A DNA stretch of 47,443 nt from an uncultured Lachnospiraceae bacterium. GTDB lineage: Bacteria; Bacillota; Clostridia; Lachnospirales; Lachnospiraceae. This document shows positions 1 through 47,443 of this stretch, piece after piece; the stretch's first letter is position 1, and every line of letters begins with the position of its first letter. The position numbers and the translations under genes are program-made. The stretch covers positions 4,463 to 51,905 of the forward strand of contig CADATP010000015.1 of the NCBI GenBank assembly GCA_902790935.1, given 5' to 3'. The notes under the pieces were generated by a model. The model worked only from the letters and a program-made list of their open reading frames with translations, ran no database searches and had not been told where the DNA came from.

Positions 1-674
1 AATACTCCAAGTGGATCTCCGATAGCTTTTCCACCTGCAAGACGTACATCCGTCAATGCTCCGAGGGTATCTTCGTGGTCTTTTTTTCTCTCTGTCAAAA
101 ACTTCTCGGGCCAGGCAAAGCTCTCCGCATACTCCTGAAGATCCATGATAGCCTTTTCAAAATCCGAGTCGTTTGACCTGTTTGGAGAAAAGAACATTGA
201 TGCGGCAAGAAATCTTTCGTCTCCCTCCTCATACTTTTCCTCTAAAAGTTCGGAGAGCACATCCCGCCTTAAAAGTTCCCTTTCGCCCTCATCCATTACT
301 CTGAAATCAGGGTCAAAATCTATCTCTCTGAAATGGTTTCTGACAACATTTAAACAAAAAGAATCTATAGTCGTTATCATTGCCCTGTGGGCAAGGGCAT
401 ACTGCTTTTGAAGATGCTCCGAAGAGGGATTCTCCTCTAGCTTTTCGCTTATTCTCTTGCAGACACGCTCTCTCATTTCCGCCGCGGCAGCTTTAGTAAA
501 AGTAACCACAAGGAGCTCGTCGATATCGATCTTGTTTTTTTCATCGCAGACAAGAGAAACAATCCTCTCAACAAGTACCGCTGTCTTTCCGCTTCCCGCA
601 GCCGCGCTGACAAGAACGTTTTTATTTCTGGTATCTATAACCTTTTGCTGATCTTCTGTAAACCTAATTGCCAC
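1..674 (-). CDS. addA: ATP-dependent helicase/nuclease subunit A (AddA), N-terminal part, cut by window edge
   Basis: AddA is the UvrD-like 3'-5' helicase and nuclease subunit of the AddAB complex, which resects double-strand breaks and loads RecA at Chi sites. The start is GTG at 674, read as (V/M)AIRFTEDQQKVID, the usual AddA opening. It is followed by a Walker A motif, AAAGSGKTAVL (about residues 24-34), then LLVVTFTKAAAAEMRERV (helicase motif Ia) and ITTIDSFC. The frame stays open to position 1, giving about 224 residues of a protein normally near 1,200; the rest lies left of the window. It overlaps the end of addB by 11 bp in another frame, so the two are translationally coupled. Identity is firm. 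Only the start codon choice (GTG) is less certain. Confidence 0.95.
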   Translation of the reverse strand, partial: MAIRFTEDQQKVIDTRNKNVLVSAAAGSGKTAVLVERIVSLVCDEKNKIDIDELLVVTFTKAAAAEMRERVCKRISEKLEENPSSEHLQKQYALAHRAMITTIDSFCLNVVRNHFREIDFDPDFRVMDEGERELLRRDVLSELLEEKYEEGDERFLAASMFFSPNRSNDSDFEKAIMDLQEYAESFAWPEKFLTERKKDHEDTLGALTDVRLAGGKAIGDPLGV

Positions 675-3600
675 TGTTTTTCTCCCTCATGGCCGCTAAT
701 ATTTCATCGTCTTTAAGCTCCCCAGCCCGTCTTGCCGTATACCCCGGAATCTTTCTGTCGTAGGGACATGCTCCCTTGTACGCACAGTACTTGCAGCTCT
801 CTCCTTCTATGGGATTAACACATATATCTCCCGAAAGGATCTCATCTCCCAGGGACCTTGCAAGATTCTCGGTATACGTAATAACAGCGTTTATATCATC
901 AGCATTAAGAACTTTTGAGTAACCATCCGGTGTTCCGTCCTGCTTATATTTAATCCTTATTACATCCGAATCTCCATTGCCCTCTGCAAGATCCTCATCG
1001 TTTAAGCCTATGATCCGGTCGTCATTTGCCACATATCCGCTGAGCCTTGACTGCCTGATCCGCTGTTTTTCGATATCTTCTTCAGTGGCTTTTAAATCTG
1101 CGCTGATAAAAGGATCCTCTACATGATAATAGAACATTCCCGCAGGATGCGCCGTTTCCCCGTCTTTTCGAAGTTTATTTAATTCCTGAGACAGGTACAT
1201 GGGAAGCTGCATCTGGCGTCCGTCATAAACCCTGTTAAGATCAAGAGATTTCGCAGATGACTTATAATCCACGATCCTGACAAACACGGTTCCGTCCTCC
1301 CTTGCGCAGTCAACCCTGTCTATCTTTCCTCTGAGCCTTAAAACCCTCTTTTTTCCCTCGGAAGGTTTCATAGAAATATCCCTCCTAAAAGGAACTTCAA
1401 ATCCGCTTGGCAGGAATTTACCTTTTTTGATCTGGTACCTGATGGTCAGGATACTCGAAACGAGAGCCTTTTCGAGACGTTCTATACCTTTTCTTACTCT
1501 TGCACTGTTTTGAAAAACGCCGGTCCCATAAACATCGGTTATTCCTGTAAGGATCTCCGAAACGTTTTTCTTAGCATATTCATCATCAAACTCTGCCCAG
1601 CTTAACTTATCTTCCTTTAGCTTTAAGGAAAACATCTCCAGAACTTCATGAAATACATTACCCGTATCCCTGCTTCCGACTTCAAATTCCTCTGTCTCTT
1701 TAAGTCCCAGACCGTATCTTAAAAAGAATGCATAATGGCAACTCGTATAGGCTTCAAGCTGGCTGATGCTGCTTCGCAATATGTCTGCATCCTGATTCTC
1801 ACCGAGCTCTTCCGATTCTTCGCAGTACAGCTTTTTTGCAACGAGGCTATTAAGTTTCTCCGCTCTGTACCTGGCGAATGCCGCATCTTCCATCCGCATT
1901 CTCTTATCAACTACATCCGCGTCTCCAAAGGCACTGTACAAAGTGTACACAAGGCTCTCGTCGTATCCGGGCCTTTCCGCATATCTTCTAAGCTCATCGG
2001 AAAGATATCTTAATCCCTCGACTTTGTTAACTATCTGCTCGGTTAATCTCTCTTTTTCCGGTATATCCACCTTGATCCCCGGAAGCATCCTCTTTATCAT
2101 CTCACAGATATAGGAAGGCCTTAAGCTTTTCCCGGATGCATCCAGATCTGCCCAGGACAAATAGAGCCTGTCCTTAGGCTTTGTCATATTCATATAGAGG
2201 TATAACCGTTGGCTATACATCTCTTCTCTCGGAGTGGGAGCCAGTTCGTAACCATTGTCTCTTAAGATTTCTCTCTCAAGGTCTGATATAATGCCGCCCT
2301 TATCGGTACTCTTGGGAATATTTCCTTCGTTGACACCCATAAAGAACATAATCCTTACGGCAGGGACTCTTGTCCTTTCAATGTCGCCGATAAGTACCTT
2401 ATCAACAGTCTGTGGTATGGTTCCTATCCGGATCTCTCCAAAGCCGGCATCAAGGATCTCCGCAAACTCTTTTAAAGTAATCTCGTCCTCCCCCATCAAC
2501 GAGATAACCTGTTCAAAAAGCTCCATGACCTTTTTATAAACCTGTCTGTATTCCTTTTCCCTGACAAGGTCTCCGGTAGAAGCAAATTCATCGGCATATT
2601 TATTTAAAACTCCCGCTGCATCTATTCCCTCAAGGAAATCGTACAAAGCCTCTGCAAATACCGAAACTTTTCTCTTTGAATCCTTTCCCGGAACATTTTT
2701 CCAGCTCTCAGCAACGTTTACAGACGCCTTGTATATAAGTCCTACCTGATCCATAAACATTGCTCTGACAGCGTTTACTCTTCCTAATTTCTCTTCCTTT
2801 TCCGGATCCGCCTCTTTTCCGGCAATCGCCTTGTCTTCAAAAACACGGCTCCAGGCTCTGTATCCCCTGATTCCGCATCTTCTTACAAACTCTTCGAGAA
2901 TATCAATATCGTCAGGTTCTATTCCGGAAATGCCGCTTCTCAGGTATCTGAATACCGATTCTGCGTCAAACTTGTTAATAAACAAACCGAGCACTCCCCT
3001 TATTCCCTCGATCATAGGATTAAGCCTGATGGAACTCGTTCTGTCAATGAAAAAGGGGATTCCCATACGGGAAAACTCTCTCTCAAAATATGGAGCGTAG
3101 CCCTCCAGATCTCCGGTTACCACAGCGATATTCCTGTATTGAAGCGTCGGATTCTCCCTTAACTGCTTGCATATAAGAAGCCCCGCCTGGTGAACCTCTT
3201 CGGCGATATTTGAAGCCTCAAATAGCACAACCGATCCATCATCCTCGCCTTCAAATCTTTTAACCCCGCTGCGGAAGATGTTTTCCCCAAGAAAATGAAT
3301 CTTCTCCGAATTAAACGCATAACCGCAATACTCCGGCTCCATAAGCTCCGGTCCGCCTTTTTTTGCATCCCCTACAAGAGCCTTATAGGTCTTTCCGCTT
3401 AAGTAAAAGAGGCTTTGCATATCAAAGCAGTCTTCTATTTTTACATCCTTATCAAGGACAAGCGAAACCCAGGTTTCATCCGCAAGACGGATGATGTCCT
3501 CTATAACCCTTATCTGGATCGGAGTAAAACCGGTAAAGCCGTCAAATACAACAACGCTTCCGGGGAGTATTGATGATGAAGGCATTATCTCCCTAAGGAT

Positions 3601-4149
3601 ATCCAGCTTCTCCTCACGGGTAATGAAACTGCCCTCAATATACTTTTTAAAAGCTTCGTAAAGGATCTTAAGATCCGTCAGCTTAGCGTTAAGAGCTCCA
3701 CGTCCCTTCATTTCGCCGATCATCTTATCGATATCCGATGGTGATAATCCGTACTGCATAAATTCAGAGATTACGCTCTTTACCTCATGAATATACCCCT
3801 GACGGTGAAGCTTTCCTCCAAGAACGGGCAGCTCCGCCGATATCTCTCCCGCTACGCGCTGAAGTACAAGGCACTTTCCCGTATCGTCCAGTACGGGAGT
3901 CTCCTTCCATCCTACTTCAGTCAAAATCCTGTGGGACAGACGTCCAAAGCTTAAAACGTCGATATTTAAAATACCGCCTCTTTCGCTCATCCTCGACAGA
4001 TCGTTTTGCGTCTGCATCGTAAACTGATCCGGCACAACGATAAGGTAATTCCTGTCCGGATTCGCAGCCGCTCCCTCGAGCATATCCCTGTATATTTTTG
4101 TAGTTTTGCCGGAACCCGAAGGTCCGAAGATAAATTTTAGTTTTCCCAT
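664..4149 (-). CDS. addB: ATP-dependent helicase/nuclease subunit B (AddB)
   Basis: AddB is the second AddAB subunit, with an N-terminal helicase-like fold and a C-terminal RecB-type nuclease domain. The N-terminus has Walker A, FGPSGSGKTTK. The C-terminus has the nuclease core (VDYKSS) and the cysteines of an iron-sulfur staple: YTSC near residue 795 plus CKYCAYKGAC near the end. The length of 1,161 aa is normal. I prefer ATG at 4149 over the upstream GTG at 4158, because AGGA lies about 11 nt before the ATG but nearly abuts the GTG. It is the first gene of the addBA pair. A possible extended -10 (TGATAAAAT) lies just upstream, but it is very close to the ribosome site and I do not rely on it. 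Confidence 0.96.
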   Translation of the reverse strand: MGKLKFIFGPSGSGKTTKIYRDMLEGAAANPDRNYLIVVPDQFTMQTQNDLSRMSERGGILNIDVLSFGRLSHRILTEVGWKETPVLDDTGKCLVLQRVAGEISAELPVLGGKLHRQGYIHEVKSVISEFMQYGLSPSDIDKMIGEMKGRGALNAKLTDLKILYEAFKKYIEGSFITREEKLDILREIMPSSSILPGSVVVFDGFTGFTPIQIRVIEDIIRLADETWVSLVLDKDVKIEDCFDMQSLFYLSGKTYKALVGDAKKGGPELMEPEYCGYAFNSEKIHFLGENIFRSGVKRFEGEDDGSVVLFEASNIAEEVHQAGLLICKQLRENPTLQYRNIAVVTGDLEGYAPYFEREFSRMGIPFFIDRTSSIRLNPMIEGIRGVLGLFINKFDAESVFRYLRSGISGIEPDDIDILEEFVRRCGIRGYRAWSRVFEDKAIAGKEADPEKEEKLGRVNAVRAMFMDQVGLIYKASVNVAESWKNVPGKDSKRKVSVFAEALYDFLEGIDAAGVLNKYADEFASTGDLVREKEYRQVYKKVMELFEQVISLMGEDEITLKEFAEILDAGFGEIRIGTIPQTVDKVLIGDIERTRVPAVRIMFFMGVNEGNIPKSTDKGGIISDLEREILRDNGYELAPTPREEMYSQRLYLYMNMTKPKDRLYLSWADLDASGKSLRPSYICEMIKRMLPGIKVDIPEKERLTEQIVNKVEGLRYLSDELRRYAERPGYDESLVYTLYSAFGDADVVDKRMRMEDAAFARYRAEKLNSLVAKKLYCEESEELGENQDADILRSSISQLEAYTSCHYAFFLRYGLGLKETEEFEVGSRDTGNVFHEVLEMFSLKLKEDKLSWAEFDDEYAKKNVSEILTGITDVYGTGVFQNSARVRKGIERLEKALVSSILTIRYQIKKGKFLPSGFEVPFRRDISMKPSEGKKRVLRLRGKIDRVDCAREDGTVFVRIVDYKSSAKSLDLNRVYDGRQMQLPMYLSQELNKLRKDGETAHPAGMFYYHVEDPFISADLKATEEDIEKQRIRQSRLSGYVANDDRIIGLNDEDLAEGNGDSDVIRIKYKQDGTPDGYSKVLNADDINAVITYTENLARSLGDEILSGDICVNPIEGESCKYCAYKGACPYDRKIPGYTARRAGELKDDEILAAMREKNSGN

Positions 4150-4264
4150 ATTTCTCACTTTCCTGAAACTATTTTATCACAGCAAAAAAAAGCCTTCTAC
4201 AGTACTTTTTAATTTGTATTATTGATTGGAAAAAGTTTTGCTTTCATTTCTATATCAAGTAAAC

Positions 4265-4300
4265 AAAACAGAGCATCCCTTTTGCGGAATGCTCTGTTTA
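4265..4300 (-). terminator. Hairpin terminator after the small membrane protein gene
   Basis: A 10-bp inverted repeat, AACAGAGCAT / ATGCTCTGTT, surrounds a 12-nt loop (stems 4267-4276 and 4289-4298). On the minus strand the stem is followed by a T-rich run (TTTTGTTT). It separates the gene at 4329-4652 from addB. Confidence 0.75.
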
Positions 4301-4328
4301 ACAGGTTCAATATTATATCCAAAGCAGA

Positions 4329-4652
4329 TTACTGATTTGCGTCGCTCTCGTCGAAGAACTCTTCAACTGTTTCCTGCGCTTCGGATGCGGCTTCGGTAGC
4401 ATTATCCTTCGCTTTGGTAACAGCATCCTTTAAAGGAGTAAATGCGCCCTCAGCAGCCTCTTTTACGTTATTGAAAACGTCCTTTGCAGCGTTGTTCAGC
4501 TTAACATAGCTGCGCTCATCCTCTTCCTCATCATCTTCAAACTCATCGATAGTAATGGATGATTTCTTTTTCTGGTTGTAGAAATACGCAACTGCTGCTG
4601 CGATGCCGCCTACTACAGCTGTTGCAATAAGTACTCTGGCAAACTTCTTCAT
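4329..4652 (-). CDS. Small membrane-anchored acidic protein of unknown function
   Basis: A 107-aa protein that I do not recognise as a named family. Residues 1-24 form one hydrophobic segment (KKFARVLIATAVVGGIAAAV), followed by KKK, so it should be anchored with the remainder in the cytoplasm. Then comes a run of acidic residues (DEFEDDEEEDE) and an alanine- and glutamate-rich amphipathic tail (KEAAEGAF, EAASEAQETVEEF). The layout resembles YtxH-type small proteins, but that is only a resemblance. The ribosome site AAAGGAG is well placed before ATG 4652. A terminator follows and a consensus -10 lies upstream, so it is probably a single-gene transcript. Confidence 0.75.
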   Translation of the reverse strand: MKKFARVLIATAVVGGIAAAVAYFYNQKKKSSITIDEFEDDEEEDERSYVKLNNAAKDVFNNVKEAAEGAFTPLKDAVTKAKDNATEAASEAQETVEEFFDESDANQ

Positions 4653-4722
4653 TTTAAAACTCCTTTCATATCTGTCTGAAATTATTTCAATATTAAACAG
4701 GACCCATAGTCCATATATGCTT

Positions 4723-4728
4723 ATTATA
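4723..4728 (-). promoter_or_regulatory. Candidate -10 element for the small membrane protein gene
   Basis: On the minus strand this reads TATAAT, a perfect -10, about 70 nt upstream of ATG 4652. No good -35 is present 16-18 nt further up (the best is TTTTAT), so the call rests on one element. Confidence 0.3.
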
Positions 4729-4765
4729 ATAAATCATACAGGAAAATAAAAGCCTTTAAGTCTAA

Positions 4766-5524
4766 TTATTTATTAGCTCTATAGGGCGCATCAGCGGGAT
4801 ATCCGCCTTTAAGCTTTTGCATTCCTCTTTGAACGGCATCCTTGGAATTCTTCCAGTCAGCATCCTGATTCTGGTAGTCAAATTTCTCAACAAGCCAGGA
4901 AACGTCTTCCTGCAGTCTGTCAAAATTCTCTGTCATGAGGCGCTTCATCATAGAGTAAAACTCGTCCTTTTTACTGTCCGAGAGGGTTTCATCCGCCTTT
5001 TCGCAAAGGTCCCCAAAGTGCGGTATGCAAAATCCCTTGCTCCTTGAAACCTTTTCTACGAACTCCGGATCGTTGTTCCAAAGATAGAAGAAAGTATCAA
5101 GATACCTTTGATAAGTCTTTTCAAACTGCCCGCAGATATAACAGCTCTTCTCGGTCTCTCTTGCCCAGTTTACAAGCGAATTGCTACTCGGCGCTTTTTT
5201 CAGCTTATTCGTTAGGGAGACTTTACCGGGTCTAAAGGATTTAAATTCCTTATCCATCTCCCGGCGGATATTCATATAGTGCGTCTTAAGTATCCAGCCG
5301 TTCCCGAGGGTATTTCCGTAGGTGAACATCTTTTTAAAATGATCCCGGCAAAACCCTTCGCTGTCTGTAATAGCGCGCATATCCGCTTCCATGTATGATG
5401 ATCCGCTTCCTAAAACATAATCCAAAAGATCCTGTTCCACATTCCTCTCTATAAAACAAAAAGGACACTCGTCACCTGCATTTACCGCGTCATTAAGCGG
5501 GATCGTATAGAGCTGTTCTTTCAT
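4766..5524 (-). CDS. DUF6062 family cysteine-rich protein
   Basis: A 252-aa cytoplasmic protein of the DUF6062 type; function unknown. It has no signal peptide or membrane segment. Two similar halves each carry a Cys-x-x-Cys pair followed later by a Cys-x-x-His: CPFC (about residue 20) with GFCRDH (about 58), and CYIC (about 128) with GFCIPH (about 165). The repeat suggests two metal sites or redox pairs. The start ATG 5524 has a GGGGAG ribosome site. It begins 14 nt after the DUF2225 gene, itself cysteine-rich, so the two are probably co-transcribed and may act together. Family recognition is from memory of its Cys/His pattern. Confidence 0.8.
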   Translation of the reverse strand: MKEQLYTIPLNDAVNAGDECPFCFIERNVEQDLLDYVLGSGSSYMEADMRAITDSEGFCRDHFKKMFTYGNTLGNGWILKTHYMNIRREMDKEFKSFRPGKVSLTNKLKKAPSSNSLVNWARETEKSCYICGQFEKTYQRYLDTFFYLWNNDPEFVEKVSRSKGFCIPHFGDLCEKADETLSDSKKDEFYSMMKRLMTENFDRLQEDVSWLVEKFDYQNQDADWKNSKDAVQRGMQKLKGGYPADAPYRANK

Positions 5525-5538
5525 AAAAGGACTCCCCT

Positions 5539-6396
5539 TTAAGCCTCTCCGGCCTTTGCCTTTGCTTCCTTGATCGCTTCCTTAAGATCAAGAGCCTTGT
5601 TCTTGATCCTTGCACTTTCTCTCGACATAAGAAGAGCCTCTACCATCTTAAGAGAAGTTCCATAGTCACCAAATCTGAAAGCAAGCTGCGCAAGAAGGTA
5701 ATCAAGTGTAGCATTATCCATTCCCGCAATAGGAGGATTTTCCTTGCTTCTCGCCTCGTAGAATCCCTGGTATGCATTCTTTAAGTATTCTTTTTCCTGA
5801 GCTTCGTAGCTGGCGATCTCTTCGGCTGAAATCTTGTTTTCCGCTATGCCTGCTTCCTTCATACCTCTGATAAGCCAGGCTGTCTTTAAACAGATAAAAG
5901 CTCTCTCACTGATCTTGCACTTTTTAACTACAGCGTTTGCAAGTGCGATCTTGTATCTTTCAAGGGCCTGTTCGTAGCTGTATGTAGGCTCATCATACTT
6001 TTTCAGCTTAATGTTGCTGCTGATATTGTCTTTGATAAGCTTAACCTGGGTGGGAAGAAGGTTTCCATGGTATCTTACAAGAGCAGAATATCCGCATCTT
6101 CCGCAAAGCAGTACATCGTACTTGTTTGAATCAATGCCCTCGTACTTCGGCCTCATATCGGCATCCGTTCCGATGAGTTTTGCCTTTCCGCTCTTCATTA
6201 CCTTTGCGGTAAACTTCTTTCCGCAAACAGGACAATCAAATTCCTTGTCGTAGATAAGTTCTTCTTCTGTAGGCCCTTTCTTTTCTTCTGCAGCCGCTCC
6301 TTGTGCCTTAGCCTGCTTTTTTTCCTCAGCGAAAACATCAAGATTTTCAAGATTTCCAAGTCCAAGGCTCTCTAATCCGTCCAATAATCCTGCCAT
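5539..6396 (-). CDS. DUF2225 family zinc-ribbon protein
   Basis: A 285-aa protein matching the DUF2225 pattern. A zinc-ribbon-like N-terminal part carries FDCPVCGKKF (about residue 55) and LLCGRCGYSAL (about 98), and a helical, TPR-like C-terminal half runs through ALERYKIALANAV and LLAQLAFRFGDYGTSLKMVEALL. The molecular role is unknown. I place the start at ATG 6396 (MAGLLDG) instead of the in-frame TTG at 6402, because AGAGG sits 9 nt before the ATG. The first 45 residues are low in complexity (KKQAKAQGAAAEEKK) and probably disordered. It lies 65 nt downstream of glnS and 14 nt upstream of the DUF6062 gene. Confidence 0.85.
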   Translation of the reverse strand: MAGLLDGLESLGLGNLENLDVFAEEKKQAKAQGAAAEEKKGPTEEELIYDKEFDCPVCGKKFTAKVMKSGKAKLIGTDADMRPKYEGIDSNKYDVLLCGRCGYSALVRYHGNLLPTQVKLIKDNISSNIKLKKYDEPTYSYEQALERYKIALANAVVKKCKISERAFICLKTAWLIRGMKEAGIAENKISAEEIASYEAQEKEYLKNAYQGFYEARSKENPPIAGMDNATLDYLLAQLAFRFGDYGTSLKMVEALLMSRESARIKNKALDLKEAIKEAKAKAGEA

Positions 6397-6461
6397 TGTC
6401 AATTACCTCTTTAATGATCTATATTTCCATTTACCGTCTGTAGCAAAAATCAAACTTTTTA

Positions 6462-8123
6462 TCATTCCTTGGGAAGTACGAAAGAACTCTTAAGGGAAAC
6501 GATACGGTTAAATACAGGCGCTCCTTCCTTGGAATCCTTGCAATCCGCACAGAAAAATCCCTGTCTTACAAACTGGAATCTGTCAAAAGCCTTAGCCTTA
6601 GCGAGCTCGGGCTCTACAAACGCGTCGCAAACCTGCAATGAATTGGGATTTAAGTAAAGCTCTCCGTTCTCGTCGTAAATAGATCCCATCTCATCAGCCT
6701 TAGCTTCATCGATAAGATTCTCGTAGAGTCTTACCTTGCAAGGAACCGCGCTCTTTGCATCTACGAAGTGGATAGTTCCCTTAACCTTTCTTCCGTCGGG
6801 GCTATTGCCTCCTTTGGTCTCGGGGTCATAGGTGCAATGCACTACAGTAACATTTCCTTCAGCGTCCTTCTCAAACGAAGTTGCCGTTACGAAGTAAGCT
6901 CCCATAAGTCTTACCTCGTTTCCGGGGAAGAGTCTGAAATACTTCTTGGGAGGCTCCTCCATAAAATCATCTCTCTCAATATAGAGCTCACGGCTGAAAG
7001 GTACCTTTCTCGATCCGAGGGATTCGTTCTCGGCGTTGTTTACTACTTCAAGCTCCTCGCTCTGTCCTTCGGGATAGTTGTCGATAACAAGCTTAATAGG
7101 GTCTAAGATTGCCATCATTCTCGGTACTGAAGGCTTTAAGTCCTCTCTGATACAGAACTCTAAAGCTGCGTAGTCAGCAGTAGACTGTGCCTTTGAAATA
7201 CCGGATATCTCTACGAATCTTCTGATTGATTCGGGGGTGAAACCTCTTCTTCTTAAGGCCGCGATCGATACGAGTCTCGGATCGTCCCATCCGTCTACAA
7301 CTCCGGTCTCAACAAGCTTCTTAATATATCTTTTACCTGTAACAACATTTTTGAGATAGAGCTTTGCAAACTCAATCTGTCTCGGAGGCATCTCGAATCC
7401 GACTTCTTTTACAAACCAGTCGTAGAGCGGTCTGTGGTCAAGGGTGCAGAGAGAGTGGGTAATTCCCTCGAAGGCGTCCTCAAGAGGATGTGCGAAATCG
7501 TACATGGGATAGATGCACCATTTATCGCCGGTGTTGTGGTGCGTCATATGTGCAACACGGTAGATTACGGGGTCTCTCATATTGATATTGGGAGCCGCCA
7601 TATCGATCTTTGCGCGAAGTACCTTTTCTCCGTCAGCAAACTTTCCGGCTTTCATATCTCTGAAGAGCTGTAAATTCTCTTCAATGCTTCTGTCTCTGGA
7701 AGGATCGTTTTTACCGGGAGTCTCGAAAGAGCCTCTGTACTCCTTGATCTCGTCTGCGCTTAAATCCGAAACATATGCCTTTCCCTTAAGGATGAGCTTT
7801 TCGGCGCATTCGTACATCTTGTCGAAGTAATCGGAAGCAAAGAAAAGTCTGTCTTCCCAATCGGCTCCGAGCCACTTGACATCTTCCTTGATGGACTCTA
7901 CAAATTCGCTCTTTTCCTTGGTGGGGTTTGTGTCGTCAAATCTTAAATTGAACTTTCCGCCATACTCCTTAGCCATAGTGGAGTTAAGGATTATACTCTT
8001 TGCATGTCCGATATGAAGATAACCATTGGGTTCCGGAGGGAAACGGGTCTGCACATGGTCGTAAACACCATCCGCAAGGTCCTTATCAATAAAGTTTTCA
8101 ATAAAATGTTTTGATTCTGCCAT
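6462..8123 (-). CDS. glnS: Glutamine--tRNA ligase (GlnRS)
   Basis: Charges tRNA-Gln with glutamine in the cytoplasm. The class I HIGH motif appears as [12 protein letters not shown] (about residues 32-43), and the GlnRS-typical [16 protein letters not shown]-like and VDGWDDPRL segments are all present. The length of 553 aa is normal for GlnRS with its C-terminal anticodon-binding beta-barrels. The KMSKS-equivalent position, usually VMSKRKL before the GWDDPR segment, reads [11 protein letters not shown] here, so the second signature is altered although a lysine-arginine pair is kept. The start ATG 8123 is 2 nt after the DHH phosphoesterase stop, so the two are coupled. Having GlnRS suggests direct Gln-tRNA charging; whether GatCAB also exists cannot be judged from this window. 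Confidence 0.95.
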
Positions 8124-8125
8124 TT

Positions 8126-9646
8126 CTACTCCTCGTCCGGTATGTAATTACTGTCAAAGTAAGCTCCGGGCTCTATAAATATTGTTTTGTCTTTTTCAAT
8201 CATCATCAGATAATCTCCGGTATAGCCGGAAATATATCGTCCGTCTCCCCAATCCGGGAAATACTTTATATTTCTGGTAAGCCTCATTCCTCTGGCCTTA
8301 AGCTTACCCTTGTCTCTGCAGATCACAGCATATCCGACAATAGAGAATACTCTTCCGTCGCTCCAGCTTTTAACTGTCGGAAGTCCCGATACATCGCTGT
8401 AATTCTCCGGGAACTCTTCATCCGAAACTTCAAAGTATTTATTGAAGATACTTCTGGACATTCGCTGGATGTATCCGCCCCTCTCAAGGGCCCAATACTC
8501 GTCATGGGCAATCTCAAGATCTTCCACGTGCTGTCCCCATCGGAGCGTCACCTTACTTCCCACATCAAGAAAGCTTTCCGGTCTTACTACTATGACCGGT
8601 CTGTCGATATGGGTATAAGTCTTAACTTCCTTACCCTCCGGGAATTCGTAATCCGTTCCCTTTATAAGCTGGAACGCCTCGCAATACTCCGACAGGCAGA
8701 TCTTGAAGTATTCCTCTGTATCCATCTTGCGATACCTGGAATAAAAAAGCTTCTTGCTTATAAAGCCTCCCGCCTTTTCGTAATGTCCGCCTCCGGTTCC
8801 GATCTCTTTGGTAAGATAAGCCGCCAGTTCATTGGAGTTTACCTCCATAATGCAGCTTCTTACCGAGAGCTTAAAACCATCCTCTACTTCATTGTAAACG
8901 ACGCAAAGATCAATCTCACCCACCTGCATAAGGAAATCGGCGATAAGTCCGAGAACGTTCGAGTCACAGGGTAAGGTCTTAATTATAGCATATCTGTGCG
9001 AAGGATCGTAGAAGTAATTCTTCATGGCGATCCCGGCAACCTCCAGCTCCCGCAGAGAAAGGTTGGTCTTTCTGAGCTTTTGCATTATATGCGAGTCAAT
9101 GACCAGCGCATCCCTCATATCAAGGTCTTCGGCTCCGAAAAGCTCGGAAAACTGGTTTGTATCGGTATACAGGCCGTAGTAAAGAGCCGTCCCCATTTTT
9201 CTGTCGGTGTTGACGGGGTATTTCTCCTCGCAAAGCATCTTCCAGACAAGGGTCGCGCAGCTGCCAAGCCCGGGGCATATCCTTAAATTGTCCCCGATTC
9301 CCGATTCCATAGGATGATGGTCTATAGTCGCAATGTTTTTGGCCTTAATCCTGGTAACATTTCCCGAGCCGTACTGACAGTCAACGGTAAGTAAAAGGCC
9401 CGGCGCCTCGCTTAGTGCCGCTTCTTCAGGGCTTATATATTCGAGGGGGATATCAAGCATCTCCGTCATTATAAGGAGATTGTTCTTTGAGATCCTGTTC
9501 TTTCCGCTGTAGAAAAGCCGGACATACTTACCCATTGACCTGTAGTAAACGTAAAGTGCGAACCCGGAGCCTATGGCGTCCGGATCCGGGTTATCATGAC
9601 ACTGTATCCATATTTCATTGTATACAAGTAAATCACTGAGTTTCAT
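8126..9646 (-). CDS. DHH family phosphoesterase with an extra C-terminal domain
   Basis: A 506-aa protein. The N-terminal 330 residues form a DHH/DHHA1 phosphoesterase: [13 protein letters not shown] (about 16-28), TVDCQ (about 90), TIDHHP (about 108) and the DHHA1 glycine cluster [13 protein letters not shown] (about 280). These are the metal ligands and substrate loop of nanoRNase, pAp phosphatase and c-di-AMP hydrolase families; which substrate is used cannot be told. The last 170 residues ([11 protein letters not shown] to the end, including [10 protein letters not shown]) are not part of the usual DHH fold, and I do not recognise them with confidence. GGAAG precedes ATG 9646. It lies between purH (16-nt gap) and glnS (2-nt gap). 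Confidence 0.85.
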
Positions 9647-9662
9647 TTATTCTTCCGATCGA

Positions 9663-10841
9663 TTAGTGATGGAAAAGTCTGATGCCTGTGAAGGCCATAA
9701 CCATATTGTACTTATTGCAGCAGTCGATAACCGCATCGTCACGTACGGATCCGCCGGGCTGTGCGATATACTTAACGCCGCTCTTTCTTGCTCTTTCGAT
9801 ATTGTCGGAGAAGGGGAAGAATGCGTCGGAACCAACGGTTACATCCGTCATACCCTTAAGCCATTCCTTCTTTTCCTCTCTTGTAAATACCTCGGGCTTA
9901 ACCTTAAAGGTCTTCTGCCAAACGCCCTCTGCGAGAACATCCTCATACTCATCACCGATATAAACATCGATAGCATTGTCTCTGTCGGCGCGTCCGAGGC
10001 CGTCTGCAAACTGAAGTCCCATAACCTTTGGTGACTGGCGAAGATACCAGTTGTCAGCCTTGCTTCCCGCAAGTCTTGTGCAATGGATTCTGGACTGCTG
10101 TCCGGCTCCGATACCGATAGCCTGTCCGTCCTTAACGTAGCAAACAGAGTTGGACTGGGTATACTTAAGTACGATAAGGGAAATCTTCATATCGATAAGA
10201 GCCTTCTCGGGGATCTCCTTGTTCTCGGTAACGATATTGTCAAGAAGACCTGCGTTTACATCAAGCTCGTTTCTTCCCTGCTCGAAGGTTACTCCGTAAA
10301 CCTGCTTCTTCTCAATAGGAGCGGGCTTGTAAGTGGGATCGATCTGAAGGATATTGTAAGCTCCCTTTTTCTTCTGCATAAGAAGTTCCATAGCTTCATC
10401 GGTATATCCGGGAGCGATGACTCCGTCAGATACCTCTCTCTTGATAAGTCTTGCGGTGTCGGCATCGCAGACATCGGAAAGGGCGATGAAATCTCCGAAG
10501 GATGACATTCTGTCAGCGCCTCTGGCTCTTGCGTATGCGCAGGCAAGGGGGCTGAGCTCGCCGAGATCGTCTACCCAGTAGATCTTTGCAAGGGTATCGC
10601 TAAGGGGAAGTCCTACAGCGGCGCCCGCGGGGGAAACATGCTTAAAGGAAGTAGCAGCGGGAAGTCCGGTAGCCTCCTTTAATTCTTTAACAAGCTGCCA
10701 TCCGTTGAAGGCATCAAGAAAATTGATATATCCGGGACGTCCGTTTAAAACCTTAACGGGAAGTTCGCTTCCGTCCTCCATATAGATTCTGGAAGGTTTC
10801 TGGTTAGGGTTGCATCCGTATTTTAACTGTATCTCGCTCAT
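9663..10841 (-). CDS. purH: AICAR formyltransferase, stand-alone (PurH C-terminal activity)
   Basis: Transfers a formyl group from 10-formyl-THF to AICAR, giving FAICAR, the ninth step of IMP synthesis. The protein has 392 aa and matches the AICARFT half of bifunctional PurH. Visible family segments include LKYGCNPNQKPSRI at the start, SFKHVSPAGAAVG (the catalytic Lys-His region, about 66-78), YTQSNSVCYVKDGQ (about 229-242), GAGQQSRIHCTRLAGSKAD (about 247-265) and DAFFPFSDNIE near the end. The N-terminal MGS-like cyclohydrolase domain of normal PurH is absent; that step is supplied by the PurO-type gene 66 nt upstream. ATG 10841 is preceded by AGAGG at a rather long 13-nt spacing. Confidence 0.95.
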   Translation of the reverse strand: MSEIQLKYGCNPNQKPSRIYMEDGSELPVKVLNGRPGYINFLDAFNGWQLVKELKEATGLPAATSFKHVSPAGAAVGLPLSDTLAKIYWVDDLGELSPLACAYARARGADRMSSFGDFIALSDVCDADTARLIKREVSDGVIAPGYTDEAMELLMQKKKGAYNILQIDPTYKPAPIEKKQVYGVTFEQGRNELDVNAGLLDNIVTENKEIPEKALIDMKISLIVLKYTQSNSVCYVKDGQAIGIGAGQQSRIHCTRLAGSKADNWYLRQSPKVMGLQFADGLGRADRDNAIDVYIGDEYEDVLAEGVWQKTFKVKPEVFTREEKKEWLKGMTDVTVGSDAFFPFSDNIERARKSGVKYIAQPGGSVRDDAVIDCCNKYNMVMAFTGIRLFHH

Positions 10842-10907
10842 AATTGTAAATTAACCTCTTTTCTTTATCTGATATAGCTGATCTGTATAAATCGTTTTAC
10901 CTTTCCA

Positions 10908-11615
10908 TCACTTGTTCTTGTTGATGATGGTGGTCTCTGTCTTTCCGGTTGCGATATCGATATATCTTACGAAAAGAGATACCTTATTATCTTCATTGAG
11001 GTTCTCCCAAAGAAGCTTTGTAAATTCATCCATATTATCTAGGATCTCTACGGGAGTAGGCTCACCTTCGTAGCTGGGAAGGGGATTTCCGTCGTGCATA
11101 TAGGTATGGATGAAATGGCCCTGTCCGGCCTTTGGATTCTCATAGCTGTATGTGAATCTCTGGCAGGAAGAGGGGTCTCCGTTATTGCTCTTTAAGATTG
11201 ACATCTCGTATGAAAACTTTCCGCCGCTCACATGCATTACTGCTGAGATTCTGGGGGTGTAGTTGGGGCCGTCGGGCTCAAACTCCCTGCATCTTAAGGA
11301 CTGTTCAAAGGTTTCTCCCTTGCTCATTCCATCGTAGATGGTGTCGGTCTGATCTCCGTTGGTTACGATGGTATCATCTCCGAGTACTCTGACCGGTGCG
11401 TAGATGATGAGGCTGGGGTCCTCAAGCTTTGACGGATCGAACGCCTGCGTACGGATGCCTTCCCCTTCGGTAACAAATACTCTGTTGCGGCTGTTGACAC
11501 TTCTGCCCATGATAAAGTATGCGGTTACGGCGCTTTTACCGTCGGGAGTAACTCCCACCACAATTCCTCTTCCGGGGTACGCGTTGGTGCTCAGTTCGTG
11601 TTTCATCGATGTCAT
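10908..11615 (-). CDS. purO: IMP cyclohydrolase, archaeal PurO-like family
   Basis: Closes the ring of FAICAR to give IMP, the last step of de novo purine synthesis. The 235-aa protein is unlike the bacterial PurH cyclohydrolase domain and matches the PF07826 pattern known from archaeal PurO: NAYPGRGIVVGVTPDGK (about 12-28), GRSVNSRNRVF (about 37-47) and PNYTPRISAVM in the middle. It directly precedes the stand-alone formyltransferase, so together the two replace bifunctional PurH. The start ATG 11615 has GAGGAG about 10 nt upstream; an in-frame ATG at 11606 is less likely. Assignment is by remembered motif plus context; the context is strong. Confidence 0.85.
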   Translation of the reverse strand: MTSMKHELSTNAYPGRGIVVGVTPDGKSAVTAYFIMGRSVNSRNRVFVTEGEGIRTQAFDPSKLEDPSLIIYAPVRVLGDDTIVTNGDQTDTIYDGMSKGETFEQSLRCREFEPDGPNYTPRISAVMHVSGGKFSYEMSILKSNNGDPSSCQRFTYSYENPKAGQGHFIHTYMHDGNPLPSYEGEPTPVEILDNMDEFTKLLWENLNEDNKVSLFVRYIDIATGKTETTIINKNK

Positions 11616-11631
11616 TTTTGGTTTTCTCCTC

Positions 11632-14241
11632 TTACTTTAGATATTTTTCCTCGAATTCTCTTTGAGGCAAAGGCTTGTCAAAGTAGAATCCTTGGATATA
11701 TTTAACTTTAAAGTTTCTAACAACATTGTACTGGTCCGGAGTCTCGATACCTTCTACGCAGATCTTTACGCCTCTTGTCTCTGCAAGCTCTGCGACCATC
11801 TTGACGAAGGCCTGTGAGTAAGCATCTTCTGCAAGGTCCTTAACGAAGCTCTGGTCTACTTTTATTATATCAAAGGGAATTTCCCTTATGTGGTTAAGCG
11901 AAGAATAACCTGTTCCGAAATCGTCGAGAGCGATTGATACTCCCAGGGCTTTTATCTTTGAAAGGATACCGATCATTCGCTGCATATCGTTTATCGCAAG
12001 GCTCTCGGTAACCTCAAGGGTAAGGTTCTTCGGTGAAAGTCCGGTCTCCTTAAGGGTATTCTCGACAATCTCTACTATATTGCTTTGTAAAAGCTGAACT
12101 ACGGAAAGGTTTACGTTTACCTTCATATAGCCGTAGCCCCTGTCGTTCCAGGATTTAACGGTCTTGCAGGCCTCTTTTAAAACGTGGTCTCCGATAGGAT
12201 TGATAAGTCCTAAGTACTCTGCAAGAGGGATGAAATCAACCGGCGATACGAATCCAAGCTGCTTGCTGTCCCATCTGACCAAAGCTTCCGCTCCGACGCA
12301 CTCCTCGAGTCCGTCTTCCACGTCGATGATAGGCTGATAGTAAACCTGGAACTCGCGATAATCGGTATCTTCCGCATCTCGCATATTCTTTTCCATATCG
12401 AGTCTTCTGCCGGCTGCGGAATCCTGATCCGAGCTGTATCTTGCCATTCGGTTCTTACCGCTCTTTTTAGCCTCGTACATGGCGATATCGGCTTTACGGA
12501 TAAGTCCCTGAACCGTGTTTCCGTTATCGGGGAAAGTAACGACTCCGATACTTGAGGTACAGTAATAATCCGAATCCTTAAGGAAGAAGGGCTTGCTGAA
12601 AACATCCTTTATCTCGGTAAGAATAGCCTCAAATCTGTCGTATGACGAAGGCGGGATAAGGATAACAAATTCATCGCCGCCCATACGGTAGCAATTGTTC
12701 TCAACTCCGTGTACGGAGCGCATCGCGGAGGAGATTGATTTAAGGAGCACATCTCCGTACTGATGGCCGAGGCCGTCGTTGATATGCTTAAAGTCGTCGA
12801 GGTCAAGGTAAACAAGCGCTCCCCTTGTTCCGTCCTTCTCGACTTCATCGATAAGTCTTGCAAGGTCTCTCTCGCAGCACATACGGTTATAAAGTCCGGT
12901 AAGGAAATCGGTAAATGCCTGCTGCTCGATCTTGCTCTGGTGGAGCTTACGGTCGGTAACGTCGTAAAGGGAATAAAGGGTAGCGGCGGATCCGTCCATC
13001 CACTCGATCTCTTTTATACTAACCTCATACCAGCGGTCCAGCTTTGAATTGTAGATCTCTATGCCGCCGTCCTTACGCCTTCTTAAGCTGTCGACGATCA
13101 TCGAATTAAGCTGTCCGTCTTTCCACTCATCTTCAAAAGTCTCGATGAGCATCTTGTTTACAAAGATAACTTTGCCGTTGTCTCTTCCGGTAAGATAGAA
13201 GGATACTCCGATATTGTTAAGGATATCCTCCAGAGCTCTGAAAGAGCCGGCAAGCGAATTTTTATTGATACGGGTAACGAGGATGTTTTGGATGATCCTG
13301 ACAGCGTCTGAGACAAACCTGATCTCATCCGCAGTCCATTCTCTCTCGCCCTCGTAGTTTTTAAACATAGCGATCATACTGCCGCTTCCGTCGGCTTTGC
13401 CAAGGATGGGCATTGTAATGATCGAAGAGATTCCGGCTCCCGAAAAGGGGTTGCCATGGTCGGCAGAAAGCGCGGCGGATGACATTATAACAGGTGCATC
13501 CTTGCTGATAGCCTGCATCAGGGTATCTTCCGTTCCCTCTGAAATAGCCGGGGGGAGTACACCTATACGCTTTGTCTCGGCAAGCACACCCATCTTTCCA
13601 TGCCCGTCATCATCGCGATAGATCTTTGCCTCGTCCACCATTAAATAACCGGCGGTTATCTCAAGCCAAAGCTGAAGCACGGTCTCCGTTCCGGCCTTGC
13701 TGTCAAGAAGGTTTACCAAAGAGGAGCTAGCTTTGTAGGCTCTGCCCATAAGTCTGTGCTCCGACTCAGCGTCTTTTTTCTTTATATTTTCAATCTCGGC
13801 ATCTATAAGATTAAGTCTGCCGGCGTATATCATCGAACAGGTATCACGGAGCATATCCGTCCTGTCGAACATTTCTTTCTCGGTAAGCTTCCCGCTGGCC
13901 GCAAGGAGCCAGACAGAAACCATTTCGTTCTCGATTCTTATTGCGACTGCTGCCAGATAGAATCCGTCGGGCTCTCCCTCCGGAGTAATGCGGATAGTTC
14001 TGACATCCTCGATGTTGTCCTCGGTAACCGCCTCAAACAGCTCCTTCACAACGTCGAGCTCTACAAATTCCTTCTCCCATCCCTCTTCGTCCGTAATCCC
14101 CGGCAGGCTTCCGGCGGCACCTATTATCTCTCCGCCAATCTCACAGCAAACCGCTGCAACCTGCGCAACACGGCAATATTCGTCCTGCAGTTTCTTAAGT
14201 GATTTTAAATTAATAACTTCGTTATAATCGGTTTTTATCAT
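11632..14241 (-). CDS. GGDEF-EAL protein with N-terminal sensory domains
   Basis: A cytoplasmic c-di-GMP enzyme of 869 aa. In order: an N-terminal sensory region with paired cysteines (AAVCCEIGG, about 30; perhaps PocR-like), a GAF-like domain (about 180-325), a PAS-like domain (about 335-440), a GGDEF domain with intact YRMGGDEFVIL (about 525) and an EAL domain with GAEALVRW (about 645), EVTESLA, DDFGTGYSSL and IIKVDQSF. Both active sites therefore look complete, so it may make and hydrolyse c-di-GMP. The RxxD inhibitory site before GGDEF reads GVEN, so product inhibition there is unlikely. There are no membrane helices. I prefer ATG 14241 to the TTG at 14247. It ends 16 nt before purO. Confidence 0.9.
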   Translation of the reverse strand: MIKTDYNEVINLKSLKKLQDEYCRVAQVAAVCCEIGGEIIGAAGSLPGITDEEGWEKEFVELDVVKELFEAVTEDNIEDVRTIRITPEGEPDGFYLAAVAIRIENEMVSVWLLAASGKLTEKEMFDRTDMLRDTCSMIYAGRLNLIDAEIENIKKKDAESEHRLMGRAYKASSSLVNLLDSKAGTETVLQLWLEITAGYLMVDEAKIYRDDDGHGKMGVLAETKRIGVLPPAISEGTEDTLMQAISKDAPVIMSSAALSADHGNPFSGAGISSIITMPILGKADGSGSMIAMFKNYEGEREWTADEIRFVSDAVRIIQNILVTRINKNSLAGSFRALEDILNNIGVSFYLTGRDNGKVIFVNKMLIETFEDEWKDGQLNSMIVDSLRRRKDGGIEIYNSKLDRWYEVSIKEIEWMDGSAATLYSLYDVTDRKLHQSKIEQQAFTDFLTGLYNRMCCERDLARLIDEVEKDGTRGALVYLDLDDFKHINDGLGHQYGDVLLKSISSAMRSVHGVENNCYRMGGDEFVILIPPSSYDRFEAILTEIKDVFSKPFFLKDSDYYCTSSIGVVTFPDNGNTVQGLIRKADIAMYEAKKSGKNRMARYSSDQDSAAGRRLDMEKNMRDAEDTDYREFQVYYQPIIDVEDGLEECVGAEALVRWDSKQLGFVSPVDFIPLAEYLGLINPIGDHVLKEACKTVKSWNDRGYGYMKVNVNLSVVQLLQSNIVEIVENTLKETGLSPKNLTLEVTESLAINDMQRMIGILSKIKALGVSIALDDFGTGYSSLNHIREIPFDIIKVDQSFVKDLAEDAYSQAFVKMVAELAETRGVKICVEGIETPDQYNVVRNFKVKYIQGFYFDKPLPQREFEEKYLK

Positions 14242-14334
14242 CAACAAATCTCACTTTCGGGCACGCAAAGAACACCTAGCCCATTTTCTTCAATATTGTA
14301 ACATAAACGGGCGAGTTTTTAAACCTACAAAAAC

Positions 14335-14419
14335 AAAATGAACCCCCAACCCCGTCCCCGGGGGTCATTCCCCCGGGTCACAAAAATGAACCCCCAACCC
14401 CGTCCCCCTGTGTCATTTT
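14335..14419. repeat. C-rich interspersed repeat, locus A (two units in tandem)
   Basis: Two head-to-tail copies of an element whose core is AACCCCCAACCCCGTCCCC. Unit 2 (14383-14419) is 37 bp and runs from AAAATGAACC to TGTGTCATTTT. Unit 1 (14335-14359) matches its first 25 bp and then diverges into a different G/C-rich stretch. The same 37-bp unit occurs exactly, inverted, at 21559-21643. Clostridial REP-like palindromes mobilised by RAYT-type transposases have similar CCGTCCCCCTGTGTCA ends; no transposase gene is in this window. Confidence 0.8.
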
Positions 14420-14427
14420 GGGGGCAT

Positions 14428-14460
14428 AAAAAAACCGCGGTCCTTGAGCGGATCGCGGTT
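14428..14460 (-). terminator. Terminator after guaB
   Basis: An 11-bp stem (AACCGCG plus 4 more pairs including one G-T; arms 14433-14443 and 14450-14460) is followed on the minus strand by a run of seven T. It is also flanked by T on the other side, so it could work in both directions. Confidence 0.85.
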
Positions 14461-14471
14461 TTTTGTATTTA

Positions 14472-15959
<1,488 letters not shown>

Positions 15960-15964
15960 TTAAT

Positions 15965-15993
15965 ACTATAAAACATTTAACAACAATTTACAA
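15965..15993 (-). promoter_or_regulatory. guaB promoter
   Basis: On the minus strand: -35 TTGTAA (15988-15993), a 17-nt spacer, and -10 TATAGT (15965-15970). The start of transcription would be about 28 nt upstream of ATG 15929. No guanine-riboswitch-like structure fits in such a short leader. Confidence 0.8.
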
Positions 15994-16066
15994 GAAAAAA
16001 TTTTCCTATTACACTACCGCGTTGAAGCGGAAAACAATGGCCCACGAAACTCAAAAGAGTTAATAA

Positions 16067-16567
16067 TCAATCAGAGAAAACTTTCCGGGGAGCAGCATTT
16101 TTCATTATCTTTACAAGCTCCTCGTTGGGTGAGATCAGGATCTGCTCTTTTCCTTCATAGAAAATAACAAATCTCTTGTCGGGCTGTTCTTCGATTCCGA
16201 TGCTGTAATCCTTGGGCTTATCGGAAAGCTTTCCGAAGTTATCAAGGTGATAGGACCCTATGGGAGCAATTACGAGCACCTTATCGAAATCGTAGGTTGC
16301 AACTCTTTTTCTTTTCGCCTGATTATAAATCTTATCAATAACGAGTTCCTTATCAATATAGAGGTATTCGTACTCAACATCCGTATACTGGCTCGAAACG
16401 TAGATTCCTACGCCGAAGGCGATCACTACGATCAAAAGAACAAACCATCCCGTAATAAACATCGCTACCACGGTGGCTGCGAGCAGTACGATAAATAAAA
16501 CTCTGAGAGCCTTTGCAAGTGTGTTGGGGCGGCCTTTTACAAGGCATTCTACGTAAGCGTCACTCAT
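16067..16567 (-). CDS. DUF6106 family membrane protein
   Basis: A 166-aa protein of unknown function. Two adjacent hydrophobic stretches at about 21-54 (LFIVLLAATVVAMFITGWFV and LLIVVIAFGVGIYV) form a helical hairpin, with both termini probably in the cytoplasm. The soluble C-terminal part (VEYEYLYIDKELVIDKIYNQAKR) resembles a PH-like or SHOCT-free beta domain, as in small bacterial membrane-bound PH proteins; this is inference. The family name is from memory of the opening YVECLVKGRP. It follows rfbD by 22 nt and probably shares its transcript, but no functional link to rhamnose synthesis is evident. Confidence 0.75.
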   Translation of the reverse strand: MSDAYVECLVKGRPNTLAKALRVLFIVLLAATVVAMFITGWFVLLIVVIAFGVGIYVSSQYTDVEYEYLYIDKELVIDKIYNQAKRKRVATYDFDKVLVIAPIGSYHLDNFGKLSDKPKDYSIGIEEQPDKRFVIFYEGKEQILISPNEELVKIMKNAAPRKVFSD

Positions 16568-16589
16568 TTTAAAAATCTCCTTAGGTAAA

Positions 16590-17504
16590 TTACTCTGTGA
16601 TCAGAGGTATATATCTTAAAAGGGCATCCTGCCAGGTTGGAAGGGGCTCGAATCCGGCCTCTTTAAGCTTGCTCTTATCGAGCCTGCTGTTAAAGGGTCT
16701 TGCGGCTTTTGAAAGCCCATATTCCGCTGTAGTCACGGGGGTAACCTTTGTTTCAAGACCCGCTACCTTGTATATTTCCTTTGTAAAATCATACCAGGAA
16801 ATAAATCCGCCCTCGTTTGTCGCATGATAGTATCCGTATTTATCGGTAACGATCATATCCGCGAGAAGCCTTGAAAGATCAAGGGTGTAAGTCGGGGTTC
16901 CCATCTGGTCGCAGACAACTCTAACCTCGTCATGGCTCTTCCCGACATTTATCATAGTCTTGACGAAATTCTTTCCGTTTTGTCCAAAGACCCATGCTAT
17001 ACGTACGATAAAGAATTTATCAAGGGTTCCGGAAACAGCCTTCTCTCCCGCAAGCTTAGACTCGCCGTATACATTTAGAGGCTTGTAATCCTTGCAGTCC
17101 GGATCCCAGGGCTTTTCGCCCTGCCCGTCAAATACATAATCCGTGGAGATATAGAGCATTTTTGCATCCACCGCCTTAGCGGCCTCGGCGATATTTCTCG
17201 TTCCGCCTTCGTTTATAGCAAAAACCTTTTCTCTTTTATCCTCGTCCTCCGCAAGATCCACAGCCGTCCATGCCGCGCAGTGGATAACCGCATCCGGTCT
17301 TACTTTATTTATCAGTTCGGATACTGCCGCCTTGTCCGTAATATCAAGGCCGAAATATGGCATTCTTGTAACGGCGCTCCCATCGTCAGCTCCGCTGTAA
17401 GCGGGCGCAAGATCGGTTCCGACGCCTTCGATATTTCTTTTATCAAGCTCGTTCATAACGTCATGTCCGAGCTGTCCTGCCACACCTGTGACCAAAATTT
17501 TCAT
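16590..17504 (-). CDS. rfbD: dTDP-4-dehydrorhamnose reductase
   Basis: Makes dTDP-L-rhamnose from dTDP-4-dehydrorhamnose with NAD(P)H, the last step of rhamnose donor synthesis for cell-surface glycans. It has a short-chain dehydrogenase fold: the Rossmann motif GVAGQLG near the start, HCAAWTAVDLAE (about 70) and the catalytic Tyr-x-x-x-Lys in NVYGESKLAGE (about 137). The family opening is MKILVTG at ATG 17504, preceded by GGAGG 11 nt upstream. The open frame extends upstream without a ribosome site, so I reject the longer form. The length is 304 aa, slightly above the usual 280-300. rfbA, rfbB and rfbC are not in the window. Confidence 0.92.
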   Translation of the reverse strand: MKILVTGVAGQLGHDVMNELDKRNIEGVGTDLAPAYSGADDGSAVTRMPYFGLDITDKAAVSELINKVRPDAVIHCAAWTAVDLAEDEDKREKVFAINEGGTRNIAEAAKAVDAKMLYISTDYVFDGQGEKPWDPDCKDYKPLNVYGESKLAGEKAVSGTLDKFFIVRIAWVFGQNGKNFVKTMINVGKSHDEVRVVCDQMGTPTYTLDLSRLLADMIVTDKYGYYHATNEGGFISWYDFTKEIYKVAGLETKVTPVTTAEYGLSKAARPFNSRLDKSKLKEAGFEPLPTWQDALLRYIPLITE

Positions 17505-17557
17505 AAAACTGCCATCCTCCAAATTGGATTTTTCCGCAATTTTGCCGATTTTGTCTA

Positions 17558-17568
17558 AGTATATCACA
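17558..17568 (-). promoter_or_regulatory. Candidate extended -10 promoter for rfbD
   Basis: The minus strand reads TGTGATATACT: hexamer TATACT with a TG one base upstream. The -35 region is poor, as is common for extended -10 promoters. It lies 54 nt upstream of ATG 17504. Confidence 0.4.
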
Positions 17569-17677
17569 TAAATCATCAAAATAATTACGAGAAGTATTAA
17601 TTTTTTCTTATAAATATGATAAATTTATGGAGTAACCCTTTAATAGGATAAAGTTTTCCGATTATTGCAGATAAAAT

Positions 17678-18694
17678 ATGAAAAGACAATTATTTCGGAA
17701 AATTTCATATATAACAGCAGCGCTTACCGTAGCCGCATCTCTATCCGGATGTGCGGGATCGGCTCCCTCAACCGGTGGAGATATAACGCCGCCGGCTTCG
17801 CAAAGCAAACCCGCCGATTCCCCATCGCAATCCCCTGCACCCGTAGCGGAAACGCCCCCTGCAGAGCCCGTCAAGGGAAGCCGCGACAACTCGATCCGTT
17901 GCCTCGTTCCCATGCAAGACGGTATAAACCTTATAGAAAGCGATGTCGCTTCGATCGATTTTTCCCATTCTGATGACGGATACGTCAGTGTTAAATACTT
18001 CGGTGAAGTTCCCATCATAAAGCTTCGTATTACCGGCCCTGATGAGGTTGTTTACACATACGACCTTAAGACCAATGACTACGAGGTATTTCCTTTGACA
18101 GGCGGAAACGGAGACTATACCATAGCCGTCTACGAAAACATCGAAGGAACCCAGTACGCAGTTGCAATGTCAGAGGTGATAAATGTAACGATAGCCGATG
18201 AGCTTACTCCTTACCTTTATCCAAATCAATATGTTAATTTCTCGGAAAACAGCAAATGCGTTAAACTGGCATCGGACCTTGTTTACAGCAGTAATTCGGA
18301 CCTTGAAGCCGTTCAGGCGGTCTACGATTATATCGTAAACAACATTACTTACGACACGGCAAAGGCCGAAAGTAAACCAACAAATTATGTTCCCGACGTG
18401 GATCACATACTTGATATCAAAACGGGAATCTGCCTCGACTACGCTTCGCTTATGTGCTCGATGCTTAGAAGCCAGGGAATTCCTACAAGGCTTGAGATAG
18501 GATACGCCGCCGATGCTTACCATGCCTGGATAAGCGTTCACATAGACGATGTAGGCTGGGTCAACGGTATAATCGAATTTACCGGAGATACCTGGCAGCT
18601 TATGGATCCAACCTTCGGCGCAAGTACCAACGATGCTGCTTTAAAGAAATTTATAGGTGACGGCACCAATTACACACTTCAGAAAATATATTGA
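17678..18694 (+). CDS. Transglutaminase-like lipoprotein
   Basis: A 338-aa exported lipoprotein. Signal peptide with lipobox LSGC (cleavage before Cys at about residue 25), then a Pro/Ser/Ala-rich linker to about residue 65, then an Ig-like or similar beta region, and a C-terminal transglutaminase-core domain. The catalytic triad is visible: Cys in KTGICLDYASLM (about 251), His in ADAYHAWISV (about 285) and Asp in WQLMDPTFG (about 313). Such domains act as proteases, peptide cyclases or crosslinkers; the substrate is unknown. It opens the plus-strand operon and is only 10 nt ahead of the GspF-like gene, which suggests a role with the pilus-like apparatus, perhaps processing or crosslinking an envelope substrate. 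Confidence 0.88.
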   Translation: MKRQLFRKISYITAALTVAASLSGCAGSAPSTGGDITPPASQSKPADSPSQSPAPVAETPPAEPVKGSRDNSIRCLVPMQDGINLIESDVASIDFSHSDDGYVSVKYFGEVPIIKLRITGPDEVVYTYDLKTNDYEVFPLTGGNGDYTIAVYENIEGTQYAVAMSEVINVTIADELTPYLYPNQYVNFSENSKCVKLASDLVYSSNSDLEAVQAVYDYIVNNITYDTAKAESKPTNYVPDVDHILDIKTGICLDYASLMCSMLRSQGIPTRLEIGYAADAYHAWISVHIDDVGWVNGIIEFTGDTWQLMDPTFGASTNDAALKKFIGDGTNYTLQKIY

Positions 18695-18704
18695 GGAAAT
18701 TAAA

Positions 18705-19751
18705 ATGGCAAATCAAAAGAGTCTTTCAAACGAAGAAATTGCATCATTTTTCAGACAGACCTCCATGCTTTTCTCGGCAGGTATCGGCCCCAGAGACGCG
18801 ATGCAGATCCTGCTCGGAGACAGTAAAAACGAAAAAGGACGCGAGCTTATAACCCAGATACGCGACACCTGCAGAAAGGGTGAGACCTTCTCAACCGCAC
18901 TTTCCGAGACAAAGGTATTTCCTGACTACGTTATCAATATGATCTCCCTCGGTGAGGAATCCGGAAAAACAGATACCTGTATGATCGCTCTTGCGGAGTT
19001 CTATGAAAAAGAGCAGGCAATCTCCGAATCCCTTCGCGGCGCCCTTACATACCCAGTGGTTATGCTGATCATGATGCTTGTTGTAATCATCGTACTTGTA
19101 GGAAAGGTTATGCCTATCTTCCAGCAGGTATTCAACGAGCTCGGTACCGATATGACCGGATTTGCGGGCTCTATGCTTAAAATAGGACAGGCTCTTAACA
19201 ATTACTCCATCGTATTTCTTTGCATCTTCGGAGTACTTGTTCTTTTCTATATAATTTCAAATCATACAGCAGCGGGTCGCAAAATAAGCCACAACTTCCT
19301 CGTACATTTCCCTCTTACCAAGGGCTTCTACGAGAGCGTTGCCTGTGAACGTTTTGCAAGTTCCCTTGCCATTGCAATTTCCAGTGGTATGGATACATAT
19401 TCCGGACTTGATATGGCTAAAAAGATGGTCGAGCACCCTAAGATGTGCGAAAAGATCGATAAATGTAAAAATATGATCAGAGAGGGAAGCAACTTCTCCG
19501 AAGCTCTTTCCAACTCGGATATCTTCTCGAACCTTTATTCACAGATGGTTTCCGTCGGCTTTACCAGCGGTAACCCCGATACGGTTCTTATTCAGATTGC
19601 GGACGCATACGAAAAGCAGTCAACAAAGAAGATTCAGTCCATCCTCTCCGTACTTGAGCCTACGCTTGTTATCATACTTTCACTTATCGTAGGTATGATC
19701 CTGTTGTCGGTAATCCTTCCTCTTATGGGAATCATGTCAAGCATCGGATAA
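18705..19751 (+). CDS. Type II secretion/type IV pilus platform protein (GspF/PilC/ComGB family)
   Basis: The inner-membrane platform protein on which pseudopilus fibres assemble. It has 348 aa with two GspF domains, each a cytoplasmic helical bundle followed by membrane helices: segment 1 at about 10-125 with LISLGEESGK-like signature (VINMISLGEESGKTD), helices at about 128-150 and 170-195, segment 2 at about 205-320 with MVSVGFTSGN, and a final helix, LVIILSLIVGMILLSVIL. The start ATG 18705 has a GAGG site; the frame extends upstream into the lipoprotein gene, but that is not the start. It is a little shorter than most PilC (about 400 aa) and close to ComGB. No partner GspE/PilB ATPase is encoded nearby. 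Confidence 0.93.
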   Translation: MANQKSLSNEEIASFFRQTSMLFSAGIGPRDAMQILLGDSKNEKGRELITQIRDTCRKGETFSTALSETKVFPDYVINMISLGEESGKTDTCMIALAEFYEKEQAISESLRGALTYPVVMLIMMLVVIIVLVGKVMPIFQQVFNELGTDMTGFAGSMLKIGQALNNYSIVFLCIFGVLVLFYIISNHTAAGRKISHNFLVHFPLTKGFYESVACERFASSLAIAISSGMDTYSGLDMAKKMVEHPKMCEKIDKCKNMIREGSNFSEALSNSDIFSNLYSQMVSVGFTSGNPDTVLIQIADAYEKQSTKKIQSILSVLEPTLVIILSLIVGMILLSVILPLMGIMSSIG

Positions 19752-19767
19752 ACAAAAGGGTAAATCA

Positions 19768-20112
19768 ATGAACAGATTTGAACAGGCAACACCTTCGCCA
19801 ATTAAATATGTTTCAAAATATCTGCCGATCGTGTTTTTCGTTGTGATACTGGTGGTGTTCTTTATACTTTTAGGAACGGTATCCGACGATACCTTAGCCC
19901 GCCAGAAGCAAAGCCTTGAGACTGCTCTGGAGCACGATATCGCACAGTGCTACGCCTTAGAGGGCATGTATCCCGCAGATGTTGATTATTTAACCAAACA
20001 TTACGGTCTTACCTATGACCATGATACCTTTGTTGTACAGTACACCTTTTACGGTGAAAACCTTTATCCGGATTACGTTGTGACTTTCAAATCCGGAGTA
20101 TCTTTCTACTAA
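19768..20112 (+). CDS. Small pilin-like membrane protein
   Basis: A 114-aa protein with one transmembrane helix at about 19-38 (LPIVFFVVILVVFFILLG) after an 18-residue cytoplasmic start, then an extracytoplasmic domain. The stretch RQKQSLETALEHDIAQCYALEGMYPADVDYL has the layout of a pilin or GspG stem followed by its glycine-tyrosine-proline loop. No prepilin peptidase site (Gly before Phe, Glu at +5) is visible, so it would stay membrane-anchored. I do not recognise a named family. The position, directly after the platform gene, is where comGC or the major pseudopilin gene sits in comparable operons. Confidence 0.7.
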   Translation: MNRFEQATPSPIKYVSKYLPIVFFVVILVVFFILLGTVSDDTLARQKQSLETALEHDIAQCYALEGMYPADVDYLTKHYGLTYDHDTFVVQYTFYGENLYPDYVVTFKSGVSFY

Positions 20113-20135
20113 AGACCTTCCAGTGAGGAAACGAT

Positions 20136-20639
20136 ATGCAGCAAAAACAGACTCCTCATATTATTGATGTAATATTTGTGCTTGCGCTGTTCGGAGCCTT
20201 CGCCTTTTCAGCCGTAATGCTGATAATAGCGGGTTCTTCCATCTATCGCAACACCATCAACAATATGCAGGCCAATTTTGAAACAAGAACATCCAGTTCC
20301 TATATAAGCGAAAAGATGCGACAGGGCGGAAAGATCGGTACCCTTTCTTCCGATTACGGAGATGTACTTGCAATCTACAAAACAGTCGACAAGCGCGAGT
20401 ACGCGACCTATCTGTACTGCCGTGACGGTTATCTTTGCGAGCTGTACGCCCCTGCCGATCACGACCTTACTCTCGGTCTCCTTGCCGCAGGTCAAAAGAT
20501 AACAGAGCTTGAAACTATTGATGTCGAAGATACCGTTTCCGAAAACGTGATCAAAGTAAACCTTAGTCATAAAGACGGAGCTGTAAACAGACTTTTATTG
20601 CAAAACTACTCGGGAGAATCCCCTAATGAAACATTCTAA
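20136..20639 (+). CDS. DUF4860-type membrane-anchored protein
   Basis: A 167-aa protein with one N-terminal membrane helix (IDVIFVLALFGAFAFSAVMLII, about 10-31) and an extracytoplasmic region of about 130 residues. I recall this opening as DUF4860. The helix followed by SIYRNTINNMQANFETRTSSSYISEKMRQG looks like the helix-and-stem layout of minor pseudopilins of the GspI/J type, but there is no clear peptidase cleavage site. The C-terminal part contains a predicted beta-rich region (YATYLYCRDGYLCELY) with two cysteines. Its 3' end overlaps the next gene by 14 bp, which argues for translational coupling. Confidence 0.75.
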   Translation: MQQKQTPHIIDVIFVLALFGAFAFSAVMLIIAGSSIYRNTINNMQANFETRTSSSYISEKMRQGGKIGTLSSDYGDVLAIYKTVDKREYATYLYCRDGYLCELYAPADHDLTLGLLAAGQKITELETIDVEDTVSENVIKVNLSHKDGAVNRLLLQNYSGESPNETF

Positions 20640-21084
20640 ATCAGGACTTTTCCTTATGGAGATGATAGTGTGCATCCTGTTCTTCTCCCTGAGCGCCGCA
20701 GTAAGCGCCCAGATGTTTGCCAAGTCACACATCATCAGCCAGACCGCTATAAATGAAAACCATGCGGTAATAGAAGTTAATAATGTGGCGGAAGCTTTCT
20801 ACGCGGAAAACGGAAATATAGCCGGGATTTCGGAAATCCTTTATCCCGGACTTTCTCTGACCACCCCCGAAGGCATTATCGTTTACTTTGACGCAGGATT
20901 TAACGCTGTTTCTTTTGACGGGGAAGCTGCGGCTTACTATGTAGAGTTAAAAACGGGCGACCTTAACGATAACCACACAAAAGACGGTACGGTCAGCTTC
21001 TACGATATGTCCGATACATCTAAACCGATCTACAGTCTGGATGTAACTGTCAACGTACCTCGAACCGCTAAAGAAAGCAACTAA
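20626..21084 (+). CDS. Prepilin-like pseudopilin
   Basis: A 152-aa protein with a short basic leader and a type IV prepilin-like N-terminus: KHSKSG then LFLMEMIVCILFFSLSAAVS. Gly-7 would be at -1 and the conserved glutamate at +5, the two residues prepilin peptidase and fibre assembly need. The hydrophobic stretch runs to about residue 28. It is the only member of the block with a convincing cleavage site. The remaining region (AVIEVNNVAEAFYAENG to the end) resembles minor pseudopilin globular domains. It overlaps the preceding gene by 14 bp. A prepilin peptidase must come from elsewhere on the chromosome. Confidence 0.78.
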   Translation: MKHSKSGLFLMEMIVCILFFSLSAAVSAQMFAKSHIISQTAINENHAVIEVNNVAEAFYAENGNIAGISEILYPGLSLTTPEGIIVYFDAGFNAVSFDGEAAAYYVELKTGDLNDNHTKDGTVSFYDMSDTSKPIYSLDVTVNVPRTAKESN

Positions 21085-21095
21085 TTGGAGCAAAT

Positions 21096-21560
21096 ATGGC
21101 TAAACAAAAATCCATTCTTGGAGAACAACCGAAAAATGCCCCCGAATTTAAACTTAATCCGGGGTCCACATCCATCCTTTTGATATTTGTAACGCTCTGC
21201 CTTGTAGCATTTGCGGTACTTTGTGTTGTCAGTTCAAATTCTGACAGAAAGCTTGGCGGCAAAGTTATAAACAGAACAGGCGAATATTACGCTGCCTGCA
21301 ACAGAGCCCAGAGCCTCATTGCCGATATCGACCACGAACTTCTCAGCGCGTATAAGTTTGCTGAAGGAGATGAGGAAGTTTTCTACAACTCCGTCGGCGG
21401 AAACTCGAGATCGTTTGTTATCGACATCAATTCAAAGCAGAAGCTTTATGTAGAGCTGTCCCTGCTGTACCCGAAAGAGGGATCCGACGAACCCTTCTAC
21501 AAGATCACCTCCTGGAAAGTCAGCTCCGGCAGCTCCGGAAACACAATCACCATCGAGTAA
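21096..21560 (+). CDS. Membrane-anchored protein at the end of the pilus-like operon
   Basis: A 154-aa protein with a 22-residue cytoplasmic start and one membrane helix (STSILLIFVTLCLVAFAVLCVV, about 24-45), then about 105 exported residues. The segment NRTGEYYAACNRAQSLIADID following the helix resembles the stem region of PilX/GspK-type proteins. No canonical prepilin cleavage site is seen. The C-terminus is Ser/Gly-rich (SSGSSGN). I do not recognise a family. It is 11 nt downstream of the prepilin-like gene, and its TAA stop is the first base pair set of the palindromic repeat that closes the operon. Confidence 0.7.
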   Translation: MAKQKSILGEQPKNAPEFKLNPGSTSILLIFVTLCLVAFAVLCVVSSNSDRKLGGKVINRTGEYYAACNRAQSLIADIDHELLSAYKFAEGDEEVFYNSVGGNSRSFVIDINSKQKLYVELSLLYPKEGSDEPFYKITSWKVSSGSSGNTITIE

Positions 21561-21643
21561 AATGACACAGGGGGACGGGGTTGGGGGTTCATTTTATAAA
21601 TACTTAGAAAATGAACCCCCAACCCCGTCCCCCTGTGTCATTT
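21559..21643. repeat. Perfect palindromic copy of the interspersed repeat, locus B
   Basis: The 37-bp unit seen at 14383-14419 is present here as an inverted pair: left arm 21559-21595 and right arm 21608-21643 (36 bp), separated by a 12-nt loop. It fills the whole gap between two convergent genes: the left arm begins in the TAA of the plus-strand gene and the right arm ends 1 nt before the minus-strand stop. As RNA it would be a very stable hairpin and probably ends transcription from both sides, although it lacks a clean T-run. Confidence 0.88.
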
Positions 21644-21644
21644 C

Positions 21645-22370
21645 TTATCCAAGGGTTGCGTTTTTAAGTGTCATAAAGGCAAAATCCGCTTCCAGATATA
21701 TGTCAAATGTTCCGATCACTGTAATTTCTTCACCATTTGCCGGGAAATCATTCGGGTAAGTATAAGCATCCGTAGGTACGAATTCTATTCCCTGTGAACA
21801 GCAGGCCAGCGCATCCTCAATAATGCAGGCATGGTATTCATTACCGCTGTTTGAATCATAATAATAGCTGTAAGATCCCCTCATTTTAATGGTCTTTCCG
21901 ATATAGTCGTTCGGTCTCGCCATCATATTATAAACCTCGGCATAGACCATGTCCTTGCCCATAACCGTAAGATCTATATCGATTGCTCCGCTCTCGGTAC
22001 TACCTGCGCTTGCGGTGTCCTCCTCTTTATTTCCCTCTGTTTCTGTCTTATCTTGCGTTTTTTCCACGCTCTGATCTTCTTTTTCCGTACTTATATCCGT
22101 ATCACCGGTACCATCTTCATCATTCATAGGATAATCTCCTGAAGCTAAGATGTCGTCAAGCGAGCCGGTACTTGTTTCGAAAGTTTCGCTACTATCGCTA
22201 TTCTTCTCTTCTGCTTTGGCATCTTCCTTATCCATCTCCGATTGGATAACCTGAGCTATGCTCTGTGTACCGCTGACATTATGCGTTGAAGCCGAACCGT
22301 CCGAGCACCCTGCCAGACAAGCCATTGCTCCCGCTAACACGCATATGCACAATAACTTCTTTTTTGCCAT
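21645..22370 (-). CDS. Lipoprotein of the zinc uptake operon, unknown function
   Basis: A 241-aa exported lipoprotein with a lipobox (ACLAGC, Cys at about residue 22). Residues 23-130 are Ser/Thr/Asp/Glu-rich and probably disordered. The C-terminal domain (about 135-241) has VYNMMARPNDYIGKTIKMRGSY, a double cysteine in ALACCSQGIEF and an ending with ITVIGTF. The double-Cys strand resembles the OB-like domain of the YcgQ/TIGR03943 family that accompanies zinc transporters; this is inference. The start ATG 22370 is 13 nt after the permease stop, so it is the last gene of the zur-znuACB operon and may bind or relay zinc. Confidence 0.75.
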   Translation of the reverse strand: MAKKKLLCICVLAGAMACLAGCSDGSASTHNVSGTQSIAQVIQSEMDKEDAKAEEKNSDSSETFETSTGSLDDILASGDYPMNDEDGTGDTDISTEKEDQSVEKTQDKTETEGNKEEDTASAGSTESGAIDIDLTVMGKDMVYAEVYNMMARPNDYIGKTIKMRGSYSYYYDSNSGNEYHACIIEDALACCSQGIEFVPTDAYTYPNDFPANGEEITVIGTFDIYLEADFAFMTLKNATLG

Positions 22371-22383
22371 TTTCGTCCTCCGG

Positions 22384-23223
22384 TTATCTTCCTCCGGTTA
22401 TCTTTCCTATTACCCAGCAGATTCCGAATACAACCACATCTACAGCTACGATGGTGGAACCGATAGGTGTCTCGGCGAGGATTGAAACTATAAGTCCCAA
22501 AAGAGCGCAGATAACGGATATGATCGCGGAGAAAATAGTAACCTGCTTAAAGTTTCTAAATATCCTCATAGCCGAAAGTGCAGGGAATATTACGAGCGCG
22601 GAAATGAGGAGTGAACCTACAAGGTTCATTGCCAGTACTATTATAACAGCAATTATGATAGCAATCAAAAGGTTATAAGCGTTTGTTTTAACTCCGCTTG
22701 CCTTTGAAAAATCTTCATCGAAGGTCACGGCAAATATCTTATTGTAGAAAAAGATAAATATGGCCACAACCAGCACAGAAAGCACAATGCAAAGGATAAC
22801 TTCCTTCGGCTTAAGAGTAAGTATTGATGTTGCTCCGAAAAGCGTACTGCATACATCTCCCGAAAGGTTTGAGGAGGTGGAAAATACGTTCATGATAAGA
22901 TAGCCGAAAGCAAGCGCTCCGACACTTATCATCGCGATAGCGGCATCACCCTTTATCTTCGCATTATTGCCTTTTCTAAGGAGCAGTACAGCACTTAAAA
23001 CCGTTACAGGAAGTATAAGCAGCATATTATTCGTCAGCTTAAGGACCGTAGCCACTGCCATAGCTCCGAAAGCTACATGCGAAAGACCGTCTCCGATATA
23101 AGAAAAGCGCTTAAGCACAAGTGTTACGCCAAGAAGGGATGAGCAAAGAGCGATAAGTACCGCTACGATAATGGCATATCTTACGAAGGGGTACTGAAGA
23201 TACATAATAAGCTTATCAATCAT
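22384..23223 (-). CDS. znuB: Zinc ABC transporter permease
   Basis: Integral membrane subunit of a cluster 9 (ABC-3) metal importer. The protein has 279 aa with seven to nine hydrophobic segments and the family pattern LKRFSYIGDGLSHVAFGAMAVA (about 38-59) and GSLLISALVIFPALSA (about 205-220). I place the start at ATG 23223 (MIDKLIMYL), with GGAGG 9 nt upstream; the longer open frame runs into znuC and has no ribosome site. It is 4 nt downstream of znuC and followed by the lipoprotein gene. Zinc is inferred as the substrate from the operon; manganese transporters belong to the same family. Confidence 0.92.
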   Translation of the reverse strand: MIDKLIMYLQYPFVRYAIIVAVLIALCSSLLGVTLVLKRFSYIGDGLSHVAFGAMAVATVLKLTNNMLLILPVTVLSAVLLLRKGNNAKIKGDAAIAMISVGALAFGYLIMNVFSTSSNLSGDVCSTLFGATSILTLKPKEVILCIVLSVLVVAIFIFFYNKIFAVTFDEDFSKASGVKTNAYNLLIAIIIAVIIVLAMNLVGSLLISALVIFPALSAMRIFRNFKQVTIFSAIISVICALLGLIVSILAETPIGSTIVAVDVVVFGICWVIGKITGGR

Positions 23224-23227
23224 CTTT

Positions 23228-23926
23228 TTATACCTCCTCTCCCAAGAAATTACGGCCAAGACTGCTTTCAAGGTAGTCCTTTTTTGTGCCGAAATAAATC
23301 GTCTCTCCGATGTGGAGAATATGGCTTGCATACTTTAAGGCTGCGGAAATATCGTGCGAGATCATAATAATACTGATTCCCTCTTTATTAAGACTCTCGA
23401 TCAGCGCATACATCTCCGCCGTCACCTTAGGGTCGAGTCCCGCTACAGGCTCGTCAAGAAGAAGGAGCTTTCCCGTCGCGCAAAGGGCCCTCGCCAAAAG
23501 GACGCGCTGCTGCTGACCGCCTGAGAGCTCTCTGTAGCATCTGTCTTTAAGATGAGTGATCCCCATCTTTTCCATATTATCTTCCGCGAGCTTTTTCTCC
23601 GCCTTGTTATAAAAAGGTCTGAGACCGGTCTTTGCCTGGCATCCCGATAAAACAATCTCTCTTACCGCTGCGGGAAAATCTCTCTGTACAAGGGTTTGCT
23701 GAGGCAGATAGCCTATATCCTTTTTCGTAAGTCCGTCTCCGAATGTGATAGTTCCGCCATATGGCTTTTGAAGTCCAAGGAGCGTCTTCATCAAAGTCGT
23801 TTTACCGGAACCGTTTTCGCCAACAATACACAAATAATCGCCCTTATTTATTTCAAATGATAAATCCGTTAATATAGCCTGATTATCGTATCCCAGCGAC
23901 AGACTATCTGCTTTCAGCAGTGCCAT
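23228..23926 (-). CDS. znuC: Zinc ABC transporter ATP-binding protein
   Basis: ATPase subunit that powers the importer. The length is 232 aa. Walker A is GENGSGKTTLM (about 37-47), the Q-loop lies in YLPQQTLVQRDF, the ABC signature is LSGGQQQR (about 139-146), Walker B is LLLLDEP (about 158-164) and the switch histidine is in MISHD (about 195). All key residues are intact. It lies 15 nt downstream of znuA and 4 nt upstream of znuB, within one transcript. Confidence 0.95.
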   Translation of the reverse strand: MALLKADSLSLGYDNQAILTDLSFEINKGDYLCIVGENGSGKTTLMKTLLGLQKPYGGTITFGDGLTKKDIGYLPQQTLVQRDFPAAVREIVLSGCQAKTGLRPFYNKAEKKLAEDNMEKMGITHLKDRCYRELSGGQQQRVLLARALCATGKLLLLDEPVAGLDPKVTAEMYALIESLNKEGISIIMISHDISAALKYASHILHIGETIYFGTKKDYLESSLGRNFLGEEV

Positions 23927-23941
23927 TTTAAAATCCTCCGA

Positions 23942-24997
23942 TTAATTGAGAGCTTTCTTTAAAACCTCAAGATTGCTCAACATTATTCCGAGATAAGTCG
24001 CACCTTCCTTCACATCCTTAGATGTGGTTGACTGCATAGAGTCAAGCGTAAGTACGTCCATATCCTTACCATTTGTGTTACTGATAATTGTATCTGCTAT
24101 TTCCCGGTTTGTTCCGTCAATCTTCATTACATACTTTAAGCCAAGCTCATCGACCTTATTTGCAAGGAACACGATGGTCTCAAAGCTTGCTTCGGTCTCA
24201 GCCGAGCATCCTACAAATGCAGCATAATAATCGAGTCCGTAGTCGTCCACAAGGTATCTGAAAGGGAATCTGTCGCCGAACAAAAGCGTCTTGCTTCCGG
24301 CAGACGATGCAACCTCCTCATACTGCTTATCAAGTTTATCCAGCTCAGCCTTGTAAGAATCAAGGTTAGCTCTGTAAGCCTCTGCGTTAGCAGCATCGAT
24401 CTTTTCAAGACCGGCCTCGATAGCGTCACAGATCACAGCGGTATTCTTAAGAGAAAGCCAAACATGCTCGTCAAACTCTATCTCTCCCTCTTCATGCTCA
24501 TGGTCGTGCTCTTCGCCCTCATCATGATCGTGATCCTCGTGGTCATGATCTTCACCTTCCTCATGGTCATGTTCCTCGTGATCATGGTCATGCTCCATAC
24601 CCTCCTTGACTTCCTCGGCCTTTACACTCTCTCCTAAGGTCTCGAGAAGATTTATAACAACCATATCTTTATTCTTTGCTTCCGAGAGAGCATCCTCTAC
24701 CCACTCATCGGATTCGCCGCCTACATATATAAACATATCGCAGTCGGATATCTTAGCGATGTCAACCGCAGTAGGCTGATAGCTGTGAAGGTCCACCCCA
24801 TTGTCAAGAAGCATAGTAACATCGATATTGTCGATATCCCGGGCGATATTCTTTACCCAGTCATACTCAGGGAAAATAGTTGTAACAACGCTTATCTTAC
24901 CGGAAGCATCTCCGGCTGTTTGCGTATTTGTTCCACATGCCGCAAGGCAGGTTACTGCATAAAAAGCTATCAATATAGCTGAAATAATTTTTTTCAT
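23942..24997 (-). CDS. znuA: Zinc ABC transporter substrate-binding lipoprotein with His-rich loop
   Basis: Captures zinc outside the membrane and delivers it to ZnuBC. The 351-aa protein has a lipoprotein signal peptide (lipobox LAAC, Cys about 21). Metal ligands of the cluster A-I fold are visible: His in NGVDLHSYQP (about 70), His in FDEHVW (about 177) and the Glu/His-bearing region further on. Between the first two is a loop with 12 histidines alternating with Asp/Glu (about 135-168), typical of zinc-specific members where it helps recruit the metal. The C-terminal half keeps LFGDRFPFRYL, common in this family. It is 39 nt downstream of zur. Confidence 0.95.
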   Translation of the reverse strand: MKKIISAILIAFYAVTCLAACGTNTQTAGDASGKISVVTTIFPEYDWVKNIARDIDNIDVTMLLDNGVDLHSYQPTAVDIAKISDCDMFIYVGGESDEWVEDALSEAKNKDMVVINLLETLGESVKAEEVKEGMEHDHDHEEHDHEEGEDHDHEDHDHDEGEEHDHEHEEGEIEFDEHVWLSLKNTAVICDAIEAGLEKIDAANAEAYRANLDSYKAELDKLDKQYEEVASSAGSKTLLFGDRFPFRYLVDDYGLDYYAAFVGCSAETEASFETIVFLANKVDELGLKYVMKIDGTNREIADTIISNTNGKDMDVLTLDSMQSTTSKDVKEGATYLGIMLSNLEVLKKALN

Positions 24998-25036
24998 AAT
25001 TGCTCCTTAATGATCATATTGCTATCCCGGCAATGT

Positions 25037-25474
25037 CTATTCTGTTTTTTTCGTTTCTTCTTCTTGACATTTCTCGCATATTCCGTATAAAACCGTTCTC
25101 GAAGGGTCGATCTTAAAGTTGTGACGTCCCAAAAGGTGATTTTCAAGCTCCTGCATCTCGTTGCATTTAAGATGGATAAGCCTTCCGCAGTTCTCACACT
25201 TTAAATGGATGCAGGAAACTTTTTCCTCTTCGGATTCATCCCCTATATACTCGTAGCAAGCTGAGCTGTTGACATCAACTATATACTTGTTGACAAGCCC
25301 CTCCTCCACAAGTTTATCCATCTGCCTGTAAATAGTCGACTGACCCACAGAAAGCCCCATATCGCGGATATGGTCATTCATATCGGCGATGGTAACATGC
25401 CCGTCTTTTTTAGACTTTAAGAAGTCTAAAATAATCTCTTGCTGTTTGGTTTTATATTTTGGTCTAATTCCCAT
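25037..25474 (-). CDS. zur: Fur family zinc-responsive repressor
   Basis: A 145-aa metal-dependent repressor. The N-terminal winged helix (about 5-80) includes ADMNDHIRDMGLSVGQSTIYRQMDKL. The C-terminal dimer domain contains HLKCENCGRLIHLKC and YGICEKC, i.e. two Cys-x-x-Cys pairs forming the structural zinc site. Fur, Zur and PerR cannot be separated on motif alone; the zinc transporter genes in the same operon make Zur the best call. A paired dyad operator lies directly upstream, so it very probably represses its own operon. The ribosome site is weak (GAAGGATAG) before ATG 25474. Confidence 0.88.
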   Translation of the reverse strand: MGIRPKYKTKQQEIILDFLKSKKDGHVTIADMNDHIRDMGLSVGQSTIYRQMDKLVEEGLVNKYIVDVNSSACYEYIGDESEEEKVSCIHLKCENCGRLIHLKCNEMQELENHLLGRHNFKIDPSRTVLYGICEKCQEEETKKTE

Positions 25475-25511
25475 TTTCTATCCTTCATAAACTTCAGTTT
25501 TAAAAGCAAAA

Positions 25512-25552
25512 TTGAGAATCGTTCCCAAAATCAATTTGAGAACCATTCCCAA
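25512..25552 (-). promoter_or_regulatory. Two Fur/Zur-type operators in tandem
   Basis: Two near-palindromes with the same half-sites lie 24 bp apart: TTGAGAATCGTTCCCAA (25512-25528) and TTGAGAACCATTCCCAA (25536-25552). In each, TTGAGAA is mirrored by TTCCCAA with one mismatch. The upstream one touches the -10 of the zur promoter and the other lies just downstream of the start point, which fits repression. Confidence 0.8.
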
Positions 25553-25580
25553 CTTTACTACCAATCCTTATTTTTGTCAA
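25552..25580 (-). promoter_or_regulatory. Promoter of the zur-znuACB operon
   Basis: Minus strand: consensus -35 TTGACA (25575-25580), a 17-nt spacer, and -10 TAAAGT (25552-25557). The two operators overlap and follow the -10. Confidence 0.75.
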
Positions 25581-25600
25581 TGAAATAATAGACTTTTAAG

Positions 25601-25634
25601 AAAAAAAAAATCAGGGAGCTTTTTGCTCCCTGAT
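25601..25634 (-). terminator. Terminator after rpoC
   Basis: A perfect 10-bp stem, ATCAGGGAGC / GCTCCCTGAT (25610-25619 and 25625-25634), with a 5-nt loop, followed on the minus strand by ten T. It ends the rpoBC transcript 34 nt after the rpoC stop. Confidence 0.95.
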
Positions 25635-25668
25635 TAATAATAATGTCTTTTTGATAAAAACTTATCGT

Positions 25669-28600
25669 TTACTCTTCCTCAGAAGACTCGGTTGCTGCAA
25701 CAGAATCTGCATTCTCAGCACCGTCCTCAACCTCTTCGAACTCATCGAAATCGATGGTGTCGATGGTGTTGTCGGTAGAGAGGGCAGTATTGCGGTATCT
25801 TCTAAGACCGGTACCTGCAGGAATAAGTTTACCGATGATAACGTTCTCCTTGAGTCCGATAAGGGGATCGATACGTCCCTTAATAGCTGCATCGGTAAGA
25901 ACCTTGGTGGTCTCCTGGAATGATGCTGCTGACATGAAGGAGTCAGTTGCAAGAGCTGCCTTGGTAATACCAAGGATGATTCTCTTTCCTTCAGCGGGCT
26001 GCTTGCCTGCTTTAACAAGCTCTTCGTTGGTGTCTTCGAATTCTACGAAGTCAACCATAGTTCCGGGAAGATATGAAGAATCTCCGCTCTCATCCACACG
26101 AACCTTCTTGAGCATCTGACGTACAAGTACTTCGATATGCTTGTCTGCGATATCAACACCCTGGAGGCGATATACTCGCTGAACTTCTCTAAGGAGGTAA
26201 TCCTGTACGGCTCTGATACCCTTAATGTTCATAAGGTCATGAGGATATACTGAACCTTCGGTAAGCTCGTCACCTGCCTCAAGCTCCTGTCCGTCTACTA
26301 CCTTGATACGTGATCCGTAAGGGATAAGGTATGCCTTACTTCTGGGCTGGCCGTTCTCGTCGACACCGGAAACAACAACTTCACGCTTCTTCTTTGTATC
26401 TCTGATTTCAACGGTTCCGCCGAAGTCACAGATAATAGCAAGTCCCTTGGGCTTTCTTGCCTCGAAAAGCTCCTCGACACGGGGAAGACCCTGTGTAATG
26501 TTATCTCCTGCAACACCTCCGGTGTGGAATGTTCTCATGGTAAGCTGTGTACCGGGCTCACCGATGGACTGTGCTGCGATGATTCCGACTGCTTCACCTA
26601 CCTGTACGGGCTCGCCTGTAGCCATGTTAGCGCCGTAGCACTTAGAGCAGATACCGTTCTTTGAGCGGCAGGTAAGGATTGTACGAATCTTAACCTTGGT
26701 AACAGGATTTCCGTCTTTATCAACGCCATCCTTTAAGATAGCAGCTGCTCTTGCGGGAGTGATCATATGATTCTTCTTAACAAGAACCTTTCCGTCCTTG
26801 TCGCAGATTTCTTCGCAAGATGTTCTTCCGGTAATACGATCCTTAAGGCTCTCGATAGTTTCTTTACCATCCATAAATGCCTTTACGGTCATTCCGGGGA
26901 TCTCGTCTCTTCCTACTGCACAGTCATCATCGTGAATAACGAGCTGCTGGGATACATCTACCATTCGACGGGTAAGGTATCCGGAGTCTGCTGTACGGAG
27001 CGCTGTATCGGAAAGTCCCTTACGAGCACCGTGAGCTGAAAGGAAATACTCCAGAACGTCAAGTCCTTCACGGAAGTTTGACTTGATAGGAAGTTCGATG
27101 GTGTGACCTGATGTATCCGCCATAAGTCCACGCATACCTGCAAGCTGCTTGATCTGCTGGTTGGATCCACGGGCACCGGAGTCAGCCATCATGAATATGT
27201 TATTGTATTTATCAAGTCCCTTAAGAAGGCTCTCGGTAAGCTGAGCATCGGTCTTGTTCCAGGTCTCGATAACAAGACGATAACGCTCTTCCTCGGTTGA
27301 AAGACCACGGCGATATCTCATAGCGATCTCATCAACGGTATTCTGTGCCTTTGCAAGAAGCTCAGGCTTGTCAGCAGGCACGGTCATATCTGAAATAGAT
27401 ACGGTCATAGCTGCTCTTGTTGAATACTTGTAACCGATTGCCTTAACATCATCAAGAACCTCAGCGGTCTTAAATGCACCATGGTTATTGATGACTCTCT
27501 CAAGGATCTGCTTAAGCTGTTTCTTACCAACAAGGAAATCAACTTCGGGCTTTAAGAAATCTTCAGGGTTGGTTCTGTCAACATATCCAAGATCCTGAGG
27601 AAGGATCTCGTTGAAGAAAAGTCTTCCGAGGGTAGTTGATACGGTACCTGTGATGATCTCGCCCTTAGCGTTAGCCTTGCTTACACGTACATTTACTCTT
27701 GAATGAAGAGTGATGTATCCGTTCTCGTACGCAAGGATAGCTTCGTTCATATCCTTGAAATACATTCCCTCACCGGGCTCAGGTCTCTTGTCTCCGACTG
27801 AAAGACCTCTCTCCTGAGTCAGATAGTAAATACCAAGTACCATATCCTGTGAAGGAACGGCAACAGGGCCACCGTCTGAAGGCTTAAGGAGGTTGTTAGG
27901 TGAGAGGAGAAGGAATCTACACTCTGCCTGCGCCTCTACTGAAAGAGGAAGGTGAACAGCCATCTGGTCTCCGTCGAAGTCTGCGTTGAACGCGGTACAT
28001 ACGAGGGGATGAAGCTTGATTGCCTTACCTTCAACAAGGATGGGCTCGAAAGCCTGGATTCCAAGTCTGTGAAGTGTAGGAGCACGGTTAAGCATTACGG
28101 GATGCTCGCGGATTACATCCTCGAGTACGTCCCAGATCTGGTTGTCCCAGTGCTCAACAAGCTTCTTGGCGTTCTTAATATTCTGGCTGATTCCACGGAA
28201 TACAAGCTCTTTCATAACGAAGGGCTTGAAAAGCTCAAGAGCCATTTCCTTAGGAAGTCCGCACTGATAAATCTTAAGTTCGGGTCCAACGACGATAACG
28301 GAACGTCCGGAATAGTCAACACGCTTACCAAGGAGGTTCTGACGGAAACGTCCAGACTTACCTTTAAGCATGTCTGAAAGGGACTTAAGGGGTCTGTTTC
28401 CGGGTCCGGTTACAGGGCGTCCTCTACGTCCGTTGTCGATAAGAGCATCGACAGCTTCCTGGAGCATTCTCTTCTCGTTTCTTACGATGATATCGGGAGC
28501 ACCGAGTTCAAGGAGTCTGTTAAGACGGTTATTTCTGTTGATGATTCTTCTGTAAAGGTCGTTTAAGTCGGATGTAGCGAAACGTCCGCCGTCAAGCTGT

Positions 28601-29349
28601 ACCATTGCACGAAGATCGGGAGGAATAACCGGAAGCACGTCAAGGATCATCCACTCGGGCTTGTTTCCTGACTCGCAAAATGCTTCAACTACTTCAAGTC
28701 TCTTGATAACTCTGGCTCTCTTCTGGCCTGATGAAGTTTCGAACTCTTCATGAAGCTCTGCCTTTTCCTTCTCAAGGTCCACCTCGGCAAGGAGCTCTTT
28801 AATAGCTTCAGCACCCATTCCTACGCGGAACTCGTTGCCGTACTGCTCTCTCTTTGCCTGATATTCCATCTCGGTAAGGATCTTCTTTTTCTTGATATCG
28901 GAATCTTCTACTGTTCCAGGATCAAGTACGATATATGCTGCAAAATAGAGTACTTTCTCAAGATCTCTGGGAGAGATGTCGAGAATAAGTCCCATTCTGC
29001 TGGGGATACCCTTAAAGTACCAAATGTGTGAAACAGGTGCTGCAAGCTTGATGTGTCCCATACGCTCACGACGTACGCTGGACTTGGTAACTTCTACGCC
29101 ACACTTGTCGCAGACAATGCCTTTGTAACGGAGCTTCTTGTACTTTCCGCAGTGACATTCCCAGTCCTTGCTGGGTCCGAAAATACGCTCGCAGAAAAGT
29201 CCGTCACGCTCAGGCTTAAGAGTACGATAGTTAATGGTCTCGGGCTTTGTAACTTCACCGTGTGACCACTCAAGAATCTTCTCAGGTGATGCAAGGCCTA
29301 TCTTAATTGCATCAAATGTAATAGGCTGATAATTCATTGCTTCGGGCAT
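25669..29349 (-). CDS. rpoC: DNA-directed RNA polymerase subunit beta'
   Basis: Largest catalytic subunit of RNA polymerase. The length of 1,226 aa is normal for Firmicutes. The N-terminal zinc ribbon has [20 protein letters not shown] (about 60-80), the catalytic magnesium site is [12 protein letters not shown] (about 460), and the second zinc site includes [13 protein letters not shown] (about 890). The bridge-helix and trigger-loop area carries [19 protein letters not shown]. The C-terminus ends in an acidic tail ([12 protein letters not shown]). The start ATG 29349 has a GGAG site. It lies 53 nt downstream of rpoB. The next gene beyond the terminator is unrelated (zinc operon); the usual rpsL-rpsG-fusA-tuf genes do not follow. 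Confidence 0.99.
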
Positions 29350-29402
29350 TTTTGAATCTCCTTCTATAAATGTGATAAATGGGAGGGTTGCGCTGCAATC
29401 AA

Positions 29403-32400
29403 TTACTGATCGTCATCATCGACATCAAAATCATCTCCGTCGAAATCGCTCTCATACTCATCGCTCTCAACAGCAACAAGTTCATCGCCCTCGAACTCCT
29501 GAGTCTGATATCCGCCTCTTGCAAGTGAAGAAGCGTCTGCATCGTACTTGCCGTCAAAATCAGTCTCGAAACGAGGATCGGTGTTATCACCATAATCAAT
29601 GTTTTCTTTGAGTTCAACTTCTTCTCTGTTCTCATCAAGTACTCTGACATCAAGTCCGAGAGCCTGGAGTTCTTTGAGAAGAACCTTGAAGGATTCGGGA
29701 ATTCCCGCATCGGGAATATTCTCGCCCTTAATAATAGCTTCGTAAGTCTTCACACGACCGATGATATCATCGGACTTAACGGTAAGGATCTCCTGAAGAG
29801 TGTAAGAAGCGCCGTATGCCTCGAGGGCCCAAACTTCCATCTCTCCGAAACGCTGTCCACCGAACTGTGCCTTACCGCCGAGAGGCTGCTGGGTAACCAG
29901 TGAGTAAGGACCGGTTGAACGCGCGTGGATCTTATCGTCAACGAGGTGGTGGAGCTTAAGGTAATGCATGTGACCGATCGTGGTAGGTCCGTCGAAGGGC
30001 TCACCGGTACGTCCGTCACGAAGCTGTACCTTACCGTCCGCAGAAATGGGAACTCCTTCCCAAAGCTTTCTGTGGTCGCGGTTCTCTGAGAGGTAATCAA
30101 ATACCTCAGGGAGAAGCTCGTCTTTATGGAGACTTGAGAATGTAGGCGCCTTCTTATCGAATTTCTCGCCTGCCTTCTCGGCTTTCTCCTTAGCTTCCTT
30201 CTCGTCGAAAGGAAGATTTACGTAATCGTTTGCAAGAAGCAGTGTATCCTGGATGTCTTTCTCGTTTGCACCGTCGAAAATAGGTGTAGCAACGTTAAAT
30301 CCAAGTGCCTTAGCAGCAAGAGAAAGGTGAATCTCGAGCACCTGTCCGATGTTCATACGGGAAGGTACGCCCAAGGGGTTAAGTACGATATCAAGAGGAC
30401 GTCCGTTGGGAAGGAAAGGCATATCCTCAACGGGAAGCACACGTGAAACGACACCCTTGTTACCGTGACGACCTGCCATCTTATCGCCGACGGAGATCTT
30501 TCTCTTCTGGGCGATGTAGATGCGAACCGACATATTTACGCCGGGAGCAAGCTCATCACTGTTTTCTCTTGTAAATACCTTTGCATCAACGATGATACCG
30601 TACTCTCCGTGAGGAACCTTAAGGGAAGTATCTCTTACCTCTCTTGCCTTCTCACCGAAGATTGCATGAAGGAGTCTCTCCTCTGCGGTAAGCTCGGTCT
30701 CTCCCTTAGGAGTAACCTTGCCGACAAGGATATCACCGGCGCGAACCTCGGCACCGATACGGATGATTCCTCTCTCGTCGAGGTTCTTTAAAGCTTCCTC
30801 GCCGACGTTGGGAACGTCTCTTGTGATCTCTTCGGGTCCGAGCTTGGTATCTCTAGCTTCTGCCTCATATTCTTCAATATGAAGTGAAGTATAAACATCA
30901 TCTCTTACAAGGCGCTCTGAAAGGAGTACAGCGTCCTCGTAGTTGTAACCTTCCCAGGTCATGAATCCGATAAGAGGGTTCTTTCCGAGTCCGAGTTCAC
31001 CCTGTGAGGTGGAAGGACCGTCGGCGATTACTTCGCCCTTTTTAACCTTATCGCCCTTAAATACGATAGGTCTCTGGTTGTAGCAGTTACCCTGGTTGGA
31101 ACGAGTGAATTTGCTGAGCTTATACTCGATCTCATCCCCGCCCTTAACCTTCTCGCGGATAATATCAGCGGATACATAGGTAATCTCACCGTCTTTCTTG
31201 GCAACAACGCAGACACCTGAGTCAACAGCAGTCTTAACTTCCATACCGGTTCCAACAACGGGAGCCTCGGTAAGCATAAGAGGAACTGCCTGACGCTGCA
31301 TGTTTGATCCCATCAGCGCACGGTTAGCGTCGTCGTTCTGAAGGAAAGGAATAAGCGCAGTAGCAACTGAGAATACCATCTTAGGAGATACGTCCATATA
31401 ATCGAACATAGCCTTGGGGTATTCCTGAGTCTCATCACGGAAACGACCGGATACGGACTTTCTTACGAAATGTCCTTCTTCATCAAGCTGCTCGTTTGCC
31501 TGAGCTACATGGTAATTATCTTCCTCGTCCGCGGTCATATAAACAACCTCATCAGTAACGCGAGGATTGGTAGGATCGCTCTTGTCGATCACACGATAAG
31601 GTGCCTCAATAAAGCCATACTCATTGATGCGGGCATAGCTTGCGAGGGAGTTGATAAGTCCGATGTTGGGACCTTCGGGGGTCTCAATGGGACACATTCT
31701 TCCGTAGTGTGAATAATGTACGTCACGTACCTCGAATCCTGCACGGTCACGAGAAAGACCACCGGGTCCAAGGGCTGAGAGACGTCTCTTGTGAGTAAGC
31801 TCACCAAGAGGGTTATTCTGATCCATAAACTGGGAAAGCTGTGAAGAGCCGAAGAACTCCTTAACAGCAGCAGTTACGGGCTTAATATTGATAAGGCTCT
31901 GAGGAGATACATCCTCAGCGTCATGTGTACTCATGCGCTCACGTACAACACGCTCCATACGTGAAAGTCCGATACGGTACTGGTTCTGAAGGAGCTCACC
32001 AACCGCACGGATACGTCTGTTTCCGAGGTGGTCGATGTCGTCGTCATTACCGATACCATACTCAAGGTGCATATTGTAGTTGATAGATGCGAAGATATCA
32101 TCCTTTGTAATGTGCTTGGGAACAAGCTCATGAGCGTTTCTCTTGAGAGCTTCACCGAGAGCCTCGGGATCCTCTCCAAACTCATCAAGGATGTCCTTAA
32201 GTACAGGATAGTATACCTTCTCATGGATTCCGTAATCTGCAGGGTCGCAATCTACGAAGTGAGTAAGTTCTACCATCATATTAGAAAGAACCTTCTCATT
32301 CTTCTCTTCTGTCTGGATAAGGACAAAAGGAACAGCGCTGTTCTGGATAAGATCAGCCATCTCTCTGTCTACCTTTGTTCCTGCAGCAGCAATAAGCTCG

Positions 32401-33335
32401 CCTGTGCCGGGATCGATTACATCGGCAGCGAGAATGTGTCCGCTGATACGGTTTCTGAATGAAAGCTTTTTATTGAACTTATAACGTCCGACCTTAGCAA
32501 GATCATATCTTCTGGGGTCGAAGAACATAGCATTTATAAGGCTCTGAGCGCTCTCAACTGTAAGAGGCTCGCCGGGACGGATCTTACGATAAAGCTCAAG
32601 AAGACCTGTCTCGTAGCTTCCGTCGGGAGCTTTCTCATTAACTGAAGGATCCTTAGAGATAGATGCCTCGATCTTCTCCTCGTCTCCGAACATTTCTCTG
32701 ATTTCCTGGTTTGTACCGAGTCCGAGCGCACGAAGAAGAACGGTAACGGGTACCTTTCTTGTACGGTCTACACGTACGTAAAATACGTTATTAGGATCGG
32801 TCTCATACTCCAACCACGCGCCACGGTTGGGTATAACGGTACAGCTGAAGAGTTCCTTACCGATCTTGTCATGTCCGATTCCGTAATAGATACCGGGGGA
32901 ACGTACAAGCTGGCTGACGATAACTCTTTCAGCACCATTTATAACAAAGGTTCCGGTCTCAGTCATAAGAGGCAGATCACCCATGAAAATATCATGTTCC
33001 TGAATGTTCTTGCTGTCTTCCTTGTTGCGAAGACGCACTTTAACAAAGAGGGGAGCAGCGTATGTAGTATCACGCTCTTTACACTCTTCGATAGTATAAT
33101 TCTTCTTCTCTTCTTTGAGCTCATAACTTACAAACTCAAGACTAAGCGAGTCGCTGTAGTCAGAGATAGGCGAAATATCGTCAAATACTTCCTGAAGTCC
33201 TTCTTCCAGAAACCACCGATAGGAGTTGATCTGAACTTCTACCAGGTTAGGCATCTCCAGTACTTCCTTCTGTCTTGCGTAACTCATACGTGCGACTCTC
33301 GGACCACTGGTTGGACGGATTCTGTTCTTTTCCAT
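29403..33335 (-). CDS. rpoB: DNA-directed RNA polymerase subunit beta
   Basis: Second catalytic subunit of RNA polymerase, 1,310 aa. The rifampicin-pocket segment reads [14 protein letters not shown] then [13 protein letters not shown], the wild-type, sensitive form. Other universal motifs are [34 protein letters not shown] and [15 protein letters not shown]. The C-terminus carries [21 protein letters not shown] and [18 protein letters not shown], followed by an unusually acidic tail of about 100 residues (ending [13 protein letters not shown]). The start ATG 33335 follows AGG at short spacing. A good promoter lies 60-90 nt upstream, so rpoBC can be expressed apart from rplJL. Confidence 0.99.
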
Positions 33336-33395
33336 TGACCTAATACCTCATTCTTTCTAAATTTGTGCATAGCATCACACAATAGCGCATCATCC

Positions 33396-33424
33396 ATAAT
33401 ATCACGCTATTGTCAATAGGTCAA
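33396..33424 (-). promoter_or_regulatory. rpoBC promoter inside an inverted repeat
   Basis: Minus strand: -35 TTGACC (33419-33424), a 17-nt spacer, and -10 TATTAT (33396-33401). A perfect 9-bp inverted repeat, ACAATAGCG (33379-33387) with CGCTATTGT (33405-33413), brackets the -10 element. The repeat may be an operator or a melting aid. Confidence 0.75.
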
Positions 33425-33490
33425 GGATTATTTTTTATTTTGGGAATATTTTTATTTATAGAAAAAAGATTTAGACTAAAAACGGAAACA

Positions 33491-33526
33491 GGTTGCCTGC
33501 ATACGGAGTAACGTTTGCAGGCAACC
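33491..33526 (-). terminator. Hairpin between rplL and rpoB (partial terminator)
   Basis: An 11-bp perfect stem, GGTTGCCTGCA / TGCAGGCAACC (33491-33501 and 33516-33526), with a 14-nt loop. On the minus strand it is followed by TGTTTCCGTTTTTAG, an interrupted T-run, so it probably ends part of the rplJL transcripts and lets some reach rpoB. This kind of attenuation is well known at this position. Confidence 0.65.
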
Positions 33527-33572
33527 GTTTAAGTTAATTACGCATTAAGCGTAAGAATCGGTCAGCTTTAAA

Positions 33573-33950
33573 TTACTTAAGAGTAACCTTAGCGCCAGCC
33601 TCTTCAAGAGACTTCTTGATGTTCTCAGCGTCTTCCTTAGAAGCAGCCTCTTTAACAACCTTGGGAGCAGCCTCAACGAGATCCTTTGCTTCCTTAAGTC
33701 CAAGTCCGGTTACCTCACGAACAACCTTGATAACCTTAACCTTCTCAGCGCCTACCTCAGTAAGCTCTACATCGAACTCGGTCTTCTCTTCTGCTGCTGC
33801 GCCTGCTGCTGCTCCGGGAGCTGCCATAACAACGCCTGCTGCTGCAGATACGCCGAACTCTTCCTCTGCTGCCTTTACAAGATCATTGAGCTCAAGAACT
33901 GAAAGCTCTTTAATAGCGTCTAAAATTTCCTGAGTGGATAACTTAGCCAT
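33573..33950 (-). CDS. rplL: 50S ribosomal protein L7/L12
   Basis: Stalk protein that recruits translation factors. The 125-aa protein has the N-terminal dimer domain ([18 protein letters not shown]), an alanine-rich hinge ([13 protein letters not shown], about 43-55) and the factor-binding C-terminal domain with [20 protein letters not shown] (about 72-91). The length and order are typical. It follows rplJ by 51 nt and is preceded by a GGAGGATT ribosome site. Confidence 0.98.
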
Positions 33951-34001
33951 TTTTAAAATCCTCCATTAAAATTCAAAATAAATTGGTTTGTTTTGTAACA
34001 A

Positions 34002-34568
34002 TTACTCTGCGGGTGTCTCAGCTGCTTCTGCTGCAGGAGCTTCTGCCTCTGCCTCAGCTGGTGCTGCTGCTTCACAAGCTGAAGCGCCGCCCTTTTCAGC
34101 AACCTGATTGATAACACGAGCGAAGTTGGTGATGGGGCTCTTGAAGCTTCCAAGAAGTCTTGAAAGAAGCTCTTCTCTTGAAGGAATGCTTGCGATGGTT
34201 CCCATTCCCTTCGCATCATAAAGGGTTCCCTCTACGATACCTGCCTTAATCTCCAAAGCTTCTGCAGTCTTAGCAAACTTAGCAAGTACTCTTGCGGGTG
34301 CAGTTGCATCATCCTTGGAAACAGCGATTGCGGTAGGTCCTTCAAGATACTCGGTGAGAGACTCGAACTCAGTTCCCTTGATTGCTCTTGTGATGAAGGT
34401 GTTCTTGTATACCTTATAGGCAACACCTGCCTCACGAAGGCTCTTACGGAGCTCAGTATCCTGCTCTACGGTAAGTCCACGATAGTCAACAACTACCATT
34501 GACTGTGCATCTTTGATGCACTCTGAAATCTCTGCCACGATGGGTGCTTTAATTTCAACCTTAGCCAT
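34002..34568 (-). CDS. rplJ: 50S ribosomal protein L10
   Basis: Anchors the L7/L12 dimers to the 23S rRNA. The 188-aa protein has the usual N-terminal domain (MVVVDYRGLTVEQDTELRKSL, about 24-44; VYKNTFITRAI, about 53-63) and C-terminal L7/L12-binding helix. It carries an extra low-complexity tail of about 25 residues rich in Ala and Glu (EAEAEAPAAEAAETPAE), making it longer than the common 165-175 aa. It is preceded by an L10 leader RNA with an attenuator, the standard feedback site for L10. AAGGAGG precedes ATG 34568. Confidence 0.98.
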   Translation of the reverse strand: MAKVEIKAPIVAEISECIKDAQSMVVVDYRGLTVEQDTELRKSLREAGVAYKVYKNTFITRAIKGTEFESLTEYLEGPTAIAVSKDDATAPARVLAKFAKTAEALEIKAGIVEGTLYDAKGMGTIASIPSREELLSRLLGSFKSPITNFARVINQVAEKGGASACEAAAPAEAEAEAPAAEAAETPAE

Positions 34569-34623
34569 TTTTTCTTTTTACCTCCTTATAGAATGGAGCC
34601 GAATCTTTAAAGATTATTCAAAG

Positions 34624-34746
34624 AAAAAACTCCCATACTGGATGACAGCATGGGAGAGAATTTCGTAAATAATTACTTAAATAATCTACCTCGGCGGGAT
34701 TTACGTGCTTTCGCACACCAGCTGTCTTCGGCTTGGTATTTAAACC
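34624..34746 (-). ncRNA. Ribosomal protein L10 leader with attenuator
   Basis: The minus-strand 5' UTR of rplJ holds the L10-leader signature: ACCAAGCCGAAGACAGC, then GGTGTGCGAAAGCACG, and CCCGCCGAGGT. A factor-independent terminator follows (11-bp stem 34630-34640 / 34646-34656 with two G-T-like mismatches, loop of 5, then TTTTTT). In known L10 leaders, binding of free L10-L12 lowers expression of the operon. The segments AGATTATT (before the terminator) and AATAATCT (after it) are complementary and could compete with the terminator. Confidence 0.85.
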
Positions 34747-34752
34747 TTTGCT

Positions 34753-34781
34753 AAAATACCATAATATTATTTATATGTCAA
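34753..34781 (-). promoter_or_regulatory. rplJL promoter
   Basis: Minus strand: consensus -35 TTGACA (34776-34781), a 17-nt spacer, and -10 TATTTT (34753-34758). The transcript would start near 34746, exactly at the beginning of the L10 leader. Confidence 0.85.
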
Positions 34782-34795
34782 GCCACTTTAAAAAA

Positions 34796-35485
34796 TTAAT
34801 ACTTTGCTGTATTAACCTTTACACCGGGGCCCATGGTGCTTGTAAGAGTGATGCTTCTGAGGTACTGTCCCTTAAGTGCGCTGGGCTTAGCCTTAGAAAT
34901 AGCATCCATAAGAGCATCGAAGTTCTGAGTAAGCTGCTCTTCGGTGAAGGAAGCCTTTCCTACGGGAACGTGTACGATGTTGCTCTTGTCGAGTCTGTAC
35001 TCGATCTTACCGGCTTTGATATCGTTAACTGCCTTTGTTACATCCATAGTAACGGTACCTGCCTTGGGGTTGGGCATAAGTCCCTTAGGTCCGAGAACCT
35101 TACCAAGACGTCCTACAACACCCATCATGTCGGGAGTAGCAACTACTACGTCGAAGTCAAGCCATCCCTCGTTCTGAATCTTGGGAACGAGCTCTTCTCC
35201 ACCAACAAAATCAGCACCTGCTGCCTGAGCTTCTGCCAGTTTATCACCCTTAGCGATAACCAGTACTCTAACTGTCTTACCGGTTCCGTTAGGGAGAACT
35301 ACTGCGCCACGAATCTGCTGGTCAGCGTGACGTCCGTCACAACCGGTTCTGATGTGTACTTCAATAGTCTCATCGAATTTTGCAGTAGCGGTCTTCTTTA
35401 CGAGAGAGATTGCTTCTGCAGGCTCATATGCTACGCTGCGGTCAACAAGTTTTGCTGCCTCAGTATATTTCTTTCCGTGCTTCAT
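34796..35485 (-). CDS. rplA: 50S ribosomal protein L1
   Basis: L1-stalk protein that binds 23S rRNA near the E site; in many bacteria it also represses its own operon by binding the mRNA leader. The 229-aa protein has the family opening [39 protein letters not shown] (about 50-73) and the signature [23 protein letters not shown] (about 124-146). AGGAGG precedes ATG 35485. It lies 71 nt downstream of rplK, forming the rplKA pair. Confidence 0.98.
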
Positions 35486-35556
35486 TATAATTTCCTCCTA
35501 GGTTCAAGCGGCAATTTTCATTGCCTCCCATTAACTTAATATTGTAGTTATCCGAA

Positions 35557-35982
35557 TTAGTCCTCTACGACAATACCCATGGAACGTGCGGTTCCTGCGA
35601 TCATGCTCATAGCTGCCTCAATGCTTGCTGCGTTGAGATCGGGCATCTTAAGTTCTGCAATCTCCTTAACCTTAGCCTTAGAGATGGTAGCAACCTTAGT
35701 CTTGTTGGGAACTCCGGAACCACTCTTAATGTTGCAAGCCTTCTTAAGAAGAACTGCAGCAGGGGGAGTCTTGGTTACGAAGCTGAAACTTCTGTCTGAG
35801 TAAACAGTGATGATAACGGGGATGATTGTATCTCCCTTATCAGCTGTCTTAGCATTGAACTGCTTGGTGAACTCTACGATGTTAACACCATGCTGACCAA
35901 GTGCGGGACCTACCGGGGGCGCGGGTGTTGCCTTGCCGGCCGGAATCTGTAATTTAATATAGCCTTCTACTTTCTTTGCCAT
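35557..35982 (-). CDS. rplK: 50S ribosomal protein L11
   Basis: Part of the GTPase-associated centre and of the sensor for stringent response. The true start is ATG 35982 ([18 protein letters not shown]), with AGGAGG 8 nt upstream; the upstream GTG at 35991 is rejected because it overlaps that site. This gives 141 aa, the standard length. Visible motifs are [19 protein letters not shown] (about 21-39) and the C-terminal rRNA-binding segment ending in [12 protein letters not shown]. Confidence 0.98.
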
Positions 35983-36004
35983 GATTGGCACCTCCTAAAA
36001 TAAA

Positions 36005-36064
36005 TGTGGTTAGGCGTGCACCTTATAAGTACACTCCCACGACGGAACAAACTGCTTTCGCAGT
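36005..36064 (-). ncRNA. Probable L1-binding leader upstream of rplK
   Basis: In the 142-nt gap between nusG and rplK, the minus strand has a perfect hairpin ACTGC-GAAA-GCAGT (36051-36064), then GTGGGAG ... GTGCACGCCTAACCAC (36005-36040), where GTGG pairs with CCAC. This asymmetric stem with the GTGGGAG strand, a short distance before the rplK ribosome site, resembles L1 mRNA-binding sites in other Firmicutes. Recognised from memory; no alignment was made. Confidence 0.5.
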
Positions 36065-36124
36065 ATATATCACGAAGGGCTGGCCTTCGGACATAACAAT
36101 TTAAAACCGCTTTTTGGGCGATCA

Positions 36125-36649
36125 TCAGCCGAGTTTTCTTACTTCGGCAAAGCTGAGCTCTACGGGAGTCTCGCTGCCCTGGAAAAGTTCAACCTTAATG
36201 GTAACTGTCTGCTTGTTGTAATCGATCTTTCTGACAACTCCGACAGTATCCTTCCAAACGCCTGCAACAACTGCGATAGAATCACCTTCGGCAAAGTCGA
36301 TGCTGACGCTGTCGGTACGAATTCCGAGGGGTTTCATCTCTGCATCGGTAAGGGGAACAGCTTTGCTTCCCGGTCCGACAAATCCGGTAACGCCGCGTGT
36401 ATTGCGGACAACATACCAGGTCTCGTCATTCATATCCATATTAACAAGAACATAACCGGGGAAGAGCTTTCTCTGAACGGTTCTCTTGTTACCGTTCTTG
36501 ATCTCGACAACATCCTCTACGGGAACGCGCACTTCCAGAATCTGTTCTGCAAGAGCTTTGTTGTTCTCGATGGTCTTCTCAATGTCAGCCTTTACCTTGT
36601 TCTCATATCCTGAATATGTATGTACAACATACCATTTTGCTTCTGCCAT
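36125..36649 (-). CDS. nusG: Transcription termination/antitermination protein NusG
   Basis: Binds RNA polymerase through its NGN domain and links it to Rho or to the ribosome. The start is ATG 36649 (MAEAKWYVVHTYSGYENKV) with AGGAGGG 6 nt upstream; the longer open frame runs into secE and is spurious. The protein has 174 aa. The NGN core includes RKLFPGYVLVNMDMND and YVVRNTRGVTGFVG (about 60-95), and the KOW domain appears at GDSIAVVAGVWKDTVGVVRKID (about 127-148). secE ends 10 nt upstream. Confidence 0.98.
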   Translation of the reverse strand: MAEAKWYVVHTYSGYENKVKADIEKTIENNKALAEQILEVRVPVEDVVEIKNGNKRTVQRKLFPGYVLVNMDMNDETWYVVRNTRGVTGFVGPGSKAVPLTDAEMKPLGIRTDSVSIDFAEGDSIAVVAGVWKDTVGVVRKIDYNKQTVTIKVELFQGSETPVELSFAEVRKLG

Positions 36650-36659
36650 TATGCCCTCC

Positions 36660-36860
36660 TTACAGCTGTGTAAGGAAGTTGACACCATTCTGAGCTCCGT
36701 AATCGAGAACTGCGATGATGACTCCCAGCACAATAGATATTATGACAACTGCAACTGACTGTTTGAAGGTAGTCTTCCTGTCAGGCCATGTAATTTTTCC
36801 AAACTCAGCCTTTACCCCACTGAAAAATCCGGGGCCTTTTTTCTTTGCGGAATCTTCCAT
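36660..36860 (-). CDS. secE: Preprotein translocase subunit SecE
   Basis: Small essential clamp subunit of the SecYEG channel. The 66-aa protein has the SecE signature FSGVKAEFGKITWPDRKTT (about 13-31) and one membrane helix (VAVVIISIVLGVIIAVLDYG). The single-helix form is usual in Firmicutes. It lies between rpmG (22-nt gap) and nusG (10-nt gap), the conserved order. Confidence 0.97.
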   Translation of the reverse strand: MEDSAKKKGPGFFSGVKAEFGKITWPDRKTTFKQSVAVVIISIVLGVIIAVLDYGAQNGVNFLTQL

Positions 36861-36882
36861 ATTGACCTCCGATTATCAAAAA

Positions 36883-37032
36883 TTACTTGGTTTCCTTATG
36901 AAGAGTATGCTTCTTGCAGAAACGGCAATACTTCTTGATTTCCATACGGTCAGGCATGGTCTTCTTTTCCTTTGTGGTATTGTAGTTGCGCTGCTTGCAT
37001 TCTGTGCAGGCAAGAGTAATCTTGGTACGCAT
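36883..37032 (-). CDS. rpmG: 50S ribosomal protein L33 (zinc-binding type)
   Basis: A 49-aa ribosomal protein. It reads [18 protein letters not shown], then [16 protein letters not shown] at the end. The two Cys-x-x-Cys pairs mark the zinc-ribbon C+ form, as opposed to the zinc-free C- paralogue that many Firmicutes express when zinc is short. GGAGG precedes ATG 37032. It opens the rpmG-secE-nusG transcript. Confidence 0.97.
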
Positions 37033-37106
37033 TGTTTTTCCTCCGAATTCATTATGGTAGCTTTAAAATAACGCTACAAATATTGCACTAAAAAAAGAGT
37101 CGTGTT

Positions 37107-37150
37107 TTGACTCGCCCGATTACTATAACATAGTAACGGGGACGAGTCAA
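37107..37150 (-). promoter_or_regulatory. rpmG-secE-nusG promoter overlapping the terminator of the peptidase gene
   Basis: Minus strand: -35 TTGACT (37145-37150), a 17-nt spacer, and -10 TATAGT (37122-37127). The whole 44-bp segment is an imperfect palindrome with paired blocks of 8, 4 and 6 bp (TTGACTCG / CGAGTCAA, CCCG / CGGG, TTACTA / TAGTAA) and a 5-nt loop. It begins 9 nt after the stop of the M23 peptidase gene, and T-rich sequence follows, so as RNA it would be that gene's terminator. Confidence 0.75.
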
Positions 37151-37159
37151 GAAAAAATT

Positions 37160-38749
37160 TTACAAATAATCTAACGGGTTAACCTGTGTTCCGTTTATAA
37201 GGATCTCGAAGTGCAGGTGAGGTCCCGTGGAATTACCGGTACTTCCGCTGTATGCGATAAGGTCGCCCTGGTTTACATACTGTCCTGCAGATACCACAAG
37301 CTTACTGCAGTGTGCGTATCTGGTCTGGCGTCCGTCCGGATGATCGATGTAAACGACGTATCCGTATCCGCTTCCCCATCCGGCGCTTCTTACGGTACCA
37401 CCGCTGGATGCGTATACGGGGGTTCCTAAAGGCACATACCAGTCGACACCCTTATGGTAAGTACTTCCTATTCCGCCCGGTGACTTTCTGTATCCGAAGT
37501 AGGATGAAATACGTCCGCCGGAAATAGGTTTTACATATGTGGGAGGAATCTGGGTTCCTCTTTCTACTATCTTAGGTACGGCTTCAAGCAGGATTTCTTC
37601 CTTGACAACTTCTTTTGAAACTTCTTTTTCATTGGTGTAATGCTTGTCAAGGATTGCTTTTCTGTATCCGCTCGAGGGCTGCTGAAGGATCTTGGTCTGA
37701 GTCGTATACCATTCATCATTATCTATATAGATAACATCCGCATCGTAAACTTCCTCAACGTAGATCCGCTCAATCCTCTCTACCGAAAGCTCAGGCTCGG
37801 GTACTGTTATGGTAAGCACATCTCCCACGTGGATGGTGGAGTTTACCGTCTCGAGCTTTTCGGGGTTTAAGGATACCAGAGTCTCCATCGGGATGTTGAC
37901 CGCCATGGATATTCCCGAAAGGGTATCTCCCGGCTTAATCTCGTATTCTCCTGGGGTTTCCTGTTCCTTTGTAACGGCTTCTATAGCGTCAGCCAGGTTT
38001 GTAACCTGGGAATTGGGAAGATATCCCTGTCCGATCTCCACCTCTTCGATGAAATTCATCTTGAGAACGCCGAGTTCAAAGTCTTCAAAGTCCTTGCTCT
38101 CCTCATCCTCTACTTCGGTAAGTCCCCAGGTCTTTGAAAATCCGGCAGCACCTTCTGCCGGCAGTTCGAACTCTTCCTTTACGATCTCCTCTCCCGAATA
38201 CGTATCTATAACGGTGGGAGTGATAACATTAAAGTCTCTGTCCTTTGAATTGGAAAGCTCTACCTTAAATCTTCCTGAATCGTCATACAGGTCAAGAGCA
38301 GCCTGTAAAACCCTTCTCGCATCGTCAAGGCTTCTTAAGGTGATCATATAATCCTCTATCTTGACCGTACATGTTCTTTGCACATTTTGGTCGACGGTCT
38401 TACTCAGGATCTTTTTCATTGCCTCCATAACCTTGGCGTCGGAATCCACCTTGCCAAAGAGCCTTTCCTCACCTCTTACGTACAGATCCCCGGTCATAAA
38501 CATCAGGGAACTGCTCTTTGAAGCTATGGCTCTTCTTGATTCGATAAGCAGATGCTCGGCGGACGCTTCATCGTCCACAACACCTACCGCCTCTCCGTTA
38601 AGATATAGGTAAAAAGTATTATCGCCCGTATGTTCAAACTTCGGTATTCCGTTTAAAAAGAAAAGAAGAATGATAAGTGTAAAAAGCGATGCAAAGATAA
38701 ATGATAATTCTATTCTTTTATGTGTACGCTTAATAATCTCGTGTTTCAT
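37160..38749 (-). CDS. Membrane-anchored LysM-G5-M23 peptidase
   Basis: A cell-wall endopeptidase of 529 aa. An N-terminal membrane helix (LSFIFASLFTLIILLFFLNG, about 15-34) anchors it outside the cell. Then follow a region of about 230 residues without a clear family, a LysM domain (YEIKPGDTLSGISMAVNIP, about 270-315), a G5-like domain (about 325-405, with KEVSKEVVKEEILLEAVPKIVERGTQ) and a C-terminal M23 domain. The M23 zinc ligands are visible: HKGVDW, and HLHFE near the end, with GGRISSYFGYR in front. Such enzymes cut peptide crosslinks in peptidoglycan. It follows the coiled-coil gene by 26 nt. Confidence 0.93.
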   Translation of the reverse strand: MKHEIIKRTHKRIELSFIFASLFTLIILLFFLNGIPKFEHTGDNTFYLYLNGEAVGVVDDEASAEHLLIESRRAIASKSSSLMFMTGDLYVRGEERLFGKVDSDAKVMEAMKKILSKTVDQNVQRTCTVKIEDYMITLRSLDDARRVLQAALDLYDDSGRFKVELSNSKDRDFNVITPTVIDTYSGEEIVKEEFELPAEGAAGFSKTWGLTEVEDEESKDFEDFELGVLKMNFIEEVEIGQGYLPNSQVTNLADAIEAVTKEQETPGEYEIKPGDTLSGISMAVNIPMETLVSLNPEKLETVNSTIHVGDVLTITVPEPELSVERIERIYVEEVYDADVIYIDNDEWYTTQTKILQQPSSGYRKAILDKHYTNEKEVSKEVVKEEILLEAVPKIVERGTQIPPTYVKPISGGRISSYFGYRKSPGGIGSTYHKGVDWYVPLGTPVYASSGGTVRSAGWGSGYGYVVYIDHPDGRQTRYAHCSKLVVSAGQYVNQGDLIAYSGSTGNSTGPHLHFEILINGTQVNPLDYL

Positions 38750-38775
38750 TTATATAATGCTGATTTCTGTATTTC

Positions 38776-39300
38776 TTAAATAAGTCCCATGGCTTTTACC
38801 ATGTTAAAGATCTGAAGGAGGAGTGAAGCTCCCGATACGCAAAGGGCGACAATTGCAACGGTCTTAACCGCCTTAGCCTCGCTGAGGGTCTTCTTTCCAT
38901 AGTCCTTCACAGACTCCTCTATAGGTTCAAGCTCATTAACCATAGAAGCCTGAATGTTTTTATATATTCTGACGCCCTCTTTGTGAAGGCTGTCGTCGCC
39001 TCCTGACTTTTCGAGAGATTCGCTAAGTTCGTTAAGCTTACGCTCTGCTGCCTCAAGCTTATCCTTGATCTCCCCGATAGCCTCCTCGCTTGCGGAGCTG
39101 CCGGGAAGAGACAGATTACCGATCCTGCTTTCAAGATTTCCGAGTTCATCGCAAACCTGTGACAGCCTGTCAAGGCAGCCCTGGTACTCACTTACCTGTG
39201 TTTTTAAATAATTCATCTGCCTAGCTTCGGCTTCGCCGTTTGCTCTGATCATTTCCTGTGCGTTAAGCTTGGAAGCGAGCTTGTCCATCAAGGTATCCAT
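38776..39300 (-). CDS. Coiled-coil protein with C-terminal membrane anchor, unknown function
   Basis: A 174-aa protein that I do not recognise. Residues 1-130 are charged and helical with heptad-like spacing (GCLDRLSQVCDELGNLESRIGNL; GEIKDKLEAAERKLNELSESL), predicting a coiled coil. The last 25 residues are hydrophobic (TVAIVALCVSGASLLLQIFNMV), i.e. a tail anchor facing the cytoplasm. I use ATG 39300 (MDTLMDKL) because GGAGG is 6-7 nt upstream; the frame reading in from 39321 has no ribosome site. An extended -10 (TGCTATTTT, 39330-39338) lies upstream. It probably shares a transcript with the M23 peptidase, suggesting a role at the cell wall or division site. Confidence 0.72.
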   Translation of the reverse strand: MDTLMDKLASKLNAQEMIRANGEAEARQMNYLKTQVSEYQGCLDRLSQVCDELGNLESRIGNLSLPGSSASEEAIGEIKDKLEAAERKLNELSESLEKSGGDDSLHKEGVRIYKNIQASMVNELEPIEESVKDYGKKTLSEAKAVKTVAIVALCVSGASLLLQIFNMVKAMGLI

Positions 39301-39409
39301 TATTATCCTCCCGATAGTCAAAAAACATTAAAATAGCACACTTTCAGACAATACTAAATTCTATCATCTTTGGCAGTCCATTACAAGCCCATTGGCATTC
39401 TCTTTATCT

Positions 39410-39479
39410 TTGTGCAATATGCACAATTTTTTATCGTATTTTTTGACTTGACTGTAAATATTTACCAATCATTTACAGT
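39410..39479. promoter_or_regulatory. Two operator-like palindromes in the gap before relQ
   Basis: Palindrome 1 is TTGTGCAATATGCACAA (39410-39426), 7-bp arms around ATA. Palindrome 2 has 9-bp arms, ACTGTAAAT (39451-39459) and ATTTACAGT (39471-39479), around an 11-nt spacer; its right arm overlaps a candidate plus-strand -35. No regulator is evident for either. They lie in the largest gene-free stretch of the window (39301-39728). Confidence 0.5.
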
Positions 39480-39506
39480 GCGTTCATATTTTATTAACAT
39501 TTAATT

Positions 39507-39636
39507 GGTATATTGTATTCAAGAACAAAGCAAAGTGTTATTCGATCATTTTTTCATAATCGCCCGGGTTTCGAAAGGAACTCGGGCACTCCTCATTTTA
39601 TGGGCTTTTTTGCACCTTTATGGGTGCTTTTATTTT
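39507..39636 (+). ncRNA. Candidate small non-coding RNA
   Basis: In the 428-bp gene-free gap the plus strand has a possible promoter (-35 TTTACA 39472-39477, a 17-nt spacer, -10 TAACAT 39495-39500), an 11-bp hairpin closed by a GAAA tetraloop (39562-39572 / 39577-39587), a single-stranded linker containing CTCCTC, and a terminator (GCACC, 6-nt loop, GGTGC, then TTTTATTTT; 39612-39636). There is no open frame, and no plus-strand gene that this terminator could serve. The product would be about 130 nt. Confidence 0.45.
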
Positions 39637-39639
39637 GCC

Positions 39640-39690
39640 CAAAACCCAAACAAAACAACAGGCCTATCGGAGCCTTTCTCGATAAGCCTG
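39640..39690 (-). terminator. Terminator after relQ
   Basis: On the minus strand, CAGGC and TATCG pair with CGATA and GCCTG around a 10-nt loop (outer arms 39659-39663 and 39686-39690, with one bulged base on each side), followed by TTGTTTTGTTTGGGTTTTG. Confidence 0.6.
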
Positions 39691-39728
39691 CTGCCCATTT
39701 ACGCAACAAAATCAATTTTTCAAACGAA

Positions 39729-40361
39729 TTATTTGCGGCCCAGATCCATAATCTCGTCGTTAAGCTGCAGCATCTTGTCATCAAGATCCGATACCATCTT
39801 CGCGCAGTCAACCAATTCCTGAGAAATATGTGCCGGTACATCTCCCTCGAATTTATAATTTATCTTGTGCTCCAAGCTTGCCCAGAAGTCCATTGCTACG
39901 GTTCTTATCTGGATCTCAACCTTGGTATCCACCTTTCTGTCGGAGAGATAGACCGGGATTGTAATGATCATGTGATAACTTTTATAACCACTGGTCTTGG
40001 GGTAGGTAATGTAATCCTTAACCTTGATAACCTGTATATCCTGCTGATGCTTGATCATCTCAGCGATACGGTAGATATCAGAGGTAAAAGAGCATATGAT
40101 CCTTATACCCGCTATGTCGTTAACATAATTTACCATATTCTCTATGGTCGAATCCAAGCCGTTCCTTTTTAATTTTTTAACAATACTTTCGGGAGTCTTG
40201 ATCCTCGCCTTAATATGCTCTATCGGATTGTACTGATGTACATGCTGGAATTCCTCATTGAGGATCTCCATCTTTGTCTCCATTTGATGCAGAGCTGCGT
40301 TGTATAAGAGGCTGACTTCCTGCCACGTCTCTATTCCGTCGTTCCCGCCTACTAGTTCCAT
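39729..40361 (-). CDS. relQ: Small alarmone synthetase (RelQ-type GTP pyrophosphokinase)
   Basis: Makes (p)ppGpp from ATP and GTP/GDP, without the hydrolase or ribosome-sensing domains of Rel. The 210-aa protein matches RelQ/YjbM from end to end: ARIKTPESIVKKLKR (about 52-66), NDIAGIRIICSF (about 81-92), the catalytic region SGYKSYHMIITIPV (about 124-137) and VEIQIRTVAMDFWASLEHKINYKF (about 147-170, with the EIQIRT signature). The start ATG 40361 has AAGGA at a rather long spacing. It is transcribed from its own promoter. Confidence 0.93.
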   Translation of the reverse strand: MELVGGNDGIETWQEVSLLYNAALHQMETKMEILNEEFQHVHQYNPIEHIKARIKTPESIVKKLKRNGLDSTIENMVNYVNDIAGIRIICSFTSDIYRIAEMIKHQQDIQVIKVKDYITYPKTSGYKSYHMIITIPVYLSDRKVDTKVEIQIRTVAMDFWASLEHKINYKFEGDVPAHISQELVDCAKMVSDLDDKMLQLNDEIMDLGRK

Positions 40362-40423
40362 TTAATTTACAGTTCCTTCTATTTTTTACGCGCGCGGATA
40401 ACTTGTTCTTGAATTCATTATCC

Positions 40424-40451
40424 TTTATAATAATAGCATATTTTTTCTCAA
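40424..40451 (-). promoter_or_regulatory. relQ promoter
   Basis: Minus strand: -35 TTGAGA (40446-40451), a 16-nt spacer, -10 TATAAA (40424-40429), about 62 nt upstream of ATG 40361. Confidence 0.65.
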
Positions 40452-40551
40452 TTATCACTTATATTGCATTTTGTTAAACGTTTAAGTTGATTTTTTGTTA
40501 AAAATGCATAAAAAAACCTTTATTATTAGTTTACTTTGATTGGATAAATGT

Positions 40552-40815
40552 ATGAGAATCTGGGCCAGACAGTTTAAAGACACACATATGCTCTGTGACG
40601 AGCTGATAATAGACGAAAGCAAAGATACAAGAACTCACAAGATTTTTAACGCCATAGAAGAGATTTCAAAGCGTATGGACCTTCCCGCTCCTATCTGGCT
40701 CGACAGAAATATCAGGTCGTTTCAAAAAGGAAGCGTTGTCAGATTTGACTCCGACTCCTTTATAGAAGAAGTCCCCTTCGACTATCTCGAAGTGAGGATA
40801 ATCGAAGAGGACTGA
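40552..40815 (+). CDS. Small conserved-looking protein of unknown function
   Basis: An 87-aa acidic soluble protein with no signal peptide, membrane helix or motif I can name. I place the start at ATG 40552 (MRIWARQFK); an in-frame TTG at 40540 is possible. It has coding character: the frame is open for the full length, third positions are balanced, and the product mixes charged and hydrophobic residues evenly (IIDESKDTRTHKIFNAIEEISKRMDLP, VRIIEED). No ribosome site better than GGAT is visible. It is a single plus-strand gene between relQ and galE and converges on galE, with 34 nt between the stops. Confidence 0.65.
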   Translation: MRIWARQFKDTHMLCDELIIDESKDTRTHKIFNAIEEISKRMDLPAPIWLDRNIRSFQKGSVVRFDSDSFIEEVPFDYLEVRIIEED

Positions 40816-40849
40816 AATTTTTAAACAAAACAACTTATGATATGCTTCT

Positions 40850-41863
40850 TTAATATCCGTTCGGATTGTTCTTTTGCCATCTCCAGGAATCTTCACACAT
40901 CTCCCTGATTCCGTACTTAGCTTCCCAGCCAAGTTCCTTTTTCGCAAGAGAAGCATCTGCGTAGCAGGTGGCAATATCTCCGGGGCGGCGTGGCGCGATC
41001 TCGTAGGGAACCTTTACTCCCGTAGCCTCCTCAAAATTCTTTACAATATCGAGAACGCTGTATCCGCGTCCGGTACCTAAGTTGTAGATCTTAAGGCCGG
41101 CATTTTCCTCAATCTTTTTAAGAGCTTTTACATGTCCCTGCGCAAGGTCCACAACGTGGATATAATCTCTTACACCCGTTCCGTCGGGAGTATCGTAATC
41201 GTTTCCGAATACATTCAAATGATCTCTCTTTCCCACAGCGACCTGGGTAATATAGGGCATCAGGTTGTTGGGGATACCGTTGGGATTCTCGCCCATAGTT
41301 CCGGATTTATGCGCTCCGATGGGATTGAAATATCTGAGAAGTATAACGTTCCATTCATTATCCGCCTTCTGAATATCGGATAAGATCTGCTCAAGCATAG
41401 ACTTAGTCCAGCCGTAAGGGTTTGTGCAAACGCCCTTGGGACACTCCTCTGTAATAGGAATAAAAGCGGGATTGCCGTACACGGTAGCGCTTGATGAAAA
41501 GATGATATTCTTGCAGCCGTGCTTCCTCATAACATCAACAAGAGTCAGCGTTCCGGCAATATTATTTTCATAATATTCCCAGGGCTTGGCAACAGATTCG
41601 CCTACCGCCTTAAGACCCGCAAAATGGATCACGGCAGAAATATCTTCTTTTGAAAAGATCTCTTCAAGAGCCTCTCTGTCCAAGATATCGGCTTTATAGA
41701 AAGGAACCTTCTTTCCGGTGATCGCTTCAACTCTCTCTAAGGATTTCTCACTGGAATTTGAAAGGTTATCGAGTACAACAACATCTCTTCCGTCATTTTG
41801 AAGTTCAACCACTGTATGGCTTCCGATAAATCCGGCTCCGCCTGTAACAAGTATTTTTCCCAT
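40850..41863 (-). CDS. galE: UDP-glucose 4-epimerase
   Basis: Interconverts UDP-glucose and UDP-galactose. The 337-aa protein has the extended short-chain dehydrogenase fold: NAD-binding [10 protein letters not shown] (about 7-16), [11 protein letters not shown] (about 81-91), the catalytic Ser-Ser and Tyr-x-x-x-Lys region (SSSATVYGN, about 122; [12 protein letters not shown], about 146), and RYFNPIGAH (about 176). Length and motifs are standard. GAGGTG precedes ATG 41863. It follows the UDP-sugar pyrophosphorylase gene, with a hairpin in the gap, so the two may be separate transcripts in the same pathway. Confidence 0.97.
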
Positions 41864-41950
41864 GTTTTGTCACCTCATTTCAGAATAAGAAGGTAAATAC
41901 ATACCTTTGTTTTCTTTACGGGTTAAGCGTACTTCAAAAAGCCACGCCTC

Positions 41951-41989
41951 ACAACATTTAAATGTTTTGACAATATGTCAAAATGTTGT
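41951..41989 (-). terminator. Hairpin after the UDP-sugar pyrophosphorylase gene
   Basis: A stem of TTTTGACA / TGTCAAAA (41965-41972 and 41976-41983) is extended outward by ACAACAT / ATGTTGT (41951-41957 and 41983-41989), with a 7-nt bulge on one side. It starts 3 nt after the stop codon. The T-run is poor, so it may be a processing or stability hairpin. Confidence 0.5.
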
Positions 41990-41991
41990 AT

Positions 41992-43218
41992 CTATAAGAC
42001 CACTCCGTTTTTCTCAAGAAGAGCCCTTGCGCTCTCAACGGAATCAACACCGGTCTTATTCTTGATCGGAGCAAACTCCTTTTCTCTTACAACCTCGAAG
42101 GGAAGGCAGCTTGCCATCTGATGGATCATATCGAGAACAAGATTCTCAAACTTATAACCATTGGGTTCTTCAGGTTTAACAAGCTCTCCGTTTTCATCAA
42201 TATAAGGAATCTTCTTTTTAACAATGTGCAGAGGAAGCTCTTCCTTTACTATCCTTTCAAGCTCGGCTACATCAAAGAGATAATTGAGGATAACGCCAAA
42301 GTTGTATGCAGGATCGCCCTTTTCATCTTTAGCGTTCATAAGCTCATCCGTAAGTTCATAATACTCAACTATAGAAGGTCTTCCGTCCTCAAGGCACATA
42401 ACTCCAACCTTCTCATCGGGAGCGCTCTTTTTAACAACCTTTGCTCCCACAACGCACTTTTTCTCGATCGTAGCGCCGATAAATACAGGATCGCAGATTC
42501 TCTGAAGTACGTTGTCCACAGCAAAAATATTGAACCATTCGATTCCGAAGCTCTTTGCCTTGTCAAGGAGACCTGCTCGCATAAGGGAGATAAACCATCC
42601 TCCGTTACCGTTGGGGGATGTTGCCATACGTCCCTTTTCCTCGAGATAGATCTTTCCGTTATAGTCTGTAGCAGGAGCCATCTCCTGCTTAAAGAAATGG
42701 ATATATTCCTCGGGATATCCGAAGTAATTTTTCTCTTTTAAGAAAGATGTGGTCGCTTCATGATTTTTCTCGCTTGTCATAACAAAGAGATGAATATAAG
42801 CACCGGCAGTCCTTACCACATCCATAAGATTATTTATAAGACATTCAAAAATGTAGAGCTCTCTCGTAAGTCCTACATTATACATTCCCTTGGGATTGTC
42901 AGAGCCGAGACGGGTTCCCATACCTCCCGCAAGAAGCACGGCACCCACCTTTCCGGCTTTAATGGCGTCAAGCCCGGTTTTTGTATACGTCTCCTTTCCG
43001 GCCTCTATCTCACTAAGCTCCATACACTTAAGGGGAGAAATCTTTCCCTTTGCATTAAGAGCATCGGGAGCTCCCACAGCGGAGAGAATGCTCATATCGG
43101 TGCTTTCGATCTGAGAAAGGAGATCGGCCTTCTGGCTTTCAGAAAGCTCATCAAAGTATCTAAGTACATGCTCTTGTCCGTATTCTGACAATTTTTTTGT
43201 TATTGATTCAGGTATCAT
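41992..43218 (-). CDS. UDP-sugar pyrophosphorylase, UDPGP type 1 (eukaryotic-like) family
   Basis: Makes UDP-glucose or UDP-N-acetylhexosamine from UTP and the sugar 1-phosphate. The 408-aa protein has the nucleotide-binding loop VLLAGGMGTRLGSDNPKGM (about 95-113), the UAP-like segment SPNGNGGWFISLMRAGLL (about 200-217) and AVDNVLQRICDPVFIG (about 232-247). This is the eukaryotic UAP/UGP family, not bacterial GalU. Whether the sugar is glucose or GlcNAc cannot be told; galE next door favours a hexose role. I use ATG 43218 (MIPESITKKL) with GGAGG in front; ATG 43230 (MEDN) is nearly as good. Confidence 0.88.
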   Translation of the reverse strand: MIPESITKKLSEYGQEHVLRYFDELSESQKADLLSQIESTDMSILSAVGAPDALNAKGKISPLKCMELSEIEAGKETYTKTGLDAIKAGKVGAVLLAGGMGTRLGSDNPKGMYNVGLTRELYIFECLINNLMDVVRTAGAYIHLFVMTSEKNHEATTSFLKEKNYFGYPEEYIHFFKQEMAPATDYNGKIYLEEKGRMATSPNGNGGWFISLMRAGLLDKAKSFGIEWFNIFAVDNVLQRICDPVFIGATIEKKCVVGAKVVKKSAPDEKVGVMCLEDGRPSIVEYYELTDELMNAKDEKGDPAYNFGVILNYLFDVAELERIVKEELPLHIVKKKIPYIDENGELVKPEEPNGYKFENLVLDMIHQMASCLPFEVVREKEFAPIKNKTGVDSVESARALLEKNGVVL

Positions 43219-43280
43219 ATTATCCTCCATAACCCTCTTTAAAGGTACTTAGAGTATGATACCACATTTTGTCCTTCTCT

Positions 43281-43310
43281 TCCAGTCGCAGGGGACAGCG
43301 CCTTCTTTTA
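43281..43310. repeat. Possible degenerate relative of the interspersed repeats
   Basis: The sequence GTCGCAGGGGACAGCGCC lies between trpF and the pyrophosphorylase gene. Its CAGGGGAC core resembles the CAGGGGGAC of the repeats at 14.4 and 21.6 kb. Only one arm is present. Confidence 0.3.
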
Positions 43311-43314
43311 CGCT

Positions 43315-43950
43315 TTACAGATCCGGAACTTCTATGGCTTTTACCTCTTTAACAAAAGAAAATATCTTGTCACGGCTTTTTTTTAGTCCGGTCTCATCCT
43401 CTACTCCCGAGGAAGTATCCGCCCCGCAAAGCCTCGTCTTTGCCAAAGCTTCCCTTACATTTAAAGGATTCAAGCCGCCTGCAAGAAGGATGGGCTTTTC
43501 TTTATAAAGATCCAGATTAAGTTCTTTAAGAAGTTCGTAGTCAAAAGCCACGCCGCTTCCGGGAATCCCGGCATCAAATATAAATCCCCATATTCTGTCA
43601 TCTGATTTATACTTCTCAAACTCTTGCATATTGCTGACATTAAAAGCCCTTATAACCGGAAGAGCGGCGTTTTCCAATACGTCTTCCGAAAGTTCGCCGT
43701 GAATCTGGATATAGTCAAATCCCGCATCTTTAATCTGCGATACCGTAAAAGCATCCGGAGAAACTGTCACCGCAACCGTTTTAAGCCCAAGGCTTTTGGC
43801 AAAGTCCGTCAGCTTTTCGGCTTCCGATATTTCTACATTTCTTTTGCTCTTTGGATAAAATACGACAATACCGCCAAGGTCGGCTTCGGCCTCGGCGGTC
43901 CATCTTATCTCATCTTTTGTTTTAAGACCACAGATCTTGACAATACTCAT
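43315..43950 (-). CDS. trpF: Phosphoribosylanthranilate isomerase
   Basis: Isomerises N-(5-phosphoribosyl)anthranilate in tryptophan synthesis. The 211-aa TIM barrel opens with MSIVKICGLKT (catalytic Cys at about residue 7), continues with DYIQIHGELS (about 78-87), has PILLAGGLNPLNV (about 161-173) and ends with the phosphate loop CGADTSSGVED (about 181-191), where the catalytic Asp sits. It starts 3 nt after the LysR gene, so it is the last gene of a cysK-lysR-trpF run. No other trp gene is in the window, so the placement is unusual. Confidence 0.93.
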   Translation of the reverse strand: MSIVKICGLKTKDEIRWTAEAEADLGGIVVFYPKSKRNVEISEAEKLTDFAKSLGLKTVAVTVSPDAFTVSQIKDAGFDYIQIHGELSEDVLENAALPVIRAFNVSNMQEFEKYKSDDRIWGFIFDAGIPGSGVAFDYELLKELNLDLYKEKPILLAGGLNPLNVREALAKTRLCGADTSSGVEDETGLKKSRDKIFSFVKEVKAIEVPDL

Positions 43951-43953
43951 TGG

Positions 43954-44865
43954 TTACTTAAGAACCTTTTCTTTGTATTTTTCAACTTCCTCGATGTAGA
44001 GCTTTCCGATGGGGGACAGGGGAACATTCTTCCTCTTGATATAACCAATGGTCATAAGGTCCTCATCTTTAAGTCTGACAGCGCAATACTCTTCTCCGTT
44101 TAAGTCTTCGCAGATGATACCGGAGCAAAGGGTAAATCCGTTGATGCCGACAAACAGATTAAGCATCGTGGCTCTGTCGGAGCAGTGAATTATCTGCTTG
44201 TAATCGTATGTGGAAAACAGCTCTTCCGCAAAATAAAAAGAGTTGTTGTCTCCCTGGTCAAAAGCAAGGCAGGGATATTTACTAAGCTCCTCTAAAGTAA
44301 CGAAGTCCTGTTTTGCAAGAGGATGTTTTTTGCTGATATATGCGTAAATATGGCAATCAAAAAGTTCATGGAAGGAGAGATCGTTTTCAGCAAAGATCTT
44401 TGTAAGAACCTTTCTGTTAAAATCGTTTAAATAAAGGATTCCCACCTCGGACCTGTACTCTTTAACATTCTTTATAACGGTACCGGTTCTTGTTTCATGC
44501 ACTGAAAAATCGTACTCATCCGGGCTGAACTGTCTGACCACTTCAATAAATGCATTAACGGCAAATGTGTAGTGCTGCATGGATACCGAAAAGCGCTTCT
44601 TGTATTCACCCTTGTTAATGTAACGGTTTTCTATAAGCTCGTACTGCTCAACAACCTGTCTCGCATAGCCCAAAAACTCTTTACCTGCAGGAGTAAGGGT
44701 GATCCCTCTGTTGGATCTTGCAAAAATATCCATGCCTATTTCTTCTTCAAGCTCCCTTACGGAGGCGGAGAGGCTGGGCTGTGAAATGTACAGGGCCTTC
44801 GCCGCCTCGTTCATGGAGGAAGAATCAGCAATCTGAATTACGTATCTTAACTGATTTAGCGTCAT
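43954..44865 (-). CDS. LysR family regulator, probably of sulfur amino acid genes
   Basis: A 303-aa transcription factor with an N-terminal winged helix (LNQLRYVIQIADSSSMNEAAKALYISQPSLSASVRELE, residues 3-41) and a C-terminal inducer-binding domain of two alpha/beta lobes. It lies between cysK (5-nt gap) and trpF (3-nt gap). Position and general sequence resemble the MetR/CmbR/HomR-type regulators that control cysteine and methionine genes in Firmicutes, and a matching MET-box-like dyad lies upstream of metY. The link between this protein and that site is inference. The ligand would be expected to be O-acetylserine, homocysteine or similar. Confidence 0.88.
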   Translation of the reverse strand: MTLNQLRYVIQIADSSSMNEAAKALYISQPSLSASVRELEEEIGMDIFARSNRGITLTPAGKEFLGYARQVVEQYELIENRYINKGEYKKRFSVSMQHYTFAVNAFIEVVRQFSPDEYDFSVHETRTGTVIKNVKEYRSEVGILYLNDFNRKVLTKIFAENDLSFHELFDCHIYAYISKKHPLAKQDFVTLEELSKYPCLAFDQGDNNSFYFAEELFSTYDYKQIIHCSDRATMLNLFVGINGFTLCSGIICEDLNGEEYCAVRLKDEDLMTIGYIKRKNVPLSPIGKLYIEEVEKYKEKVLK

Positions 44866-44870
44866 AGTTT

Positions 44871-45809
44871 TTACTCATGTACAAAAAGTGGAGTTGAAAG
44901 GTATCTGTCTCCTGAATCGGGGAGGAGAACAACAATGTTCTTTCCCTTGTTTTCAGGTCTTGACGCAAGGATGACTGCTGCTTTTAATGCTGCTCCTGAT
45001 GAGATTCCCACAAGTACGCCTTCGGCGCGTCCAAAGGCAGCGCCCTCGGTAAACGCATCATCATTCTCAATCTTTATAACTTCATCATATACATCGGTAT
45101 TTAAAGTCTTCGGTACGAATCCTGCACCGATACCCTGGATCTTGTGAGGACCCGACGCTCCGCCTGAAAGGACAGGGCTTGAAGCAGGCTCAACCGCGAT
45201 AACCTTTACAGCGGGATTCTTGGACTTTAAGTACTCTCCGACGCCGCTTACTGTTCCGCCGGTTCCTACGCCGGATACAAAAATATCAACTTTTCCGTCT
45301 GTCTGCTCCCAGATCTCGGGACCGGTTGTCTCTCTGTGGGCCTTGGGGTTGGCAGGGTTGTCAAACTGTCCAAGGATTATTGAGCCCGGAATCTGTTCCT
45401 TTAGCTCGTTAGCCTTTTCGATAGCGCCCTTCATTCCCTTAGAGCCTTCGGTCAGCACGATATCCGCACCGTATGCCTTAAGGAAGGTTCTGCGCTCAAC
45501 GCTCATAGTCTCGGGAAGAGTAAGGATAGCCTTATATCCCTTAGCTGCCGCTACGGAAGCGATTCCGATACCGGTGTTTCCGCTTGTAGGCTCGATGATG
45601 GTAGCGCCGGGCTTAAGAAGTCCCTTTTCCTCCGCGTCCTCGATCATCGCAAGGGCAACTCTGTCCTTAACCGATCCGGCGGGATTTAAATACTCCAGTT
45701 TAGCAAGAATTGTCGCATCTTTGACTCCTGCTTTTTCTGCATATCTGGATGCCTCTAAAATAGGTGTTTTTCCAATGATTTCAGCTGCACTTTTTTTAAT
45801 GTCGCTCAT
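44871..45809 (-). CDS. cysK: Cysteine synthase A
   Basis: A PLP enzyme that makes cysteine from O-acetylserine and sulfide. The 312-aa protein has the PLP-lysine region in LNPAGSVKDRVAL (Lys about residue 49), the substrate loop EPTSGNTGIGIA (about 73-84), the cofactor phosphate loop GVGTGGTVSGVG (about 180-191) and SSGAALKAAVILA near the end. Length and motifs are standard. A good promoter lies upstream in the gap after metY. It is the first gene of the cysK-lysR-trpF run. Confidence 0.97.
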   Translation of the reverse strand: MSDIKKSAAEIIGKTPILEASRYAEKAGVKDATILAKLEYLNPAGSVKDRVALAMIEDAEEKGLLKPGATIIEPTSGNTGIGIASVAAAKGYKAILTLPETMSVERRTFLKAYGADIVLTEGSKGMKGAIEKANELKEQIPGSIILGQFDNPANPKAHRETTGPEIWEQTDGKVDIFVSGVGTGGTVSGVGEYLKSKNPAVKVIAVEPASSPVLSGGASGPHKIQGIGAGFVPKTLNTDVYDEVIKIENDDAFTEGAAFGRAEGVLVGISSGAALKAAVILASRPENKGKNIVVLLPDSGDRYLSTPLFVHE

Positions 45810-45852
45810 ACTGTTTACCTCGCAAAATAAAAATGTCTAAAGCCACATTTCT

Positions 45853-45881
45853 ATTTTATTATCCTTTGTTTTCATTTACAA
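45853..45881 (-). promoter_or_regulatory. cysK promoter
   Basis: Minus strand: -35 TTGTAA (45876-45881), a 17-nt spacer, -10 TAAAAT (45853-45858). An inverted repeat, AAATGT (45831-45836) / ACATTT (45845-45850), lies just downstream of the start point and could be an operator. Confidence 0.7.
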
Positions 45882-45889
45882 GATTTTTC

Positions 45890-47197
45890 TTATACAATAG
45901 CCTTAAATGCCTCATCAAGATCCTCGATGATATCATCAATGTTCTCGGTACCGATGGAGAGTCTGATGGTTCCGGGAGTAATTCCCTGGTCAAGGAGTTC
46001 CTGTTCGTTGCACTCCGAGTGGGTGGTGGATGCGGGATGGATAGCAAGGCTCTTAACATCAGCTACATTGGCAAGGAGTGAGAAAAGCTCGAGGTTATCT
46101 ATAAAGGCCTGGGCCTTTTCCTGTCCTCCCTCGATCTCGAAGGTGAAGATCGAGCCGCCGCCGTTAGGATAATATTTCTTGTAAAGCTCCTGCTGCGATG
46201 CATCCTTTGAAACCGAAGGGTGGTTTACCTTTTTAACCTGCGGATGTGACTCAAGGAACTGTACCACCTTAAGAGCATTCTCCACATGTCTCTCTACGCG
46301 GAGAGAAAGTGTCTCAAGTCCCTGAAGAAAGATAAAGGCATGTACAGGGGAAAGAGTAGCTCCTTCGTCTCTTAAAAGGATCGCTCTGATGTATGTAACG
46401 AAAGCAGCGGGAGCAGTATCCCTTGCAAATACAACGCCGTGATAGGATACGTTGGGAGTTGTAAGGTGGGGGAACTTGCCGGATGCAGTCCAGTCAAATT
46501 TACCGCCGTCTACGATCACACCACCAATGGTTGTTCCGTGTCCTCCGATAAACTTTGTAGCGGAATGAACTACGATGTCGGCACCGTATTCGATGGGTCT
46601 TACAAGATAAGGCGTTGCAAATGTGTTGTCGATAACCAATGGAATGTTATGTGCATGTGCAATATTTGCTATTCTCTCGATATCAACTACTTCCGAATTG
46701 GGATTTCCGAGTGTCTCTATATGAATTGCCTTAGTATTATCCTTGATCGCGCCCTCAATCTCGTCGTAATTGAAAGGATCTACGAAAGTGGTTTCAATTC
46801 CGTAATCCGGAAGTGTATGTGCCAGCAGGTTGTAGGTTCCGCCATAGATATTCTTTGCTGCTACGATATGGTCTCCGGCATGTGCAAGTGCCTGGAAAAC
46901 ATAAGTAAGAGCCGCTGCACCGGAGCTTACTGCCAAAGCTGCTACGCCGCCTTCTAAGGCTGCGATTCTTTCCTCGAAAACGCCCTGTGTGGGGTTGGTA
47001 AGTCTTCCGTATATATTACCGGCATCCCTAAGCCCGAAGCGGTCTGCGGCATGCTTACTGTTATGAAATACATATGAGCTTGTCAGGTAAATCGGTACCG
47101 CTCTTGCATCTGTTACCGGATCGGAATGTTCCTGTCCTGCATGGAGCTGAACTGTCTCAAATTTAAAATGTCTCTCGCTTCTTGTTTTCTTTCCCAT
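45890..47197 (-). CDS. metY: O-acetylhomoserine sulfhydrylase (homocysteine synthase)
   Basis: A PLP enzyme that joins O-acetylhomoserine and sulfide (or methanethiol) to form homocysteine (or methionine). The 435-aa protein is typical of MetY, longer than MetB/MetC (about 390). Motifs: TVQLHAGQEHSDPVTDARAVPIY (start), NIYGRLTNPTQGVFEERIAALEGG (about 63-86), the PLP lysine in VHSATKFIGGHGTTIGGV (about 211-228) and a C-terminal SIGTENIDDIIEDL. The ribosome site GGAGG precedes ATG 47197. The upstream region carries a MET-box-like dyad and a structured 5' UTR. No S-box (SAM-I) riboswitch is visible. Confidence 0.97.
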   Translation of the reverse strand: MGKKTRSERHFKFETVQLHAGQEHSDPVTDARAVPIYLTSSYVFHNSKHAADRFGLRDAGNIYGRLTNPTQGVFEERIAALEGGVAALAVSSGAAALTYVFQALAHAGDHIVAAKNIYGGTYNLLAHTLPDYGIETTFVDPFNYDEIEGAIKDNTKAIHIETLGNPNSEVVDIERIANIAHAHNIPLVIDNTFATPYLVRPIEYGADIVVHSATKFIGGHGTTIGGVIVDGGKFDWTASGKFPHLTTPNVSYHGVVFARDTAPAAFVTYIRAILLRDEGATLSPVHAFIFLQGLETLSLRVERHVENALKVVQFLESHPQVKKVNHPSVSKDASQQELYKKYYPNGGGSIFTFEIEGGQEKAQAFIDNLELFSLLANVADVKSLAIHPASTTHSECNEQELLDQGITPGTIRLSIGTENIDDIIEDLDEAFKAIV

Positions 47198-47231
47198 ATC
47201 TTTGTCCTCCTTGCGCCTTCCGCGTATATCT

Positions 47232-47269
47232 GATTTCTTTATCGAGGCTTAACCCCTCTTTCTGAAATC
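47232..47269 (-). promoter_or_regulatory. Structured 5' UTR of metY
   Basis: On the minus strand an outer stem GATTTC / GAAATC (47264-47269 and 47232-47237) encloses an inner stem GAGG / CCTC (47255-47258 pairing with 47244-47247), separated by purine-rich internal loops (AGAAA and GATAAA). It ends 35 nt before the start codon. I cannot match it to a known riboswitch. Confidence 0.4.
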
Positions 47270-47321
47270 TAAGATAGCACAGCTTTTTGTTATTGTATAA
47301 TACATCAAAATTAAGACTGGA

Positions 47322-47338
47322 TATAGGCATAGACTATA
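47322..47338 (-). promoter_or_regulatory. MET-box-like LysR operator upstream of metY
   Basis: Minus strand TATAGTCTATGCCTATA: half-sites TATAG and CTATA with a 7-nt centre, the same layout as the MET-box (TATAG-N7-CTATA) bound by MetR/MtaR-type LysR proteins in streptococci. A -10 (TATTAT 47297-47302 or TATACA 47294-47299) follows, with no good -35, as expected for an activated promoter. The dyad centre is about 40 bp upstream of the start point. Confidence 0.55.
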
Positions 47339-47396
47339 ACAGCCTCTGTCGAAATTTTTAAAGCCAGGTACTGTCAGATTGACAGACAGCACAAGC

Positions 47397-47430
47397 AAAA
47401 AAGAAGAGCCTATTTACACAGACTCTTCTT
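47397..47430 (-). terminator. Terminator of a gene beyond the right edge
   Basis: AAGAAGAG pairs with CTCTTCTT, plus three further pairs (arms 47401-47411 and 47420-47430), loop of 8, followed on the minus strand by TTTTTTGC. It ends a minus-strand gene lying to the right of the window and isolates the metY promoter. Confidence 0.75.
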
Positions 47431-47443
47431 TTAGTATGAATAA

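What the first reader, a model, noticed from the sequence alone, without database searches (positions are those of the whole stretch)
17678..21560. Orphan pilus-like operon with a transglutaminase lipoprotein and no ATPase
Six tightly spaced plus-strand genes encode a lipoprotein with an intact Cys-His-Asp transglutaminase triad, a GspF/PilC/ComGB platform and four small single-helix proteins. Only one (20626-21084) has a prepilin cleavage site (Gly at -1, Glu at +5). The other three keep a pilin-like helix-and-stem layout but no cleavage site. Known type II, type IV and Com systems encode GspE/PilB/ComGA next to the platform; here it is missing, as is the prepilin peptidase. The set could be a fixed, non-extending pseudopilus-like complex that presents or is crosslinked by the transglutaminase, or a degenerate Com locus.
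Basis: partly seen in the sequence, partly recalled or inferred. Interest (0 to 1): 0.72.

Follow-up and report, generated by a model that had tools for sequence, protein, structure and literature searches.

The report
Pilus-like operon paired with PilT motor
Some gut and rumen bacteria of the family Lachnospiraceae and relatives carry a conserved set of genes that resembles a type IV pilus machine; many of the genomes sampled lack the usual assembly motor and signal peptidase but have a pulling-type motor, so it may run a short envelope device rather than build a normal pilus.

Summary
The six genes at 17678-21560 are real and conserved. The order transglutaminase lipoprotein, PilC-type platform, ORF3, DUF4860, ORF5, ORF6 holds in 74 of 80 named loci; the other six are cut by contig ends. 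"No ATPase" is true of the operon, not of the genome: the assembly has PilB and PilT elsewhere, and a sister genome has a separate type IV pilus cluster with PilB, PilC, prepilin, PilD and PilM. In a family sample a PilT-family ATPase directly follows ORF6 in 44 of 52 loci; these PilTs form their own clade, apparently lost in the window's lineage. The unexpected part: of 52 carrier genomes 27 show no PilB-class ATPase and no PilD-type N-domain, yet all 52 have PilT. ORF5 keeps Glu5 in 146 of 146 but Gly(-1) in 34; ORF6 keeps Gly(-1) in 141 of 142 without Glu5; ORF3 and DUF4860 almost never show a cleavage motif. Best reading: a type IV filament-derived, PilT-driven envelope machine with mostly uncleaved pseudopilins and a transglutaminase with an invariant Cys-His-Asp triad.

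The parts
17678..18694 (+). Transglutaminase-like lipoprotein (lipobox LSGC; low-complexity linker; Transglut_core with Cys252, His282, Asp310)
   Evidence: Pfam PF01841 2.1e-22; triad invariant in 136 of 136; lipobox-like motif by a loose pattern in 105 of 136
18705..19751 (+). PilC/GspF-type platform protein (348 aa, shorter at the N-terminus than the 404-aa canonical PilC of the sister genome)
   Evidence: PF00482 3.7e-50; GspF 228.9 bits, ComGB 134.6 bits, both below their curated cut-offs; PilC chain 3jc8_Ca 4.5e-79; in-operon PilC is one side of a branch, 63 rows, SH-aLRT 99
19768..20112 (+). ORF3: short single-helix protein without prepilin site; Tyr62, Gly66, Pro69 invariant
   Evidence: Invariant in 145 of 145; G-x4-E pattern in 1 of 145; no meaningful Pfam or PDB relative
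20136..20639 (+). ORF4: DUF4860 pseudopilin-like protein without Gly-type cleavage site; acidic residue at the position aligned to pilin position 5
   Evidence: PF16152 1.1e-16; Asp in 120 and Glu in 11 of 146 at that column; relative L026 has N_methyl and DUF4860 in one protein; G-x4-E in 2 of 146
20626..21084 (+). ORF5: prepilin-like protein, G|LFLMEM, Glu at +5
   Evidence: Glu5 in 146 of 146, Gly(-1) in 34 of 146; profile hits PDB pilins, best 3.3e-4. An Na+/H+ antiporter subunit G hit (NCBIfam, 7.1e-4, 19.4 bits against a cut-off of 122) is judged spurious
21096..21560 (+). ORF6: single-helix protein, Gly(-1) kept, no Glu5 (GspK/PilX-like cap candidate, by layout)
   Evidence: Gly in 141 of 142, hydrophobic +5 in 142 of 142
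21558..21645 (.). Near-perfect palindrome after the operon, between convergent genes; possible bidirectional terminator or REP-like repeat
   Evidence: -73.4 kcal/mol, z -13.8; related copy at 14335-14413. The terminator scan did not list it

Best explanation
The operon encodes a machine derived from type IV filaments that works with a PilT-family ATPase and does not need PilB or PilD. SHOWN by sequence: conserved gene order; a dedicated in-operon PilT clade in the family, absent from the operon here; PilT in every carrier of the 150-genome sample; no PilB-class and no PilD-type hit in over half of those carriers; invariant transglutaminase triad; Glu5 kept without Gly(-1) in most ORF5 proteins; Gly(-1) without Glu5 in ORF6. 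INFERRED: PilT (in the window's genome most likely the PilT on contig C1 beside comM- and dprA-like genes) turns the PilC platform; the platform moves or remodels a short, mostly uncleaved, membrane-held stub of ORF3, DUF4860, ORF5 and ORF6, with ORF6 as the cap lacking Glu5; the transglutaminase lipoprotein on the outer membrane face modifies (crosslinks or cleaves) the stub or a neighbouring surface protein. A long extending pilus is not expected.
For: Order: 74 of 80 named loci, the other six cut by contig ends; in 52 loci of the family sample PilC to ORF6 in 51, ORF6-PilT in 44, transglutaminase directly before PilC in 43. PilT in 52 of 52 carriers; among PilB-less genomes 27 of 27 carriers against 4 of 52 non-carriers, Fisher 3e-17. 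PilD N-domain in 0 of 27 PilB-less and 20 of 25 PilB-bearing carriers. G052 (listed as 100% complete) has one platform protein, one T2SSE hit above cut-off (the in-operon PilT) and no A24 hit. In-operon PilT: one side of a branch, 49 rows, SH-aLRT 100 (quick tree); P-loop and GEMRD in all 49, three with a variant P-loop letter. Motif counts. dN/dS 0.02-0.13 in 11 of 18 pairs.
Against: No structure or experiment; pilin folds untested. The -1 residue of ORF5 is small (Ser, Gly or Ala) in 118 of 146, which a relaxed peptidase could use; ORF6 Gly(-1) is near invariant. Short A24 proteins of the Tad type exist in several carriers and A24 was not searched in the 150-genome set. The window's genus also has a full T4P, so cross-use of PilB and PilD is possible there. 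That PilT drives this platform rests on co-occurrence and adjacency. PilB was called at best E <= 1e-100 and PilT at E <= 1e-60. The operon is patchy (9 of 31 genomes of the genus; 52 of 150 in the family), so it is dispensable.
Confidence: 0.5

Rival explanations
1. A short DNA-uptake pseudopilus (Com-like in function, not in descent): tip proteins bind DNA, PilT pulls, and the transglutaminase-fold enzyme acts on the wall or the stub.
For: In the window's genome the PilT gene lies beside Mg-chelatase-like (comM-type) and DprA genes (Pfam; the name comM is recalled). Of the four PilB-less carriers with no PilT at the operon, three (G074, G078, G082) have PilT near similar genes, recognised by eye; G111 does not. 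The order platform, four small genes, cap resembles comGB-GG (names in PMC10191384, passages).
Against: Com machines use ComGA and a peptidase. No role of a transglutaminase in uptake is known to me. In 44 of 52 loci PilT is at the operon, not at dprA.
Confidence: 0.2
2. A normal but short pilus: PilT works in both directions and the subunits are cleaved by a Tad-type or unknown peptidase that accepts Ser or Ala at -1.
For: Small residue at -1 in ORF5 in 118 of 146 and Gly(-1) in ORF6 in 141 of 142. CpaF is reported to drive extension and retraction (PMC11300603, start of abstract in the listing). A peptidase shared between systems is suggested for MSH loci (PMC6668835, passages).
Against: ORF3 and DUF4860 show a G-x4-E motif in only 3 of 291. 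G052 has no A24 hit yet keeps the Gly in ORF6. Gly(-1) in ORF5 does not follow PilD presence (3 of 20 with, 5 of 31 without).
Confidence: 0.15
3. An accessory set of minor pilins, second platform and surface enzyme serving the canonical T4P of the same cell.
For: 25 of 52 carriers have PilB; sister G013 has a canonical cluster.
Against: 27 of 52 carriers show no PilB; PilB is as frequent in carriers (25 of 52) as in non-carriers (46 of 98), Fisher p = 1.0; separate platform and PilT clades.
Confidence: 0.1
4. A decaying remnant of a T4P or Com locus.
For: Cleavage motifs partly lost; PilT lost from the operon here; patchy distribution.
Against: Low dN/dS where computable, invariant catalytic triad and Glu5, same order across many genera.
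Confidence: 0.04

Closest known systems
Type IVa pilus (T4aP)
   Same: Platform of GspF/PilC type, prepilin-like proteins, PilT-family ATPase
   Different: No PilB-class and no PilD-type hit in 27 of 52 carriers; no PilM hit in relatives G033, G042, G052; no clear major pilin; transglutaminase attached
Competence (Com) pilus, comG operon
   Same: Platform followed by small single-helix genes, the last without Glu5; monoderm host
   Different: No ComGA in the operon; platform scores higher as GspF than as ComGB; PilT instead; no PilD/ComC-type N-domain in the 27 PilB-less carriers
T2SS pseudopilus tip (GspI/J/K)
   Same: ORF6 lacks Glu5 like the capping subunit; DUF4860 and ORF5 are J/I-like candidates by layout only
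   Different: No GspE in the operon; no secretin or GspL/M gene seen near it (by eye); Gly-type cleavage sites mostly missing
Tad (T4cP)
   Same: Occurs in the same genome
   Different: Separate locus on C5 with its own ATPase, platform pair and A24 protein
MSH pilus
   Same: Locus without its own prepilin peptidase
   Different: MSH genomes were reported to have a peptidase in another system (PMC6668835, passages); G052 here has no A24 hit

Membership tests
Type IV filament machinery (four core proteins; PMC10191384, passages) | Platform protein | tested here: met
   PF00482 3.7e-50; PDB PilC 4.5e-79
Type IV filament machinery | Extension ATPase (PilB class) | tested here: not met
   Present in this genome and in 25 of 52 carriers, no hit in 27 of 52, so not a constant part
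Type IV filament machinery | Prepilin peptidase | tested here: not met
   PilD N-domain in 0 of 27 PilB-less carriers; no A24 hit in G052. Tad-type A24 proteins were not searched in the 150 set
Type IV filament machinery | Pilins with class III signal peptide | tested here: inconclusive
   ORF5 Glu5 146/146, Gly(-1) 34/146; ORF6 Gly without Glu5; ORF3 1/145; DUF4860 2/146
T4aP | PilM/PilN/PilO | tested here: not met
   Not in the operon. PilM_2 profile: no hit in G033, G042, G052; in G041 one partial hit below cut-off, in G055 hits in a 709-aa frame. PilN and PilO not searched
Com pilus | ComGA-ComGB operon | tested here: not met
   No PilB-class gene in the 80 plus 52 loci; platform prefers GspF over ComGB
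PilT family (TIGR01420), gene after ORF6 in relatives | Score above curated cut-off 319.1 bits; P-loop | tested here: met
   Family-sample genes at the operon score 389.9 to 429.1 bits; P-loop in all 49 rows. Those of G035, G041, G052, G056 were not scored with TIGR01420
DUF4860 (PF16152) | Score above cut-off 25 bits | tested here: met
   61 bits
Transglutaminase-like superfamily | Cys-His-Asp triad | tested here: met
   136 of 136; transfer or cleavage activity not testable here
Pilin fold | Extended N-terminal helix packed on a beta sheet | not testable with these tools
   Structure prediction switched off

The most novel reading that the evidence does not exclude
A filament-less relative of the type IV pilus: mostly uncleaved, membrane-held pseudopilins, one with an invariant Glu5, worked by a PilC platform and a dedicated PilT ATPase alone, with no extension ATPase and no prepilin peptidase, coupled to an extracytoplasmic transglutaminase-fold enzyme. 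It would be a type IV filament-derived machine missing two of the four parts thought universal.
Probability: 0.4. Interest if true: 0.85.

Novelty: new variant of a known kind. Interest (0 to 1): 0.64.

Why it matters
[quoted passage not shown] A recurring locus that keeps platform, pilin-like proteins and PilT but can do without the other two would test what Glu5, the platform and PilT can do without cleavage and without PilB. It is found in many Lachnospiraceae genomes from gut and rumen (titles), and the term DUF4860 occurs in no paper of the searched library.

Tried and rejected
Rejected: ATPase-free system (PilT in 52 of 52 carriers); degenerate locus; Com by descent. Considered: predicting cleavage from PilD presence. 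Gly(-1) of ORF5 does not follow PilD (3 of 20 with, 5 of 31 without), so neither cleavage nor its absence is proven.

Led nowhere: profile searches of PDB with ORF3, DUF4860 and ORF6 gave only rows judged chance; Pfam and NCBIfam gave nothing credible for ORF3 and ORF6. Promoter-like sites were no more than in shuffles and the terminator scan missed the palindrome.

Literature (PMC library only): DUF4860, 0 papers; transglutaminase + type IV pilus + Clostridia + PilT, 0; "lack PilB" + PilT + type IV, 0; type IV pili + Lachnospiraceae + PilC + pilin, 1; type IV pilus + Lachnospiraceae + PilT, 2; Butyrivibrio + type IV pili + transglutaminase, 2; pilT + dprA + comM + Clostridia + competence, 2; GspK/GspI/GspJ query, 7; type IV filament + Firmicutes + PilT + prepilin peptidase, 13. 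Of all these, only passages of PMC6668835, PMC10191384 and PMC6916266 were seen; the others as listings with starts of abstracts. Absence from print is claimed only for these searches.

Limits of counts: the 150-genome set was drawn by the tool from the family (149 at least 95% complete, plus G000 at 82.7%). Presence calls for DUF4860, PilB, PilT and PilD were copied by hand into and agree with the tallies for DUF4860, PilT and PilD. PF16152 may miss divergent members: G162, counted as non-carrier, has a PilT hit of 397.6 bits, in the range of the operon type. The 80 named loci are the best 80 of at least 476 and lean towards the window's lineage. Columns rest on MAFFT, some ORF5 starts are too long, and the rows include duplicate genomes. 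dS is near saturation and 7 of 18 pairs were not computable. Tree: only 4 PilT rows beside PilB, which do not form one group; the PilTs of L260 (G078) and L264 (G124, second copy) were not captured by my filter and are not in it.
Full report
What is there. The window carries six plus-strand genes at 17678-21560: a transglutaminase-like lipoprotein (PF01841, 2.1e-22), a PilC/GspF platform (PF00482, 3.7e-50), ORF3, a DUF4860 protein (PF16152, 1.1e-16), ORF5 with a prepilin-like N-terminus, and ORF6. Gaps are 10 to 23 nt, and DUF4860 overlaps ORF5. A near-perfect palindrome (-73.4 kcal/mol, z -13.8) lies between the operon and a convergent gene. One detail was missed: ORF6 has a Gly directly before its helix (PG|STSIL) but no Glu5.

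Is the ATPase missing? From the operon, yes. From the genome, no. A PF00437 search of the assembly (2.28 Mb, 94 contigs, 82.7% complete) found a PilB on contig C28 (562 aa), a PilT on C1 (351 aa) and a third ATPase in the Tad locus on C5. PilB has MshEN plus T2SSE. C28 ends about 0.4 kb after pilB. In the sister species G013, whose six proteins are 94 to 100% identical, the matching contig continues into PilC (404 aa), an N_methyl prepilin, PilD (A24_N plus A24) and PilM. So the genus has a canonical T4P as well as this operon.

The operon in relatives. A scan of genome contigs with the platform alignment gave at least 476 relatives, of which the best 80 were kept. Profiles built from alignments A1-A6 found transglutaminase to ORF6 in order in 74 of 80; the other six are cut by contig ends. 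No PilT or PilB was found in any of the 80 loci, 66 of which have ORF6 and more than 1.3 kb after it. A family-wide sample looks different. Of 150 genomes, 52 carry DUF4860. In 52 loci from 51 of these genomes (G000 not included; G166 has two) the order PilC to ORF6 holds in 51, the transglutaminase lies directly before PilC in 43, and a PilT-family ATPase directly follows ORF6 in 44. Relatives from other families agree in part: G035, G041 and G052 have PilT after ORF6, and in G056 a PilT follows what looks like an ORF6 fragment at a contig start (by eye). G042 and G055 have PilT before PilC. In G047 a DUF4860 protein with a canonical site lies in a full T4P cluster with PilB, the one case seen of PilB in the same cluster.

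The operon is patchy: 9 of 31 genomes of the genus and 52 of 150 of the family sample. Four genomes without DUF4860 have two PilB-class genes each.

The motor. PilT proteins encoded at the operon form one side of a branch, 49 rows with SH-aLRT 100, apart from the 18 other PilT rows (quick tree). All 49 have a P-loop and GEMRD; three have a variant P-loop letter. The window's PilT falls with unlinked PilTs and with the PilT beside PilB of G034. The operon's own PilT was thus probably lost in the window's lineage. The unlinked PilT lies beside an HD-domain gene, a Mg-chelatase-like (comM-type) gene and dprA. Of the four PilB-less carriers with no PilT in the fetched operon locus, G074, G078 and G082 have PilT near comM- and dprA-like genes and G111 does not (by eye). 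G078's PilT and a second PilT of G124 were not captured for the tree.

Co-occurrence. PilB-class hits (best PF00437 E <= 1e-100) occur in 25 of 52 carriers and 46 of 98 non-carriers. PilT (TIGR01420, E <= 1e-60) occurs in 52 of 52 carriers. Among PilB-less genomes it occurs in 27 of 27 carriers and 4 of 52 non-carriers (Fisher 3e-17). The PilD N-domain (PF06750) occurs in 0 of 27 PilB-less carriers and 20 of 25 PilB-bearing carriers. A24 itself was not searched in this set, so Tad-type peptidases may be present. G052 (listed as 100% complete, another family) has one platform protein, the PilT at the operon as its only T2SSE hit above cut-off, and no A24 hit. The platform is likewise separate: 63 in-operon rows are one side of a branch against 12 canonical rows plus L045 and L046, SH-aLRT 99 (quick tree).

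Cleavage motifs. On 142 to 146 sequences per gene: ORF5 has Glu5 in 146 of 146 but Gly(-1) in only 34 (Ser 68, Ala 16, other 28). ORF6 has Gly(-1) in 141 of 142 and a hydrophobic +5 in all. ORF3 shows a G-x4-E pattern in 1 of 145 and DUF4860 in 2 of 146; DUF4860 keeps an acidic residue (Asp 120, Glu 11 of 146) at the column I aligned to pilin position 5. Gly(-1) in ORF5 is not commoner where PilD is present (3 of 20 against 5 of 31). G052 keeps the Gly in ORF6 without any A24 hit, so that Gly may be structural. In canonical filaments Glu5 pairs with the N-terminal amine of the neighbouring subunit (PMC10191384, passages). An invariant Glu5 without a conserved site is therefore odd, and is the sharpest hint that assembly here works differently. 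Against this, the -1 residue of ORF5 is small in 118 of 146, which a relaxed peptidase might accept.

Selection. Within the genus pN is 0.04 to 0.31 and pS 0.58 to 0.84; dN/dS, computable in 11 of 18 pairs, is 0.02 to 0.13 with dS near saturation. The transglutaminase Cys, His and Asp are invariant in 136 of 136; a loose lipobox pattern is present in 105 of 136.

Mechanism. Shown: the parts and their co-inheritance. Inferred: PilT turns PilC, and the platform works on a short, mostly uncleaved stub of ORF3 to ORF6 capped by ORF6; the transglutaminase acts outside on the stub or on surface proteins. A role in DNA uptake is the strongest functional rival because of the comM-dprA position of PilT in the window's lineage; comEA and comEC were not searched. 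Use of a Tad-type peptidase is not excluded in most carriers.

Compared with the known. A 2019 survey set pilT and pilD as mandatory in its first T4aP search model and reports MSH loci without a peptidase gene in genomes that have one in another system (PMC6668835, passages). A 2023 review names pilins, peptidase, extension ATPase and platform as present in every system and describes a tip complex capped by a subunit lacking Glu5 (PMC10191384, passages). A 2019 review of monoderm T4P does not contain the string Lachnospir (PMC6916266, passages). The operon meets the platform feature, partly the pilin feature, and fails constancy of extension ATPase and PilD-type peptidase. I therefore file it as a new variant derived from type IV filaments, not as a T4P, Com or T2SS member. 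The I/J/K equivalence of these ORFs is by layout, not tested.

Verdict. Observation partly confirmed; interpretation partly supported; interest 0.64. The value lies less in a missing ATPase than in a recurring gene set that is tied to PilT and not to PilB or PilD.

Noticed in passing
14335-14413 and 21565-21638: Inverted repeats built of a 31-bp unit occur in two intergenic places: four matches with up to 3 mismatches, chance expectation 0. REP-like or shared terminator element.
   Followed up: partly
22384-25474: Minus-strand set that looks like a zinc or manganese ABC uptake operon: permease, ATPase, His-rich binding protein and a Fur-type regulator (read by eye).
   Followed up: no
L027:3895-13502 and L108:191-8167: In this genome and sister G013 two large BspA-like surface proteins (by eye) lie directly before pilB; in L027 a sortase gene (Pfam) precedes them.
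   Followed up: no
L032:7250-7933: A sortase-like gene (by eye) sits inside the operon between transglutaminase and PilC in G035.
   Followed up: no
L031:10521-11147 and L034:4240-4854: An ECF sigma-factor-like gene (by eye) precedes the operon in two relatives, hinting at regulated expression.
   Followed up: no
G011, G027, G007, G034: Four genomes without DUF4860 each have two PilB-class genes, so a second T4P-like cluster may replace the operon there.
   Followed up: no
L108:10568-14683: In sister G013 about 5 kb of other genes, one HipA-like by eye, separate pilB from pilC.
   Followed up: no
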